The position numbers and the translations under genes are program-made. The notes under the pieces were generated by a model. The model was not told where the DNA came from, did not search any database, and was given only the letters and a program-made list of their open reading frames with translations. Below are positions 1 to 64,000 of a stretch of DNA of 64,000 nucleotides, piece after piece (the stretch's first letter is position 1; each line of letters starts with the position of its first letter). This stretch comes from Membranihabitans marinus (GTDB taxonomy: Bacteria > Bacteroidota > Bacteroidia > Chitinophagales > Saprospiraceae), in contig NZ_JAJQYA010000011.1 of assembly GCF_021729155.1 (NCBI RefSeq), forward strand, positions 62,001 to 126,000. The letters run 5' to 3'.

Positions 1-1884
1 AATACTGAAAACATCAACAACTTGAGATTGAATACCAAAGTGGCTTTTAAACCATTTAAAGGTCTGGAAGTATCGGGATCTTATCAATTCCAAAACAATC
101 ATTCATTGGTGAGCAATTACATGAACGAAGAGACTTGGTATGTGAGAAACTCCGTCAATGAAAATGCACGTCCAGATGGCAGTTTCCCAGTACCTGCCGG
201 AGGTATGTTGTACGAAAGAAAATCTGATTTTATATCTCATGACGCTAGGTTTCAAGCGACCTATGATTTGATTTTCGGCGACCATGAAATCCGAGCCTTA
301 GGGGGTATGGAGATTAAAAAAGACGAATATGAAAGTATGCCTTACGGATACTATGGATATGACCCACAAGCATTGACCCAAATTACTGGTTTGAACTTTC
401 AAGATGATATCAATCCCAAATTGACTGGTGACAATGAATGGAGAGGTAGTATTCATCCTATACCTACAGTACCCAAAACCAGTGTGAGAATTACTGGGCG
501 AGACGATCGATTTGTGAGTTATTATGGAAATGGAATATATACCTACTTAGGAAAATACGATATTACCGGTAGTATTAGACTCGATCAAACCAATCTTTAC
601 GGAAGATCAGCTTCTTATCGAGAATTGCCTCAGTGGTCTGTTGGTGCCGGTTGGACCATCAGTGACGAAGCATTTTTTAACCTCCCAGTTGTCGATTATT
701 TGAGAGCTCGTATATCTTATGGTTGGAATGGTCACGTAGACAAAAATGCCAGTCCATACATCAATGGTACTCCTTGGGTAGATCCAGTGAATCAATTGCA
801 ATACGCTGCAGTCTTAAGTACACCAAATCCAGGATTGACTTGGGAAAAAACATCTAATTACAATCTCGGTTTTGATATGGCTTTGCTTAGAAACCGCTTG
901 GAATTGGGAATTGAATTCTACAATAAAAAATCTAAAGACGTACTGACCAATATCAAAGTAAATCCTACTTATGGGTTTTATTACGATGCAGCGACCTTGA
1001 ATACGGGTAACATTACCAACAAAGGAGTTGAATGGGATCTATCAGCATTGGTCATCGATAGAAAAGTAAAATGGCAAACGCGTTTGAATTATTCATACAA
1101 CAAAAACGTAGTGGATAATGTCAAAACATCTTCTAGCAATATGGCTACCTATACAGCATTGGCATACTTCAATCCAGTGGCCGGACAACCTAGAGACTAT
1201 ATTGCCGTAGCCGAATGGGCTGGATTTAGCGATGAAGGTTTGCCACAGGTAATCTACCAAGGTGAGGTAACCAGTGTTACCGATATCAATTACAGTTCAT
1301 CAGATATCGATGACTTGTTTAAATTCGTCGGACAGAGAAGCCCTAAGCATTTTGGTTCTTGGAGCAATACAGTTTCTTTTGCCAGATTTGAACTTACTGC
1401 TAGAGTATTGTATAGTTTTGGTCACAAATTCTTTAAAGACACTCCTCCGAGAAGTCTTTTGTACAATTATCAGAGTTTTAGAAATTTCTTTACGTTTAAT
1501 ACTGATTTATTAGTGGATAGATGGCAGTCACCTGCTGACAATGAAACAGCTTCTATGTATTCTTTGGATACTAGAGTGAGCAATTATTTGACAACATTGA
1601 CCAATGATTATTTATCTGAATACAACACCAATTCTATATTGGATGCAGGTAATGTAAGACTTCAGAATGTAACCTTGGGATACAACTTGCCACGCAATTT
1701 CATTAAAGGAGTAAAAAATGTGAAGATCCAAGTTCAAGCTAGAGACTTAGGTCCTATCTTCTTGGCCAATAAAGAAGGCGTCGATCCTCAGTTTCCGAAG
1801 TATAGTTCATCCCTTTATTCTGCTTACTACAATGTGTTGAGGGACAGACCTACTTATGCGGTTAATTTAAAAATCGGACTTTAA
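1..1884 (+). CDS. SusC/RagA-family TonB-linked outer membrane protein (3' part)
   Basis: Open at the left edge: the frame is already open at base 1, so the N-terminal signal, the carboxypeptidase-like domain and the plug lie outside the window. What is visible, about 627 residues, is a beta-barrel C-terminal half rich in alternating aromatic/polar strands, with the family-typical stretches on arriving structures (GWTISDEAFF, LRARISYGWNGH) and asymmetric loops full of Asn/Tyr. It ends on a strand (YAVNLKIGL), as outer-membrane barrels do. SusC proteins import oligosaccharides, peptides or other ligands across the outer membrane with TonB energy. The SusD partner starts 34 bp downstream. Substrate cannot be told from this fragment. 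Confidence 0.93.
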   Translation, partial: NTENINNLRLNTKVAFKPFKGLEVSGSYQFQNNHSLVSNYMNEETWYVRNSVNENARPDGSFPVPAGGMLYERKSDFISHDARFQATYDLIFGDHEIRALGGMEIKKDEYESMPYGYYGYDPQALTQITGLNFQDDINPKLTGDNEWRGSIHPIPTVPKTSVRITGRDDRFVSYYGNGIYTYLGKYDITGSIRLDQTNLYGRSASYRELPQWSVGAGWTISDEAFFNLPVVDYLRARISYGWNGHVDKNASPYINGTPWVDPVNQLQYAAVLSTPNPGLTWEKTSNYNLGFDMALLRNRLELGIEFYNKKSKDVLTNIKVNPTYGFYYDAATLNTGNITNKGVEWDLSALVIDRKVKWQTRLNYSYNKNVVDNVKTSSSNMATYTALAYFNPVAGQPRDYIAVAEWAGFSDEGLPQVIYQGEVTSVTDINYSSSDIDDLFKFVGQRSPKHFGSWSNTVSFARFELTARVLYSFGHKFFKDTPPRSLLYNYQSFRNFFTFNTDLLVDRWQSPADNETASMYSLDTRVSNYLTTLTNDYLSEYNTNSILDAGNVRLQNVTLGYNLPRNFIKGVKNVKIQVQARDLGPIFLANKEGVDPQFPKYSSSLYSAYYNVLRDRPTYAVNLKIGL

Positions 1885-1918
1885 TAAGCCTATCTTATTA
1901 TATCAAAATTCTATAAAA

Positions 1919-3388
1919 ATGAAAAATTTATACAACTATATATTCGGTATCATTTTTTTAACAACCCTGTCGTGTAATGAGTTTTTGGATCCATTGCCCA
2001 AGGGACTTATCGTTGCCAAAACGGTAAGTGATTTTAGATTGCTTTTGGACAATGCCGATACTCGGTATACCAATAATTTGGCTCAAAATTCGGTTTTTGT
2101 CGATGCTTTGACCGATGATGTCCAAGTGTCTATGGAAGAATTAGAAAATTGGAAGGAGAAGACCCTACACGTCAAACACCTATACCAATTTGATTCAGAA
2201 ATTTGGTTTCCCGATGGAGCGACCACTGATGTTATGTGGAAAAATGCCTATTACATCAGTACTTTGGCGAGCAATATCTTAGATGAAATTTACAATGCTG
2301 AAGGAAGTGAAGAGATTCGCAATCAATTGATCGCAGAAGCCCGCGTTCACCGCGCTTATGCCTATCTAATGTTGGTCAATGTCTATGCCAAACATTATTC
2401 TAGTGCTACAGCAGCATCTGATATGGGCGTTCCTTTGATCTCCAATCCCGTTACCCTTCCCAGTTTGGAAAGAGCATCGGTACAAGAAGTCTATGATTTT
2501 ATCGAAAGAGAATTGTTGGAATCCATTGATGATTTGCCCGCTGATGTAGCTCAACAAGTTAGCCATAGACCTACTCAAGTAGCGACCTATGCTATACTAG
2601 CTAGAACATACCTGTACAAGGGAGAATATGAAAAAGCCTTAGAAATGGCCAATAAATCCTTGTCGATTCGCAATACATTATACGATTACAATGAAATATA
2701 TACAGGAGTAGATATTTCTGATAATGTAATAGGAATCTCTAGAACCAATGATATGGAAATGTTGCTGCACAAAACAACCACTAAAGGTTTTCACTTGAGA
2801 AATTACATGATATTGGACTCAGCTTCCTTTAATGAATTATACCCTGATTTCAATGTAATTGATACAGCACTGACAGAAAATTACGATTTGAGAAGAACAC
2901 TTTGGTTTGATGGTTTTGACCAACAAGGTAGAATATTCAAGCCCTATTTAAGCTATGAATTTACCGATGCTAGTCATCGTTATTCCGTAGATGCCGATGG
3001 AAATGTCGATTATCTGTCGATTGCTACACCGGAAATGTATCTTATCAGAGCAGAGTGTAATGCGAGATTGGGCAATGGAAGCTCAGCTTTGGAGGACATC
3101 AATACCATCAGAAGTCATCGGTTTAAGACCGGTACCTATACTGCGGTTACTGCTTCGGATTTTGGCAATAACGACGATGCTATCTTAGACGAAGTTTTAT
3201 TGGAAAGAAGACGAGAGCTCTACGGCAAGGATTTGAGATTATTTGACATTAAGCGATTGGGTTTATCCGTGCAGCATCAATTGGGAGATCAAGTGATATC
3301 CTTGCCCGCCAATGATGCCAAATTGGTATGGCCTATTTATTACGAATACATTTCATTGAATCCTGAATTAGAACAAAATCAACGATAA
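1919..3388 (+). CDS. SusD/RagB-family nutrient-binding outer membrane lipoprotein
   Basis: 489 residues, full length for SusD-like proteins. A lipoprotein signal is plain: Lys-containing N-terminus, hydrophobic core, then TTLSC with the lipidated Cys at 19, followed by NEFLDPLPKG, a typical SusD opening. The family landmark near the C-terminus, ERRRELYGKDLRLFDIKRLG-like, is present. SusD proteins sit as a lid on the SusC barrel and capture ligand at the cell surface. It follows the SusC gene by 34 bp and is in turn followed by a thioredoxin-like lipoprotein 45 bp on, so the three look like one operon. No glycoside hydrolase or peptidase is in view to identify the ligand. Confidence 0.93.
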   Translation: MKNLYNYIFGIIFLTTLSCNEFLDPLPKGLIVAKTVSDFRLLLDNADTRYTNNLAQNSVFVDALTDDVQVSMEELENWKEKTLHVKHLYQFDSEIWFPDGATTDVMWKNAYYISTLASNILDEIYNAEGSEEIRNQLIAEARVHRAYAYLMLVNVYAKHYSSATAASDMGVPLISNPVTLPSLERASVQEVYDFIERELLESIDDLPADVAQQVSHRPTQVATYAILARTYLYKGEYEKALEMANKSLSIRNTLYDYNEIYTGVDISDNVIGISRTNDMEMLLHKTTTKGFHLRNYMILDSASFNELYPDFNVIDTALTENYDLRRTLWFDGFDQQGRIFKPYLSYEFTDASHRYSVDADGNVDYLSIATPEMYLIRAECNARLGNGSSALEDINTIRSHRFKTGTYTAVTASDFGNNDDAILDEVLLERRRELYGKDLRLFDIKRLGLSVQHQLGDQVISLPANDAKLVWPIYYEYISLNPELEQNQR

Positions 3389-3433
3389 GCGAATATTGAT
3401 CGTATTATCTATGATTGAAATAAAAACTGATAA

Positions 3434-4873
3434 ATGAAAAATATAATCTTTCTTCTTTCTTCGTTTTTTGTTTTAGCCTTTGTTGCTTCTTCATGTGATT
3501 CTTCGACAAGTGTTGAATCGAATCAACCTCAGAGGACAGTGATTACCGGAGAAATAAAACACTATTACGAGGAGGAATTTAAATTGATCTACGATGCTTT
3601 TGATATGCTTAAGAGCACAGAAACTACATCTATCGAAATTGATTCCACTGGGTATTTTACCTATGCCATGGATATGTCCACTCCTTTTTTGGGGAAATTG
3701 GATTTCGGTAAAATTATGTTGGAATCTCGAGGAGTATATCGTTATGTACATCTATACGTAGAACCGGGTGACAGCATATTTGTCAATGTTGATCTCGATG
3801 ACATTGAGGGAACTTTGGCTTTTTCTGGGACTGGTGTGGACAACAATGTTTTGGTCAATGAAAATGTATTTACATTTGACACCTATCCACAACGGGTGGA
3901 AAACAATTATGCATTTATCGCCAAGCGAGAAGCTGCGGAATATCTTGAAATCCAAGATAGCTTGTTAACTACTAGAATGGGTTTTTTGGATTCTATGAGC
4001 AATCAACTGGACATAAGTGATCATTTGTATGAGACCTTTAAGTACGAATATTACAACGATGGAATCATTAGAAAAATGAATTATCCATCGGGCCATACGA
4101 GTTTCAATAAGGGTAAAGCTCCTGTACTACCAGATAATTTTTACGATTTTGTGGAAACGGTAGAGATAGAACCAGAATTAGAAAACAAGGGATTGCCGTA
4201 TTTGCGCTATGTTCATTTCTTTTTGACCAATAAATATGAGTTGGAGAAAGAAAAAGGCAGCGATCTTGCCTATATCGATTTTTTAAAAAATGAATTGAGT
4301 GGCAAAGACCTATACGTGTATATGGCTTACTCCCTGAAAAGTAATTTTGATGAAAAGATTTATCGCTCATTTGACGAAAGCTGTCCCTTCCCCGATGTGG
4401 TAGATGTGGTCAAGGAAAAGTATTCCAAGTTCGAAAAGATGTTGCCAGGTAGTCCAGCGCCCGAAGTTATGTTGACTACCGCTGAAGGAGAACAAAAACC
4501 ACTTTCATCCTTTATCGGACAGAATGTTTACATTGACTTTTGGGCGACATGGTGTAAACCATGTATCGCAGAGTTTCCGAGTTTAGCAGAATTGGAGAAG
4601 GAATACCACGACAAAAATTTGACTTTCTTAAGTGTTTCTGTTGAGGCAGAAAAGGATAAGTGGAAAACTTATCTCGAGAAGAATGATATGGAAGGAAACT
4701 TGGTTTGGGTAGATCCAGACAATAAGAAGATATTTAATGAAACTTTCAATATTCGAATGATCCCTAGATTTGTGCTCATCGATGATGAAGGTAAAATTGT
4801 AGATTCTAATGCCCCTCGCCCATCAAGTGGCTCTGAAATTAAAACACTATTTGATCAGACTTTAGCAAATTAG
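3434..4873 (+). CDS. TlpA-like thioredoxin-fold lipoprotein
   Basis: 479 residues. N-terminal lipoprotein signal with lipobox ending VASSC (Cys21). Residues about 30-330 form a region without recognised catalytic motifs, beta-rich at the start (like DUF4369-type domains that often precede TlpA domains in Bacteroidota). The C-terminal third is an AhpC/TSA-thioredoxin fold: GSPAPEVMLTTAEGE, then the redox motif DFWATWCKPC with Cys374 and Cys377, and a cis-proline loop (MIPRFVLID). It probably reduces or isomerises disulfides in the periplasm or at the outer membrane. It is the third gene of the SusCD operon and ends 42 bp before a strong hairpin terminator. Such SusCD-plus-TlpA arrangements are common in the phylum; the redox client is unknown. 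Confidence 0.85.
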   Translation: MKNIIFLLSSFFVLAFVASSCDSSTSVESNQPQRTVITGEIKHYYEEEFKLIYDAFDMLKSTETTSIEIDSTGYFTYAMDMSTPFLGKLDFGKIMLESRGVYRYVHLYVEPGDSIFVNVDLDDIEGTLAFSGTGVDNNVLVNENVFTFDTYPQRVENNYAFIAKREAAEYLEIQDSLLTTRMGFLDSMSNQLDISDHLYETFKYEYYNDGIIRKMNYPSGHTSFNKGKAPVLPDNFYDFVETVEIEPELENKGLPYLRYVHFFLTNKYELEKEKGSDLAYIDFLKNELSGKDLYVYMAYSLKSNFDEKIYRSFDESCPFPDVVDVVKEKYSKFEKMLPGSPAPEVMLTTAEGEQKPLSSFIGQNVYIDFWATWCKPCIAEFPSLAELEKEYHDKNLTFLSVSVEAEKDKWKTYLEKNDMEGNLVWVDPDNKKIFNETFNIRMIPRFVLIDDEGKIVDSNAPRPSSGSEIKTLFDQTLAN

Positions 4874-4914
4874 ACTGACTATACCCAAAAATCGATTTTT
4901 TTTATAATCCTATG

Positions 4915-4964
4915 AATGGACGTCCAGCTATAATCGTTGATTTACTTGGACGTCCATTTTTTTT
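4915..4964 (+). terminator. Rho-independent terminator after the SusCD-TlpA operon
   Basis: Two perfect 12-base arms, AATGGACGTCCA (4915-4926) and TGGACGTCCATT (4947-4958), enclose a 20-base loop and run into an eight-T tract. Each arm also contains the self-complementary TGGACGTCCA, so alternative small hairpins or a cruciform are possible. The position, 42 bp after the TlpA-like stop codon, fits transcription termination of the operon. Confidence 0.85.
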
Positions 4965-4991
4965 ATCATTGATTCTAATATAATTTCTAAA

Positions 4992-6089
4992 ATGGATAGG
5001 CTACTAAAATACACTGTATTCTTATTATTATTTATTTCCCAGATAGGCTTCACTCAAAACGATATCGCCAATATTAAATATGCCAAAAAGGTATTCGATA
5101 AAAAGGGCGAAAACCTTTTAATGATCGGTGAAAATCACACCTCTGCTGTCGGCCCTAAAGTCTTCGAGGAAATGGTGAAATATTTACATAAAAAAGAAAA
5201 GTTGGTTTCGATTATGGTGGAAGCAGGTCCCTCTGATGCCTATTTTTACAATAAATATTTGGAAACCGGTAATGAAAAACATTTAAATTATACCATCAAT
5301 GCCGGATCTTATGTGGAGTGGAAACAATGCTGGCAGGCTATCTATGAATACAATAAAGACCAGAAAAAGAAATTTGTAGTCATCGGTGTTGATTTTGATC
5401 GAACCCGTACCTTGGGATATGCCATCTATTCGGTTTTGCGATTGATAAAGGAAAAACCAGAATGGGTAGATGAAATGATGGCAGAAATTAGATCAGATGC
5501 CTTCTTTAAAAATTACACCATTGGATATCCTACAGAAAAAGATCAGGCATGGACGAGAAAAACTAAATCTATTTTACGAGAACACATCGGTGAATTGAAA
5601 GCTCTGGTTAGCAAACAAGACTTTCAATTTTTAAATGATGTATTACACAATCAAGCCATTGGTTACGGAGGGGATCGGGAATTTCATATGGCCGATAACG
5701 TAAAGCGAATAATGGAAGAGCGAAAGGCTCGCAATTTCTTTTTGTTTCTAGGTAGAAGTCATACCTATATCGATGCCATCTACGACGATGAGCCTCGATT
5801 AGCTACTTTATTGGAAAAAGAAGCGAATATCGATCTGTCTACAGGAGTTATTTTATATCAAAATTCGGAGATGAGAGGGGGGAAAAAACACCAAAAAATC
5901 ATCGTTTTAGACGAGATTGAAACCAAGATCCCTTGGAAAGAGTATGAGAGTGAACTCCTTTCGGTTTTGGATGATGAAAAACGCAAGACTATTATCCCTT
6001 TGACCGGTGAATTGGAATCGCTGAATTCATATACTCATTTTTTATTGGTTGCGAAGAACGGAAAAGCCATTACCGTGCGTACAGAGTAA
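4992..6089 (+). CDS. Exported erythromycin esterase-like / ChaN-superfamily protein
   Basis: 365 residues with an N-terminal signal peptide (hydrophobic residues 6-20, then TQND). The layout of catalytic-type motifs matches the EreA/ChaN/TraB fold: GENHTS (Glu47, His49), VEAGPS (Glu77), REFHMADNV (Arg229-His232, the classical R-x-x-x-MADNV block of erythromycin esterases) and GRSHTY (His257). Family members include macrolide esterases, haem-uptake lipoproteins and proteins of unknown activity, so the substrate is not assignable. The protein is predicted periplasmic or secreted. It stands alone between a terminator and a convergent DUF805 gene. Confidence 0.65.
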   Translation: MDRLLKYTVFLLLFISQIGFTQNDIANIKYAKKVFDKKGENLLMIGENHTSAVGPKVFEEMVKYLHKKEKLVSIMVEAGPSDAYFYNKYLETGNEKHLNYTINAGSYVEWKQCWQAIYEYNKDQKKKFVVIGVDFDRTRTLGYAIYSVLRLIKEKPEWVDEMMAEIRSDAFFKNYTIGYPTEKDQAWTRKTKSILREHIGELKALVSKQDFQFLNDVLHNQAIGYGGDREFHMADNVKRIMEERKARNFFLFLGRSHTYIDAIYDDEPRLATLLEKEANIDLSTGVILYQNSEMRGGKKHQKIIVLDEIETKIPWKEYESELLSVLDDEKRKTIIPLTGELESLNSYTHFLLVAKNGKAITVRTE

Positions 6090-6241
6090 GGCTAGTGTGG
6101 AAGTAATATCAATTGCGTTTGTAATTGACGGTTATCTGTTGATTTATTGTAGAGCTGCAATTCCAACCTCGCATATACCATGGGATGTACTTTATGGATA
6201 GGAATTGCGTTATATAAAATGAAATGACTTTGGACTGATCT

Positions 6242-6613
6242 TTAGATCAATTGTTCCTTTGGATCGTAACCGTATCTATTTTCTTGTGGTTCACCTTCTC
6301 TAACAAACAGAACAATGAGCCAAATAAATCCAATAAAAGGAATTAAAGCAACCAACAGCATCCATCCACTCTTGCCTATGTCGTGTAGTCTTCGTACTGC
6401 TACAGCGATCGTAGGGATAAGAACAAACAATGAATACAAACTTGCAATAGGGCCTGAAAGACCAAAAGGAAGGATGAGTTCAAAAATATAATCGACCATG
6501 GTTGCTCCCATCGAAAGAATCATATTGATTAGGGCAAACATCCAAAACTCTTGTCTTCTTGCTCTTCCATTAAAATCGTTATATTGTCTTAAAACTTTAA
6601 AATACCATTCCAT
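6242..6613 (-). CDS. DUF805 family membrane protein
   Basis: 123 residues, typical DUF805 length. It opens MEWYFKVLRQYNDFNGRARRQEFW, the characteristic R-A-R-R-x-E-F-W block, then three to four membrane helices with the conserved VRRLHDIGKSGW motif and a C-terminal GY(D)P-type tail. Members are inner-membrane proteins of unknown function in many bacteria. It is monocistronic and convergent with the EreA-like gene. Confidence 0.92.
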   Translation of the reverse strand: MEWYFKVLRQYNDFNGRARRQEFWMFALINMILSMGATMVDYIFELILPFGLSGPIASLYSLFVLIPTIAVAVRRLHDIGKSGWMLLVALIPFIGFIWLIVLFVREGEPQENRYGYDPKEQLI

Positions 6614-7186
6614 GGGTTAAGATTTATATTGGTTATAGTTTATGATTCGGTTGATAGATGTTAAGTGAATATAGTATTTGTTTTTATTAAATTCAAAACA
6701 TAATGTACTGTTTTTTGGCTTTTTATTTGCAATATGTTGGTCTTTGTGACAGAATCTCACAAAAGGTGTGTAAAAGTTGAAATTTCTACTAAATATTTGT
6801 TTGTAAAACAAGTTGAATACTGCTTTGGACTTTGCCATTTTTTCAAGATTGTAAAGTACAATTGTTGATGAAACAAATAAATATTTAATTCAATGGATTA
6901 TTAATGATTTGTTTTGTTTTGAATTCGAGCTGTTCTATTGCTTTCTGGAAGTATTATGGATCATTGCCAAATGATGTCGATAATTTTGTAATTATTAATA
7001 GAATAAATGTGACTTGTAAGTGCTTTTATTCAAAATCATGTCATTTCTGGGAATAGATGATTTATATTGCATTTGAAATTGATTGAGGCCTCGGCCCAAT
7101 TGTGGATAGACTTGTTTTTTAAGATGATTTTTTATATTATTGATATTGTCTATTCAAATGATTAGCTGTCAAAAAGATTGAAAAAA
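6614..7186. other. AT-rich intergenic tract, 573 bp
   Basis: No convincing gene. A 73-codon minus-strand frame directly upstream of the DUF805 gene has low-complexity composition and no recognisable motif. A TAnnTTTG-type box occurs at 6981-6988 (TAATTTTG) on the plus strand and could serve the downstream formylglycine-generating-enzyme gene, but it lacks a clear TTTG box 19-20 bp upstream. Confidence 0.4.
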
Positions 7187-8269
7187 ATGAAATATACTGG
7201 TATTCTATTGTGCATATTGGCTGTGGTAATGTCTTGTCAGGAATCGACAAAAAAAGAAGATAATAAGACCCTTCCAAAGGTCGTTCAGGCCAAGGCACGA
7301 ATCATAACTTCTAGTGTGGACGTCGACGCCCTCGTGGGCAAGATGGTCGAGATTCCAGGAGGAGAATTCGAAATGGGGGCGAATAGCGATCAAGCCGACA
7401 AGGATGAGTACCCAAAGCATAAAGTGCGTATTGATGGCTTTCTAATGGATGCAACTGAAGTGACGAATGGTCAATTTGCCGAATTTGTTGAAGCCACAGG
7501 TTATGTAACCACAGCCGAAAAGGATATCGACTGGAATGAAATGAAAGAACAATTACCTCCAGGTACACCTCAGCCAGATGCTGAATTGCTCAAAGCGGGG
7601 TCTTTGGTATTTAGTCCGACCGATGGACCTGTACCTCTAAACAATCCAGGGTATTGGTGGGCGTGGACCAAAGGCGCCAATTGGAGGATGCCAGAAGGTC
7701 CTGGTTCTTCTATCGAGGGCAAAGAAAATTGGCCAGTTGTTCACGTTTCATGGGAAGATGCAGCTGCCTATGCCCAATGGGCAGGTAAGAGACTACCCAC
7801 AGAAGCGGAATGGGAATGGGCGGCCATGGGGGGAAAAGACAATGTAGTTTATCCTTGGGGCAGTGAGCTCAATGAGGACAATGCCATTTATGCCAATTAT
7901 TGGCAGGGATCTTTTCCTTTTGAAAATACCGAAGATGATGGATATTACACCAGTGCACCTGTAGGGCACTTTGCTCCCAATGGGTATGGGCTCTACGATA
8001 TGTCGGGCAATGTTTGGGAATGGTGTAGTGATTTGTATCATTTCCAATCTTATGAAATGCAAAATGATAGGGAGATCGCATATGATCCCAAAGGGCCTAA
8101 AGAAAGTCTAGATCCCGATGAACCCCTTATTGAAAAACGTGTGCTCAGAGGTGGATCCTTTCTGTGTAATGATTCCTATTGCAGTGGATATAGAGTGTCA
8201 CGACGGATGAAGGGCGATGAAAAATCGAGTTATAATCACACTGGTTTTAGATGTGTGAAAGACCGATAA
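7187..8269 (+). CDS. Formylglycine-generating enzyme (SUMF1/FGE) family lipoprotein
   Basis: 360 residues from the ATG at 7187; a TTG three codons upstream is the only alternative in frame. MKYTGILLCILAVVMSC is a lipoprotein signal (Cys17). The FGE-sulfatase domain fills the rest: IPGGEFEMGA, the W-AGKRLPTEAEWEWAA block, PWG, MSGNVWEWCSD, RGGSF and the terminal GFRC. Importantly LCNDSYC carries both catalytic cysteines (Cys327 and Cys332) that bind copper in aerobic FGEs such as human SUMF1; many bacterial relatives lack them. This predicts true oxidation of a sulfatase Cys to formylglycine, here on the exported side of the membrane. No sulfatase gene lies in the window, so its client must be elsewhere. 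Alternative: a non-FGE member of the same fold. Confidence 0.88.
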   Translation: MKYTGILLCILAVVMSCQESTKKEDNKTLPKVVQAKARIITSSVDVDALVGKMVEIPGGEFEMGANSDQADKDEYPKHKVRIDGFLMDATEVTNGQFAEFVEATGYVTTAEKDIDWNEMKEQLPPGTPQPDAELLKAGSLVFSPTDGPVPLNNPGYWWAWTKGANWRMPEGPGSSIEGKENWPVVHVSWEDAAAYAQWAGKRLPTEAEWEWAAMGGKDNVVYPWGSELNEDNAIYANYWQGSFPFENTEDDGYYTSAPVGHFAPNGYGLYDMSGNVWEWCSDLYHFQSYEMQNDREIAYDPKGPKESLDPDEPLIEKRVLRGGSFLCNDSYCSGYRVSRRMKGDEKSSYNHTGFRCVKDR

Positions 8270-8473
8270 AATAGGGTACATCGTTTTAAGTTCAAATGTC
8301 GAACTACTCTATATTGGATTATTTTTATTAATTTATCAGCAATAGCGATAAAAACCCATTCCTATTTCTTTTAATTTGACTATTTTAATGTCCAATTATT
8401 ATTAACCATATGAATCTTATACCAATCCATTTGGTATTAAATTTAGGATTATTCATCTTATTAATTATGAATT

Positions 8474-10480
8474 ATGTTGCATATCATTAAAACCAGATTG
8501 TTGATTTTTATTTTGTTGATTTGTACGACTTTATCCAATCAAGTCCTAGGTCAAGAGAATGAAAATTATTCGGCTTTTGATTTTGGTAGAATGTGGACTT
8601 TTGAGGATGCTCCTTTAGAATATTTCAATTCGACCTATAATCTTTCTTGGGATCAAGAATGGATGGATAAACTGCGGCAATCTGCCCTTAGATTTTCTAC
8701 TTTTTGTTCTGCTTCTTTTGTTTCCGAGCGCGGTTTGATAATGACCAATCATCATTGCTCTCGCAGTGTGGTGACTGACCTTCAGCAAGAGGGGGAAGAC
8801 TTTGATCGCGATGGTTTCTACGCTCGCGGTTTAATGGATGAACGCAAGGCCGAAGGCTTATTTGTCGATCAATTGATCCGTGCACAAGATGTTACTCAGA
8901 AAATGAAAGCCCTTATCGAAGAAAAAGGTCAAGAGGAGGCGGAAAAAGCCCTGATGGCTGCATATAAAGAAGAAGACTCATGGTCGGATTTGCGTTTGCA
9001 ATTGGTGACATATTACAGTGGTGGGCGATATGCTATGTATGGATATAAGCGGTTTAGTGATATTCGATTGGTATTAATTCCAGAAAACTCACTGGCCTTT
9101 TTCGGTGGAGATGCCGACAACTTTACTTATCCTAGATACAATCTCGATTTTACTTTCTGGAGGGCATATGACGATGAGGGTAATCCCCTAAATACCAGTG
9201 CTCATTATTTCCCCTTCAATCCAGATGGTATCGCAGAGGGCAATCCTGTATTTGTAATAGGTAATCCTGGCAGAACGGAGAGATATCGTACCATGACTCA
9301 GTTGGAGTACGATAGAGATGTGCGTATTCCTGCGGTACTTACTTTTATTCGAAGTAGTGTAGAGGTGTTAAAGGCGGAGTATGAAGAAACCGGTGATCCA
9401 CATATTCAAAACCGAATATTTAGTTTGGACAATGCCCGAAAAGCCTATACTGGTATATTGGAGGGATTGAATAATGAAAAATACATGGCTCGGAAGCAGG
9501 CAGCTGAGGAAGATATTCGAAGTAAGACAGCTTCTGATTTTACCAGTGACAACAATCCATGGGATAAACTCAATAGCATTTACGCTAAATTGGGGAATAT
9601 GGGGGCTTATTCTACCTTATTAAACCCAAGTCCCTATCGAGGGAAAATCACGGGATTTATTCATAAAGTATACGATTACATGGATGAAGAAACAGCTGAT
9701 TCAACCAGGTCAAAATTAGAGGCGGAGATTAATGAACAGTTGCCTGATGTGTTCGAGGGACAAAGTAAATATTTGCAAGCTTTAATTGATGATTACAGTA
9801 AATTTTCCTCTTTTCAATCGGTTTCCGCTGATGAAATTTTGACTTCTACATTTTTCAACAATCCAAAGAAAACAGCTTCTTGGTTAAAAAGCAAGGGGAA
9901 AAAATATGATAAGGATCCATTGATCCAATTGACCAAAACCTTGATGTCGGATTATCATCGCAATGTGGAGTTCAATCAAAAATATCAAGCTGAAATATCT
10001 CAAGCAAATGAAAAAATTTCATTTGCGGCATTTAAAGTTTTGGGAGATCAATTGCCTCCTGATGCTACTTTCACATTGAGAATATCTGATGGTGTAGTCA
10101 AGCCTTATAATTACAATGGAACAGTGTCTCCCATATATACTACTTATTTTGGGCTTTACAATCGATATTATAGTCATCAAATGGAATTTCCTTGGGACTT
10201 GCCTTCCAAATGGTTGAATCCAAGTATGGATTTATTGAGGTCTCCTCTAAACTTTGTATCGACCAATGACATTATTGGGGGCAATAGCGGATCGGCTATT
10301 ATCAATGCCAAAGGAGAAGCGGTAGGTTTAATATTTGATGGGAATATTGAATCGTTACCCGGTAATTTTATCTTTGATGAAACTAGAAATAGGGCTGTAA
10401 GTGTACATGCTGGTGGTATTGTCGCTTCATTGAAACATATTTATCGAGCAGATCGAATATTAAAAGAATTGGGATTGTAG
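8474..10480 (+). CDS. S46 family dipeptidyl-peptidase (DPP7-type)
   Basis: 668 residues with a signal peptide (hydrophobic 9-24, cleavage near VLGQEN). S46 peptidases are periplasmic serine exopeptidases that clip dipeptides from imported oligopeptides. The chymotrypsin-like parts are visible: GLIMTNHHCS (His93/His94 pair), the FGGDADNFTYPRYNLDF block, and GGNSGSAI with nucleophile Ser605. The residue 18 after the nucleophile, which in characterised enzymes separates DPP11 (Arg, acidic P1) from DPP7 (Gly, hydrophobic/broad P1), is Gly623 in LIFDGN, so DPP7-like specificity is predicted. The protein is somewhat shorter than the 700-720 residues typical of Porphyromonas enzymes. It stands alone. 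Confidence 0.93.
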   Translation: MLHIIKTRLLIFILLICTTLSNQVLGQENENYSAFDFGRMWTFEDAPLEYFNSTYNLSWDQEWMDKLRQSALRFSTFCSASFVSERGLIMTNHHCSRSVVTDLQQEGEDFDRDGFYARGLMDERKAEGLFVDQLIRAQDVTQKMKALIEEKGQEEAEKALMAAYKEEDSWSDLRLQLVTYYSGGRYAMYGYKRFSDIRLVLIPENSLAFFGGDADNFTYPRYNLDFTFWRAYDDEGNPLNTSAHYFPFNPDGIAEGNPVFVIGNPGRTERYRTMTQLEYDRDVRIPAVLTFIRSSVEVLKAEYEETGDPHIQNRIFSLDNARKAYTGILEGLNNEKYMARKQAAEEDIRSKTASDFTSDNNPWDKLNSIYAKLGNMGAYSTLLNPSPYRGKITGFIHKVYDYMDEETADSTRSKLEAEINEQLPDVFEGQSKYLQALIDDYSKFSSFQSVSADEILTSTFFNNPKKTASWLKSKGKKYDKDPLIQLTKTLMSDYHRNVEFNQKYQAEISQANEKISFAAFKVLGDQLPPDATFTLRISDGVVKPYNYNGTVSPIYTTYFGLYNRYYSHQMEFPWDLPSKWLNPSMDLLRSPLNFVSTNDIIGGNSGSAIINAKGEAVGLIFDGNIESLPGNFIFDETRNRAVSVHAGGIVASLKHIYRADRILKELGL

Positions 10481-10737
10481 AGATGGATGTGCCAACAAAT
10501 TGATATTTTAATATTGAAAAGATTACCTGGTAAATAGGTTGCAAACATCTTTCCAGATCAAAATCTCAGATTGATGTAATTTGAATGATAACGTGAATGG
10601 TGATACTCATGGATTTGTCACACTTTTTGCCCAATCTATCCTATTATATCATTACAGGGAATGAAAAGATATGATCTATACGTGTCAGAAAATTGACAAT
10701 GCAAAAAGTCCGCCAAATCAATGTTGTTGGATGCTTT

Positions 10738-11200
10738 ATACACCTCACCCACCCGAGGGAATAATCCCTCGGTTCCCTCATCAAATGCCTTTAGTAGGCA
10801 TTTGGCTCTGTGAGCTGCATTCGGTCACCCACGGCTATTAGACTACGCCCCTTCAGGGCTTTTTCAATTTCTATCAAGTATTTAAAATCCTCAGAATGTT
10901 GTTATCAAAATTTTGATTTCTGACATTCGAACAATTATTACGGGTACCAATTCTATTTTATCCACCCCCGCCTTTCAGGCAGTCCCGCCAGCGGGGGACA
11001 TTTGAGCAACTTTATTCAGTCGTGCATTTTGCTCGGTCATTCGTAGACCGATTTACGGTCTACGGTACTTCGTACTTCATTCGATCACCTCGGCGTGACT
11101 GCAACGTAATTCGATAGGTTTATAGCCACTGTGCTGCGACGAGACTGCATTTATACTGATCAGTATAAATGCCTGTCTATTGATCTATAGCGCTGCCAAT
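10738..11200 (+). repeat. Mosaic hairpin-repeat tract, locus 1
   Basis: This part of a 750-bp gene-free stretch (10481-11230) is built of hairpins. Perfect stems: CCGAGGGA/TCCCTCGG (10753-10772, 4-nt loop), CAAATGCCT/AGGCATTTG (10782-10804), CCCCCGC/GCGGGGG (10965-10997), GTAGACCG/CGGTCTAC (11043-11063) and a loop-less palindrome of 13-base arms, GCATTTATACTGA (11147-11172). Segments recur at 37.5 kb (CTCGGTTCCCTCATC; GAGCAACTTyATTCAGTC) and at 50.2 kb (TAGCCACTGTGCTGCGAC). A C-rich hairpin with five T follows at 10846-10865 and may terminate transcription of the peptidase gene. No open frame or transposase remnant is visible. Confidence 0.75.
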
Positions 11201-11230
11201 CCTTCTTAAATTTTATCTCGGAGGCTAATC

Positions 11231-13720
11231 CTATTGCAAGCCCAATGACGGTACTTTACTTTGATGGTTTTGTAAACCACATTCTAGAAAATACTGGAAC
11301 TCATCGATTGCAGGGGTATAGCCAACTGGTTTGTTTAACAACTGACCTTCGTTGTCCATCAATACATAGAAAGGTTGTGAATTGTTTTTGAAAAACTCAG
11401 TCTGAAAGAATTGCCATTTATCTCCTACGGTTTTAAGCGTTCTTTCTCCGCCGTTGTGTTTGGGTAGACTTACCATTTCTTCCTCAGTCAATGGCGTTCT
11501 GTCGTCTACATATAGAGAAATCAGTACAAATTCATCTTGTAAAATCGAGGTGATTTTTGCATCCGGCCAAACGTGTTCTTCCATCTTACGACAATTGACA
11601 CAGGCATAGCCAGTGAAATCCAACATCACAGGAAGGTTGTTTTCTTTGGCATATTTCATTCCAGCCTCCAAGTCTTTAAAGCAATTGATATTATTGGGAC
11701 ATTCATTGGGGTGGAGTAAACTATACCCTACAGGAGGAGCTATACCACTTAAGAGCTTTAGCGAAGTAAAGGTCTGTGTATTTTCATTGTATCTAAAACC
11801 ACTGAGGAGATAGGCTGCAATAACTAGGGAAAGAATTCCCAATATTTTTCTAGGTCTTCCGACATTGGCCACTTTGGCGTCATGTGGGAATCTAAATACT
11901 CCCAATAAGTACAATGCCAATCCAATGGCAAGGACAATCCAAATAACGAGGAAGATTTCTATTTTCAATAATCCCCAATGTTTGACCAGATCGGCATTGG
12001 ATAAAAATTTAAAGGCCAAAGCCAATTCTAAGAAACCCATAATTACTTTTACCGTAGTCATCCATGATCCCGATTTGGGGAGTTTGGCTAGTACTGCAGG
12101 GAAGGCGGCAAATAGTCCAAAGGGCAGAGCCAATGCCAAACCAAAGCCAGACATTCCAGCCGTCAATTGCATAGCACCTCCGTTGGAGCTTAGCGATCCA
12201 GCCAACAGTGAACCCAAGATAGGTCCTGTACATGAAAAGGATACCAATGCCAAGGTTAAGGCCATAAAGAATATTCCAACACCTCCGCCAATGCCTTCCG
12301 CTTGACTTACTTTATTGGACCATGACGATGGTAGCGTCAATTCATAATAGCCGAAAAATGAAAAAGCAAACAAAATGAATACAATAAAGAAAACAATATT
12401 TAAAACTACATTGGTTGAAATATTATTGAGGATATCGGGATTAATGCTGTCTATAAAATGAAATGGAAGACTTAATAGAAGGTAAATCAAAAAGATAAAT
12501 CCGCCATACATGGTCGCTCTCTGTATCCCTACTGCTTTGGATGAATTGGTTTTTGTAAAATAACTCACGGTTAGGGGAATCATGGGAAATACACATGGAG
12601 TTAACAATGCGATAAGTCCACCGATGAATCCCAGAAAGAAGATTTTACCATTCCCAGATTTTGATAATGGTTCATCGTTACTACCTTGACTGTATGAACA
12701 ATTCTCAATATCGGTATCGTCCATGATGGTTGGGTCGAGATTGTAGTATGCCATTAAGGCTCCCTGACTTTCTTTAGAAGAGGCCGTTAAATCTGAGTCA
12801 GATCCGTTGGCATCTATTATCGTAAGCATTTGTTTTTCCACATCGATTACAAAGGAAACAGGTGGAGGGAATACACATTCGGTATTGGAGCAACTCATAT
12901 ATTCGAGGATTCCCTTAATAGATTTGGTATTAGCTGGGATAGAAATTATATCGGTCAATACCATTTCATCAAATACCTTGGTTACCTCGGTTTCAAATAT
13001 TTCATCGTGCTCAGTTTTTATATTAGGGCCACTTTCTTTTTCTTCTATTATTCGAAGGTCTTCACTTTCATAGGTTATTGTGGCTGGTACTGGGCCGGCG
13101 TCGTCCCTCAGGTTTCTCGAATAGACATACCAACCTTCATCAATACTTCCGGTAAAGGTCAATTCGATTTGTCCATTGTCTAGTTGTGTATATTTCCCCG
13201 TCCATTTGGCTGGTATTTTAATATCATCTTCTGTGTCTGAAAGACTACTCTCATCTGTAGTAAGAGAAGGTTCAGAATCTAGATTGAATGAAAATTCAAC
13301 GATAGTAGGAGGGAGACATCTGGCATCGTCACATGTCATATACTCCAATTGTCCCGATAGGGTAGACAATCCTTCTTCTATGGATATTCGTTGAACGATC
13401 ATCATATTGTCACTAAATTTGGTCACATCCATGTCGAACATAGCATCGTGCCCACTTTTTTCGTGCCCACTTTCTTCACTTTGTCCTATGAGGGAATAAC
13501 CTTTGTCTGTGTCGTAATGAATGGTAGTAGGTATAGGTCCGCCTTCGTCTAAAAATTGACTGTACACATACCAACCGTTATCAATATCTGCAGTAAATAT
13601 AAGATCCCATTCCGTTTCCGAAATTTGAGTGGCCTCTGTGGACCATTTGACGGGTTCCAAAATCTGGCTATATAAGGAAGAATGACAATAAAGGAGAATA
13701 CAACAGATTATAATTCGCAT
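11231..13720 (-). CDS. dsbD: DsbD-family thiol:disulfide interchange protein with duplicated N-terminal domain
   Basis: 829 residues from the ATG at 13720, which gives a clean signal peptide (MRIIICCILLYCHSSLYSQ); a TTG 14 codons upstream is the only alternative. Two tandem copies of a DsbD-alpha/corrector-like domain follow, each with GWYVYS, an Asp/Gly-Pro-Pro turn and a Cys pair (YMTCDDARC and YMSCSNTEC). Then a DsbD transmembrane domain with the redox Cys of LLTPCVFPMIPL and of VSFSCTGPILG, about eight helices, and a C-terminal thioredoxin domain with CVNC (Cys707, Cys710). It should carry electrons from cytoplasmic thioredoxin to periplasmic acceptors. Usual family members have one N-terminal domain; the duplication is the oddity. 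Confidence 0.9.
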   Translation of the reverse strand: MRIIICCILLYCHSSLYSQILEPVKWSTEATQISETEWDLIFTADIDNGWYVYSQFLDEGGPIPTTIHYDTDKGYSLIGQSEESGHEKSGHDAMFDMDVTKFSDNMMIVQRISIEEGLSTLSGQLEYMTCDDARCLPPTIVEFSFNLDSEPSLTTDESSLSDTEDDIKIPAKWTGKYTQLDNGQIELTFTGSIDEGWYVYSRNLRDDAGPVPATITYESEDLRIIEEKESGPNIKTEHDEIFETEVTKVFDEMVLTDIISIPANTKSIKGILEYMSCSNTECVFPPPVSFVIDVEKQMLTIIDANGSDSDLTASSKESQGALMAYYNLDPTIMDDTDIENCSYSQGSNDEPLSKSGNGKIFFLGFIGGLIALLTPCVFPMIPLTVSYFTKTNSSKAVGIQRATMYGGFIFLIYLLLSLPFHFIDSINPDILNNISTNVVLNIVFFIVFILFAFSFFGYYELTLPSSWSNKVSQAEGIGGGVGIFFMALTLALVSFSCTGPILGSLLAGSLSSNGGAMQLTAGMSGFGLALALPFGLFAAFPAVLAKLPKSGSWMTTVKVIMGFLELALAFKFLSNADLVKHWGLLKIEIFLVIWIVLAIGLALYLLGVFRFPHDAKVANVGRPRKILGILSLVIAAYLLSGFRYNENTQTFTSLKLLSGIAPPVGYSLLHPNECPNNINCFKDLEAGMKYAKENNLPVMLDFTGYACVNCRKMEEHVWPDAKITSILQDEFVLISLYVDDRTPLTEEEMVSLPKHNGGERTLKTVGDKWQFFQTEFFKNNSQPFYVLMDNEGQLLNKPVGYTPAIDEFQYFLECGLQNHQSKVPSLGLQ

Positions 13721-13894
13721 AGTGATATCAATATATGGATGTCTGATGAAAATCAATAGCAAAATTAATCAATCTACATTGATTAAAAGCTCAGACTATC
13801 AGAGTTTAACGGTAGATTAATGACTTTGTTTTTAAATCTAAAAAATAGCGTTAAAAACAAGGTATGTGGAAGGTGTTTTATGTTTTAGTGGAGA

Positions 13895-14605
13895 CTAAAC
13901 TGCAGTTTCGAGTTTTAATTCCATAAGGCTCATAAACAATTGTTGTCCATCTGTTAAACCGACGGTTTGTTCTGAAGCTCTTTCAGGGTGTGGCATCATC
14001 CCAAATATATTCCCGGCTTTATTGCAGATCCCAGCAATATTTTCGATACTGCCATTGATGTTCTCAGTTTCAGTAGTTTCTCCCTGTGAGTTACTGTATC
14101 GAAACAATATTTGATCGTTGTCTTTCAAAGACTGCAGAGTTTCGGCATCACAATAATATCTTCCGTCTCCATGAGCCACAGGCATGGTCAATAAATCATT
14201 GGTTTGACAATATTGAGTCAATCTTCGTTTATTGGTTTCTACCCGAAGTACAATGTTTTTAGAAATATATTTTTGTTGATTATTTTTCAACAAAGCACCG
14301 GGCAACAAGCCAGCTTCACACAATATCTGGAAACCGTTACAAATACCGAATATCAATCCTCCGTTGTTACCGTGTTCGATGACGGCATTCATGATGGGTG
14401 AAAATCTTGCAATAGCTCCACTTCTCAAATAGTCGCCATAAGAAAAACCTCCAGGCACAATAATACAATCCTCGGTAGTAAAATTGGGAAGTTCTGTTTC
14501 CTTATGCCATATTTTTTCAACTTTTTGATTGAAAACCTGCCCAATGATATGCACCATATCATCATCACAATTCGACCCTGGGAAAACGATTACACCAAAT
14601 TTCAT
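13895..14605 (-). CDS. purQ: Phosphoribosylformylglycinamidine synthase, glutaminase subunit PurQ
   Basis: 236 residues, normal for stand-alone PurQ. Class I glutamine amidotransferase: FPGSNCDDD at the N-terminus, GGFSYGDYLRSGAI oxyanion region, nucleophile Cys89 in FGICNGFQIL, and His206/Glu208 in MMPHPERA. It supplies ammonia from glutamine to PurL for the fourth step of purine synthesis. It has a good Bacteroidota promoter just upstream. A separate PurQ implies small PurL plus PurS or a variant elsewhere; neither is in the window. Confidence 0.97.
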   Translation of the reverse strand: MKFGVIVFPGSNCDDDMVHIIGQVFNQKVEKIWHKETELPNFTTEDCIIVPGGFSYGDYLRSGAIARFSPIMNAVIEHGNNGGLIFGICNGFQILCEAGLLPGALLKNNQQKYISKNIVLRVETNKRRLTQYCQTNDLLTMPVAHGDGRYYCDAETLQSLKDNDQILFRYSNSQGETTETENINGSIENIAGICNKAGNIFGMMPHPERASEQTVGLTDGQQLFMSLMELKLETAV

Positions 14606-14623
14606 ATGATCTATAATTTTTTA

Positions 14624-14655
14624 CAAAGGTAGTATTAAGTTCATGAATTACCGAA
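14624..14655 (-). promoter_or_regulatory. Putative Bacteroidota promoter of purQ
   Basis: Read on the minus strand: a TTCG box (14652-14655, one mismatch to TTTG), a 20-bp spacer, and TACCTTTG (14624-14631), a full match to the -7 consensus TAnnTTTG. It lies 18 bp before the purQ start codon. Confidence 0.6.
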
Positions 14656-14724
14656 TAATTTGTCTCTGTATTCAAGGACTATTCTCGATATTCATCAGAT
14701 GAAATTCAATCCAAGTGGGAATAA

Positions 14725-15699
14725 TTATACTAGGAAATATTGAAACATTAGGGCGATTAAGAGCAAGAGAAAGTGAAAGCTTTCAGAGATGTTGTGTCTG
14801 TTGATTTGTAGAAAATAGGTGCCCAACAATATGGATAATGGTATGGTCAACACCATGGTATCCTGTAGCGTAACACTTCCTGCTAAAGCGAATACTATCC
14901 ATCCAAAAGTCAATACATAGAAAATAAAGTTGAGCTTATTTCGCACAAATATATTGGTTCGATTCACCAGATTATTAAAGGAAATAAAGATAAATAAGGT
15001 AAGTAGACCCAAACAGCCCACTTTTACAATGCCGTAATTAGCGAATACAAATGGGTATTTAAAATATTTCAATTGTAGGATAAAGTCCTGAAAAAATTCA
15101 GTTAATTCTCCCTTTAACAACAAATACGATAGTACAAAGTAGATGGGGAGCATCAATCCGATGACATACAATAAAATATCTTTATTCTTAATGGCCACTA
15201 AACTGTTGGCTGCGAGTATGAAGAATGGAAAAAACCAAAGAAATTCTATGTTGCAAAATCCAGCTAAGCAGATAAAGAAACCCGTGTTAAACATCCGTTT
15301 TGAACGTTGATTTCTATGGATGATTTGGAATAAATTGAATATGGCAATAATTAAAAAAGTATTGCCGATTAAGACCGAACTCAAAGGATGAATGTCGGGG
15401 AAAATCGATATCAATAGAATGTAGAAAATACCGGGAAAGAGAGAATTTCCAATGGCCAATTTGTTGATCCCTACCAGTCGATTGATATAGGCTATGTGGT
15501 AGAATAACAGCAAAATAGAAATTGATTTATACAACCACGGGGACAATCCATTAATTTCACCGATTAAGTAAAAGGCTGCAGAGTCCTGGTCTACAAGAGG
15601 GCCATAAGCTTCAAAAAAGGTAAAAAGCCGTATGCCGATCAAGTAAATTAGAACAAAGACATAATTGAAGATTCTATTTTCTCGAAAAAATTGTAGCAA
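14725..15699 (-). CDS. Multi-pass inner membrane protein, DUF6427-like
   Basis: 324 residues, almost entirely membrane: roughly nine to ten hydrophobic helices separated by short basic loops (for example NRLVGINK, HRNQRSKRMF, NLVNRTN). The opening MLQFFRENRIFNY and overall layout resemble the DUF6427 membrane proteins of Bacteroidota, of unknown function. No catalytic motif is recognisable. It lies 119 bp upstream of purQ on the same strand, and divergent to the polyprenyl synthase gene. Confidence 0.6.
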   Translation of the reverse strand: MLQFFRENRIFNYVFVLIYLIGIRLFTFFEAYGPLVDQDSAAFYLIGEINGLSPWLYKSISILLLFYHIAYINRLVGINKLAIGNSLFPGIFYILLISIFPDIHPLSSVLIGNTFLIIAIFNLFQIIHRNQRSKRMFNTGFFICLAGFCNIEFLWFFPFFILAANSLVAIKNKDILLYVIGLMLPIYFVLSYLLLKGELTEFFQDFILQLKYFKYPFVFANYGIVKVGCLGLLTLFIFISFNNLVNRTNIFVRNKLNFIFYVLTFGWIVFALAGSVTLQDTMVLTIPLSILLGTYFLQINRHNISESFHFLLLLIALMFQYFLV

Positions 15700-16023
15700 A
15701 TTTTAAATTTAAAGTTTAAAGTACTTGGTTTTAAATTTTTTGAAAGTGCTTTAATAACATTGTATATATAGTTATAATACAATACATTTATTAACTATAT
15801 TCAAAACTATGCTCGTAACCTCCCTAGGGCTATCCAAATTATCAATTCACTGCAGTCAAAAATGATGATATTCAATAGACTAATATGGCGTTTTAATAAT
15901 AGGTCTTCTTAGGGCTAAAACAAAAGTAATTAAATCCATGGGATTTATTTTGATTATGTGTATAATATTCGAGTGAAAGACTATTTTAATTTTTCTATCT
16001 TGCAAGATCTTTTAGAATAAAAT
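15700..16023. other. Divergent intergenic region, 324 bp
   Basis: AT-rich spacer between the membrane-protein gene (minus) and the polyprenyl synthase gene (plus). It holds a minus-strand -7-like box TACTTTTG (15921-15928) and a plus-strand near-match TATCTTGC about 30 bp before the synthase ATG. An AT-rich inverted repeat, ATTGTAT/ATACAAT, lies at about 15759-15783. No gene seen. Confidence 0.4.
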
Positions 16024-16998
16024 ATGGCAAAACCATTAGACGATATTAAAATTCCAGTTAAGATTGAATTGCAAATCTTTGAGGACATTTTTCGCGATTC
16101 CATGCGCAGTAAAGTACCTTTATTAAATCGCATAACTCATTTTTTAACCAAACACAAAGGCAAGCAAGTCAGGCCTTTGATGGTGCTGCTCAGCGCACGT
16201 GCTTTGGGGGATATTTCTCCTAAAACCTATAGAGCTGCTAGTTTGGTTGAGTTGTTGCATACGGCTACCTTGGTACACGATGATGTAGTGGACGATGCCC
16301 TGGAAAGAAGAGGATTTTTTAGTGTGTTTGCACTTTGGAAAAAGAAGGCAGCTGTCCTAATCGGCGATTACTTGTTGTCCAAAGGCTTGTTGTTGGCTGT
16401 AGAGAACAAGGACTACAATATACTGGAAACGGTATCTAACGCAGTTCGACTGATGAGTGAAGGAGAACTAATGCAAATAGAAAAGACCAGGAAACTCGAT
16501 ATTACAGAACCTGAGTATTTTGATATTATCGAGCGCAAAACTGCCTCACTAATTGCCTCCGCCTGTAAAGCTGGAGCTGAATCCGTCACCGAAGACGAAG
16601 AAGAAATAGAAGCGCTGTATCAATATGGGCATTGGATAGGGATTGGCTTTCAGATGAAAGACGATCTTTTCGATTACGGCAATAATAAAATTGGTAAGCC
16701 CACGGGCAATGATATCCAAGAAAAGAAGATTACTCTTCCTCTATTACATGCATTAAAACAGGTTGATACTAGGGAGAAAAGGAAGATTCTTCGGCTTCTT
16801 AAAAAGAGAAAGAAAAAGAAATCTCAAGTCAATTATATTATACAATGCGTCTTGGATAATGGAGGCATTGAATACACTGAAAAAATAATGTATGAGTGTC
16901 TGGATAAAGCCAAGAATGCTTTATCTGTCATAAAAGACAATCCAGCCAAATCTTCCTTAGAACAATTGGCTGACTTTGTTGGCTCCCGTAAATTATAG
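16024..16998 (+). CDS. Long-chain trans-polyprenyl diphosphate synthase
   Basis: 324 residues, all-alpha polyprenyl synthetase. First Asp-rich motif HDDVVDD (Asp86-Asp90) followed by RRG, second motif DDLFD (Asp213-Asp217) with KPTGNDIQEKKITLPLLHAL after it. The residues before the first DDxxD (LVELLHTATLVH) lack bulky aromatics at -4/-5, as in octaprenyl/heptaprenyl (IspB/HepT-like) rather than farnesyl synthases; chain length is therefore inferred to be long. It probably makes the menaquinone side chain used by the succinate dehydrogenase encoded at 41 kb. Convergent with murA with only 9 bp between stops. Confidence 0.92.
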   Translation: MAKPLDDIKIPVKIELQIFEDIFRDSMRSKVPLLNRITHFLTKHKGKQVRPLMVLLSARALGDISPKTYRAASLVELLHTATLVHDDVVDDALERRGFFSVFALWKKKAAVLIGDYLLSKGLLLAVENKDYNILETVSNAVRLMSEGELMQIEKTRKLDITEPEYFDIIERKTASLIASACKAGAESVTEDEEEIEALYQYGHWIGIGFQMKDDLFDYGNNKIGKPTGNDIQEKKITLPLLHALKQVDTREKRKILRLLKKRKKKKSQVNYIIQCVLDNGGIEYTEKIMYECLDKAKNALSVIKDNPAKSSLEQLADFVGSRKL

Positions 16999-17007
16999 AC
17001 TTTTTAG

Positions 17008-18324
17008 CTATAAAACGACTCTCTCTATTTTGGCTCCGAGACGATTCAACCTTGTATCTATATGCTGGTATCCTCGGTCTATTTGTTGAATATTGTGGAT
17101 GATACTTTCTCCCTGAGCGGAAAGAGCTGCGATGAGAAGCGATACTCCTGCCCTGATGTCTGGAGAACTCATTTCTATGCCTTTGAGTTGGTTCGCTCTA
17201 TTTAAGCCTATAACGGTTGCTCTATGAGGATCACAAAGGATGATTTGAGCTCCCATATCGATAAGTTTGTCTACAAAGAATAGTCTGCTTTCAAACATCT
17301 TTTGATGGATAAGGACACTGCCTTTGGCTTGAGTGGCTACCACCAATATAATACTCATTAAATCAGGGGTGAATCCCGGCCATGGACTGTCGTAGATGGT
17401 GAGGATGGATCCATCTATGAAATTTTGAATTTCATAGGGCTGACTACCGTATACTTTCAAGATATCATTTTCAATTTCCAATTGGATGCCGATTCGTTCA
17501 AAGGTTTGAGGAATAATACCCAATTGATGTGGATTGATTCCTGCTATTTCTATATCTGATTGTGTCATGGCCGCCATTCCTATGAAACTACCAATCTCAA
17601 TCATGTCAGGTAAAATTTCATGATCGGTACCAGATAATTCATCTACACCTTGAATAGTTAGTAGGTTGGATCCAATGCCTTGAATGTTTGCACCCATCCT
17701 AACCAACATTTTACATAACTGTTGTACGTATGGTTCGCATGCTGCGTTGTAAATCGTGGTTTTTCCAGGTGTCAACGAAGCTGCCATTACTAGGTTTGCG
17801 GTACCAGTTACCGATATCTCATCCATTAATAAATCATTGCCCTTAAGCTTTTGTCCCGACAAGAAATAGCTGTCTTGGACATCGTCGTATTCGACGGTAG
17901 CACCCAATTTGAGGAAGCCATTCAAATGGGTATCTATTCTTCTTCGCCCAATCTTGTCCCCACCTGGTTTGGGTATATATGCTTTTTTAAACCGTGATAA
18001 AAGTGGTCCTATCAATAATACCGAACCTCGAATCCGTCTGGCATCTTCAAAATAATCGGGACTAAACAAATAGTCTAAATTTAAATCGTCGGCTTGAAAT
18101 GATATTTTGTGATCGGACAGTTTTTCAATCTTTACACCCAACCCTTTGAGTAGGGATATCATTTTTTTGACATCAACTATTTGAGGAATATTTGAAATAG
18201 TCACTTTATCACTCGTCATTAAAACCCCACTTAGGATTTGTAATACTTCGTTTTTTGCACCTTGTGGTGTTATAGTGCCTGAAAGTGTATGACCGCCTTG
18301 AACAATAAAAGATTCGGGTTGCAT
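17008..18324 (-). CDS. murA: UDP-N-acetylglucosamine 1-carboxyvinyltransferase MurA (Asp-type active site)
   Basis: 438 residues. First committed step of peptidoglycan synthesis, transfer of enolpyruvate from PEP to UDP-GlcNAc. Landmarks: GAKNEVLQ near the N-terminus, RRIRGSVLLIGPLLSR, the loop PKPGGDKIGRRRIDTH, TGTANLVMAA, the PDMIEIGSF block and RAGVSLL. In the mobile loop the usual Cys (Cys115 in E. coli), the residue alkylated by fosfomycin, is Asp123, as in fosfomycin-insensitive MurA of Mycobacterium and Chlamydia. Enzymes with Asp are active. It lies downstream of a DUF4290 gene on the same strand, 431 bp away. Confidence 0.96.
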   Translation of the reverse strand: MQPESFIVQGGHTLSGTITPQGAKNEVLQILSGVLMTSDKVTISNIPQIVDVKKMISLLKGLGVKIEKLSDHKISFQADDLNLDYLFSPDYFEDARRIRGSVLLIGPLLSRFKKAYIPKPGGDKIGRRRIDTHLNGFLKLGATVEYDDVQDSYFLSGQKLKGNDLLMDEISVTGTANLVMAASLTPGKTTIYNAACEPYVQQLCKMLVRMGANIQGIGSNLLTIQGVDELSGTDHEILPDMIEIGSFIGMAAMTQSDIEIAGINPHQLGIIPQTFERIGIQLEIENDILKVYGSQPYEIQNFIDGSILTIYDSPWPGFTPDLMSIILVVATQAKGSVLIHQKMFESRLFFVDKLIDMGAQIILCDPHRATVIGLNRANQLKGIEMSSPDIRAGVSLLIAALSAQGESIIHNIQQIDRGYQHIDTRLNRLGAKIERVVL

Positions 18325-18755
18325 GTAATTGTATTTATTTCTTCTGGGAAAAGAGAAATTGCCCTCTTTTCAATCTGCTACTAATTAAGATAAAATATAA
18401 TATAAAATGAAAGTAAAGATATTATATTTTATTAAAATTTTACATCGGATACCACTTGGCTGTAGTGAAGGTACTCTTAAATTATTGCTGTAATGCGATA
18501 CTGATAATAGGCTGTAACAATGTAATTACCTGTTTATTGGAGCTTTATTATACCAAATGTATTTCAGTTCTTATAATTTACGACAAACCCATGAAGGTTG
18601 GGATAATTGCATTTCGGTAATCTTCCTTATAATATTAGTAGAAATGGTACACGAATGACAGATTCACTATTGAGGTGTAAATAGATGTATTACTCCACAG
18701 TATTTGAAAATGAAAAACCTAAATCGAGATAAAAAATCAGAAAAAACCAAAAGGA
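18325..18755. other. Intergenic region between DUF4290 gene and murA, 431 bp
   Basis: AT-rich sequence with no open frame of note, no full TAnnTTTG box and no strong hairpin. It should contain the murA promoter on the minus strand, but I cannot locate it with confidence. Confidence 0.4.
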
Positions 18756-19400
18756 CTAGTATTTTCTACGTCGTCTATTATTTTGGTTGTTGCGATTTTT
18801 TGAAGAGCCATGTTGGGGTCTGGTCGGAGTTTTCTTCTTATAAGTCAATGCATCGAAATTGGTATTGGACAATACATCGGCTAACTTACCACGAGTAATG
18901 GCTTGGATATCGTTTTTTATAATCTCATCGTTTACAAACTGTTCCTTATGCCATGTCTTATAAGCCATTTTCATATATGAACCTATTAGATTGACATACT
19001 CGGCCTTGTGTTCTGGATTTTCCATTTTTATGGCTTTGTCCAACATTCGTTGTACATTTTGACCATAGTGTTTGAAATTGATATCCATTTGAGGATAGTC
19101 CAGAGTCTCGTGAGTAAACAGGTCTTGGGTGTTGCCGATTTCAATACCTTCTGGTAAATCTACATCTAATTTGTTCTCCGACATGTAAAACAAGTGTTTC
19201 CAAGCTTTGTGGATATAATCGTTATTGCTCTTGGAATCATTGGAAAGAGCGATGATAATTTTTATTATGCGCTCTGCTACCTTTTGTCTTTCTTCTCGAT
19301 CTTCGATCTCTGTGGCGTAGTCAATAAGATTTTGTACATGTCGTCCATATTCAGGTATCCTAATGGCCTGATTAATGGTATTGTATTGAAAATTATACAT
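18756..19400 (-). CDS. DUF4290 domain-containing protein
   Basis: 214 residues. It begins MYNFQYNTINQAIRIPEYGRHVQNLIDYA, the conserved DUF4290 opening, and is helical throughout; the last 25 residues are a very basic, low-complexity tail (KKKTPTRPQHGSS, then an Arg/Asn-rich stretch) that could bind RNA or membrane. No signal peptide, so cytoplasmic. DUF4290 is Bacteroidota-specific and commonly lies beside murA, as here; function unknown. Confidence 0.92.
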   Translation of the reverse strand: MYNFQYNTINQAIRIPEYGRHVQNLIDYATEIEDREERQKVAERIIKIIIALSNDSKSNNDYIHKAWKHLFYMSENKLDVDLPEGIEIGNTQDLFTHETLDYPQMDINFKHYGQNVQRMLDKAIKMENPEHKAEYVNLIGSYMKMAYKTWHKEQFVNDEIIKNDIQAITRGKLADVLSNTNFDALTYKKKTPTRPQHGSSKNRNNQNNRRRRKY

Positions 19401-19420
19401 CTGTAAATTAGATTGGAAAA

Positions 19421-20755
19421 TTAATTAATGGTACTGTAAGAGATTTTAATTTTAGGTCGCAATTTTGCATCACTAATCCCTGGACCATATATAACAGAAC
19501 GACGAATGCGGTTGACATCTTGTGGTGTATTGACAATAAATAATTGATTTTCATCAATACCGTCCACAATACGCTGCATTTGATCGGTAATATTCATGTA
19601 ATAGGATAGCTTAGCTCCTGTATTCTCTGTGTTTTCTTGAAATAGTCCTACAAAGAACAATCGATATTGACTATCGGACAAATAGTTGGTAATATCAGAG
19701 ATATAAGTCCTTGAGCCAAAGTTATCATTGGTGGTCATAAAAACGTCAAACGGCATGTCGTAAGTAGCGGTATCATCTTGCGGATGTCCGGCTATTTCCC
19801 AAACCAATTCTGCATTATTTATGATTTTACCTTGTAGAGTGGATAAATCGTCGAATGTCATTTTTACGCCTAAATTACCCGGCTGTAATAGTAGATATTC
19901 GGGATTGTCCACATCGTTAGTAATGATGTCCTCTGCTATAGACCCAGTAAGATCATGACTTACAGTATTGAAGTGAGGCACTCTGTTGCTAAATTGCATC
20001 GTTGCAAGCTTTGTAGTATCATCCTGACGATAATAGATATTTATACCGCTAATGGAGTAAGAGATATCAAATTTAATAGCACCATCAAAGCTTCCTTCTC
20101 TTGGAACAATAGCTAAACCATTGAAAGCATCGGTAAAGTCGATAACATTTGATGTCGTAGCACTGTCCAATGACAATATTTTTTCACCAAAAGTGGAGTT
20201 CAGTGGTATTTTAATATGTGGATCTAATGACGTCGTAGAATCTATTTCAATATAGGTATTGGGAGCTGGAATAAAAGTTAGACTACCCAATAATTCATTT
20301 TTATATGGATGTTGATCAGAGGTGTATATAGTATTTGGCAAATCACTGTCTATTTCATATATATCAATAGTCTGTGTTTGATTATAGTTGCCATAAGGGG
20401 TGAAAGTGGTATCATAAGCGAGATAAAAGAAGGCAGAATCAAATTCAGCGCCTTCAAAATTATAGCTAGTTAAGGCCAATTCCAATTGCGAGTTCATCAC
20501 ATATTTGGTGTTTCCAAAGATAGGATCGTCAAAAAGAGCGACCATATGCTGAGTCGGAGTGAAGGTACCCGAATCGATTTGGAAGGCCAAGAACGAATCT
20601 CGCTCTACATTTTGATAAGATACAGATAATGAAGTGTCAGTAACAATAGTAAATTGACCATCACTAACTAAATCAGAACCTACATCTTCAAATTTTGTAC
20701 AAGAAATACAAAATACCAAGCCTATAAAGGCCAAAAAAATATTGAATGTCTTCAT
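19421..20755 (-). CDS. DUF4270 family lipoprotein
   Basis: 444 residues from the ATG at 20755, which yields a lipoprotein signal (MKTFNIFLAFIGLVFCISC, Cys19); an in-frame start 13 codons upstream would overlap the previous gene by 23 bp and blunt the signal. The mature protein is beta-rich, with SDLVSDGQF after the Cys and the recurring DSAFFYLAY / Y.iditnylsd patterns of DUF4270. Predicted outer-membrane or periplasmic, unknown role. It follows the half starch synthase gene by 16 bp, a pairing typical of Bacteroidota. Confidence 0.88.
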   Translation of the reverse strand: MKTFNIFLAFIGLVFCISCTKFEDVGSDLVSDGQFTIVTDTSLSVSYQNVERDSFLAFQIDSGTFTPTQHMVALFDDPIFGNTKYVMNSQLELALTSYNFEGAEFDSAFFYLAYDTTFTPYGNYNQTQTIDIYEIDSDLPNTIYTSDQHPYKNELLGSLTFIPAPNTYIEIDSTTSLDPHIKIPLNSTFGEKILSLDSATTSNVIDFTDAFNGLAIVPREGSFDGAIKFDISYSISGINIYYRQDDTTKLATMQFSNRVPHFNTVSHDLTGSIAEDIITNDVDNPEYLLLQPGNLGVKMTFDDLSTLQGKIINNAELVWEIAGHPQDDTATYDMPFDVFMTTNDNFGSRTYISDITNYLSDSQYRLFFVGLFQENTENTGAKLSYYMNITDQMQRIVDGIDENQLFIVNTPQDVNRIRRSVIYGPGISDAKLRPKIKISYSTIN

Positions 20756-20771
20756 AAAGGAATTTAGAACC

Positions 20772-21599
20772 TTATTCAGGCGTTTCTTCTTCAAATAATT
20801 TCTTATAAAATACCATGTATTCCGAAAGTACTTCCTCTACTACTTCCGATTCTGGAAGAAATATGGGACGATTTTTGTCATCGAATAAATCTGAAAGTTC
20901 ATCTTTGAGTTCGGGTTTCCCTAATATGGTCGCATCGGCAAAAGTCAATGCCCCATGATGTAAGTTTAGACCTTGACCATTGACATAGGCTTCTAAATCT
21001 CCTTCATCCAAGTTGTTGATCGAAGCTTTTTCCATGAATCGATCTTCCAAATTCTTCTCAAACGGACTGTTGTATATTGAATACACTATCTTTGAGTTTC
21101 TAAATATAGGGTCGTTTTTATATGCCTTTTTAAGGTAAAGTGGTACCAAACTTGTCATCCAGCCGTGGCAGTGAATAATATCCGGTGGCCAACCAAACTT
21201 TCGAACGGTTTCCATTACCCCTTTACAGAAGAATACCATTCTTTCTGCATTGTCAATAAAAGGTTTCCCCTCTTTATCTTCAAAGATCATTTTCCTTCGG
21301 AAAAATTCATCATTATCTAAAAAGTAGACTTGTAGTCTAGCTCCAGGTAATGAGGCTACTTTAATTATTAGTGGATAATCATCTTCATCCACAATAATAT
21401 TCATACCAGACAAACGAACAACTTCATGCAATCGATGCCTGCGTTCATTAATGGTTCCAAATCTTGGCATCAAGATTCGAATATCCATCCCATTTTTCTG
21501 TATGTATGAAGGTAGTTGTCGTACAATTTTTGAAACAATACTCAGATTTGTATAAGGCTCCATTTCCTGAGTAACGATCAAGACTTTTTTCTTACTCAT
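20772..21599 (-). CDS. Stand-alone N-terminal (GT5) domain of glycogen/starch synthase
   Basis: 275 residues. It matches only the N-terminal Rossmann half of GT5 synthases: EMEPYTNLSIVSKIVRQLP, IRILMPRFGTINERRHRLHEV, the DNAERMVFFCKGVMET region and PDIIHCHGWMTSLVPLYLK. The C-terminal GT-B half that holds the ADP-glucose phosphate-binding residues is absent, and no matching gene follows, since DUF4270 comes next. The substrate-gate motif K-x-G-G-L is degenerate (TNLSIVS). It is therefore unlikely to make glycogen by itself; a regulatory or structural role is an inference. This short form is recurrent in the phylum, so it is not a local truncation. Confidence 0.85.
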   Translation of the reverse strand: MSKKKVLIVTQEMEPYTNLSIVSKIVRQLPSYIQKNGMDIRILMPRFGTINERRHRLHEVVRLSGMNIIVDEDDYPLIIKVASLPGARLQVYFLDNDEFFRRKMIFEDKEGKPFIDNAERMVFFCKGVMETVRKFGWPPDIIHCHGWMTSLVPLYLKKAYKNDPIFRNSKIVYSIYNSPFEKNLEDRFMEKASINNLDEGDLEAYVNGQGLNLHHGALTFADATILGKPELKDELSDLFDDKNRPIFLPESEVVEEVLSEYMVFYKKLFEEETPE

Positions 21600-21635
21600 T
21601 ATCCCGTCTTTTTATCAAATAACTTAAAGCGGTTG

Positions 21636-21643
21636 CAAAAATA
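21636..21643 (-). promoter_or_regulatory. Putative -7 box upstream of the GT5-domain gene
   Basis: On the minus strand reads TATTTTTG, matching TAnnTTTG, 37 bp before the start codon. No clear TTTG box 19-20 bp further upstream. Confidence 0.4.
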
Positions 21644-21787
21644 CAAAAAATTTAGCTAGTATTTTATTATTAGTGGATTTTTAGTACATTGGTCGTCTTT
21701 TTCAATTCTAGAATGCCCTTATTTCCACTATTATTGCCATCTATAGATCGTAAACTTTAGGAATAATAGGACTACCTGTTTTCTTGA

Positions 21788-23038
21788 TTATGTGCTCACT
21801 GCTTGCATTAAAAGGGCGCAAACAATTGCGAAATAAGTCCCCAAGGCATAACCCATTACAGCCATTATGACCCCTACTGCAGAGAGCGAAGGGCTGAAGG
21901 CACTGGCGACCACAGGTGCAGATGCTGCCCCTCCAACATTGGCTTGGGATCCAACAGCGACGAAAAAAAATGGCGCTTTTATGATTTTAGCTACTATTAA
22001 GAGTAAAATAATATGGGTCAACATCCAAATGGCTCCTAAAAGGAATAAACTGGGATTGGCTAATATTTCTTGAAAATCCATTTTCATACCTATGGTTGCT
22101 ACCAATATATATATAAACACAGAGCCCCATTTTGAAGCACCCAATCCTTCTAGTTTCCTGAATTTTGTAAAAGATAGTCCCAGACCCAAGGTCGTGGCAA
22201 TGACAATTAACCAGAAAAAACCAGAAATCAAGGAGTGAAGATTGTGGGCGGCATACCATTCTCTGTGATTTTCCATCCAAGGTAGTATGAGGTCCGAACC
22301 CGCATGGGCTATTGCCACTCCGCCAAAAGCGACGGCTAGTAAGGCGAAAATTTCCGCAGTTGTCGGCACCTTTTCTATGGATGTCCTATATTGGTCGAGT
22401 TTGTCTCTCAAGGCAGTAATAGCTGAAGCATCTGCTTGGAGCCAAACATCGATTTTTTTGGAAATGCCCGCCCCGTACAGGAGAACGGCCATCCATATAT
22501 TGGCAACTATTATATCGACTACCACCATTGAACTAAACACGGTATCGCTGACGTCATAGATTTCCTTCATCGCTGTTTGATTGGCTCCTCCACCTATCCA
22601 ACTTCCTGCAATGGTCGACATTCCTCTCCATAATTCATCTGGTGAGATACTTATTAAATTGGGGGAAATGTAATGCAATACCAGAATGGCCAATGGTCCT
22701 CCAATAACAATACCTATAGTAGCCGTAAAAAACATGATCAATGCTTTTGGCCCGAGATTAATTAAACCCTTGAAGTCGATGTTGAGGCAGAGCAAAATTA
22801 ACGCCGCAGGTAATAAATAACGCGAACTCATATAGTATAGACTGGAATCTTCATCACTAATCAGTCCCAAAGGCCAAACCATAATGGCGGGGACAAAATA
22901 ACACAAGAGTAGTGGGGGAAATATGGAATAAAATCTGGTCCATCCCCGGTGTTTTAAATTAGATGTGTAAAATACCAAAGCTAAGACAGTAATTAATATG
23001 CCCAATACAATTGCATCGTTGGTGAATATGGCCTTCAT
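21788..23038 (-). CDS. DUF819 family membrane protein
   Basis: 416 residues with about eleven to twelve hydrophobic helices. Family signatures include RYLLPAALILLCLNID near residue 75-90, GPLAILVLH, the AGSWIGGGANQTAMKE block (a helix-breaking Gly-rich motif typical of transporters) and a repeat-related GSQANVGGAASAPVVASAF near the C-terminus. The twin Gly-rich discontinuous motifs suggest a transporter with inverted-repeat fold; the substrate is unknown. Upstream of it on the same strand, 32 bp away, is an exported protein gene. Confidence 0.9.
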   Translation of the reverse strand: MKAIFTNDAIVLGILITVLALVFYTSNLKHRGWTRFYSIFPPLLLCYFVPAIMVWPLGLISDEDSSLYYMSSRYLLPAALILLCLNIDFKGLINLGPKALIMFFTATIGIVIGGPLAILVLHYISPNLISISPDELWRGMSTIAGSWIGGGANQTAMKEIYDVSDTVFSSMVVVDIIVANIWMAVLLYGAGISKKIDVWLQADASAITALRDKLDQYRTSIEKVPTTAEIFALLAVAFGGVAIAHAGSDLILPWMENHREWYAAHNLHSLISGFFWLIVIATTLGLGLSFTKFRKLEGLGASKWGSVFIYILVATIGMKMDFQEILANPSLFLLGAIWMLTHIILLLIVAKIIKAPFFFVAVGSQANVGGAASAPVVASAFSPSLSAVGVIMAVMGYALGTYFAIVCALLMQAVST

Positions 23039-23070
23039 CTGCTCTTTGTTCTGTTTTGGGGTAATTTATT

Positions 23071-23793
23071 TTATTGTCCTGTGAGTTGTTTTAACATCGA
23101 TGGATTCATCGTTTTATATTCCGATGATTTCGGTTCCTTAAGCATTTCTCTGTCGATATTGTTTTTTAACTCTATAATTTGTAAAGTGTAGCCAAAACCG
23201 GGAAAAATCGTTTCTACACTTAGAGGAAATCCCTTTATAGTATTTCCGTCTTTGTCTATGATGTCGGTCGAAATAAATTGGGAAAGCGAACCCTTAAATT
23301 CAATGTCATTGGTTACATATACTTTGAGATCTCCGTGCTGACCATTTTGAGATATTTTTCCTACTACGGCCTGACAGTCGTATCCCAGAATTTTTTTGGT
23401 ATCACTGGGGTCTAATTCGAATGATTGATCGGAGAAACTCTGCATGCCAGCGGCTATTCTTTCAAACTGTTCAGGGTCTAGGTTGGCCTGGTATTTTTGC
23501 CCCATCATCACCATGTATATTTTTCTGTAATCCTCCTCTTTATTTAAAAAATATTTTGTCGTCATCATGCTTCCCATGTTCATTGACCCGGCTAAATTAT
23601 TTTCATCGAAAGTCCATTTTACTTCCAAATCTTTAATCATTTCTACTGCTTGTGCTCCTTGGTCAGTGGTGGCATTTGACTTGGTGACGGCCCACTGTAA
23701 GGTGGCTTCGTCAAATGATTTTTGGGAAAAAACTAGGGTTGATATTCCAATAAATAGAAGGGTAAATAAGTTTTTAAGTTTGAATCCTGTCAT
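23071..23793 (-). CDS. Exported DUF4412/GLPGLI-like protein
   Basis: 240 residues from the ATG at 23793; the longer frame starts from a TTG and spoils the signal. Signal peptide MTGFKLKNLFTLLFIGISTLVFSQ with cleavage after SQ. The mature part carries a methionine-rich stretch (NMGSMMTTKYFL, MVMMGQK) and KKILGYDCQAVVGKI, the conserved GYxC pattern of the DUF4412 family, whose members are periplasmic and of unknown function. The next gene on the strand (DUF819) begins 32 bp downstream, so they may be cotranscribed. Confidence 0.65.
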   Translation of the reverse strand: MTGFKLKNLFTLLFIGISTLVFSQKSFDEATLQWAVTKSNATTDQGAQAVEMIKDLEVKWTFDENNLAGSMNMGSMMTTKYFLNKEEDYRKIYMVMMGQKYQANLDPEQFERIAAGMQSFSDQSFELDPSDTKKILGYDCQAVVGKISQNGQHGDLKVYVTNDIEFKGSLSQFISTDIIDKDGNTIKGFPLSVETIFPGFGYTLQIIELKNNIDREMLKEPKSSEYKTMNPSMLKQLTGQ

Positions 23794-23894
23794 GAGTTTA
23801 TGATTTTGATACCTCAAGATATATTTTTTTTTTGAATGCGATAATTTGTTTAGCTTTCAATTCCAAATCAAATTTATAGTAACAGGAATTTAAT

Positions 23895-23902
23895 TATCTT
23901 TG
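23895..23902 (+). promoter_or_regulatory. Putative -7 box of dnaX
   Basis: TATCTTTG matches TAnnTTTG and lies 11 bp before the dnaX ATG. A weak TTTA stands about 18 bp upstream in place of TTTG. The message would have a very short leader. Confidence 0.5.
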
Positions 23903-23913
23903 CGTGATATATT

Positions 23914-25074
23914 ATGAATAAATTTATTGTTTCCGCTAGAAAGTATAGACCACTGCAATTTGAGGATGTTGTAGGGCAAGGCCATATTACTCAAACTTTG
24001 AAGAATGCTATCAAACAAGAGAAGTTGGCTCATGCCTTTTTGTTTTGTGGTCCTCGAGGTGTAGGTAAAACTACAGCTGCTCGGATTCTTGCTCAGACCA
24101 TAAATTGTCAAAATATATTGCCCAATGTAGAGCCCTGTGGTCAGTGTGAGCCCTGTGTGTCTTTTCAAAAAAACCATTCAATGAATATCATTGAATTGGA
24201 TGCGGCTTCAAATAATTCAGTGGACAATATTCGAAACTTAATAGAACAAGTCCGAGTACCCCCTGGCGATGGCAAGTATAAATTGTATATTATAGATGAG
24301 GTGCACATGTTGTCTCAGAGTGCCTTCAATGCCTTTTTGAAGACCTTGGAAGAGCCTCCCTCATATGCTATATTTATCTTGGCCACTACGGAGAAGCATA
24401 AAATATTGCCAACCATTCTCTCGCGTTGTCAAATCTATGATTTTAAGCGTATTCAGATAGCTGATATAGTAAGTCATTTGGAAAAAATATGCAATAGTGA
24501 AGGTTTGTCCTTTGAAGTAGAAGCGCTAAATACAATAGCCGTTAAGGCCGATGGAGCTTTGCGTGACGCTCTGTCTATATTTGATCGTATTGTGTCTTTT
24601 GCCGATGGCAATCTGACTTATGAAGCTGTCATTAGTCAGTTAAATATATTGGATCACGATTATTATTTTCAAGTAATTGATCAGTTGATCCTCGGAGATT
24701 TAGCTGCCACATATATCTTGTTCGATACCATCGTACAACGAGGTTTTGATCCCCACGTATTTTTGATGGGCTTGCAGGAACACCTTAGACAATTGTTAAT
24801 GATACAATTGAACTCCACTTCTTCATTGGTCGAAGTTGGCCCAGAATTGAAGGCCAAATACGAAGCCCAAGCTCAGGTGGCTCCTCGCGATTTTGTGTTG
24901 ACACTATTAGATTTGGCCAATGCCTGTGACGTCGATTATCGACACGCTCAAAATCAGCGATTGCACGTGGAAGTTTGTTTAATGAAAATGGCTTATTTCA
25001 ATAATAAACATTCTCTTCAAACAGAACAATCAGATGGGGTTGAAGTAAAAAAAAAATTAAATCCAGTCAGTTAG
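23914..25074 (+). CDS. dnaX: DNA polymerase III gamma/tau subunit, gamma-form frame
   Basis: 386 residues in the zero frame. Clamp-loader AAA+ ATPase: KYRPLQFEDVVGQ, Walker A GPRGVGKT (46-53), zinc-binding Cys65/75/78/81, Walker B LYIIDEVHML, sensor 1 ATTEKHKILPTILSRCQ and the gamma domain III collar. The frame stops at 25072-25074, only six codons after a run of ten A (25047-25056). The continuation, with tau-type domains, lies in the -1 frame, so this frame encodes a gamma-like product of about normal length and the combined frame a 609-residue tau. Gamma loads the sliding clamp; tau also binds the polymerase and helicase. See the separate entries for the slip site and the tau tail. Confidence 0.95.
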   Translation: MNKFIVSARKYRPLQFEDVVGQGHITQTLKNAIKQEKLAHAFLFCGPRGVGKTTAARILAQTINCQNILPNVEPCGQCEPCVSFQKNHSMNIIELDAASNNSVDNIRNLIEQVRVPPGDGKYKLYIIDEVHMLSQSAFNAFLKTLEEPPSYAIFILATTEKHKILPTILSRCQIYDFKRIQIADIVSHLEKICNSEGLSFEVEALNTIAVKADGALRDALSIFDRIVSFADGNLTYEAVISQLNILDHDYYFQVIDQLILGDLAATYILFDTIVQRGFDPHVFLMGLQEHLRQLLMIQLNSTSSLVEVGPELKAKYEAQAQVAPRDFVLTLLDLANACDVDYRHAQNQRLHVEVCLMKMAYFNNKHSLQTEQSDGVEVKKKLNPVS

Positions 25075-25742
25075 CCAGTACTCCAACACCTGTTGAAAAT
25101 ACTGATAATGTGACCCAAGAAAATAGACCAAGCTACTCTGGTGATCGGGAAACAACTCCGTCTACTACACCAGCTCAGAATAGGGCCAATGCCGATAAAA
25201 AACCAGAGCGTGAAACTCCTCAAAGACAACCTCCTTCTGGGGACAATCAAACAAAACCAAGTACTTCGTCTAAAAGTAAATCCAAAAAGAAATTGCCACA
25301 ATTGGGCAATTTAAGTGCTCTAAAAGCCGACCTTGAAAAAGAGGCCAATCAAAAAGAGAAGGATTTAGACGCCGAAGTATTACAGAAAAAAGTGATAGAG
25401 GTCTGGAAAAACTTTAGAGAAAATCATCCTTCGCCCTCGCTTTCTGTTTTTATGAAAGATGCCAAATTGATCTTTAATGATATGAACTTAAAGGTCGTGG
25501 TTACTTCGCAATTGGCTCGATCATCGATAGTGGAACAAAGGGATTTGTTTGAAGAAATTCGATCGACGGCCAGTCCCCATATTTTGGAAATTGAATTTGA
25601 AATAGATTCTACATCCGCGGCATCTACTGTGCACGAGGTAAGCTTGATTACTACCCAAGATAAATACAATGCATTGCTAGCTAAAAATTCTACTTTGGCA
25701 AAATTAGTCCAAAAATTGAATCTTAAAGTTGATAACGACTAA
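25044..25742 (+). CDS. dnaX: Tau-specific C-terminal part of DnaX, -1 frame
   Basis: This frame is open from 25044 (a TGA stop sits just before it at 25041) to the stop at 25740-25742. It reads SKKKIKSSQLASTPTPVEN across the A run, then a Ser/Thr/Pro/Lys-rich linker (to about 25310), then a folded domain of about 140 residues containing LEKEANQKEKDLDAE, VIEVWKNFRENHPSP and a VTSQLARSSIVEQ / LIFNDMNLKV block like the C-terminal domain of Bacteroidota DnaX. A GTG at 25110 could nominally start a 210-residue protein, but the linker-in-the-middle architecture fits a frameshift extension of dnaX better than an independent gene. Confidence 0.85.
   Translation, partial: SKKKIKSSQLASTPTPVENTDNVTQENRPSYSGDRETTPSTTPAQNRANADKKPERETPQRQPPSGDNQTKPSTSSKSKSKKKLPQLGNLSALKADLEKEANQKEKDLDAEVLQKKVIEVWKNFRENHPSPSLSVFMKDAKLIFNDMNLKVVVTSQLARSSIVEQRDLFEEIRSTASPHILEIEFEIDSTSAASTVHEVSLITTQDKYNALLAKNSTLAKLVQKLNLKVDND
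25047..25056 (+). promoter_or_regulatory. A10 slippage / -1 frameshift site in dnaX
   Basis: Ten consecutive A, read GTA AAA AAA AAA TTA in the zero frame. A -1 shift, or one extra A added by transcriptional slippage, gives GTA AAA AAA AAA ATT AAA and joins the gamma and tau frames. The switch has to happen between the -1-frame stop at 25041 and the zero-frame stop at 25072, and the A run fills the middle of that window. A GGGG at 25036-25039 lies eight bases upstream; I see no strong downstream hairpin. dnaX of Thermus uses an A9 run and E. coli A6G for the same purpose. A homopolymer sequencing error is the competing explanation. Confidence 0.75.
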
Positions 25743-25790
25743 AGCTTAATGGCATATTAAATGATTACCCAAAAAACTCGAAATTAAATT

Positions 25791-26513
25791 ATGTCATTCT
25801 TTGCTTTGATTAATGTTCTCACTTCTCTTGTATTCTTCGCAGAACAACCGTCGATATATTTAGGGTCATTGTTGGTGGAACAACCGGTGACTACGCTGAC
25901 CAATATTGTTGTTGCGGCTTATTGTTTCTATATATATGTTCGACTTTCGTCCACTAATACTGGAGATTCAAGTTATTCCTTATGGCGGTCATATTTTATG
26001 TTAATGGGATGGTCTACTTTGCTCGGAGGTATTATTACCCACGGTTTTATGTATGCTTTTGATGAATTGTGGAAGTTGCCCGGATGGTATTTAAGCATGT
26101 TGGCATCTAGTATTTTGGCCTATATTGTACTTAGATTCAATAAGAATATTTTGCCGGATTCAGTGTACAATATTATGTTGGTGGTATTAATCCTTGAAAC
26201 CATGGCTGTAGCCTATATGACAGCTGCGAATATAAAGTTTTTATATGTGGCCATTCATTCTGGGTTTGCTATGTTGATATACGTATTGGGCATTAGTATT
26301 CAGGGGTATCGATCCGATATTGCTCGAAGTATTCATATTCAGCTGATGCTGTCCGTGTTCGCCACCTTTTTAGCTTCAGTTTTTTTCGCAGCCCAGTGGG
26401 GGATTAGTATTTGGTTTAACCACGTAGATATGTCTCATATTTTCATGTATTTGGGCATTTATTTTCTCTATAAATCTGCTAGTAAAATGTTGCAACCATC
26501 TCCCTTTGTGTAA
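25791..26513 (+). CDS. Seven-helix membrane protein of unknown function
   Basis: 240 residues with about seven hydrophobic helices. The N-terminal EQPVTTLTNIVVAAYC and the C-terminal WFNHVDMSHIFMYLGIYFLYK (His-rich, between the last two helices) resemble a conserved Bacteroidota membrane family (DUF6962-like); histidines in such positions also occur in hydrolases of the ceramidase-type fold, but the catalytic set is not complete here, so no activity is claimed. It starts 49 bp after the dnaX tau stop on the same strand and is convergent with mfd. Confidence 0.55.
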   Translation: MSFFALINVLTSLVFFAEQPSIYLGSLLVEQPVTTLTNIVVAAYCFYIYVRLSSTNTGDSSYSLWRSYFMLMGWSTLLGGIITHGFMYAFDELWKLPGWYLSMLASSILAYIVLRFNKNILPDSVYNIMLVVLILETMAVAYMTAANIKFLYVAIHSGFAMLIYVLGISIQGYRSDIARSIHIQLMLSVFATFLASVFFAAQWGISIWFNHVDMSHIFMYLGIYFLYKSASKMLQPSPFV

Positions 26514-26562
26514 TATCAAATTCAATATTGGGCTTGACTAAATAATCATTGTCCATTGCGGT

Positions 26563-29500
26563 TTATTGAGGAAGGGCTGCTTTTTGACTTGGATTGGCCA
26601 CGGCTTCTAATTCCTCGAGAAATATTCTGGCTGATTTAAGATTCACAATGTCATTGACTACCAACAATAAGTGGTTCTTAGCTTGTTTTACCGTCACTTT
26701 CTTTTTCTTTTTGCTCTGTGTGGCGGCCGCTGTCATGATATGTTTAAAGGTCGATGATTCATAGTATATGGACTGGGGTTCTGATGGGAAAAAACATCTC
26801 ATAATGTTGTTCTTGTGAATGATTCTTTCAAATCCCAGTGTCTTGGCGAACCAACGCAGTCTCAATCCTTCAAAAAGTTGCTGAACTTCTACAGGCAATT
26901 TCCCGAATCGATCTTGGAGGTCGCTGCTAAATTGATCCAATTCTTTTTCGTTTTTCAAATGGTCTAGAGCCGTATAAAGGCTTAGTCTTTCTCTGATTTG
27001 GTTGACGTAATCATCGGGAATTAACATATCCATATCGGTTTCTATAATTACATCTCGTACATATTCTTTTTGCTTTAATAGATCTTCTTGGAAGAGTTCT
27101 TTAAAGTCTGTTTCTTTCAGTTCTTGGATGGATTCTTCAAGTATTTTTTGATAGGTTTGGTATCCTATTTCAGATATAAACCCACTCTGTTCTGCTCCCA
27201 ATAGATTCCCAGCTCCTCTGATGTCCATATCTCTCATAGCGATCTCGAAACCAGAGCCCAAATCGGAAAATTCTTCAATGGTTTTTAGTCTTTTTCTCGC
27301 TTCCGATGTCAAAACCGATAGCGGAGGACAGAAGAGATAGCAATATGCTTTTTTATTGGATCTACCCACCCTTCCGCGAAGTTGGTGAAGATCACTGAGT
27401 CCAAACTGGTGGGCATTGTTGATGATGATGGTATTGGCATTGGGGATATCCAGTCCGGTTTCGATAATATTGGTACACAGCAGTAAATCGTATTGTCCAT
27501 TGATAAAATTGACCAAGGTATCTTCTAGGATTTTACTTTCCATCTGTCCATGAGCTATTGCTATGTCAATGTCTGGACAGAGTTTGGACAACAAGACCTT
27601 CATCTCCATAAGGCTCTTCACTCTGTTGTGAACAAAAAATATCTGGCCTCCGCGATCCACTTCATAGTAGATGGAGTCTTTGATCAAATCGTTGTTGAAT
27701 ATTCTAATCTCGGTATGTATGGCTTGACGATTGGGTGGAGGAGTGCGCAAAATGGAAAGATCCCGAGCCGACATCAATGAAAATTGAAGGGTTCTCGGTA
27801 TAGGGGTAGCTGTAAGGGTCAAAGTGTCTACATTGACTTTGAGGTTTCGGAGTCTCTCTTTGGCGGTTACCCCAAATTTTTGTTCTTCATCGATGACCAA
27901 TAAACCAAGGTCTTTAAATTTTATATTTTTATTGAGGATGGCGTGGGTGCCAATCACAATATCGAGTTGTCCTTCCGCCAGTTTTTTATAAATAGCGGTT
28001 TTTTCTTTGGCCGATTTAAATCGATTGACGTAGTCTATCTTGACGTCAAAATCCTTCATCCTAGCAGAAAAAGTCTTGAAGTGTTGAAGTGCCAATATCG
28101 TCGTAGGCACCAATACTGCTACCTGCTTGCCATTGACTACTGCTTTGAATGCCGTCCTAATGGCAATTTCTGTTTTGCCAAATCCAACATCTCCACAAAC
28201 CAATCGATCCATGGGGTGATTTTGTTCCATATCGTTTTTGGCAGCAATACTGGCAGATTCTTGGTCAGGGGTGTCTTCGTAAAAGAAACTGGCCTCCAAT
28301 TCGTGTTGTAAATAATCATCGGGAGCGCAGGCAAAGCCTTCTGAGGCCTTTCTTCGAGCATAAAGTTTGATAAGCTCAGAAGCGATATCTTTAATTTGCT
28401 TCTTGGTCTTGGTCTTCATCTTGGTCCAGGTATCCGTGCCCAATTTATTGAGTGAGGGTTCTGTCCCGTCTTTGCCCGAAAATTTTGATATCTTATGTAA
28501 ATTATTAATACTTACATATAATACATCATTGTTGCGATAGAGAATTCGAATAGATTCTTGTACTTGACCATTGAGATCTATTTTCTCTAATCCCGAATAT
28601 CTTCCCACTCCATGATCGATGTGGGTGACAAAATCTCCGGGTTGCAATTCCTTCAGCATCCTTGCAGTAATGGCCTTGCTCTTGTTGAATCCTTTGCGGA
28701 GATTGTATTGATGAAATCGTTGAAAAATTTCGTGATCCGTGTAGCAAACCATTTTTCTCTCGTGATCTACAAAACCCTCATTCAGTGCGGTCAAGATGGT
28801 CTGAACAGGTACTCCTGCTTGCAAATCTTTGAATATGCCTTCCAGTCGACTGGATTGTCGTTCGCTATCGGTGAACAGATAGAGACTATAACCTTTTGAA
28901 TACCTGATTTGTAAATCTTCGATTAATAAGGTGAAATTTTTGTTGAAGCTCTTTTGAGGTTCAATGTCAAATGCTATGGTCTGTTGACATTCAATGTCTA
29001 GTTTTAATCCTGTTTCAAAATAGATGCCGGGAAATTCATTGATCTGATCTAATATAAAATTGGGTTCAAGATATTTTTCTTTTTTAAAATAGCTGACCAC
29101 ATCCTCTGAGAAATCCGATTTAACAATTTCCTTTTTAAAGTCTAACGCCAGATCATAGGTTTGCTGTAAACGAGAACAAAACAAGGGATAATTGAAATGC
29201 CAAATGATGGCATCATTTCTTATCATGTCAAAAAAGGAAGTCCAATCGTCTTGTTCTACCTTGCGTTGTATATCTGGAACGATAGAGATCGATTCTACTT
29301 TTTTCTTCGAAAGTTGAGAGATGGGGTCAAAAAGTCTAATACTCTCAATCGTCGTATCAAATAATTCGATTCTATAAGGCCAAGCATTGCCATAGGTGAA
29401 TATATCGACGATACCCCCTCTGACGGCAAATTCTCCGGGTTCATAGACAAAATCTACGTGTTCGAAGCCGTAAGTGACCAATTCTTCGATGATGAGTTCT

Positions 29501-29967
29501 GCATCGATCTCGTCATCAATGGTTAGCTTGATTTTATTTTTTTCAAGGGTTGCGGGAGCTACGACTTTTTCAATGAGGGCTTCTGGATAGGTGACGATTA
29601 CGTGAGCGTGATTCCTTGCTGCGCTGAGTTTGTTGACCGTCTCAGTTTTGAGCAATAAATTGTTGCGATCGATACGCGCAAAATTCTGCGGCTGTCTAAA
29701 GCTATCGGGTAAAAAATGAACTGGGCTGCCCGGTAACAAGGCCTCCATGGTGTTGTATATATATGCGGCCTCTTCCTTGTCCCCGCACAGCAAGAGAGAG
29801 TGTTTTTTTTGTTTTCTATAGGTGCTAGTGACAATGGTACTCTTACTTCCTCCAGCACAGGAAGTCAACTTAATATTTTCCACTGTACTACCTTCGATAA
29901 AATCACTGATCTGATCTATTTTGGGATTTTGGCTGAACTGGTCAAGGAAACGTTTTAGATTTTCCAC
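26563..29967 (-). CDS. mfd: Transcription-repair coupling factor Mfd
   Basis: 1134 residues, full length. Order: UvrB-homology region (residues about 30-330, including SCAGGSKSTIV, a degenerate Walker A), RNA polymerase-interacting domain around LQPGDFVTHIDHGVGRYSGLEKI (CarD-like), then the RecG-type translocase with Walker A GDVGFGKTEIAIR, DEEQKFG, TATPIPRTLQ, the TRG motif region and RGRVGRSNKKAYCYL, and the C-terminal TRCF domain. It removes RNA polymerase stalled at lesions and recruits UvrA. The minus-strand upstream sequence has TACCTTCG (near 30013-30020), one mismatch from the -7 box. Confidence 0.97.
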   Translation of the reverse strand: MENLKRFLDQFSQNPKIDQISDFIEGSTVENIKLTSCAGGSKSTIVTSTYRKQKKHSLLLCGDKEEAAYIYNTMEALLPGSPVHFLPDSFRQPQNFARIDRNNLLLKTETVNKLSAARNHAHVIVTYPEALIEKVVAPATLEKNKIKLTIDDEIDAELIIEELVTYGFEHVDFVYEPGEFAVRGGIVDIFTYGNAWPYRIELFDTTIESIRLFDPISQLSKKKVESISIVPDIQRKVEQDDWTSFFDMIRNDAIIWHFNYPLFCSRLQQTYDLALDFKKEIVKSDFSEDVVSYFKKEKYLEPNFILDQINEFPGIYFETGLKLDIECQQTIAFDIEPQKSFNKNFTLLIEDLQIRYSKGYSLYLFTDSERQSSRLEGIFKDLQAGVPVQTILTALNEGFVDHERKMVCYTDHEIFQRFHQYNLRKGFNKSKAITARMLKELQPGDFVTHIDHGVGRYSGLEKIDLNGQVQESIRILYRNNDVLYVSINNLHKISKFSGKDGTEPSLNKLGTDTWTKMKTKTKKQIKDIASELIKLYARRKASEGFACAPDDYLQHELEASFFYEDTPDQESASIAAKNDMEQNHPMDRLVCGDVGFGKTEIAIRTAFKAVVNGKQVAVLVPTTILALQHFKTFSARMKDFDVKIDYVNRFKSAKEKTAIYKKLAEGQLDIVIGTHAILNKNIKFKDLGLLVIDEEQKFGVTAKERLRNLKVNVDTLTLTATPIPRTLQFSLMSARDLSILRTPPPNRQAIHTEIRIFNNDLIKDSIYYEVDRGGQIFFVHNRVKSLMEMKVLLSKLCPDIDIAIAHGQMESKILEDTLVNFINGQYDLLLCTNIIETGLDIPNANTIIINNAHQFGLSDLHQLRGRVGRSNKKAYCYLFCPPLSVLTSEARKRLKTIEEFSDLGSGFEIAMRDMDIRGAGNLLGAEQSGFISEIGYQTYQKILEESIQELKETDFKELFQEDLLKQKEYVRDVIIETDMDMLIPDDYVNQIRERLSLYTALDHLKNEKELDQFSSDLQDRFGKLPVEVQQLFEGLRLRWFAKTLGFERIIHKNNIMRCFFPSEPQSIYYESSTFKHIMTAAATQSKKKKKVTVKQAKNHLLLVVNDIVNLKSARIFLEELEAVANPSQKAALPQ

Positions 29968-30138
29968 GTATTATAGGTCTTTATATTTTGGAAACACAAC
30001 TGCGAAGGTAAGTAAATTGTTTAATTATTGAGTTGGGGTGGTTGAGAGATAAATATGGTCAAAGTTCTAGTGGAAAGAAGAACTTCTTTTGTACAAGCTA
30101 ACTATTTCATCATCTGAATTAACTAACTTCGCGCTATT

Positions 30139-30960
30139 GTGCGAAAAAAATATCCATCCAAATTATTGCTCTTCGGAGAATACCTCGTTTTGACAGGAGG
30201 AGCTGCTTTGGCCATTCCCTATCATCAATTTCATACTACTTGGGTAGATGGAGGTCAGGACATCAATGAATTGACTTCATTTTATCATCACCTCGTCCAA
30301 TTTGAAGAGTTGACACCGTATTTTGATTTTCCTCGGATGAAGGAAGATCTTGATCGAGGTTGGGGATTGGAGTCCAATATTCCTATGGGCTGTGGCTTGG
30401 GAAGTTCAGCTGCTGTGGTAGCTGCTGTTATGGATCGATATGGGCTTCCGAAATTTTTCAAAGCCACAACGGCAGAAGTTCAGGCTTTGGGCAAACACAT
30501 GGAATCTTTTATGCACGGCAAAAGTAGTGGGGTGGATATACTTCCTATTTTTTACAATTGTCCTATTGTGGTTCAAGATCGGGAAGTCAATCTCTATCCT
30601 CATTCTTTACCAGCCATAGAACATTGGCAATTTGAGTTAATCGATACTGGTTTGACGAGAAATGCCAATCGTTGGATAAATCATTTTCAGGAAAAACTCC
30701 AAAGTGATTCTAGTTTTGATCGCGGTCTCCAGCGCTTGACCAGTCTCAATAATAGCATTATTCAAAGAGTGGTCGGAGGCTATGAGAAACGGTTAAATAA
30801 TGATTTACACCATTTTTCAGAATTGCAATTCAAGCTGTTTAGAGATTGGATACCCAATACCATGACCAATCTTTGGGAGAACGAACTTCATCGATCAGGA
30901 TCCATTATCAAGATGCTGGGAGCCGGTGGTGGTGGATATTTTCTAAAAATTACTTATTGA
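30139..30960 (+). CDS. GHMP kinase, mevalonate kinase-like
   Basis: 273 residues from a GTG; no ATG is available upstream and KLLLFGEYLVLTGG is the normal GHMP start. Motif 2 is PMGCGLGSSAA (82-92), the catalytic Asp is probably Asp133 in HGKSSGVDILP, and motif 3 is GAGGGG (261-266). KLLLFGEY plus HGKSSGVD is the pattern of mevalonate-type kinases, so this suggests the mevalonate route to isoprenoids, which would feed the polyprenyl synthase at 16 kb; phosphomevalonate kinase cannot be excluded. It is shorter than typical mevalonate kinases (about 300-320). A TAACTTCG box at 30124-30131 may be its -7 element. Stops 3 bp from the convergent symporter. Confidence 0.85.
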   Translation: MRKKYPSKLLLFGEYLVLTGGAALAIPYHQFHTTWVDGGQDINELTSFYHHLVQFEELTPYFDFPRMKEDLDRGWGLESNIPMGCGLGSSAAVVAAVMDRYGLPKFFKATTAEVQALGKHMESFMHGKSSGVDILPIFYNCPIVVQDREVNLYPHSLPAIEHWQFELIDTGLTRNANRWINHFQEKLQSDSSFDRGLQRLTSLNNSIIQRVVGGYEKRLNNDLHHFSELQFKLFRDWIPNTMTNLWENELHRSGSIIKMLGAGGGGYFLKITY

Positions 30961-30963
30961 TAT

Positions 30964-32445
30964 TTATTTTTTGCTGCTAATGGCAAATAAACCGATTAGG
31001 GTAATAAAGCCGTTCACCAACAAGATTTCAAATCCAAATATATATCCGTTAAATAAGGACTCTGAATAGAGGTTAAGCAAATAACTCAAAGCCGGTGAAA
31101 GAATACAAATAATGGGTACTAGACGGTCGTTCACCGATCGTTTGGTGAAAAACCCAAAGGTGTATAGCCCCAATAATGGACCATATGTATATCCCGCTAC
31201 TTTAAATAGTGCAGAGATCACGGCTTCGTTGTTGATCCACCAAAAGATTTGGATGGTAATAAATATCAAGAGAGAAAAGGCGATGTGGACATACTTTCTC
31301 TTTTTGAGTTTTACGACTTCCGAGTCATTTATTTTTTCAAAATTTAAAAAATCGATACAGAATGAAGTCGTCAATGAAGTCAGTGCTGAGTCAGCAGAAC
31401 TGTAGGCAGCGGCAATCAATCCGATAAGAAATAAGATCCCTATCACAGGACCCAGGTGTTCCATGGCTACAGTGGGGAAGAGTAAATCGGTAGAAGGAAC
31501 TTCAACCCCTCCAACCATTCTGGTCGGCATGCCTATGCCATTGGCTTCGGCATACATATATATAAATGCCCCCATGACTAGGAATAATATAATGACGAAG
31601 AATAAGACGAAATTGAAGGTGTTCATGTTTTTCTGAGCATCTCCAATATTTTTGATGCTCAGGTTTTTTTGCATCATGTCTTGATCCAAACCAGTCATCA
31701 CAATAGTGATAAACATACCTGAGATAAATTGCTTCCAAAAATTATTGGGATCGGACCAGCCACCTTCGAAAAAGAAAACCTGTGAGTAATCACTGGTTTT
31801 AAGTGCGGAGTATGCATCCATTAACGTCCAATCAAAATAATTGATTATTGTAACTATAGTGGCTATTAAAACAATGAGAATACTTAGGGTTTGGATAGTA
31901 TCTGTCCAGATAATAGTCTTAATTCCACCCTTGGAGGTATATACCCATATCAAAATAATAGTCAATGCTACGGTTATCCAAAATGGTATGCCCAATGGTT
32001 CCATTAAATACTGCTGTAAAACTATGGCTACTAAAAACAATCGGAAAGAAGCTCCAATGGTTCTAGATAATAAGAAATATGCTGCCCCTGTTTTGTAACT
32101 ACTGTTGCCAAACCGCTGATCGAGATAACCGTAAATCGATGTCAGTCCCATTTTGTAATAGGCTGGCATAAGTACATAGGCTATCACGATATATCCAAAG
32201 ATGTATCCCATGGCCATTTGGATGTAAGAAAATTGTGAATCACCCACCCAACCAGGTACACTTATGAAGGTTACACCGGATAAAGTTGCCCCAATCATCC
32301 CAAAAGCCACAACATACCAGGGGGATTGTCTGTTACCAATAAAAAAGTCATCATTTCCGGAATTTCTGGAAGTAACTCTTGAAATAATAATCAAAACAGA
32401 AAAATAGATTGCAATGACAATTAAAACAGCAGTAGGTGATATCAT
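30964..32445 (-). CDS. Sodium:solute symporter (SSS family)
   Basis: 493 residues, about thirteen membrane helices. Opening FSVLIIISRVTSRNSGNDDFFIGNRQSPWYVVAFGMIGATLSGVTFISVPGWV contains the SSS hallmark of helix 1 with its small-residue break. Other landmarks: GGIKTIIWTDTIQT, TGLDQDMMQKNLS (a sodium-site region), and GLIAAAYSSADSALTSLTTSFCIDF near helix 8-9. It couples sodium entry to uptake of a sugar, amino acid or sialic acid; the substrate is not determinable. It stands alone and is convergent with the GHMP kinase. Confidence 0.92.
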   Translation of the reverse strand: MISPTAVLIVIAIYFSVLIIISRVTSRNSGNDDFFIGNRQSPWYVVAFGMIGATLSGVTFISVPGWVGDSQFSYIQMAMGYIFGYIVIAYVLMPAYYKMGLTSIYGYLDQRFGNSSYKTGAAYFLLSRTIGASFRLFLVAIVLQQYLMEPLGIPFWITVALTIILIWVYTSKGGIKTIIWTDTIQTLSILIVLIATIVTIINYFDWTLMDAYSALKTSDYSQVFFFEGGWSDPNNFWKQFISGMFITIVMTGLDQDMMQKNLSIKNIGDAQKNMNTFNFVLFFVIILFLVMGAFIYMYAEANGIGMPTRMVGGVEVPSTDLLFPTVAMEHLGPVIGILFLIGLIAAAYSSADSALTSLTTSFCIDFLNFEKINDSEVVKLKKRKYVHIAFSLLIFITIQIFWWINNEAVISALFKVAGYTYGPLLGLYTFGFFTKRSVNDRLVPIICILSPALSYLLNLYSESLFNGYIFGFEILLVNGFITLIGLFAISSKK

Positions 32446-32568
32446 GAAATGTTGTATTTCCTGCTAATGTATAAGAAAGAAATATCTTTTTCAGAAAAAA
32501 TAATATAAGAAAAACTAAAATTTCTAGACATTTTTAACTAAATTGAAGAACCTATAAATGTATATTGG

Positions 32569-33363
32569 ATGAAGTTGCTGCTTAAAATATTAGGTGTTTT
32601 TATAATATTGGCTATTCATGTGGATGCCACGGCACAGGCTATTCGGTGGCCTAAACCGGTTCAGCCTTCGAAGCAAGAAATATATACCAAGACCAGACAA
32701 GTGAATGTTAAATTTTCTCCTGTAGGATTCCAGTTTGGCTATAGTTTTGGTACTATCCCAAATTATTACACCAATGACTTTTTTCAGTTTGAAGTAGGAC
32801 AAATAAGACATCCCAAGGAATTGAGTAGTGGTATTCAAAATCTGAAATCGAGTATTAGTCGAGGATTTTATAAGAATTATAGCTATGGAAAGCAAAACTC
32901 CTTGTTTACAGCTCGTGCGTCCAAAGGTAAACGAGTGTATTGGAGTGATAAGACAACGGTAAAAAGTGTCCAGATCGGATATACCTATAAATATGGTGTG
33001 TCCTTAGGCATGTTGAAGCCTTATTATATTCAAATCATCGAAGAAGAACAAGGTTTTTATAATAGAGAATTAAAAGACATCAAATATTCGGAAGAAATTC
33101 GAGAAGCCTTTCTTGATGAAGAAAATATATTTGGGAAGTCTTCATTTAGCAAGGGGTTAGGCGAAATGAAGGTCATGCCTGGAGTCCATGCTCAAGGAGG
33201 ATTATTGTTTGATTGGGGACAAGATTCTAAAACTATCTTGGCGACAGAAGTCGGCTTAATGATGGATTTCTATTTTTCCTCCGTACCCTTAATGGTGGAT
33301 CAATCTAGTAAACCTTTCTTTCTCAATCTCTATGTGTCTGTTCAATTTGGACGTAGACATTAA
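32569..33363 (+). CDS. Exported outer-membrane-type protein of unknown function
   Basis: 264 residues with a signal peptide (MKLLLKILGVFIILAIHVDATAQA). The mature part has alternating aromatic/polar strands (FSPVGFQFGYSFGTIP, VQIGYTYKYGVSLGML) and ends FFLNLYVSVQFGRRH, which suggests an eight-stranded or similar beta-barrel inserted in the outer membrane. No database family is recognised by eye. It lies between the symporter (divergent) and lipA (same strand, 347 bp away). Confidence 0.6.
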   Translation: MKLLLKILGVFIILAIHVDATAQAIRWPKPVQPSKQEIYTKTRQVNVKFSPVGFQFGYSFGTIPNYYTNDFFQFEVGQIRHPKELSSGIQNLKSSISRGFYKNYSYGKQNSLFTARASKGKRVYWSDKTTVKSVQIGYTYKYGVSLGMLKPYYIQIIEEEQGFYNRELKDIKYSEEIREAFLDEENIFGKSSFSKGLGEMKVMPGVHAQGGLLFDWGQDSKTILATEVGLMMDFYFSSVPLMVDQSSKPFFLNLYVSVQFGRRH

Positions 33364-33551
33364 TTCATAAAATCATTTTAGCGAAACAAGCCTATAATCT
33401 TAGTCAATAGACATAAGATTATGGTTTTCGATCTGTTTTTTCTATAATACTACAGTCCTATAATACATCGATGAAAGAATGATGAGAAGGCTGTATTCCT
33501 AGGGTTTATATTTGGTTAGAGACAAGGACAACAGAGTATTGAATCTTTATG

Positions 33552-33559
33552 TATCTTTG
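33552..33559 (+). promoter_or_regulatory. Putative -7 box of lipA
   Basis: TATCTTTG, a full match to TAnnTTTG, 151 bp before the chosen lipA ATG. It lies inside the longest lipA frame, three bases after that frame's first ATG (33549), which argues that the longer frame is not translated from there. Confidence 0.45.
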
Positions 33560-33710
33560 CGATGAAAGTAGACCTTGTTTAAAGCGTATAAATCTGGAAA
33601 GGGATTTAAACCAAAGTCTTGGTCTTGCGTTATACGCTAATACTAATTTTAAAAGAATATTTCCTATCTACTATAAAGCTTTAGATATTGGAAATTGTAA
33701 AGATATTATT

Positions 33711-34574
33711 ATGATTGAATTGCCCATCACAGAGAAAAGAAAGAGAAGACCAGATTGGTTGCGTGTCAAATTGCCGATCGGAGAGAGTTATAGGAATGTT
33801 CGTGAGTTGGTGGATAAGTATAATTTGCATACGATATGTCAAAGCGGTAATTGTCCCAATATGGGAGAATGCTGGGGTGCGGGTACAGCGACTTTTATGA
33901 TATTGGGTAATGTCTGTACGCGATCCTGTTCCTTCTGTGCAGTGAAAACGGGTAGACCTCCCGAATACGATACCAATGAGCCCGAGCGAGTAGCTGAAGC
34001 TATAGCTTTGATGCAGGTAAAGCACGCGGTATTGACATCTGTTAATAGAGATGAATTGAAGGATCGCGGGGCGGAAATATGGTATCAAACTGTGGTAGCC
34101 GTAAAGGAAAAAAGTCCAGGGACAACGATAGAGACATTGATCCCCGATGTAAAGGCCACATGGCCAGCATTGGAACGAATGATTAGTGGTGGACAAGAAG
34201 TTGTTTCCCATAATATGGAAACGGTAGAGAGATTGTATCGTTTGGTGCGTCCTCAAGCAAAATATCAACGCAGTTTAGATCAAATATTGCGCACTAAAGA
34301 ATTCGGAAAACGAACGAAATCTGGTATTATGGTAGGATTGGGTGAAAGTCAAGATGAAGTATTGAAAACCATGGATGATTTGGTGGCACACGGCTGCGAT
34401 GTCATGACGATAGGGCAATATTTACAGCCGACTAAAATGCATATGGAAGTAGCTAGTTTTGTTCATCCCGATGTGTTTGCATTTTATAAAGAAGAAGGAT
34501 TGAAACGTGGATTTGATTATGTCGAGAGTTCTCCTTTGGTTCGGTCTTCCTATCACGCAGAGCGGCATATTTAG
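33711..34574 (+). CDS. lipA: Lipoyl synthase LipA
   Basis: 287 residues from the ATG at 33711. A frame from 33549 would add 54 residues with no homology and would contain a promoter-like box, so the shorter start, giving the usual [20 protein letters not shown] opening, is preferred. Auxiliary cluster cysteines C43-X4-C48-X5-C54 and radical SAM cluster C69-X3-C73-X2-C76 are intact, as is the terminal RSSYHAE serine ligand. The enzyme inserts two sulfurs into octanoyl chains on lipoate-dependent proteins such as pyruvate dehydrogenase E2. Monocistronic; an imperfect hairpin (ACCTATT/AATAGGT, 34606-34630) follows the gene. Confidence 0.96.
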
Positions 34575-35328
34575 TATTTCCAAGTACTCAAAGAATCTTG
34601 TGTTCACCTATTCGTTGTCAATAAATAGGTAAGCAATCTTTTGTTATAATGGTTCAGATCGGTATTGACATTTGATTCAATTTAGGGTATTATACGAATT
34701 ACATTTTTAATTGATATGTCCTTCTTGTGGAGGCTTTGTTCTATTGTACTATGGTCTGAGTATTTCCCCGCTGGCTATGTGTGATGAATAGCGAAAATCC
34801 AGCAACAAAGCGAATGGTTAATTTTGATTGTAATATAATGTAAATTACGCGAATGTTAATTCTCATTTTATACAAAAAATCTTCTCTTTTTTAATAATTA
34901 TTACCTATATTTAATGAGTAGCCCATGCTTGAGTAATTGCACTTTAAGGATGTTTTACCTGGCCGGATTTCTTATTCATGAAATATTGAAAGTAGAATGG
35001 AAGATGACTGGATAGTTTTTCTGTTTTCATAACGATTGGATGATGTTAACTCTCGTTAAATTCTATAGGTGATATTATTCTTATCATTAATCTGTATTGA
35101 GAAGCTCTATTCTTCAATGATTAGACAAGATGTGTAAGCGAAATCCCAAAACACTATGAAAGCAAATTCCCCAATGTAGTTGCTTAAAGTTGATGATTTT
35201 TCCATTAAAGTATTATACAATAATGTAAACATCATTTACTTAATACCAAGATATAGTTGTTAGTGCCAAATGTTTGACGGATTTATACCATGAAATTTAA
35301 ACTCATTATATAGAATAAACTTAGGATT
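34575..35328. other. AT-rich intergenic tract, 754 bp
   Basis: Apart from the hairpin after lipA (ACCTATT at 34606-34612, AATAGGT at 34624-34630), I see no gene, no clear promoter and no repeat. It marks the left edge of the AT-rich island that carries the small membrane protein family. Confidence 0.4.
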
Positions 35329-35724
35329 ATGGAATTAGTTATTTTTAGAAAACCAGACTGGTTCGATATTGCGAGTAAATATACGGTTAGTGTCGATGGG
35401 AAAAGGAAGGGAATACTATCTTTTTCAAAACCACTTAAACTCAATTTGGAGGAAGATAGTCAAAAATTGTCTTTTAAGTTTGATTGGCTCACCTCGAATG
35501 ACATTGATTTAAAGTCTTATCTAGACCGCGGAAAAATAAATGTCAGACTAGGTTTAAATCCAATGTTTTCTATTTCTACTACGGTTTGTTTTGTCGGTTT
35601 GCTGTTGTGGTATCTAACCGATTTCATGTGGTTTAAGTTTGTAATATTTCCTCCATTCATCATTGTATTTTATTACTTGACTTTGGGGCGGAATAATTTT
35701 TTTGATGTTAAAATTTTTGAATAG
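35329..35724 (+). CDS. Small membrane protein, MELV paralogue A
   Basis: 131 residues, family unknown. First of three paralogues in 2.8 kb (also at 37087 and 37776). Shared plan: MEL(V/I), a soluble beta-rich N-terminal part of about 70 residues containing Y-x-V-x-V-(D/N)-G-x-x-x-G-x-L and a FDW/IDW-x-x-S block, then two membrane helices (about 78-97 and 100-118) with LLLWY(L/V)TD between or at the end of the first, and a C-terminal (F/L)GR(N/K)xFF. Here the membrane part reads VGLLLWYLTDFMWFKFVIF. No signal peptide; probably an inner-membrane protein with a cytoplasmic domain. It is the most diverged copy and is separated from the next gene by 492 bp. Confidence 0.6.
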   Translation: MELVIFRKPDWFDIASKYTVSVDGKRKGILSFSKPLKLNLEEDSQKLSFKFDWLTSNDIDLKSYLDRGKINVRLGLNPMFSISTTVCFVGLLLWYLTDFMWFKFVIFPPFIIVFYYLTLGRNNFFDVKIFE

Positions 35725-36216
35725 TAAATGTCCATTATTGCAATAGATTTAAAATGGGTAGTGTAAAGTGGACTGCTTTTTATTCTCTTTTTCATTATAA
35801 ATATTTAGTGTCTATTTCAAATCTTAATTGAGTAAAGTACATGTTTCATAGGTATTAAATTGATGAATTTAAATATTGATTTATATTGTTGAAATTAAGA
35901 TAGAGCGTGTTTGAGTTAATGATTTTTTTTGCAAATTAATTAAATATATGTTGAAATAATTTTCGTTAAATATTATTTGACATGTATTGCAATACATTAT
36001 GGTGTTTATTGTAATTATTTAGTGTGTTGTATTGTGTTAATGTAGTTTTTCTTGTTGTGTATAGTTTAATTCTTGGATTAAGTGTTTTTATGAAGTTTCA
36101 TGGTGTAAATTTTATAAATAAATAATAAATTATTATATTGTAGTATTATTTCACTTAAAATCAATAAATATGATTTATTTAATTAAAGACCAAAATTCAA
36201 GGAAGATCAAAATGTA
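35725..36216. other. Very AT-rich intergenic tract with a short leader frame
   Basis: 492 bp, visibly richer in A/T than the surrounding genes. At its right end, 36170-36217, a 15-codon frame (MIYLIKDQNSRKIKM) ends in TAG whose last base is the first base of the GTG start of the lipoprotein gene. No larger gene and no perfect TAnnTTTG box in plus orientation was found. Confidence 0.4.
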
Positions 36217-37074
36217 GTGCCATTTAATCGCCTTTTTGCATTTTTAGGAATTTTATTAATTCCGATTCTGTTATTTTCTTGTAGTAATGAAAAGGTAGAA
36301 GTAAAACCAGAGACGAATATTGAATTTTTGGATACTGTAAGCGAAGCCTATATTATGAATTACATCGATGGTTTGGATTGGGAATCTGAAAAAATTAAAG
36401 TAGATATTCGTAGTGTCAATCAAGACAATGATTCTACTAAATGCTATTCATGTATCACTGAAGATATAAGAGGTGGTATTGAAGGGTGTCGTTTAGCTAC
36501 TTGGGTCGGTGGTGGTCCTATTGGTTGCGCTGTTGGGGGAGCAGTTGTGGCCGCTTATCGATCAGTTAGGGAAAAAGATAGTCAAGATATTCCAAGAGAA
36601 GTTATACCGCGGCAGAAGCGAGAAAAAACTATTTTACCCTCAGAAAACAATGACGGAGTAACAGCAGAGTATGCTCATATTGGAGAAGCACATAATTTAA
36701 TATTAGCTAAAACCATAGATTCCAATATTGACATTGATGATATTGAGTCATTTTATGATATCGCTGTCGAAGTCATGGAAAATATGGATGAATTTGAGAA
36801 AAGGATTTTACATCATCCCAAGGTGAAATTTGGAATGCTGTATTCTCTGAAAAAGATAAATCAAAATTTGGGAATTGTTCAAAACACTTCAACCACTAAC
36901 TTTATTAATGAAGTAGGTCTATTGAGTAATTATGGCCATTCTCAAGCTCTTTATGAAGCCATTGAAAAAATAGGTGAGAAGAATTTCAAATCAACATATC
37001 AACCTATTGAATCACAAAGTATTGAGCAAATGAAGAGCATAGCATTTTATACCCATCATTATTGGAATAATTAA
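36217..37074 (+). CDS. Lipoprotein with Cys/Gly-rich central segment, unknown function
   Basis: 285 residues from a GTG; an in-frame stop at 36184 excludes longer starts. Hydrophobic N-terminus ends LLFSC (Cys22), so a lipoprotein. Residues 76-115 are distinctive: two Cys three apart (C76, C79), then GGIEGC (C91), RLATWVGGGPIGC (C104) and AVGGAVVAAY, a glycine-zipper-like hydrophobic stretch that superficially recalls pore-forming bacteriocin cores. The remainder is helical and acidic (DIDDIESFYDIAVEVMENMDEF) without known motifs. It is followed 12 bp later by paralogue B, and a decayed copy of its 3' end precedes paralogue C, so the lipoprotein and the small membrane protein behave as one duplicated unit. 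Function unknown. Confidence 0.65.
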   Translation: MPFNRLFAFLGILLIPILLFSCSNEKVEVKPETNIEFLDTVSEAYIMNYIDGLDWESEKIKVDIRSVNQDNDSTKCYSCITEDIRGGIEGCRLATWVGGGPIGCAVGGAVVAAYRSVREKDSQDIPREVIPRQKREKTILPSENNDGVTAEYAHIGEAHNLILAKTIDSNIDIDDIESFYDIAVEVMENMDEFEKRILHHPKVKFGMLYSLKKINQNLGIVQNTSTTNFINEVGLLSNYGHSQALYEAIEKIGEKNFKSTYQPIESQSIEQMKSIAFYTHHYWNN

Positions 37075-37086
37075 AACCCTTGTATT

Positions 37087-37488
37087 ATGGAATTAGTAAT
37101 AGAAAGATCACCGAAGTGGTTACATATTTTTAGACATTACTCAGTTTTTTTAAATGGGGATAAAGCAGGTAAATTGTCTATTCATAAGCCCTTGTATTTA
37201 AGAAGTGAGAAGGAATTAAAAAACATTTCTTTTAAAATCGATTGGGTGAAGTCTAGGGAGATTGATTTAACTTCCTTTGGTGAGGAAAAATCTATAAATG
37301 TAAAAGTAGGCATTAATCAATGGTTTGTCATTGGCAATATTGTGGGCCTTGTTTTACTCCTGCTATGGTATGTGACAGATGTTGAGGTGTTTAGGGATCT
37401 CGTAGTATTGACAGTAATGATTGATTTTTATTTTTACTCTTTTGGGAGAAAGGATTTTTTCAAGATAGAGGTAAATAAGGTTGAGTAA
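37087..37488 (+). CDS. Small membrane protein, MELV paralogue B
   Basis: 133 residues. Same plan as the protein at 35329: MELVIERSPKWLHIFRHYSV, NGDKAGKLSIHKPLYL, FKIDWVKSREIDL, then GLVLLLLWYVTDVEVFRDL (first helix and loop), a second helix and FGRKDFFKIE. Closest relative is paralogue C; their DNA is clearly alike over the last 100 bp. It lies 12 bp after the Cys/Gly-rich lipoprotein gene, so the two are probably cotranscribed and may act together. No known family. Confidence 0.65.
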   Translation: MELVIERSPKWLHIFRHYSVFLNGDKAGKLSIHKPLYLRSEKELKNISFKIDWVKSREIDLTSFGEEKSINVKVGINQWFVIGNIVGLVLLLLWYVTDVEVFRDLVVLTVMIDFYFYSFGRKDFFKIEVNKVE

Positions 37489-37504
37489 TTATACTAATTG
37501 CTAT

Positions 37505-37634
37505 TGCAATTAATAAGCTCACTCACCTACGACACGGAGGCTTTATTAGCCGAGAGACAGAGCTCTCGGTTCCCTCATCCGATGGACATTTAGTCCATCG
37601 GGTTCCTCTAAAGAGCAACTTCATTCAGTCATTT
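37505..37634 (+). repeat. Structured hairpin repeat, locus 2
   Basis: About 130 bp with the best-preserved form of the repeat. In order: AATTAATAAGCTC and ACTCACCTACGACACGGAG, hairpin 1 CCGAGAG/CTCTCGG (37550-37569), the linker TTCCCTCATC, hairpin 2 with 9-base arms CCGATGGAC/GTCCATCGG (37579-37601, loop ATTTA), then GAGCAACTTCATTCAGTCA. The order is the same at 10.74 kb (plus) and at 50.2 kb (minus), but stem sequences differ while pairing is kept. Its right edge abuts the lipoprotein pseudogene. Confidence 0.75.
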
Positions 37635-37756
37635 AAGCACTTTATGGAGCTATTTGAAAATTAGGCGAGAAGAATTTCAACTCAACATCTCAATCTATTG
37701 AATCACAAAATATTGAGCAGATGAAGAGGATGGCATTTTATACACATTATTATTGA
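37635..37756 (+). pseudogene. 3' remnant of a duplicated lipoprotein gene
   Basis: By eye about 86% identical to the last 122 bases or so of the lipoprotein gene ending at 37074. It reads LYGAI, an in-frame TGA, then KLGEKNFNSTSQSIESQNIEQ and MKRMAFYTHYY before a stop three residues earlier than in the parent. The 5' part is missing and replaced by the hairpin repeat. This shows that a lipoprotein-plus-small-membrane-protein unit was tandemly duplicated and then lost one lipoprotein. Confidence 0.8.
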
Positions 37757-37775
37757 AATATTTAAAAATAAGTAT

Positions 37776-38168
37776 ATGGAACTCATATTATCAAGGTCTT
37801 TCGATATGTTTAATGTTTTTGGGTCTTATTCCGTTTTAGTGAATGGTGTAGAAAAGGGAAAATTGTATTATAATAAACTATTGAGTTTGAAAACAGAGGA
37901 GGATTGGGTGAAAATAGTTATAAAAATGTATTGGGCTGAGTCTAAAGAATTTAGAGTTAATTCAACTGACAGAGTAAATCCTCAATATTTAAATGTATCT
38001 GTGAATCCATGGTATTCATATAGCTTGGCAATATCCCTATCTTTAATTTTATTATGGTATTTGACGGATGTAGAGGTGTTTAGGTATCTTTCGGTGTTGC
38101 CCGTAATGGTTATGCTTTACTTTTACTCCTTTGGTAGAAAAAATTTTTTCAAGATAGATCTTAAATGA
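37776..38168 (+). CDS. Small membrane protein, MELV paralogue C
   Basis: 130 residues; MELILSRSFDMFNVFGSYSV, NGVEKGKLYYNKLLSL, KMYWAESKEF, LILLWYLTDVEVFRYL, second helix, SFGRKNFFKIDLK. Its C-terminal half is nearly the same as that of paralogue B, while the N-terminal half has drifted (Trp and Ser of the block kept, the preceding Asp replaced by Tyr). It lies 19 bp after the lipoprotein remnant and 99 bp before the convergent rnr gene. No known family. Confidence 0.6.
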   Translation: MELILSRSFDMFNVFGSYSVLVNGVEKGKLYYNKLLSLKTEEDWVKIVIKMYWAESKEFRVNSTDRVNPQYLNVSVNPWYSYSLAISLSLILLWYLTDVEVFRYLSVLPVMVMLYFYSFGRKNFFKIDLK

Positions 38169-38267
38169 CTTATATGATTTAGGTATTCGCTTTTTCTGAT
38201 GAGGAAGGTCTCACAGATAAAGCGAATAATTAGTAATACTAAATGTATTGTGTGGCTAGGGATGGAT

Positions 38268-40418
38268 TTATCCTTCTTCTTGAACGAGATCCATATCTAT
38301 TTCTGCTCTGTCGATGTCTACATCGACCACCTTTATGGTCAATTGTTGACCTAATTTAAGTACATCGCCGGTGTTTTTGCCGACTGCTTCCAATTTATTT
38401 GAGGCTATATAGTAGGTATCATCCAATTTGTCAAAGGTGATCATGCCTTCGCATTTATTTTCTTTGATTTCGATAAAGATACCTTTTTCAATAAATCCTG
38501 AAATGATGCCTTCGAAGGTTTCTCCTATAAACTGTTGAATAAATTCCGCCTTCTTGTATTTAATGGAATCTCGTTCGGCTTCCATGGCTTTCTTCTCTTG
38601 ATTGGAGATGTGTTTACACTGCATATTGATGGTCGCCTTGTCATATCGTTCCACTTTGTCCAGATTGGCAAATAGAATTCTATGGGCTATAACATCAGAA
38701 TATCTTCTAATCGGCGAAGTGAAATGGCTATAATAGTCAAATCCCAAACCAAAGTGACCGATATTGTCTGCTGAATACACTGCTTTGGCCATCATTCGTA
38801 TGGCCATAGGTTGTACTAATTTAAAAGAATCGTCTTTTTTGGCTACTTCATTTAGTTTCTTAATGGAATCCTTAATGCTATTGTTGTTTTCTGTGGCGAA
38901 ATGGAATCCCATTTCTTTAAGCATTAGGGCAAAGTCCTGCATTCTGTCTTCATCGGGCAAATCGTGGATCCGATAAATAAAGGGGACCTCTGGTTTATCT
39001 CTTTTGGCCATAAAGCTACCCGTTTGCTGGTTGGCCAGAAGCATATATTCTTCTACCAAAAGATGGGTGTCTAACCTTTCCTTGATCTTGATAGCTACTG
39101 GTTTTTTGGCTTCGTCCAATAAGATTTTAATTTCGTCGGATTCAAATTCTATGGATCCGTTACTGATTCTGCGTTTGCGCAATATCTTAGCGATATTGTT
39201 GAGTTGAATCAGTTCTTCCGCATAGGGATTGTCTGTCTCTCCGTCGATCACTTCTTGAGCCGTTTCATAGGAGAATCGGTAGTCGGAGTGGATAATGGCT
39301 TTTCCAAACCACTGTTTGACCACACCCTGGCTTTTGTCCAATTCGAAAATCGCTGAAAAGGTAAAACTGTCTTCGTTGGGACGCAATGAACACAGTTCGT
39401 TGGATAATTTTTCGGGCAACATCGGTGCGACTCTGTCAACCATATATACAGAGGTAGAACGCTTATATGCCTCTTTGTCCAATGCGGTATTGGGTTGTAC
39501 ATAGTGAGCTACATCGGCTATATGAACTCCGATTTCAACATTGCCATTGTCCAGTACTCGGTATGAGAGGGCGTCATCGAAATCTTTGGCGTCGAAGGGG
39601 TCGATAGTGAATGTAGTCACTGCCCTCATATCACGACGTTTGGACATTTCTTTGGGGGATCTATCTAGTTTTAGTTGCGATACTTCTGCTTCTACTTCTT
39701 CGGGAAATATTTCACTAAAGCCTTGTTCGGCCAAGATGGCCTGCATCCTAATTTCGTTGCGATCGTCTTCTGACAGTATTCTTTCAATATGGCCGATGGG
39801 GCTTTTTCTACTGCTAGAAGGCCAACGATCTATCTTGACAATGACGTGATCTCCATCTACGGCATTTAAATTGTCATTGGGATGAATGTAGATGTCGAAC
39901 GGTATTGAGGTCGATTGTGGAATGACAAATCCGAATGATTGTCCCGACTGATATGTCCCAACGAAATGTGTGGTATTGCGTTCGATGACTTTAAGTATTT
40001 CACCGGTGTATTTATCTTTCAATTTTGATATGACCATGACTTCTACTCTGTCATTGTGCATAGCATTTTTAACCTTTTTCTTCGGTACAAAAATGTCTGA
40101 ATCCAATTCTTCGGTAATGATATAGGCCGTACCGTATTTAGTCATATCTACTACGCCTTCAAAAACTCTACTATCTTTCACACTGTTTTTATTGAATTGG
40201 TATTTGCCGGGTCGGAGTTCAGAAATATAGCCTTCTGTACTGATGTGCCTTAAGGCGTGATTCACAGAATCGATGTTGTTGGATAACTTTTCGAGGTGTA
40301 TCAATTGCTTAGCCGTAAACGACTTTGTTGGGTTTTTGTAAAACTTGCGCTTTAATCTGTCTTGCAAATCTGCAGTAGTTAACTTTTTGGGTTTGCGTTT
40401 ATATTTTTTGTTATTCAT
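38268..40418 (-). CDS. rnr: Ribonuclease R
   Basis: 716 residues. Basic N-terminus with a helix-turn-helix-like region (residues 10-70), two cold-shock domains (KYGTAYIITEELDSDIFVPKKKVKNAMHNDRVEV and a second with GFVIPQ), the RNB catalytic domain with DPFDAKDFDDAL, the magnesium-binding Asp cluster, HYVQPNTALDKEAYKR and HFTSPIRRYSD, and a C-terminal S1 domain (FEGIISGFIEKGIFIEIKENKCEGMI). It degrades structured RNA 3' to 5' in the cytoplasm. Gene 40427-40930 lies 8 bp upstream on the same strand and is probably cotranscribed. Confidence 0.96.
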   Translation of the reverse strand: MNNKKYKRKPKKLTTADLQDRLKRKFYKNPTKSFTAKQLIHLEKLSNNIDSVNHALRHISTEGYISELRPGKYQFNKNSVKDSRVFEGVVDMTKYGTAYIITEELDSDIFVPKKKVKNAMHNDRVEVMVISKLKDKYTGEILKVIERNTTHFVGTYQSGQSFGFVIPQSTSIPFDIYIHPNDNLNAVDGDHVIVKIDRWPSSSRKSPIGHIERILSEDDRNEIRMQAILAEQGFSEIFPEEVEAEVSQLKLDRSPKEMSKRRDMRAVTTFTIDPFDAKDFDDALSYRVLDNGNVEIGVHIADVAHYVQPNTALDKEAYKRSTSVYMVDRVAPMLPEKLSNELCSLRPNEDSFTFSAIFELDKSQGVVKQWFGKAIIHSDYRFSYETAQEVIDGETDNPYAEELIQLNNIAKILRKRRISNGSIEFESDEIKILLDEAKKPVAIKIKERLDTHLLVEEYMLLANQQTGSFMAKRDKPEVPFIYRIHDLPDEDRMQDFALMLKEMGFHFATENNNSIKDSIKKLNEVAKKDDSFKLVQPMAIRMMAKAVYSADNIGHFGLGFDYYSHFTSPIRRYSDVIAHRILFANLDKVERYDKATINMQCKHISNQEKKAMEAERDSIKYKKAEFIQQFIGETFEGIISGFIEKGIFIEIKENKCEGMITFDKLDDTYYIASNKLEAVGKNTGDVLKLGQQLTIKVVDVDIDRAEIDMDLVQEEG

Positions 40419-40426
40419 ATGTTGTA

Positions 40427-40930
40427 TTAATGTTCCAGCTCTAAAAAGCCTTTTTCATTTAAACTAAAAGTATATTCTTTAGTTTTTTGAGGATTGTAAT
40501 CTTTTTGATTGTCTTTTAATTCGCCTTCCACCATGTGGATATTTTTTTCGTCGTCTATCATTGCTATTCTACTCAATAATCGCTGTCCATCAGATTTCAT
40601 GCCTCCAATAACTTGTTTGTGTATTAAATCTCCAGCGTTATTATAGGTCAATACGTAGTAACCGTACTCCAGTAATCCAGCTTTCCATACAACGACTGCG
40701 ATATAGTTTTTTTGCTGGTCCAATAAAAAGCATGGGATATATTCTGTGTATTCGTCGTCATTTTGCCCGATATAAGGTGATATATACTCTGTTAATAACT
40801 CAGGATGAATGCTTTTATTTTGATTGCTGAAATCGTGATGGGCTTCTGAATGAAGTGTAAAAGGTAGCTCTATTGGTTTAAATAGATTTAAAAAGAGACT
40901 AAACTTTTTAACTTGAGTAGGTTGAGCCAT
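40427..40930 (-). CDS. Hypothetical cytoplasmic protein upstream of rnr
   Basis: 167 residues, no signal peptide and no membrane helix. Contains FLLDQQKNYIAVVVWKAGLLEYGYYVLTYNNAGDLIHKQVIGGM, which looks like a beta-sheet domain with a Trp-centred hydrophobic strand, followed by more strands. I do not recognise a family. The 8-bp gap to rnr and the shared strand suggest one operon. Confidence 0.7.
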   Translation of the reverse strand: MAQPTQVKKFSLFLNLFKPIELPFTLHSEAHHDFSNQNKSIHPELLTEYISPYIGQNDDEYTEYIPCFLLDQQKNYIAVVVWKAGLLEYGYYVLTYNNAGDLIHKQVIGGMKSDGQRLLSRIAMIDDEKNIHMVEGELKDNQKDYNPQKTKEYTFSLNEKGFLELEH

Positions 40931-41077
40931 AATTTTCTTTGTTTAAATGTAAATGTTTTTTGTTAAAAAAATTTAGATGCGTTCTAAATAGTGGAATAGT
41001 TTTTATTTTCTTAATCTTTAGAGGTTCAAATTTTTAATTTTATGCTGCAGAAAATAAATATAATTTAAAATAGTAAT

Positions 41078-41761
41078 ATGAACTGGTTTTTACGATTTTT
41101 TACTTCATCGATCGGTCGAAAGCTAATTATGAGCTTAACTGGTTTGTTTTTGATCGTGTTCTTAGTCATTCATTTGATAGGCAACTTACAATTGTTAAAC
41201 GATGACAATGGACTTTCGTTCAATACCTACGCTTATTTTATGACCACCAATGGCCTAATAAAGACGGTATCCTATGGATTGTATCTCTTTATCCTATTAC
41301 ATGCATTTCAAGGAATATTAATTGCAAAAGTAAATAAAAGTTCCCGAAAAAATAGATATGTAAGTAATCAAGGTCAAGTTGCCAATTGGGAATCCCGCAA
41401 TATGGCCATCTTAGGTATATTAATTTTTGCTTTTTTATTGATGCATATGGGGGATTTTTGGTTGAAAATGAAAATGGGGCAATTAGATATGGTGAAATAC
41501 GATGGTTATGATCATCCCGTCAAGGATTTATATGGCCGTGTATCTATCGCCTTTAATCAATTGTGGATCGTAGCAATTTATGTGATTGGGCAGATCGCGC
41601 TTTATTTACACTTAAAGCATGGATTCGCCAGTGCTTTTCAAACCTTGGGGTGGAATCATCCTAAGTATACTCCATTGATTAAGTCAGTAGGTTTGGTATA
41701 CGCAATATTAATTCCCTTGGGTTTTGCCTTGATACCGCTTTACATTTATTTCGTAAAATAA
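41078..41761 (+). CDS. sdhC: Succinate dehydrogenase/fumarate reductase cytochrome b subunit
   Basis: 227 residues, single large membrane anchor of the Bacteroidota and epsilon-proteobacterial type (five helices, two haems expected). Conserved His are seen in HLIGNLQ, LLHAFQG, LLMHMGDFW and LHLKHGFASAFQTLGWNHPKY. It anchors SdhA/SdhB and passes electrons to menaquinone. First gene of the sdhCAB operon; sdhA follows 12 bp later. Convergent with nothing nearby; its promoter in the 147-bp upstream gap is not obvious. Confidence 0.94.
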   Translation: MNWFLRFFTSSIGRKLIMSLTGLFLIVFLVIHLIGNLQLLNDDNGLSFNTYAYFMTTNGLIKTVSYGLYLFILLHAFQGILIAKVNKSSRKNRYVSNQGQVANWESRNMAILGILIFAFLLMHMGDFWLKMKMGQLDMVKYDGYDHPVKDLYGRVSIAFNQLWIVAIYVIGQIALYLHLKHGFASAFQTLGWNHPKYTPLIKSVGLVYAILIPLGFALIPLYIYFVK

Positions 41762-41773
41762 CAATTGGAAGAA

Positions 41774-43774
41774 ATGAAAAAATTAGATCCAAAAGTTCCT
41801 GAAGGCCGATTGGCGGATAAATGGACAGATTATAAAGGCACCATGAATTTGGTGGCTCCTAATAATAAGAGAAATATAGAAGTAATCGTAGTAGGTACCG
41901 GTTTGGCAGGCGCATCAGCTGCGGCTACTTTAGGTGAATTGGGATATAAAGTGAAAGTATTTACTTTTCACGATTCTCCTAGAAGAGCCCATAGTATTGC
42001 TGCTCAAGGAGGTATCAATGCTGCTAAAAATTATCAAAATGACGGTGATAGTATCTATCGACTGTTTTACGATACTATAAAAGGAGGAGATTATAGATCT
42101 CGGGAAGCCAATGTACATCGTTTGGCAGAAGTCAGTGCCAATATCATTGACCAATGTGTAGCTCAAGGTGTTCCTTTTGCAAGAGAGTACGGTGGACTAT
42201 TGGCCAACAGATCTTTTGGTGGGGTTCAGGTTTCTCGAACCTTTTATGCCAGAGGACAGACTGGACAACAATTGTTGATCGGGGCTTATCAAGCCTTATC
42301 TCGACAGGTAGCTACTGGTCAAGTAGAGCTTCATACCAGACACGAAATGTTGGATTTGGTATTAGAAGAAGGCAAAGCAAGAGGAATCATTACTCGAAAC
42401 TTGGTGACCGGTGAGATCGAAAGACATGCCGCCCACTGTGTAGTTTTGGGTACTGGAGGTTATGGAAATGTATTTTATCTTTCAACCAATGCTATGGGCT
42501 GTAATGTTACTGCTGCATGGCGTGCAGTGAAGAAAGGTGCATTGATGGCCAATCCTTGTTATACGCAAATACATCCAACATGTATCCCTGTATCTGGATC
42601 TTATCAGTCCAAATTAACCCTAATGTCGGAGTCTTTACGGAACGACGGTCGGGTATGGGTGCCAAAGAAAAAGTCCGATGTAGAAGCCATACGCAATGGC
42701 TCGCTTAAGGCCAAAGATATTGCTGAAGAAGATAGAGATTATTACTTAGAAAGAAGATATCCTGCATTTGGAAACCTCGTACCTCGAGACGTTGCGAGTC
42801 GAGCGGCAAAGCAGGCTTGTGACAGTGGTCATGGTGTAAATAAAACTGGACTTGCGGTATTCCTTGATTTTGCTTCGGCGATACAGCGCTATGGTAAATC
42901 AGAAGCCTTTAAGCACGGTATTACCGATCCAGATCAGGAGACCATATTGAAATATGGTGAGCAAGTGGTGGAACAAAAATATGGTAATCTTTTCGAGATG
43001 TATGAGAAAATCACTGGTGACGATCCATACAAAACTCCGATGAAGATATATCCTGCCGTTCACTATACCATGGGAGGATTGTGGGTAGATTACAATTTGG
43101 AGACCAATGTCCCTGGGTTATTTGCCATAGGAGAGTGTAATTTTTCAGACCACGGTGCCAATAGATTGGGAGCGTCTGCATTGATGCAGGGACTGGCTGA
43201 TGGTTATTTTGTATTGCCATATACCATAGGTCAATTTTTGTCTCATGAAATTCGAGTGCCCAAATTGAAAAATGACAGTCCAGCATTCTTAGAGGCAGAG
43301 AAAGCGGTAGTCGAGCGCATTGATGGAATATTTGCGGTAAATGGAAATAAATCTGTAGAATCCTTCCATCGAGAGTTGGGATTGATCATGTGGGAGTACT
43401 GCGGTATGTCTAGAAATGCAGAAGGATTGAAAAAAGCTCAGAAACTCATTCAAGATTTAAGAGCCGAATTCCACAGAGATGTATTCATCCCTGGCGACAA
43501 GAATGAATACAATCCCGAATTGGAAAAAGCGCTGCGCGTAGCTGATTTCATGGAGTTGGGTGAAGTGATGGTTCTCGATGCACTGAATAGAGAAGAATCA
43601 GCTGGAGGTCACTTTAGAGAAGAATATCAAACGGCTGAAGGAGAGGCTATGCGAAATGATGAAGACTTTACTCACGTTGCAGCATGGGAATGGAATGAAG
43701 AATCTGGACCGATAAGACACGTGGAAGAACTTCAATTTGAAAATGTTGAATTGAAGGTGCGTAGCTATAAATAG
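41774..43774 (+). CDS. sdhA: Succinate dehydrogenase/fumarate reductase flavoprotein subunit
   Basis: 666 residues from the ATG at 41774; a TTG three codons earlier is the only extension. FAD-binding [17 protein letters not shown], the covalent-FAD region [21 protein letters not shown], active-site HxTG-type segment [23 protein letters not shown], and [12 protein letters not shown] with a [25 protein letters not shown]. The C-terminal helical domain is complete. It oxidises succinate in the TCA cycle or reduces fumarate. Second gene of sdhCAB. Confidence 0.97.
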
Positions 43775-43880
43775 ATATAGGATGGCTGGATGGATTATTG
43801 CTTCCGTCTAGGCTGACTGATCTGGTGTGAATGGTACTATAATAAATATGAAAATTGTCTTTACGATCAAATAATATCAA

Positions 43881-44636
43881 ATGAAGTTAACATTGCAAAT
43901 CTGGCGTCAAAATGGCCCACAAGACAAGGGGAAAATAGAAAACTATCAAGTAGATGCAACCGAAGAGATGTCTTTCTTAGAGATGTTAGATGTTTTAAAT
44001 CAACAGTTAATCGAAGAGAAGAAGGATCCTGTTGCTTTTGACCATGATTGTAGAGAAGGTATTTGTGGAGCTTGTAGTATGGTCATCAATGGTCGTCCAC
44101 ATGGACCTCAAAAGGCTACTACGACTTGTCAACTCCATATGAGGCATTTCAAAGACGGTGATACTATTGTGATCGAGCCGTTTAGAGCCAATGCTTTTCC
44201 CGTAGTTAAGGACTTGGTAGTGGATAGATCTGCTTTTGATCGTATTATTCAGTCAGGGGGGTATATTTCTGTCAATACAGGACAAGCTCCAGATGGCAAT
44301 GATATTCCGATCGAAAAAGGTATTTCAGCGACTGCCTTTGACGCTGCAGCCTGTATAGGTTGTGGAGCCTGTGTAGCTGCTTGTCCCAATGCCAGTGCCA
44401 TGTTGTTTACCTCAGCCAAGGTTTCGCATTTGGCCCTATTGCCACAAGGTGCGGTAGAAGGGGAGCGCAGAGCTCAATCTATGGTTGCACAGATGGACAA
44501 AGAAGGCTTTGGATTCTGTTCCAATACCGGAGCTTGCGAAATCGAATGTCCAAAAGAAATTAGTATCTCCAATATTGCGCGGTTAAATCGTCAGTATTTA
44601 AAGAGTTCTATTGCCAGTAGTGAAATCAATGAATAA
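43881..44636 (+). CDS. sdhB: Succinate dehydrogenase/fumarate reductase iron-sulfur subunit
   Basis: 251 residues. [2Fe-2S] domain with [19 protein letters not shown] and TTCQLHM, then the [4Fe-4S]/[3Fe-4S] domain with [17 protein letters not shown] and [16 protein letters not shown]. It relays electrons from SdhA to the haems of SdhC. It follows sdhA by 106 bp, longer than the other operon gap, with no obvious promoter between them. A 9-base-arm AT hairpin (AATAATAGA 44632-44640, TCTATTATT 44648-44656) overlaps the stop codon. Confidence 0.97.
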
Positions 44637-44984
44637 TAGATATTTCGTCTATTATTGGAATTTCTTATGTTAATATAATTTCTATTAGGAAAAGAATAGT
44701 TAGATTTATTTAGATTTGTTCTTATCCCATGGAACCGGAGTCCTCTGAGAGAAAATGATATTATTCTCAATTAATCTCATTTATCCAAAACTACTCGGAG
44801 GGCTTTTTATTTCCTCTATCCATACCTCTTTTACTTCCTTATAATATTTTTGCCTTCCTTCTATCGTTGATGGATTGTGGTGTTTATTACCCTTTGAAGG
44901 TGATAATTTTAATTATTTATCTTTAAAAAGTCTAAATAAGAATTATTTGATTAGATTTGCACCGTAAATAAATAATTCAAAATT
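44637..44984. other. Intergenic region after sdhB, 348 bp
   Basis: Begins with the AT-rich hairpin that overlaps the sdhB stop (44632-44656); no T tract follows it, so termination is uncertain. A TAGATTTG box at 44952-44959 matches TAnnTTTG and lies 26 bp before the microprotein ATG; no TTTG box at the right distance is seen. Otherwise nothing recognised. Confidence 0.4.
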
Positions 44985-45167
44985 ATGATGCAATCTAAAA
45001 GACAAAATCTTGGCGTTCAGACCACTGAGGGATTTTTTGCATTAACCATAGTGTCAAGCAATGCCATGTCTACATCTTGCTGTGGCAAGAAAAAGAAGTG
45101 TTGTAAAAAATACAAACGAACGGGTAAGCACTGTGGTAGCTGTCCCGGCAAGAAAAAGAAGATTTAA
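44985..45167 (+). CDS. Cys/Lys-rich microprotein
   Basis: 60 residues, possibly 33 if translation begins at the internal Met 28 (45066). The C-terminal half is striking: STSCCGKKKKCCKKYKRTGKH, then CGSCPGKKKKI, with six cysteines in CC, CC and C-x-x-C arrangements among lysines, suggesting metal binding or a nucleic-acid/anion-binding knuckle. The N-terminal half has a weak hydrophobic stretch (FFALTIVSSNAMS) that could be a poor lipoprotein signal, ending at the Cys pair. A -7-like box lies 26 bp upstream. It ends 7 bp before the convergent asnS stop. Real but unproven; no family recognised. Confidence 0.4.
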   Translation: MMQSKRQNLGVQTTEGFFALTIVSSNAMSTSCCGKKKKCCKKYKRTGKHCGSCPGKKKKI

Positions 45168-45174
45168 TTTCTTT

Positions 45175-46608
45175 TTAGAAAGCTGCGTTTCCCGGTGTAC
45201 GTGGGAAAGGTATTACATCTCTAATGTTACCCATTCCGGTTACAAATTGGACCATTCTTTCAAATCCTAAACCGTATCCACTGTGGGGACATGATCCGTA
45301 TTTTCGAATGTCCAAATACCAATACAATTCTTCAGCAGGAACATCCATTTCTTCCATTCGGGCCAATAAGACATCTAAATTTTCTTCTCTTTGAGATCCT
45401 CCAATAATTTCACCAATACCAGGGAATAATATGTCCATGGCTCTGACGGTTTTATTGTCTTCGTTGACCTTCATGTAAAAGGCTTTGATATCCTTGGGAT
45501 AATCGAATAAGATTACAGGTTTTTTGAAGTGTTTTTCAACTAAATACCGTTCGTGTTCTGACTGGAGATCAGCTCCCCATTCTTCGATGATATAGTTAAA
45601 TTTTTTCTTCTTATTGGGTTTAGAATTCTTTAAGATTTCGATGGCCTCAGTGTAAGATATGCGTACAAAATCGTCGGCGATACAAGATTGTAAGCGCTCG
45701 ATAAGGCTGAGTTCAGAGCGCTGGTTTTTAGGCTTCTGACTCTCTTCTTTTATTTGTTCGTCATTGAGGAATTGCAAATCTCTTTGGCAGTGTTCAAGGA
45801 CGTATGAAATAATATGTTTTAGCATCGCTTCGGCCAAATCCATGTTGTCGTGTAGATCTGCAAAGGCCACTTCTGGTTCTACCATCCAAAACTCGGCGAG
45901 GTGACGACTGGTATTGCTATTTTCAGCTCTAAAAGTGGGTCCAAAGGTATATACCTGTCCCAAGGCCAAGGCTCCCAGTTCGGCTTCGAGTTGACCCGAT
46001 ACAGTAAGGTGGGTTTCTCTTTCAAAAAAATCTGCTTTAAAATCGATATCTCCCGATTCTGTTTTGGGCGGTTGCGCCAGATCCAAAGTACTTACTCTAA
46101 ACATTTCACCGGCACCTTCGGCATCCGAAGCTGTGATGATAGGAGTGTGTAGGTAGTAAAATTTGCGATCATTGAAAAAACTGTGTATCGCGAAAGAAAC
46201 GGCATGTCTGATTCTGAAAACCGCACCAAAGGTGTTGGTTCTAAATCTCAAATGCGCTATTTCTCTTAAAAATTCTTTGCTGTGTTTTTTGGGCTGCAAT
46301 GGATAGGTTTCCGCATTGGCCGTGCCATAGATTTCTATCTCTGTTACATCGATTTCGATGGCTTGTCCACTTCCCTGAGAGGCTACAATTGTACCCACAA
46401 CCTTAAGAGCTGTGCCTGGAGTAATGGTTTTTAGGAAGTCAATATCATAATTTTCTCTATTCAGTACGGCTTGAATATTATCAAAACAACTACCATCATT
46501 AATAGAAATAAATTGATTATTTCTAAATGATTTTACCCAACCCTTAACTACAACTGTTTGTCCAACAGATTGTTCCGATAATAAAACGTCGATGCGCGTT
46601 CTTTGCAT
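45175..46608 (-). CDS. asnS: Asparaginyl-tRNA synthetase
   Basis: 477 residues. N-terminal OB-fold anticodon-binding domain ([23 protein letters not shown]), then the class II core: motif 2 [25 protein letters not shown] and motif 3 [31 protein letters not shown]. The VEPE and the absence of an Asp-type insertion indicate asparagine rather than aspartate specificity. It charges tRNA-Asn with asparagine. Promoter candidate on the minus strand: TATTTTTG at 46637-46644. Confidence 0.97.
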
Positions 46609-46636
46609 AATAAAGAATTTGTTGATTTTAGTCCGG

Positions 46637-46644
46637 CAAAAATA
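46637..46644 (-). promoter_or_regulatory. Putative -7 box of asnS
   Basis: Reads TATTTTTG on the minus strand, matching TAnnTTTG, 29 bp upstream of the asnS start. No clear TTTG box upstream. Confidence 0.4.
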
Positions 46645-46761
46645 CAGAAATGCTAGGGAAATAAAGGAGGGAGATTCATATATATTTTCAATAAATTATA
46701 TATTAATGTTGTAATTTTCGTTAACATAAGACGTATTAACATTAAATAAAATAAAGAAAAG

Positions 46762-47493
46762 ATGATTAAGAAGATACTCATGGTTTGTTTAGTACTGCAA
46801 TTGGCATCTTGTGATGTATTGCAAGAAATGGCTGGATCGACTGGATTGACCAATGCCGATATAGGACAAGGTCTGAAAGATGCTTTGTTTCAAGGTGCGG
46901 AAAAAGCTGTCCGAGAATTTTCGAAAGATCCCAGTTTTTTGACTGGCGGTAGCGATATCAATATTCCACCTGAAGCTTTGGATATTATCAAAAGTTTGAG
47001 CAGTGTTCCTGTGGTAAAGGAGTATACCAAACAATTCACCGATAAAGTAGAAACAGCTACCAAACAAGCGGTTGCAGCCTCTCTACCAATATTCAAATCG
47101 GCTATTACAGATCTTTCCTTTACCGATGCCTACAATATTTTGATGGGAGGTCAAGACGATGCGGCCACTACCTATTTAAAGGAAAAAACTTATACTCCAT
47201 TGATGGGAGAGTTTAGCCCTATTGTCGAAGAAAATCTTCAAGGAGTGGGAGCCTTAAAGGAATGGGATAAGATTGCTGATGTGTACAATAAGTTGCCCTT
47301 TAAACAAAAAGTAAATCCAGATTTCAATGGTTTTATATCTGAATTGGCTTTGAAATCAATTTTTGAAAGAATTCAAGTTGAGGAAGAGGGAATTAGAAAC
47401 AATGTGTCCATGCGTACCACCGATATAATGAAGAAGGTGTTTGCCAAGCAAGACGAGGGAGGAAGTAGCATTGGTAAACAATTGGGATTGTAA
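46762..47493 (+). CDS. DUF4197 family lipoprotein
   Basis: 243 residues. Lipoprotein signal MIKKILMVCLVLQLASC (Cys17). The mature protein is helical with LTNADIGQGLKDALFQGAEKAV, FKSAITDLSFTDAYNILMGGQDDAATTYLKEKT and GVGALKEWDKIADVYNKLP, all DUF4197 hallmarks; unknown function, periplasmic. Divergent from asnS and convergent with queG. Confidence 0.92.
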   Translation: MIKKILMVCLVLQLASCDVLQEMAGSTGLTNADIGQGLKDALFQGAEKAVREFSKDPSFLTGGSDINIPPEALDIIKSLSSVPVVKEYTKQFTDKVETATKQAVAASLPIFKSAITDLSFTDAYNILMGGQDDAATTYLKEKTYTPLMGEFSPIVEENLQGVGALKEWDKIADVYNKLPFKQKVNPDFNGFISELALKSIFERIQVEEEGIRNNVSMRTTDIMKKVFAKQDEGGSSIGKQLGL

Positions 47494-47557
47494 TAATATA
47501 AGAGTGTCTGTGAGGCACTAATAATCTGGGCGGAGTTCAATAAATTTTGTGATGAAA

Positions 47558-48481
47558 TCACTTTAAAAATTCAAGATTCCTTTTTATTCCCTTGAATTTT
47601 GTTCTTTTGAGTGGTGATTTTTTAAACAGTTTATTGAACTCTGTTTCTGTTAATTCATTCCAATCTTCCTGAGTCATATTGAGAACTTCTTCAGAGGGCA
47701 GAAATGCTTGTTCACCGTGTGCTTGTGCAAATCTATTCCAAGGACAGACATCTTGACAAATATCACATCCAAAGGCCCAATTTTCCATTTTCCCTTCAAA
47801 TAGTTTGGGTATTTCTCCTTTTAATTCAATAGTGGCGTAGGATATACATCGACTGCCATCCATTTCATATCCCTGTTCTTGAATCGCATCGGTAGGGCAT
47901 GCATCAATACACCTTGTGCAAGTGCCGCAATAATCGCCTATAGCTTGGTCATATTCCAAATCAATATTGAGTAGAATTTCGCCTAAAAAAAAGTAGGATC
48001 CTTTTTTGGGATTGATGATGAGGGTGTTTTTACCCATCCAACCAATGCCCGCTTTTTTTGCCCATTCTCTTTCCATAACTGGAGCAGAATCTACAAATAC
48101 TCTTGCCTCAATGGGGTGGATTTCAGTATGAATATATTGTTCTAAGATTTTGAGTTTGTCCTTGACTACATAGTGATAATCTTTGCCATAGGCGTATTGA
48201 GATATCTTAGGAGCGGTTGGATCTATTTGTTTTTGAGGATTGTGATAGTTATAAGCCAAAACTATGATGGACTTGCAACCTGGAACTAAGAGGGTGGGAT
48301 CAGTCCTTTTGTCAAAATAGTTTTCCATGTAAGTCATTTCCCCATGGTAGCCTTTATCCAACCAATTTTGTAAGCGAATTTTTTCATAAGTCAATGGTTC
48401 TGCCTGGACAAACCCAACCAGAGAAAAGCCCAAGTCCAAGGCTTTTTCTCTTATTTTTTGAGTTCTTATGCTGACATCCAT
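47558..48481 (-). CDS. queG: Epoxyqueuosine reductase QueG
   Basis: 307 residues. Cobalamin-dependent reductase domain (RVFVDSAPVMEREWAKKAGIGWMGKNTLII) followed by two [4Fe-4S] motifs, CGTCTRCIDACPTDAI and CDICQDVCPWNRFA. It performs the last step of queuosine synthesis on tRNA. The HEAT-like C-terminal extension of the longer E. coli-type enzyme is missing, as in other Bacteroidota versions. It follows the yheT-like gene by 18 bp. Confidence 0.95.
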   Translation of the reverse strand: MDVSIRTQKIREKALDLGFSLVGFVQAEPLTYEKIRLQNWLDKGYHGEMTYMENYFDKRTDPTLLVPGCKSIIVLAYNYHNPQKQIDPTAPKISQYAYGKDYHYVVKDKLKILEQYIHTEIHPIEARVFVDSAPVMEREWAKKAGIGWMGKNTLIINPKKGSYFFLGEILLNIDLEYDQAIGDYCGTCTRCIDACPTDAIQEQGYEMDGSRCISYATIELKGEIPKLFEGKMENWAFGCDICQDVCPWNRFAQAHGEQAFLPSEEVLNMTQEDWNELTETEFNKLFKKSPLKRTKFKGIKRNLEFLK

Positions 48482-48499
48482 ATGTTCAATTTTCCTCTT

Positions 48500-49483
48500 T
48501 TATATTAGAGAGGGTTGCTGACAATTACTGCTTATATATTGGCGAATAAAGTACATTGATTGTTCTTCATGCCAATAGGTATTATTGGCCTGCCAAAATC
48601 CAACATGGCCTCCAGATCGAGGATTGAGTAAATAGAATTTATCCATTTCTCTGGCCAAATCATGGGGATAACAATTGTCCGATAGAAAGCTATCGTTACT
48701 CGCATTGATGAGTAGGGTGGGAATGTTAATGTTTTCCAGATAGGGTAATGATCCCACGGAGTTGTAATATTCTTCAGCACCGGAAAACCCATAGGTTGGT
48801 GCAGTATATTGATCGTCAATTTCTATTAAATCTTTGGCTCGCAATACTTTGTCGTAGTCCATCAAATCCGGGTATATCTTTCTTTTGGCTTTCATTTTTT
48901 GCCTTAAATTTTGCATAAAGCGATTGTGATATACTCTGTTTTTCCATTTAGCCAACTGACCTGGTGAGCCTACCATATCGATGGGTGCTGATATGGCTAT
49001 GCCACCTTTGATAATGTCTAGTGGTTGTCTACCTATATAGTTGAGTACGATATTGCCTCCCAGACTAAATCCAATCAGAATGATATCGGTAAATGAATAT
49101 TTCTTTAACACGTGTTGTAAAACAGTGGATAAATCCTCTAATTCACCTGCGTGATAGGCTTTTTCTGTCTTATTAGGTTCACCACTACAACCCCTATAGT
49201 TGATGGCTATGCAATTCCAACGATCTTGGGTCAAGGCACTGACCATACCTTTCATATAGGGTCTTTTGGAATTGCCTTCGAATCCGTGCAAGATGATGGC
49301 GGCTTTTTGACTGGCTTGGTCGACGATGTCGAGGTCGATAAAATCTTGATCAGGAGTGGTAATTCTTTCTCGTCTATATTTGGGAATTTCACCTTTTCTA
49401 AACAAATTGGGGTAAATGGTAGAAAAGTGGTTGTGACGGAAAATATTGTATTTGGGTATATAGCTATTCGAAAGGATGGGCAT
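48500..49483 (-). CDS. YheT-family alpha/beta hydrolase
   Basis: 327 residues. Alpha/beta hydrolase with HGFEGNSKRPYMKGMV (oxyanion region), INYRGCSGE, nucleophile elbow GFSLGGN, and the late Asp/His pair in NASNDSFLSD and GGHVGFW. The extended N-terminus (residues 1-50, with the HNHFSTIYPNLFRK pattern of the YheT/ABHD1-3 group) is typical. Substrate unknown, probably a lipid or ester. It sits between tag (18 bp upstream) and queG (18 bp downstream), so the three form an operon. Confidence 0.92.
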   Translation of the reverse strand: MPILSNSYIPKYNIFRHNHFSTIYPNLFRKGEIPKYRRERITTPDQDFIDLDIVDQASQKAAIILHGFEGNSKRPYMKGMVSALTQDRWNCIAINYRGCSGEPNKTEKAYHAGELEDLSTVLQHVLKKYSFTDIILIGFSLGGNIVLNYIGRQPLDIIKGGIAISAPIDMVGSPGQLAKWKNRVYHNRFMQNLRQKMKAKRKIYPDLMDYDKVLRAKDLIEIDDQYTAPTYGFSGAEEYYNSVGSLPYLENINIPTLLINASNDSFLSDNCYPHDLAREMDKFYLLNPRSGGHVGFWQANNTYWHEEQSMYFIRQYISSNCQQPSLI

Positions 49484-49500
49484 TGTATTATCTTAAAATT

Positions 49501-50067
49501 TTAGTTTTGTAATTCACTATATCGAAAACAATCGATGGTGTGATCATTAACCATACCAGTTGCTTGCATCAAGGCATAACATATCGTTGGTCCAACAAAT
49601 TTAAACCCTTTTTTCTTCAAATCTTTACTCATTTGTTCAGATTCTACACTTGTTGCTGGTACATCAGTAATAGAACGCCGGTGGTTCTGAATGGTTGTGC
49701 CATTGGTAAAAGACCAGATGTAATGATCGAAACTTCCGTATTCTTTTTGGATCTTGAGGAAGGCTTGGGCATTGGTCACAGCAGCATTTATTTTTAAACG
49801 ATTTCTTACAATACCGGTATTGTGGATCAGGGATTTAATTTTTGCTTCATCGTATTGGGCCACAAGGACAGGATCAAAATGGTCAAAGGCCAATCTATAG
49901 GCCTCTCTTTTTTGAAGGATGGTTGACCAACTCAGGCCAGCTTGAGCTCCTTCTAGGATTAGGAATTCAAATAATAACTGATCGTCGTGTAAGGGCACAC
50001 CCCATTCGGTATCGTGATATTTGATTTCTAATTCACTTTTTTGGGCCCATCGGCATCTGTTTTTCAT
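49501..50067 (-). CDS. tag: DNA-3-methyladenine glycosylase I
   Basis: 188 residues. MKNRCRWAQKSELEIKYHDTEWGVPLHDDQLLFEFLILEGAQAGLSW contains the N-terminal zinc Cys/His ligands and the substrate-pocket residues; the zinc site is completed by NDHTIDCFRY near the C-terminus. It removes 3-methyladenine from DNA to begin base-excision repair. First gene of tag-yheT-queG. A minus-strand box TAACTTTA at 50116-50123, one mismatch to the -7 consensus, lies 49 bp upstream. Confidence 0.95.
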   Translation of the reverse strand: MKNRCRWAQKSELEIKYHDTEWGVPLHDDQLLFEFLILEGAQAGLSWSTILQKREAYRLAFDHFDPVLVAQYDEAKIKSLIHNTGIVRNRLKINAAVTNAQAFLKIQKEYGSFDHYIWSFTNGTTIQNHRRSITDVPATSVESEQMSKDLKKKGFKFVGPTICYALMQATGMVNDHTIDCFRYSELQN

Positions 50068-50164
50068 AGGACAATAGATGTTTGGTGGATGAAATATTTT
50101 ATCCGGTAGAAGGAGTAAAGTTAGTTTATTCCTATTGGAGTTTAATAAATATTTGAAAGTATGG

Positions 50165-50415
50165 AAGCTGGGGTAGAGATAACCGAATAAAGTTGCCGAT
50201 AGGCAAATCGACTAAATGTCCATCGGGTGAAGGATCCACGATCTCCGTGTCGTGGGTAGTGAAGGAACCGATACCACTGGGTTCGGATGGGCTAGCCACT
50301 GTGCTGCGACTAGAGTGCATTTAAATTGATAAGTATTAAATTACATTTTTCAATAATAAGATAATAAAAGGGAAGGAAGACGTCCACGGTGTCGTAGGTG
50401 GGTGAGCTTATCAAT
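50165..50415 (-). repeat. Mosaic hairpin repeat, locus 3
   Basis: Read on the minus strand this stretch begins with AATTGATAAGCTCACCCACC and TACGAC, the same left end as locus 2. It continues through CCACGA/TCGTGG (50236-50255), a copy of hairpin 2 with decayed stem (GATGGACATTTAGTC) and GCAACTTTATTCGGT. On the plus strand TAGCCACTGTGCTGCGAC (from about 50288) repeats 11.12 kb. It fills most of the 379-bp gap between tag and the T9SS cargo gene; no gene is seen there. Confidence 0.7.
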
Positions 50416-50446
50416 TATAAAAGTATTCCGTATAAGATGAATGCCC

Positions 50447-52318
50447 CTACCGAATCAACTGTACTGTCCCTGTGTGAATATAGTCCTGGCCATCTATCAA
50501 TTCTAGCTCAATCTTGTATATATATACTCCCGAATCCGCGGGTTGATCTACGATATTCCCATTCCAACCTCCACTGTCTATATTTGAAACCGGAACTTGA
50601 GAATGAAAGATTTGATCGCCCCAACGATCATAAACACTGAGGCCAACTTGCCCTTGAAGGAGATGATGTCCAGAAATTATGTGGAATATATCATTATGGC
50701 CATCGCGGTTGGGACTAAATGCATTGGGAATGCTTATGGGTAAATGGTCTTTGTCTATTTCTACAGAAAACTCCTTGGTCACTTCACATTGATTGTGATT
50801 GGCTGCGGTAACCGTAAATGTGGTAGAGGCAGTGGGGACAATGCTGTCGTCAATACATAGATTACATATGGGAGAGATGTCAGGAGTCCATGTGGTTTCA
50901 CCCAAATCATAATTACTCCTCAAATAAATAGGTAGAGATTGCCCTAAAGTAATCGTCGTATCACGGGGAATGTATAATTCCATGGCAAGGGGTTGGGATA
51001 AGTCGTGGTTTATTTGTTGACTGCAACCAAATCGATCTATGATCTCAGTCGTATAGCTGCCTGATGTTAATCCCTCAAAACGTCCATTGTTATCCTCTTC
51101 GAGTTGATTGAGAAAATAATTATAGGGAGGGTATCCACCCATGGCCGACTGAATGACGATACTTCCATCTGAACTGTCGTGACAAAGGGGATCGATGGCA
51201 TTCCACTGACTGGAAATCGAACGACGGGGAACCTGGGTCAAGGAGAGATGGACAATGGAGTCACATCCTGCACCTGAAGTAAAGGTGTCTATATAATTCC
51301 CCGGTTGGCTAATAAGTTGATCTTTGAATGGGTAAATACTGCCTTCACAAAAAGTATCGAGCTGGGTATAATATACTGGATGGACTGATATTTCAAGTAG
51401 TTCGGAAACTGTCCTACATTTTTCGTTGGCTAAGTTTGCTTCAGACCCAGAGGTTATAAATCTGTATTTGTATTTTCCAGGAAGATTGTTTTGGTGGTTT
51501 AGGATCTTTTGATTGAGGCTCCCGATATCCTTCCAATTCAGACCTTGGTCTTCGGTCCACTGCCATTGAAATACCAAGTCGCTATCATCGATATCTGTCG
51601 AAAGGTTGATCGGAGATGTCCTGTTTTCACAAGTGATGTATGGCGAGGGAATATCCACAGATATATTTGCAGAACCTCCACAAGGTCTGAATGTGATATT
51701 GTCTAGGGCGAGATCATTTCCCGTGCCCCCGGGAGCTTTATTCACCAAGGTTAGTTTTAATGAACTTTCCCCGGGCTTGAGGGCAAAAGTGAAACCGTAT
51801 TTCTTCCATTTTTCATCTTGGGCAATAGGTCCTGTTGAATATTGCAATTCCCCGTTGATTAAAAACTCTAATTCTGGCAGTGAATGCCCAGTCGCAGACC
51901 GCTTTACAATGTTGATGATATCGGCGGAGAATTCATAAATGGTGTTTTCGCATAAGCCATCGATGGTTTCTTCATAAAATATTCCGGGAGTATAGGATGC
52001 ATTGACTATCATCATATAGCCATATGGATCGGCACTGTTGTCTGGAATAGCGATCCATGTACCGTAATTGTTAATCCAATTGGCCATATTGTTGGTGATG
52101 GTATAGGATCCGTCAGGGGGTGGAGTGGAAGTAGTGTAATTGTAACCCGGAGCAATGCGAGGATCGATCTGGATAATATTTTCTCGACCACTGCCAAAAT
52201 CACCACCAATAAAAATATTCTCACCCAAAGTCCCATTGCACAATTGTTGTGCAGATACCATAGTCCAATCCAGCAATGTAAATATTACCATTGAGAATAG
52301 GGCGATGTTTGGTTTCAC
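50447..52318 (-). CDS. Secreted protein with type IX secretion type B sorting domain
   Basis: 623 residues. Signal peptide MKPNIALFSMVIFTLLDWTMVSAQ. Residues about 25-215 look like a carbohydrate-binding or jelly-roll beta-sandwich (LCNGTLGENIFIGGDF, SFTFALKPGESSLKLTLVNKAPGG). Then Ig-like/PKD-like segments, and a last stretch, ISIPNAFSPNRDGHNDIFHI, DRWGDQIFHS, GGWNGNIVDQPADSGVYIYKI and YIHTGTVQLIR, which is the gliding-motility type B C-terminal sorting domain. It should be exported by T9SS and either anchored or released. Substrate role unknown; repeats in the middle hold the bundle between locus 3 and rseP. Confidence 0.88.
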   Translation of the reverse strand: MKPNIALFSMVIFTLLDWTMVSAQQLCNGTLGENIFIGGDFGSGRENIIQIDPRIAPGYNYTTSTPPPDGSYTITNNMANWINNYGTWIAIPDNSADPYGYMMIVNASYTPGIFYEETIDGLCENTIYEFSADIINIVKRSATGHSLPELEFLINGELQYSTGPIAQDEKWKKYGFTFALKPGESSLKLTLVNKAPGGTGNDLALDNITFRPCGGSANISVDIPSPYITCENRTSPINLSTDIDDSDLVFQWQWTEDQGLNWKDIGSLNQKILNHQNNLPGKYKYRFITSGSEANLANEKCRTVSELLEISVHPVYYTQLDTFCEGSIYPFKDQLISQPGNYIDTFTSGAGCDSIVHLSLTQVPRRSISSQWNAIDPLCHDSSDGSIVIQSAMGGYPPYNYFLNQLEEDNNGRFEGLTSGSYTTEIIDRFGCSQQINHDLSQPLAMELYIPRDTTITLGQSLPIYLRSNYDLGETTWTPDISPICNLCIDDSIVPTASTTFTVTAANHNQCEVTKEFSVEIDKDHLPISIPNAFSPNRDGHNDIFHIISGHHLLQGQVGLSVYDRWGDQIFHSQVPVSNIDSGGWNGNIVDQPADSGVYIYKIELELIDGQDYIHTGTVQLIR

Positions 52319-52375
52319 AGGATGATTTTAAATATTCCTGTGAAAAATACTGAATATTTTTTATAAAACGATACT

Positions 52376-53707
52376 TTATCCTTTTAACCAGCGCCAAACA
52401 TCTAATCCATTGGCATATAATACCAATCCCAATACCAATACAAAGCCCACAATGGTGGCGTATTCCATCACCTTGTCACTAGGCTTTCTCCCTGTAACCA
52501 TCTCAAAGAGTAGGAACATTACATGACCACCATCCAATGCTGGAATGGGTAGTAAGTTCATAAATCCAAGAATAAGAGATAGAATGGCAGTATTTCTCCA
52601 AAAAATTTGCCAATCCCATGCATTTGGGAACAATTTTGATATCGTGGCAAACCCCCCCAAACTATCAGAAGCTTTGATATTGCCTCGGAACATTTGGCCA
52701 AATGCTTTGACTTGGGTCATAAGAAAATCCCAACCTTGAACTACGCCCATAGGTAGGGCCTGGCCCAAACTATATTCTTCGGTTTGGAAATTGTAAAAGT
52801 AGTCCAATCCATAATTTTGAAAGCCTACAGTTCCTTCTGGAGTTACTTGAGCGGTGATGGTTTGAGTAGCATTGTCGCGTCTAACCGTTAAATCAATTTT
52901 GGAGTCTTTGTGATTTCGAATGATTTTCGCAAAAGAATCGAAAAACTCTGTTTCCTCTCCGTTGATGGCCAAAATTTCATCGTCGACCTTCAATCCTGCT
53001 TTTTCAGCATTAGATCCTTCAATTACCTTTCCAATCTTTACGGGGAATCTCGGCGCTACTATATAGGCGTCCTTGTAGTCGTAACTGGTTAAAATGGTTG
53101 TAAATTTGGGATCGATGGGCAAGATAGTCTCCTCCCCATTTCTCAATATTTTTAGTGAAGAGGCATTATTGATGGCAATCTCAGAACGAATAATTCCAGG
53201 ATTAAATTTGTCAAATTCCTTGTCTCCTATTGCTATAATATTGTCTCCATTTTGCAATCCCATTTCCATCCCTATACTATCTACCTGAAGACCGTATTTC
53301 AACTCACTTGTCGGCAAATATTCAGAACCGTACTGCCATAGCATTAGACCAAATATTAGGAATCCTAAAATGAAGTTGACCGTCACACCACCCAACATAA
53401 TAATGAGTCGTTGCCAAGTGGGTTTTGATCGAAATTCCCAAGGCTGAGGCGGTTCTTTTAGACTCTCGGTATCTAGACTTTCATCAACCATACCAGAGAT
53501 TTTTACATATCCACCCAATGGTAACCAACCAATCCCATATTCGGTCCCCCCAATTTTCTTCTTAAAAATAGAAAACCAAGGATCGAAAAACAAATAGAAT
53601 TTTTCAACTCTGGTTTTAAACCATTTCGCTGGCAAAAAGTGACCCAATTCGTGCAATATGATTAAAAGCGATAGACTGAGCGCGAATTGCGCGATCATTA
53701 CTCCCAT
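52376..53707 (-). CDS. rseP: RseP-family site-2 zinc metalloprotease
   Basis: 443 residues. First helix carries ILHELGHFL, the zinc site (His19, Glu20, His23); the third ligand is in the last membrane helix in PIPALDGGHVMF. Between lie two PDZ domains (around DSIGMEMGLQNGDNIIAIGDKE and EGSNAEKAGLKVDDEILAINGEE). It cleaves membrane-bound substrates such as anti-sigma factors or signal-peptide remnants. Promoter candidate on the minus strand: TAACTTTG at 53770-53777, about 63 bp upstream. Confidence 0.95.
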   Translation of the reverse strand: MGVMIAQFALSLSLLIILHELGHFLPAKWFKTRVEKFYLFFDPWFSIFKKKIGGTEYGIGWLPLGGYVKISGMVDESLDTESLKEPPQPWEFRSKPTWQRLIIMLGGVTVNFILGFLIFGLMLWQYGSEYLPTSELKYGLQVDSIGMEMGLQNGDNIIAIGDKEFDKFNPGIIRSEIAINNASSLKILRNGEETILPIDPKFTTILTSYDYKDAYIVAPRFPVKIGKVIEGSNAEKAGLKVDDEILAINGEETEFFDSFAKIIRNHKDSKIDLTVRRDNATQTITAQVTPEGTVGFQNYGLDYFYNFQTEEYSLGQALPMGVVQGWDFLMTQVKAFGQMFRGNIKASDSLGGFATISKLFPNAWDWQIFWRNTAILSLILGFMNLLPIPALDGGHVMFLLFEMVTGRKPSDKVMEYATIVGFVLVLGLVLYANGLDVWRWLKG

Positions 53708-53769
53708 ATTATTTTTTTAATTATAGCTATTTTCCTTATGCATTGATACCCAATACAGATTTTAAACTG

Positions 53770-53777
53770 CAAAGTTA
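53770..53777 (-). promoter_or_regulatory. Putative -7 box of rseP
   Basis: Minus strand TAACTTTG, full match to TAnnTTTG. Upstream TTGG at N22 spacing is only a poor -33 element. Confidence 0.4.
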
Positions 53778-53933
53778 CTGATATTTCATTAACTAATGAC
53801 CAATTTTGTATTAAATGGAGTTTTTTATCGATAGAATTAGGCATTGACCAGAGAACTTTCTGCCTCCTTTTGACTTTCTGTCATTAGTGGTTTCACCAAT
53901 GGGACAATTGGATGTCTAGTGATATTATTTTCC

Positions 53934-53941
53934 TACATTTG
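53934..53941 (+). promoter_or_regulatory. Putative -7 box of the YiiX-like gene and the following run
   Basis: TACATTTG, full match to TAnnTTTG, 23 bp before the ATG at 53965. The -33 element is unclear. It could drive the long plus-strand run up to 62.6 kb. Confidence 0.4.
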
Positions 53942-53964
53942 TCCTTCACTACAATTCACCTGAA

Positions 53965-54597
53965 ATGATTCGAAGTTTATTTATTGGACTGTTTTTGTTG
54001 ATGAATTATATGATTCAGGGGCAGGAATTTGACTTGCAATCTGGAGATATTCTCTTTAGAGAAAATACTTCATCGGCATTGTCCGAGGCCATAAATCGGG
54101 TAACCCAAATCGATACACATCGCCATTATTCCCATATGGGACTGGTGACGGTAGAAAATGGTCGAATACTAGTCATTCATTCCGAACCCGAGTCCGGTGT
54201 TGTAAAGGAAGAATTATCTGATTTTTTTGAAGTAAAAGAGGGCCAGGTGGCCAGAGTATATGCCTATCGCTTGATGGATGAATATCAAAATTCCATTCAA
54301 TCGGCTATTGAATTGGCCGATACCTATCTAGGTCAGCCCTACAATTTCACCTATATTATAGAAGATGAGGGGATTTATTGTTCGGAATTGATATACCTTC
54401 TCTTCGAATCAGCTGAAATATTCGATTTAGAGCCTATGACATTTAAAGATCCCGCTTCGGGAAATTTCCCCAAGGCTTGGATTGAACATTATAGGAAATT
54501 AAAGATTGATATACCGGAAGGACTTCCCGGATGTAATCCCAATGGGATGGCAAGTAGTACAAAATTGATTGAATTAGGAGAGTTGCCTAATAACTAA
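53965..54597 (+). CDS. YiiX/YebB-like exported NlpC/P60-superfamily hydrolase
   Basis: 210 residues with signal peptide MIRSLFIGLFLLMNYMIQGQ. The permuted papain-like fold is shown by LQSGDILFRENTS, HYSHMGLV (catalytic His) and IYCSELIYLLF (catalytic Cys), the order His before Cys being characteristic of the YiiX group. Such enzymes hydrolyse amide or ester bonds, perhaps lipids or peptidoglycan; substrate unknown. It begins a run of ten genes on the same strand, with rsmE 11 bp downstream. Confidence 0.88.
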   Translation: MIRSLFIGLFLLMNYMIQGQEFDLQSGDILFRENTSSALSEAINRVTQIDTHRHYSHMGLVTVENGRILVIHSEPESGVVKEELSDFFEVKEGQVARVYAYRLMDEYQNSIQSAIELADTYLGQPYNFTYIIEDEGIYCSELIYLLFESAEIFDLEPMTFKDPASGNFPKAWIEHYRKLKIDIPEGLPGCNPNGMASSTKLIELGELPNN

Positions 54598-54608
54598 AAT
54601 AAGATAAA

Positions 54609-55322
54609 ATGTCATTGTTTCTAGCGACAAAGAAAGAAGGCGATATATTGGAGTTTGAAGGTGATGTAGTTCAACATATTTCTAAGAGTTTTCGAATGCA
54701 GGTAGGTCACCAAATGAAAGCTACCGATGGCCAGGGCTCTATATATGATGTTGAAATAACGGCATTGTCCAGACAAAAAATCACTGCAAGAATTATTCAA
54801 TCCATGACCGAAGAGCCATCTTTAGAGATTCACGTGGCTATGGCCATTTTGAAGAAAGAAGCTCGTTTGGAAAATTTTGTTGAAAAAGCTACTGAATTGG
54901 GCGTCTCAGCCATACACCCCCTCCAGTGTAGACATTCTATTAAACAGAGTTTTCGAAAAGAGCGAACAAATAAAATTTTAATCGCCGCCGCCCAGCAATC
55001 GATGAATCCCTATTTGCCAACATTGCATGAGGTTAAACCTTTTGCCTCTTTTATTGAAGAATATTCAGACCTATTCGAGGAAAAGTATATAGCCTATGCA
55101 CCAGAAAGAAATAATAATGTACTTTTAGAGACTCGGTATAGTGGAAGTCCCAAGGTTTGCGTTATAATAGGACCTGAGGGTGATTTCCATGAAGAAGAAC
55201 TGAAGCTGGCTGTCAATAATGGCTGGCAATTTGTAAGTTTGGGAAATACTAGATTGAGAGCTGAAACAGCAGGTATGATGTGTGTTCAGATATTGAAAAC
55301 AGCCCATAATTTGAAAGTATAG
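54609..55322 (+). CDS. rsmE: 16S rRNA (uracil-1498-N3)-methyltransferase RsmE
   Basis: 237 residues. PUA-like N-terminal domain (HISKSFRMQVGHQMKATDGQGSIYDVEI), then SPOUT methyltransferase with KKEARLENFVEKATELGVSAIHPL, the RHSI block, IIGPEGDFHEEEL and SLGNTRLRAETAGMMCVQIL, the deep knot that binds S-adenosylmethionine. It modifies U1498 of 16S rRNA. Starts 11 bp after the YiiX-like gene and ends 3 bp before the DUF4159 gene, so coexpression is likely. Confidence 0.96.
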   Translation: MSLFLATKKEGDILEFEGDVVQHISKSFRMQVGHQMKATDGQGSIYDVEITALSRQKITARIIQSMTEEPSLEIHVAMAILKKEARLENFVEKATELGVSAIHPLQCRHSIKQSFRKERTNKILIAAAQQSMNPYLPTLHEVKPFASFIEEYSDLFEEKYIAYAPERNNNVLLETRYSGSPKVCVIIGPEGDFHEEELKLAVNNGWQFVSLGNTRLRAETAGMMCVQILKTAHNLKV

Positions 55323-55325
55323 TAT

Positions 55326-55991
55326 ATGAAAACATTTTTTTTAACCTTATGTGTCTTGTTTTGTAGTCAACTAACCGGCCATAGCCAACCCCTAAAAATA
55401 GGCTTGTTAAAATATAATGGCGGTGGAGATTGGTATGCTAATCCAACCGCTCTGCCCAACCTTATCCGATTTTGTAATCGGAATATCAACACCAATATCG
55501 ATGACGATTATCAGACGGTAGAAGTTGGGAGTCCAGATTTGTTTAACCTGCCATTTGTTCATATGACTGGACATGGCAATGTGGTGTTTTCGAATGCTGA
55601 AGCAGAGAATTTGCGGAAATACCTTATCGGAGGTGGATTTTTGCACATTGACGACAACTACGGTATGGATCCATACGTAAGAGTGGCCATGAAACAAGTA
55701 TTTCCCGAATTGGACTTTGTGGAATTACCGATTTCTCATCCCTTGTATCACGCTGCCTTTCCATTTGCGGATGGATTGCCAAAAATACATGAACACGACA
55801 ATCAGCCAGCCCAAGGATTCGGACTGTTTTACGAAGGTAGGCTGATATGTTTTTATACTTATGAGACGGACTTAGGGGACGGTTGGGAGGATGAATCTGT
55901 GCACAATGATAGTCCTGAGGCACGGTTGGCCGCATTGAAAATGGGAGCCAATATTCTTTACTACGCCTTTGTAGGAGAAACCAAGCAATAA
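55326..55991 (+). CDS. DUF4159 domain-containing exported protein
   Basis: 221 residues with a signal peptide (MKTFFLTLCVLFCSQLTGHSQ). Body is the DUF4159 fold: GLLKYNGGGDWYANPTALPNLI, FNLPFVHMTGHGNVVFSN, LRKYLIGGGFLHIDDNYGMD, ELPISHPLYH and YETDLGDGWEDESVHNDSPEARLAALKMGANI. It resembles a class I glutamine amidotransferase-like fold, but no catalytic Cys is evident. In many Bacteroidota it lies near BatA-type genes, as here two genes downstream. Function unknown. Confidence 0.93.
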   Translation: MKTFFLTLCVLFCSQLTGHSQPLKIGLLKYNGGGDWYANPTALPNLIRFCNRNINTNIDDDYQTVEVGSPDLFNLPFVHMTGHGNVVFSNAEAENLRKYLIGGGFLHIDDNYGMDPYVRVAMKQVFPELDFVELPISHPLYHAAFPFADGLPKIHEHDNQPAQGFGLFYEGRLICFYTYETDLGDGWEDESVHNDSPEARLAALKMGANILYYAFVGETKQ

Positions 55992-55992
55992 T

Positions 55993-56541
55993 ATGAATTA
56001 TTTAGTATTTAAATCCTTACATATTATTGGTGTAGTCAGTTGGTTTGCCGGCCTGTTTTATCTGGTTCGCCTATTTGTATATTACGCTGAGACCAAAGAC
56101 AAATCTCCTGCGGAGCAGGATGTTCTACAGCCACAGTATTTGATAATGATGGAACGTCTTTTTAAGATTATTACCACCCCAGCTATGATTATTACTGTGG
56201 TCGCAGGTGGAGGTATGTTGGTTCTGCACTCCGAATTGTTGGCCGCTAATTGGATGCAAGCCAAACTTGTTTTGGTATTTTGCTTATTGATTTATCACTG
56301 GTATTGTGGCAAGATTATTAGGCAAATATCTTCACAGTCAGATCATTGGAAATCTTTTAGATTTCGATTGTTTAACGAAATCGCCACCCTGCTTTTGGTG
56401 GCCATCGTTTTTTTAGCGGTGATGAAAAATGGATTTAATGCTATATATGGTATTTTGGGTTTTATCCTGTTAGGACTAATTATTTTTATTGCGGCTAAAT
56501 GGTATAAGAAAAGTCGAGAAAGAAAATTAAAAAGTAAATAA
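55993..56541 (+). CDS. hemJ: HemJ-like / CopD-family membrane protein
   Basis: 182 residues, four to five membrane helices. Opening MNYLVFKSLHIIGVVSWFAGLFYLVRLFVYYAE carries the conserved His10 and Trp-x-x-Gly-x-x-Tyr-Leu-x-Arg pattern of HemJ, the haem-dependent protoporphyrinogen IX oxidase; NWMQAKLVLVFCLLIYHWYCGKI adds the conserved Lys/His region. A 1-bp gap to the upstream gene and adjacency to the BatA gene make translational coupling likely. The HemJ assignment is the best fit within the family. Confidence 0.82.
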   Translation: MNYLVFKSLHIIGVVSWFAGLFYLVRLFVYYAETKDKSPAEQDVLQPQYLIMMERLFKIITTPAMIITVVAGGGMLVLHSELLAANWMQAKLVLVFCLLIYHWYCGKIIRQISSQSDHWKSFRFRLFNEIATLLLVAIVFLAVMKNGFNAIYGILGFILLGLIIFIAAKWYKKSRERKLKSK

Positions 56542-58563
56542 ATGCAATTTGTTTTTCCTTTGTTTTTAGTGGCACTAGCATCGATCATCATACCGATCAT
56601 CATTCACTTGTTTTATTTTCAAAGGTATAAGACTGAATATTTTTCAAATGTTGGATTTTTAAAAAATCTAAAAGAAGAAAAAAAGAGTCGATCTCGACTT
56701 AAAAATATTTTGGTCTTATTGGCTCGGATATTTTTTATTACATTTTTGGTGTTGGCGTTTGCTCAACCCTTTATGACGGATGAAGAGGATAGTAATACCG
56801 ACAGTGATTATATATCGATCTTTATTGACAATTCCTTTAGTATGGGAGCACTTAGTAGTGAAACTCCCTTGCTTCAGGTCGCGATAAATAAAGCCAAAGA
56901 AATTTTAAATGCCTATAGCGAAAGCACTTCCTTTCAAATTTTGACCAATGATTTATTGCCCGGCGATCAACGACTATTATCGAGAGATTTAGCCCTACAA
57001 AAATTGGATGAGATTGATTATAGCGGCCGACCAATGCAGCTAGACAGAATAGCTCAATACGTTGAACGATCATTGAAGGACCACGGCGGACAGTCGCTTT
57101 CCTATTGGATATCAGATTTTCAAAAGAATGGCCTTCAAAATCCATTATCTATAGATACTTCGCTGCAAATTTTACCTCTACCGATAAGAAGTGTGGTCAA
57201 CAAAAATGTGTCCATCGATAGTTGTTGGTTTGCTTCTCCGGTACCCGAAGCCAATGTAGAAAATCAACTCTACGTCAAAATTTCGAATTACGGGACTGAA
57301 GACCAAGATGTGAAGATTGTGCTTAAAGATGGTGAAAACATAAAACCATTGGGAGCAGTATTTATCGAAGAGGGGAAATCCGTTATCGATACCTTACAAA
57401 TCAATTTGTCACGTACTTCACTGGACAAAATAGTCCTTGAAATTACCGACCACCCCATAGACTTCGACAACCGCTATTACTTGAGTTTAAATAATAGACC
57501 TCAGCTTAAAATATTGGATATCTACGAGGACAATGTTCACGAGTATATGGACAGAATATTGAGGAACAACGCCACGGTGGAAAAAACCGAAGTGAATCTT
57601 AATAGAATTGTCTATTCTGATTTTTCAAACAAGGATTTATTGGTATTGGATCACCTACCGGCCATACATTCGGGTTTGACGTCCAATTTAAGTAATTATA
57701 TAGAACAGGGAGGAAATGTATTACTGTTTCCGCCCAGGAACTTGGATTTGAATTCTTATAATGAATTTTTAAATAGTGTGGCAGAATTGTCTTTTGAACC
57801 GTGGAAAGACATGGAAATGGAAGCGCAATCCTTGAATTTTCAAGATTTTGTTTTCAACGATGTTTTTGATAAAGAAGATGAAAATATTAATTTGCCTAAA
57901 GTACAGGGGTATTATGGAATTCGTCATCGGTCCAATCATCCGGTGAATTCATTAATGACTTTGCGCAACGGGGAAAATCTTATCCTCAAGGTGGCTAAGG
58001 GCAATGGATATCTCTATCTGTCCACCACTCCCTTAACTTCACAATATAGCAATTTGGGCAGCCATGCCGACGTATTTGTCCCTATGGTTTATCGAATGGC
58101 TCTGTCAAAAGGACGGTCTCGCCAGCAGTCATATACAATAGGAGAGGATGAAACCATTGTAGTGGCCACGGAAAATCAATATGAAGAAGGTGAATTATTG
58201 GTATCAGGTGATGAGGTCAGTTTTATTCCGGGCTTTCGACAGGTCGGTGATTTGTTGGAATTGAATATCTACGATCAAATCAAAGAAGATGGTTTGTATC
58301 AATTGTCACAAAATCAAGATGATATAGCATCTTTTGCTATGAATTATTCTAGGGTAGAGAGTGATATATCCACCTGGAATATTGAGGATTTGCAAGAAAA
58401 AATTACGGGGAATGTCCGATGGTTGAGTACAGAACAATCCAATAACTTGTCTCAATTTGTTGAAGAATCCTATCATGGTAAAGTTTTATGGAAATGGTGT
58501 CTTATATTTGCCTTGATATTTTTAGTAGTCGAAAGTCTACTATTGCGATTTATTAAAAATTAA
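56542..58563 (+). CDS. BatA/aerotolerance-type vWA-like membrane protein
   Basis: 673 residues. N-terminal membrane pair and motif of the aerotolerance-regulator family: FPLFLVALASIIIPIIIHLFYFQRYKTEYFSNVGFLKNLKEEKKSRSRLKNILVLLARIFFI, followed by a periplasmic von Willebrand A-like domain (SIFIDNSFSMGAL; the DxSxS metal site reads DNSFS) and a long beta-rich part, ending in a C-terminal helix LIFALIFLVVESLLLRFI. Starts immediately after the hemJ-like stop, with no gap. Family members are linked to stress tolerance and envelope integrity; exact role unknown. Confidence 0.88.
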   Translation: MQFVFPLFLVALASIIIPIIIHLFYFQRYKTEYFSNVGFLKNLKEEKKSRSRLKNILVLLARIFFITFLVLAFAQPFMTDEEDSNTDSDYISIFIDNSFSMGALSSETPLLQVAINKAKEILNAYSESTSFQILTNDLLPGDQRLLSRDLALQKLDEIDYSGRPMQLDRIAQYVERSLKDHGGQSLSYWISDFQKNGLQNPLSIDTSLQILPLPIRSVVNKNVSIDSCWFASPVPEANVENQLYVKISNYGTEDQDVKIVLKDGENIKPLGAVFIEEGKSVIDTLQINLSRTSLDKIVLEITDHPIDFDNRYYLSLNNRPQLKILDIYEDNVHEYMDRILRNNATVEKTEVNLNRIVYSDFSNKDLLVLDHLPAIHSGLTSNLSNYIEQGGNVLLFPPRNLDLNSYNEFLNSVAELSFEPWKDMEMEAQSLNFQDFVFNDVFDKEDENINLPKVQGYYGIRHRSNHPVNSLMTLRNGENLILKVAKGNGYLYLSTTPLTSQYSNLGSHADVFVPMVYRMALSKGRSRQQSYTIGEDETIVVATENQYEEGELLVSGDEVSFIPGFRQVGDLLELNIYDQIKEDGLYQLSQNQDDIASFAMNYSRVESDISTWNIEDLQEKITGNVRWLSTEQSNNLSQFVEESYHGKVLWKWCLIFALIFLVVESLLLRFIKN

Positions 58564-58571
58564 TCCTACAC

Positions 58572-59828
58572 ATGCGTGTTCTCTTTCAAAATGTTGAGTT
58601 GTGTTTTCCAGGCTCAGAATTGCACGGGAAAGTATTGGACGTATTATTGGAATATGGAAAGGTTAAGGCCATTGATTCCAATATCGAAGAAGCGCCGCGA
58701 ACTAAGATAGTTTCTGGCGGAGTACTGGCTCCGGGATTTGTAGATATAGGTTGTTTTGGTGGTGAGCCCGGATTTGAACATCGAGAGACTCGTTCAAGTT
58801 TGGTAAAGGCTGCCAGTAAAGGAGGTTATACTCATGTATATATATTGCCCAACTTAGATCCTGTAACCGATAATAAGGCGGCAGTACAGTTTATAGAGAA
58901 CCATGAAGATGTGGTTCAATTACATGCTTTAGGAGCCATTAGTCAAGGTCTTAAGGGAATGGATCTTGCCGATATATACGATATGCACCGAAATGGGGTA
59001 TCGGCTTTTACCGATGGCATGTTGTCCATCCAAGATACGGGATTAATGAAACGAGCACTGGAATACGTCAAGGCCTTTGACGGTATCGTGATTAACCAGC
59101 CCTATGATTATGGAATCGAACCAGAGGGAGTGGTTCACGAAAGTGTAGTGAGTACCAAGATGGGACTAAAAGGGATTCCTGCATTAGCTGAGATATCTAT
59201 GCTCAAAAGAGATTTAGATCTTCTAGAATATACAGATTCTAGACTGATCGCCCATAATATATCTACTGGTTTTGGTACGAGTTTAATAAATGAGGCTAAG
59301 AAAAAAAATCTGAGTGTCTATGCTTCGGTAGCCTTGATGAATTTAATTGAAAATGATACATCGGTAGAGACCTTTGATACTCATTATTTGTTGAATCCAC
59401 CTCTGCGTTCGGAATCTGATCGCAAAACCTTAGTCAAATCTTTAAAAAATGGCATCATCGATGCGATTGTGTCCGGTCATATGCCTTTGGAAAAAGATTT
59501 GAAGACGGTAGAATTTGGACATGCAGAACCCGGTGTGGCTACATTGCCCTTTGTGTTTCCTGTATTATTTGATAAACTCCAGAAATTTTTAAGTCTAGAG
59601 GATTTGGTGGGATTACTCAGCAATGGTCCTCGAAGAATGCTCGGTTTGGAATCGGTAGAGATTCAGGTCGGTAGTGAAGTGGATTATGTGTGGCTAGATC
59701 TTGAAAAAGAAACTTCATATAGCCCCAAAGATTTTCCTTCTAAGTCCATCAATTCTCCTTTCCTCAATCAAAAATGGAAGGGTAATGTTAATGGCGTTTT
59801 TAGGGGAGATCAGTATTTATTGTTTTAA
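58572..59828 (+). CDS. Dihydroorotase-like protein lacking metal ligands
   Basis: 418 residues. Amidohydrolase fold of dihydroorotase length. The canonical DxHxHxREPG metal motif is replaced by DIGCFGGEPGFEHRE, so both metal-binding His are gone; the catalytic Asp region, normally TDHAPH, is SGHMPLEKD, so that Asp is also missing. NPPLRSESD, GHAEPGVATLPF and SNGPRRMLGLE are retained from the family. It is thus probably catalytically dead, as known for PyrC-like partners of aspartate transcarbamoylase in Pseudomonas, or it has another activity. It lies in the envelope/BatA run 8 bp after the BatA-like gene, with no other pyrimidine gene present. An active dihydroorotase must be elsewhere. Confidence 0.85.
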   Translation: MRVLFQNVELCFPGSELHGKVLDVLLEYGKVKAIDSNIEEAPRTKIVSGGVLAPGFVDIGCFGGEPGFEHRETRSSLVKAASKGGYTHVYILPNLDPVTDNKAAVQFIENHEDVVQLHALGAISQGLKGMDLADIYDMHRNGVSAFTDGMLSIQDTGLMKRALEYVKAFDGIVINQPYDYGIEPEGVVHESVVSTKMGLKGIPALAEISMLKRDLDLLEYTDSRLIAHNISTGFGTSLINEAKKKNLSVYASVALMNLIENDTSVETFDTHYLLNPPLRSESDRKTLVKSLKNGIIDAIVSGHMPLEKDLKTVEFGHAEPGVATLPFVFPVLFDKLQKFLSLEDLVGLLSNGPRRMLGLESVEIQVGSEVDYVWLDLEKETSYSPKDFPSKSINSPFLNQKWKGNVNGVFRGDQYLLF

Positions 59829-59853
59829 GAATTAGAGAAAAGAATAATTAGTC

Positions 59854-60366
59854 ATGAATTCAAAAAGAACAGTTTTATTAGGGGTGATGGCCGGTGTAGC
59901 GGTGGCGTTGATAATGTTGGTTATAGACTTTATCAACAACCAGCTTTTGGTAACACCGAGTATGAGTTATTTCCCGACCTTGGTATTGATATTTGCCATG
60001 TTTTTTGCGGTGAGGGAAGAAAAAAAGCAACGAGAATATTTTCCATTTTCTGAAGTGTTTAAAACGGCATTAGTACCCTTTATCATCGGAAATGCTATCT
60101 ATTTGTTTTTCAACTTTTTGTTGTACAACTATATCGATCCCGCTTTAGGGGATATGGCTAAAGAAAGAGCGTTGGAAATATTCGATAGTGGATTGATGAA
60201 CAACTTTATGAGTGAAGAACAGATGGAAACCATGATAGAAACAATCCAGGAGAATACTTTTCGACCTACTTTAATGGAAGCCTTTACCGGCTATGCCCTT
60301 AGTCTGATTGTTCCAGGTGCCTTGGTCGCATTGTTATTGTCCCTCATCTATAGAACTCGATCCTAA
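59854..60366 (+). CDS. DUF4199 family membrane protein
   Basis: 170 residues with four membrane helices (about 8-28, 36-54, 70-92 and 145-165) and an acidic Met-rich extramembrane stretch (SEEQMETMIETIQEN). Matches the DUF4199 layout; function unknown. Its stop overlaps the start of the glycosyltransferase gene by one base (TAATG), so the two are translationally coupled, an association recurrent in Bacteroidota. Confidence 0.9.
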   Translation: MNSKRTVLLGVMAGVAVALIMLVIDFINNQLLVTPSMSYFPTLVLIFAMFFAVREEKKQREYFPFSEVFKTALVPFIIGNAIYLFFNFLLYNYIDPALGDMAKERALEIFDSGLMNNFMSEEQMETMIETIQENTFRPTLMEAFTGYALSLIVPGALVALLLSLIYRTRS

Positions 60367-61427
60367 TGAAGGAAGGTATAAATAATCAATTGGACCTATC
60401 CATAGTCATCCCACTTTTGAATGAAGAGGAGTCTTTGCCTGAATTGGAGTCTTGGATAGTCAGGGTAATGGAAGCCAATGAATACAGCTACGAAATCGTA
60501 TTTGTAGACGACGGGAGTACAGATAGATCTTGGGAAGTGATCCAGGATCTTCACGTCAAAAACCCCAATGTGAAAGCCATTCAGTTCCGTCGCAACTATG
60601 GTAAATCTGCTGCCCTCAATACTGCTTTTCATCAGACCAAAGGCCGTGTAGTCGTCACTATGGATGCCGATCTTCAAGACAGTCCCGAAGAAATCCCCGA
60701 TATGTATCACATGATAGTGGATGAGGGATATGATTTGATATCTGGATGGAAAAGAAAGAGATATGACAATAAACTGACAAAAAATTTGCCTTCCAAGCTC
60801 TTTAATTGGGCGGCTCGCAAGATATCTGGTATCTATTTACATGATTTTAATTGTGGATTAAAAGCTTATAGATCAAAGGTCGTTCACTCTATCGAAGTGT
60901 ACGGTGAAATGCATCGCTATATTCCTATCATTGCCAAATGGGCTGGTTTTAGGAAGATCGGTGAAAAAGTGGTACAGCATCAAGCTAGAAAGTACGGAAC
61001 ATCTAAATTTGGTATGTCTCGATTTGTCAATGGATTCCTAGATTTATTATCCATCTATTTTATGGGCAAATTTGGGAAGCGGCCCATGCATTTTTTTGGT
61101 CTCCTAGGTACATTTATTTTTTTTATTGGTTTTTTAGCAGCCCTTTATATTGGTATCAGTAAATGGGTTATGCTCAAACAAGGGATTCCAGCTCCACTTA
61201 TTGCCAATAATCCATTGTTTTTCATTGCTTTGATAAGTATGATTATTGGGACACAGTTGTTTTTATCTGGATTTATCGGTGAACTGATAACGCGCAATGC
61301 CTCAGGAAGAAATACCTATCAACTCGACGAAATAATTGGTTACTCCAATGAAGAATTACCCAAATCTCGTATTTGGTTGCCCCATTCTGATAAAGTATTG
61401 CAAAAAGAAAAATATTCTAGTAAATAA
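60366..61427 (+). CDS. Family 2 glycosyltransferase, dolichol-phosphate-sugar type
   Basis: 353 residues. GT-A domain with SIVIPLLNEEESLPEL, YEIVFVDDGSTDRSW, MDADLQDSPEEIPDM (DxD) and QHQARKYGTSKFGMSRFVNGFLDL, then two C-terminal helices (HFFGLLGTFIFFIGFLAAL; LFFIALISMIIGTQLFLSGFIGELI). This is the GtrB/DPMS-like architecture that moves a sugar onto a polyprenyl phosphate carrier at the inner membrane. Coupled to the DUF4199 gene by a one-base overlap, and followed 7 bp later by gmhA. Confidence 0.94.
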   Translation: MKEGINNQLDLSIVIPLLNEEESLPELESWIVRVMEANEYSYEIVFVDDGSTDRSWEVIQDLHVKNPNVKAIQFRRNYGKSAALNTAFHQTKGRVVVTMDADLQDSPEEIPDMYHMIVDEGYDLISGWKRKRYDNKLTKNLPSKLFNWAARKISGIYLHDFNCGLKAYRSKVVHSIEVYGEMHRYIPIIAKWAGFRKIGEKVVQHQARKYGTSKFGMSRFVNGFLDLLSIYFMGKFGKRPMHFFGLLGTFIFFIGFLAALYIGISKWVMLKQGIPAPLIANNPLFFIALISMIIGTQLFLSGFIGELITRNASGRNTYQLDEIIGYSNEELPKSRIWLPHSDKVLQKEKYSSK

Positions 61428-61434
61428 TAGATAA

Positions 61435-62022
61435 ATGAAGAACCTCATTTTGAGTCGAATTCAAGAATCGATAGCGGTAAAACAATTGCTGTTGTCCGAT
61501 AGTGAGTTCTTGACTTCATTGGAATTGGTGGTTGAGAAATCCATTAATACCTTTCAGACCAAGGGGAAAATGCTTTTTTGCGGCAATGGAGGAAGTGCAG
61601 CCGATGCCCAGCATATCGCAGCAGAACTCTCGGGACGATTTTTATTGGATAGAGATCCCTTATTTGCAGAAGCCCTTCATGTAAACTCTTCTTATTTAAC
61701 AGCAGTTGCCAATGATTATTCATTTGATCACGTATATGCTAGGATGATCAAAGCCATGGGGAATCGAGGCGATATATTGGTGTGTATTTCTACATCGGGA
61801 CAGTCCAAGAATATTATCAAAGCTGCCATTGAAGCCAAAAATCAAGGTTTGTGGACGATTGCACTTACGGGGAAGTCGGGAGGTGGATTGGCTGAAATAA
61901 CCGATGTCGCTATAAAAGTGCCCTCTACGGATACAGCTAGGATTCAAGAATGCCATATAATGATAGGTCATATATTATGTGAACTCGTCGAACAAAAAAT
62001 ATTTGGTATTGGACAAGATTAA
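61435..62022 (+). CDS. gmhA: Sedoheptulose-7-phosphate isomerase GmhA
   Basis: 195 residues. SIS domain with LFCGNGGSAADAQHIAAELSGRF (His61-type metal site), STSGQSKNIIKAA and TARIQECHIMIGHILCELVE. It makes D-glycero-D-manno-heptose-7-phosphate for LPS or S-layer glycans. It overlaps the start of the HAD gene; the two are therefore likely coupled. Confidence 0.93.
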   Translation: MKNLILSRIQESIAVKQLLLSDSEFLTSLELVVEKSINTFQTKGKMLFCGNGGSAADAQHIAAELSGRFLLDRDPLFAEALHVNSSYLTAVANDYSFDHVYARMIKAMGNRGDILVCISTSGQSKNIIKAAIEAKNQGLWTIALTGKSGGGLAEITDVAIKVPSTDTARIQECHIMIGHILCELVEQKIFGIGQD

Positions 62023-62560
62023 TATCGATACTTCGTGGTCACTTTTTTTGGATAGAGATGGGGTTATTAATCGTCGAATTCCAGGGACATACATTAAAGA
62101 CTGGGTCGATTTTGAATTTATTGAAGGAGTTCTTCCTACTCTAGCCCATTTATCCAATCTGTTTAATAAAATAGTAGTCGTAACCAATCAACAGGGGATA
62201 GGCAAGGGGCTAATGACGGATACTGATTTGGATGAAATACATCGCAAAATGCGTTCGGCGATTAAGGATGCTGGGGGCAGAATAGATGGAGTTTATTATT
62301 GTCCCGACTTGAGTACCTCTAGGCATAATTTTAGAAAGCCCAAAACCCTTATGGCGGAATTGGCTCAAGAGGATTTTCCCGATATTGTTTTTCATAAATC
62401 CATCATGGTTGGGGACAGCATTTCCGATATGGATTTTGGTAGTAGATTGAATATGAAAACCATATTTGTCGGTGAAAAGTTGGGTTATAAAGGTCAAGAC
62501 CAATTGATCGACTATGATTTACATAGTTTGCCGGATCTATTAGAAGTTCTCTCTTTCTAG
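62009..62560 (+). CDS. gmhB: HAD-IIIA phosphatase, GmhB-like (heptose-bisphosphatase)
   Basis: 183 residues from a TTG at 62009 (overlap with gmhA of 14 bp); a GTG at 61979 would lengthen it by ten residues. Motif I LFLDRDGVINRR (Asp15/Asp17), motif II VVVTNQQGIGKG, RKPKT and SIMVGDSISDMDFG are all there. The zinc loop (CPHHP...CDCRKP in E. coli GmhB) is degenerate: CPDLSTSRHNFRKPKT retains the first Cys and a His but not the CxC pair. With gmhA adjacent it probably removes the 7-phosphate of heptose-1,7-bisphosphate; a histidinol-phosphatase-like role is less likely. Confidence 0.82.
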   Translation: MDKINIDTSWSLFLDRDGVINRRIPGTYIKDWVDFEFIEGVLPTLAHLSNLFNKIVVVTNQQGIGKGLMTDTDLDEIHRKMRSAIKDAGGRIDGVYYCPDLSTSRHNFRKPKTLMAELAQEDFPDIVFHKSIMVGDSISDMDFGSRLNMKTIFVGEKLGYKGQDQLIDYDLHSLPDLLEVLSF

Positions 62561-62835
62561 TTTTTTTTAATTTTTCAGTCTTCTTTCTTTGCAGAAATGC
62601 TCAAAATTATTATGGGGGTTCTTAGGGTTTATTCCATATTATTACTTATATTCATTGTGTAAGTGCAAACAAAAAGTGGATAGTATCTCTAGTTGATTGA
62701 TGTTGTATGGAAAGCTTAGGTATTCGGGGAAGCGGATGAAGAGTCGTATTGAAAGTTGTGTGAAAGATGGTGAATAATGGTGGTTGCACTTAATAGGCTT
62801 GCGAAATCTATCCTGTTACGCTAAAATATACTTCC

Positions 62836-64000
62836 ATGGACATTACATCAAAAGACATCAGAAACGTGGTATTGCTCGGTCATGCTGGTAGTGGCAAAAC
62901 CAGTTTTGTAGAAAACATGCTTTTAGAGGCAGAATCAATCAATCGCTTGGGCAGTGTTGGTCAAGAGAATACGGTATCAGATTATACCTTTATCGAGCGA
63001 GATAAAAAATATTCCATTTTTACTTCTACCATGCACATTTTCTGGAAAAACAGTAAAATCAATATTATCGATACTCCGGGTGCCGATGATTTAATCGGAG
63101 AAGTTTTGTCTGGATTAAGGGTGGCCGATTTTGGACTTATGATGGTCAATGCGCGATATGGTGTCGAAGTGGGAACAGAATTGATCATGGAATATGTAAA
63201 TGGTTTCAATACTCCACTGGCCTTTGTAATCAATCATATGGACGATGGGAGGGCGGATTTCGAAACTGCTCTATCTCAGTTAAAGGATCGCTATGGTAGT
63301 AAGGTGCAACCATTGCAATACGCATTGGAATCTGGGCCTAACTTTCATTCCATTGTCGATGCATTGCAAATGGTGATGTATGTATTTCCTCCAGAAGGAG
63401 GAAGACCTCAGAAAGTCGACATTCCCGAAAGTGAAATTCAGAAAGCCAAATCCTGGCATAACACCTTGGTTGAAATAGCGGCGGAGAACGACGAAGGTTT
63501 AATGGAGCGTTACTTTGAAAAAGGGAAGTTGTCAGAAGAAGAATTGCGCAAAGGTCTAAATATAGCCTTGTCAATGGGGGACTTTTATCCCGTATTTGTG
63601 GCAAGTTCGTCCTATAATATGGGGAGTGGACGCATCATGGGTTTTATCAATGATATAGCGCCAGCGCCACCTGAAAGGCCATGGGAGAAATTGTCTGATG
63701 GATCTCATCTCGAGTGCTCGCCAGATAAAGATACCTCAATCTTGATTTACAAAACCATTTCAGAGCCCAATGTGGGCAATGTTTCCTATTTTAAGGTATA
63801 TTCTGGGGTGTTGAGCCGAGGTGATCAACTTTTCAATGTCCAACAAAATTCTACTGAAGGATTTAGTCATATTTATGTGGCCAATGGTAAGGAGAGAACA
63901 GAAGTAGCTAGACTGATTGCCGGAGATATTGGAGTAACTACTAAACTGAAGAACAGTCATACCAACAATACCCTGCACAAGGAGGCCAAGGAAGTGAAAA
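62836..64000 (+). CDS. Elongation factor G-like translational GTPase paralogue (5' part)
   Basis: Open frame from ATG at 62836 to the window edge (388 codons plus one base). G1 GHAGSGKT (15-22), G3 DTPG (79-82) and the domain II start (IYKTISEPNVGNVSYFKVYSG) identify an EF-G-type GTPase. It departs from canonical EF-G: G4 reads NHMD (133-136) instead of NKMD, and the switch I region is DYTFIERDKKYSIFTS instead of the RGITI form. This is the secondary EF-G-like paralogue found in many Bacteroidota rather than the main fusA product. It is preceded by 275 bp with no gene; no clear -7 box was found. Confidence 0.87.
   Translation, partial: MDITSKDIRNVVLLGHAGSGKTSFVENMLLEAESINRLGSVGQENTVSDYTFIERDKKYSIFTSTMHIFWKNSKINIIDTPGADDLIGEVLSGLRVADFGLMMVNARYGVEVGTELIMEYVNGFNTPLAFVINHMDDGRADFETALSQLKDRYGSKVQPLQYALESGPNFHSIVDALQMVMYVFPPEGGRPQKVDIPESEIQKAKSWHNTLVEIAAENDEGLMERYFEKGKLSEEELRKGLNIALSMGDFYPVFVASSSYNMGSGRIMGFINDIAPAPPERPWEKLSDGSHLECSPDKDTSILIYKTISEPNVGNVSYFKVYSGVLSRGDQLFNVQQNSTEGFSHIYVANGKERTEVARLIAGDIGVTTKLKNSHTNNTLHKEAKEVK

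Follow-up and report, generated by a model that had tools for sequence, protein, structure and literature searches.

The dnaX gene of Membranihabitans marinus is split, within the 64,000-nt stretch of DNA analyzed here (the window), by an uninterrupted run of ten A, and we propose that this run serves for programmed transcriptional slippage, by which both gamma and tau would be made, as in Thermus dnaX. On comparative grounds, we give this reading a probability of about 0.85. Indeed, the same place in the linker holds 9 to 12 uninterrupted A in 212 of the 273 non-redundant dnaX genes sampled from the phylum Bacteroidota, and stops in both frames other than that of tau follow the run far more often than in shuffled sequences. 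Beyond this genome, we also consider it probable, if with somewhat less confidence, that slippage-driven dnaX expression is old and phylum-wide in Bacteroidota, this phylum being taken broadly, the coded frame being near neutral, with at least 32 switches, and both products being kept.

As sequenced, the 0 frame of dnaX (Table 1) has a gamma part that matches the Pfam models DNA_pol3_delta2, DNAX_ATPase_lid and DNA_pol3_gamma3 and scores 434.5 bits against TIGR02397 (dnaX_nterm, cut-off 250). The run, located about 62% along the gene, consists in the assembled sequence of exactly ten A followed by TTA, and the crossover window between the gamma and tau frames extends from 25044 to 25071. When the run length was varied in silico, eleven A joined the frames into a protein of 609 aa, ten A led to a stop 5 codons past the run and nine A to a stop after 0.3 codon. 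These results bear out the first-pass annotation, made from the sequence alone, which had described dnaX as split by ten A, with ten A giving gamma, eleven a 609-residue tau and nine an immediate stop; the run, the frames, the gamma stop and the upstream stop in the tau-tail frame are all where it had placed them. Regarding the tail, the 614-residue gamma/tau model NF011531 matches its part 25110-25739 through model residues 413-614 (E 3.7e-8, 32.6 bits, below the cut-off of 685 that this model sets for the whole protein), and no Pfam model matches this part. The tail shares 40% and 36% identity with the tau tails of two genomes of the same genus, the synonymous sites being at or near saturation in these comparisons. 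An Rfam search of 23800-26000, with E up to 1, returned no match.

Table 1. Features of the dnaX locus (positions in the window).
Feature	Position	Strand	Basis
dnaX (clamp-loader gamma/tau gene)	23914..25742	+	ORFs, family models
Gamma (386 aa), encoded by the sequenced 0 frame: AAA+ ATPase of the clamp loader, domains I-III and short Lys tail	23914..25074	+	Pfam, NCBIfam
TGA in the tau-tail frame, upstream bound of the crossover window	25041..25043	+	sequence
A10 run, proposed slippage site, codons GTA AAA AAA AAA	25047..25056	+	sequence; 212/273 phylum genes with 9-12 A at the equivalent place
tau-specific tail (linker and C-terminal part), frame open if eleven A; stop TAA 25740-25742	25057..25742	+	
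TAA reached by nine-A transcripts (n-1 frame)	25058..25060	+	sequence
Possible imperfect hairpin, weak, 9 nt past the run	25066..25114	+	z -1.97 (101 nt), z -3.43 (65 nt)
Gamma stop (TAG) of the 0 frame, reached by ten-A transcripts	25072..25074	+	sequence

In the window, as in Thermus-type dnaX, the linker that follows domain III carries nine A or more in a row, and stops lie close by in both non-tau frames (at 0.3 and 5.0 codons), whereas the single uninterrupted tau frame of that type, found in 155 of the 212 run-bearing genes, is broken in this gamma-coded gene. Because its tau frame is interrupted, the window was classed with the two-ORF dnaX genes, and as in these, a gamma ORF is followed by a tau tail at a DNA-level -1 shift, with a poly-A run at the junction. 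Another homopolymer, a T10 run at 23824-23833, lies in the short stretch just 5' of dnaX that separates it from the divergent neighbour ORF. The 5.4-Mb genome holds 21 distinct A or T runs of at least ten (29 overlapping matches), including these two; among the other 19, one sense-A and four sense-T runs lie wholly within mechanically called ORFs of 80 aa or more. The former, L291, is the sole other sense A10 inside an ORF (complement of 62..1123), which by eye we take to be lpxK, and there one A less or more would lead to a stop after 11 or 13 residues. The four sense U runs (T10; L293, L304, L296 and L301), two of them in ORFs of more than 350 aa and two in short ones (90 and 147 aa), might slip too.

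To place this run in a wider context, dnaX was sought in 60 relatives, 99 phylum genomes and 70 class genomes (overlapping draws, each including the genome of M. marinus), and further loci were taken from named species genomes (the best 80 of 592 loci); this sample is non-random and one species may recur if its sequences differ. There was no dnaX match at 1e-40 in two of the 99 phylum genomes and two of the 70 class genomes, and the relatives G010 and G042, seven of 97 phylum matches and the class genome G168 were left out of the survey. Removal of 10 contig-end loci and 3 exact duplicates gave the 273 genes, which were classed by the longest A run within a 240-nt stretch around the linker. 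This longest run measured 2-7 in 61 genes, 8 in none, 9 in 61, 10 in 138, 11 in 12 and 12 in one, and in the 212 run-bearing genes it started between codons 350 and 407 (median 375). In four control stretches of 240 nt from the same genes, runs of at least nine were found in 0/272, 0/273, 3/273 and 1/270 cases and runs of eight in 4, 1, 13 and 11 genes, while the longest other A run within the same gene was below nine in 209 of the 212. The conserved run of nine to eleven A that the first-pass annotation had suggested looking for in close relatives is present, at nine to twelve A, in most of the phylum genes sampled.

At the level of families, 71 of the 92 sampled include a gene with the run, 18 do not and three were seen only as cut loci. 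Run-bearing genes come from, among others, Pedobacter and Chitinophaga, both with tau-coded genes (defined below), Mucilaginibacter, Dyadobacter, Hymenobacter, Rufibacter, Terrimonas, Aureispira and a Chryseobacterium gleum MAG, and the run is absent from all nine loci labelled Bacteroidaceae, Bacteroides, Prevotella or Prevotellaceae. As 61 of the 273 genes do without it, the run is not essential to the phylum. Among the 56 no-run genes with an open tau frame, no uniform replacement was found: a slip heptamer with a -1 stop within 8 codons occurs in 15, and a heptamer from a list of common slip sites in 7. L149 and L218, which have no run at the site, carry A10 at codons 456 and 453, about 80 codons further 3', each followed in both other frames by a stop no more than 4 codons on, and these runs are candidate displaced slippage sites. 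L187 (codon 382) and L159 (codon 368) have only A7, yet A_AAA_AAG or A_AAA_AAC with a -1 stop 3 codons on, so that E. coli-like ribosomal shifting in place of slippage is possible in these two genes. Two further no-run genes, L154 and L178, have an A8 far from the site, and L206 (G177, a 0.5-Mb genome; dnaX GC 18%) has two in-frame TAA in its dnaX match and no run of eight A at the site.

The run is found in two arrangements. In 155 of the 212 genes it lies inside an open tau frame (tau-coded genes), and in the 57 others, including the window, tau is out of frame (gamma-coded genes) and would be read with one A more than the sequenced length n in 54 (n+1) or one A fewer in three (n-1; L022, L077 and L174). 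L141, whose contig ends 115 codons into the tail, was counted as gamma-coded at n+1 and kept as gamma in the gene tree, and was left out of the shuffle test described below, which thus has 56 gamma-coded genes. Gamma-coded genes are spread over 23 families (46 genes), to which 11 species-named loci are to be added, and they account for 12 of 15 loci in one family and 6 of 8 in another. The named close kin of the window's gene (L207, L208 and L210) point to Saprospiraceae as its probable family. Within the family to which the window belongs, the survey counts 29 tau-coded and four gamma-coded loci (the window included), two with no run and three that are cut. The two genomes of the same genus, L003 (A10) and L004 (A9), are both tau-coded: close relatives with a single frame and no A run, which the first-pass annotation held to be fatal to its proposal, were thus not met with in this genus, where the frame is single and the run is kept.

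On a FastTree gene tree built from the first 340 codons, run excluded and L059 and L206 left out, 211 genes require at least 32 changes between tau-coded and gamma-coded, compared with a mean of 50 and a minimum of 43 over 100 shuffles of the labels. For presence of the run, 271 genes require at least 25 changes (mean 54 and minimum 49 after shuffling). Both counts are subject to inflation by the errors of a single-gene tree. As judged from this tree, the coded frame tracks ancestry loosely and the run itself more closely. The tails of gamma-coded genes were compared in pairs, 28 of which were found and 25 listed; dN/dS was 0.04-0.30 in the 22 listed pairs with a finite value, the pairs not being independent and several tails being near synonymous saturation, and 0.01-0.15 for the gamma part in the 25 listed pairs. 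By this measure, purifying selection acts on the tails in gamma-coded genes. Because of this constraint, we infer that gamma-coded genomes do make protein from the tail despite the lack of a continuous frame, and hence that the frame would be changed at the level of the RNA or of the ribosome.

Stops around the site are the evidence that most distinguishes these two levels. We scored stops within 6 codons of the run and, for comparison, shuffled the codons that follow it 200 times. Among the 155 tau-coded genes, the n+1 frame is closed in 154 (shuffles: mean 74, maximum 95), the n-1 frame in 126 (mean 41, maximum 58) and both frames in 126 (mean 17, maximum 27); in gamma-coded genes, both other frames are closed in 46 of 56 (mean 6, maximum 12). 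At the same place in no-run genes, both frames are closed in 5 of 56. Slippage by RNA polymerase, which gives access to all frames, needs both stops, whereas a -1 ribosomal shift needs one, and it is mainly for this reason that transcriptional slippage was chosen. Two other features support it: the run shows a length threshold at nine, whereas a ribosomal slip needs the heptamer only, and gamma-coded genes depart from the tau frame in both directions (54 at n+1 and three at n-1). Mixed shift directions among orthologues are given as a sign of transcriptional realignment by Antonov et al. (2013; PMC3711429). As counterpoints, all-A runs also hold the ribosomal heptamer A_AAA_AAA, and the excess of 54 over three would be expected equally from -1 ribosomal shifting and from slippage biased towards insertion.

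Several other explanations have to be weighed, of which the one that the first-pass annotation regarded as its main rival is a homopolymer error in sequencing or assembly, the true run being eleven A and the window being tau-coded like its relatives of the same genus. The prevalence of tau-coded genes in these two genomes and in the window's own family (29 against 4) speaks for such an error. Against it, 56 other genes are gamma-coded, forming the majority of loci in two families, and the larger genes of the window that we looked at by eye are unbroken. We consider it unlikely. Moreover, it could decide at most between ten and eleven A in this genome, since the conserved site and the off-frame stops hold in either case; as an explanation of the whole it was rejected, the run being at the site in so many genes. 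Much less probable still is phase variation at the DNA level, by which replication slippage would toggle single cells between a gamma-only and a tau state. An A10 run is mutable and the coded frame has changed many times on the tree, but tau is expected to be essential for polymerase coupling and a stable gamma-only state should therefore be lethal, and with stops in both other frames there would be no further product to switch to. Finally, the run could be a side effect of a linker rich in Lys, the genome being A+T-rich, and play no part in expression, since it encodes Lys-Lys-Lys in the tau frame and linkers tolerate low complexity. The run is however found in all three codon phases among the 212 genes, and pure A9-A10 occurs in GC-rich genes that favour AAG: with a GC of at least 0.55, AAG exceeds AAA in the gamma part of 22 of 23 run-bearing genes, and the gamma parts of L132, L142 and L177 have no AAA against 14, 14 and 10 AAG. 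None of the 29 other Lys-Lys-Lys stretches in the 273 genes contains A9, and neither the absence of runs of eight at the site nor the stops in both frames would be expected of a lysine linker. Together with the control stretches, the AAG-favouring genes and these 29 stretches led us to reject this explanation, which we hold to be the least probable of all.

A further alternative is programmed -1 ribosomal frameshifting on A_AAA_AAA, which would yield tau here and gamma in tau-coded relatives, and which the first-pass annotation had offered alongside transcriptional slippage. This heptamer is present in every run, and tau lies at n+1 in 54 of the 57 gamma-coded genes. Only one tRNA-Lys, with the anticodon UUU, was seen in the genome (30 of 34 tRNA matches examined), which is in keeping with a ribosomal shift, and because it is the single one seen, the two-tRNA argument used for Thermus does not apply here. 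Stimulatory elements were examined as well. In the 50 nt past the run, the mean fold z was -0.26, compared with -0.12, -0.10, -0.32 and -0.02 in four controls (p 0.07, 0.12, 0.75 and 0.02), and values below -2 were reached by 9.9% of the stretches at the site and by 5.2-9.9% in the controls; with 65-nt stretches, the site had a mean z of -0.34 and 11.3% below -2, and two controls -0.18 and 6.1%, and -0.12 and 5.2%. The 212 genes thus show a mild excess and no consistent RNA structure common to the set. Similarly, SD-like motifs 3-20 nt 5' of the run are found in 23 of 212 genes, compared with 1, 11, 13 and 11 of 212 in the controls, an excess that stays short of a set-wide element. The window is outside these 23 and has no SD-like element upstream of its run; it also lacks the E. 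coli heptamer A_AAA_AAG, the run being followed by TTA, and its possible hairpin is absent from its sisters L003 and L004, which have different folds. Ribosomal stimulators may nevertheless have been added in some members. A ribosomal shift has no need for the n-1 stop, found in 126 of 155 tau-coded genes against a shuffle mean of 41, nor for nine A or more, and leaves the three n-1 genes unaccounted for. We consider such a shift unlikely, and of the two mechanisms initially proposed it is transcriptional slippage that is favoured by the stops in both frames, the threshold at nine and the lack of a conserved structure; the more general proposal, that programmed slippage yields gamma and tau, receives strong comparative support from the phylum-wide run and the off-frame stops.

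In the transcriptional slippage that we favour, RNA polymerase would slip on the run and produce dnaX mRNAs in which it may be longer or shorter than in the template. For the genome of M. marinus, translation would yield gamma, ending a few codons past the run, from mRNAs with 10 A (and also from those with 9 or 12), and full-length tau from those with 11 A (or 14, or 8). Both proteins would hence be obtained from one gene, and the DNA frame would be of little weight, allowing lineages to drift between the tau-coded and gamma-coded states. We infer RNA polymerase to be the slipping agent, and likewise the product ratio and the use of both proteins in the clamp loader. If the proposal is true, the frequencies of the coded frames (155 at n, 54 at n+1 and three at n-1) would represent a slippage spectrum, in which the addition of one A is common and its loss rare. 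Gamma-coded genomes would be expected to show a short dnaX followed by an orphan tail, easily misread as a pseudogene or an assembly error. The sequences also suggest that gamma is wanted in this phylum, the run being maintained by selection, in both arrangements, in 71 of the 92 families sampled. It has long been asked if gamma is truly made and selected for in many bacteria or is an oddity of a few, and this can now be tested in easily grown strains.

Regarding known systems, the dnaX gene of E. coli gives the same two products through a -1 programmed ribosomal frameshift, which relies on A_AAA_AAG, an SD-like element and a stem-loop. The gene is thus the same, but the window has neither AAAAAAG nor an SD-like element nor a stem-loop shared with its sisters, and stops in both frames are enriched around its type of site. 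According to a 2012 review, most bacteria keep no dnaX frameshift signature and may make no gamma (PMC3290774); slippage across Bacteroidota, if true, would contradict this view of bacteria outside enterobacteria and Thermus. In the open-access literature, most subscription papers being beyond the scope of our search, we found no report of phylum-wide dnaX slippage in Bacteroidota with repeated frame switching.

The dnaX gene of Thermus slips on A9, is tau-coded and has stops in both other frames (PMC1088944; PMC5009743). With Thermus thermophilus the window shares a linker run of nine A or more, the stops in both frames and, as proposed here, the production of gamma and tau from one gene. Thermus is tau-coded with the run about seven-eighths along the gene, whereas the window is gamma-coded with an earlier run, and slippage in Thermus is experimental, whereas the case made for Bacteroidota is comparative. 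Closer still are the 17 two-ORF dnaX genes from 12 genera, nine of them with ten A, for which transcriptional realignment was inferred, as reported by Antonov et al. (2013; PMC3711429); their text names three of the genes, all from Chlorobi, with nine, eight and seven A. The window has in common with the two-ORF type gamma in the 0 frame, tau by a DNA-level -1 shift and ten A. Judging by its sequence, it joins a type already described in 2013, and its site recurs across the phylum instead of being peculiar to this genome; on both points the first-pass annotation is to be corrected. A scan for frame transitions in DNA, such as that behind the two-ORF set, would presumably miss tau-coded genes, which make up 155 of the 212 run-bearing genes here. 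The slippage device of dnaX is hence known from other bacteria, and it is its reach across a whole phylum that appears wider than has been described.
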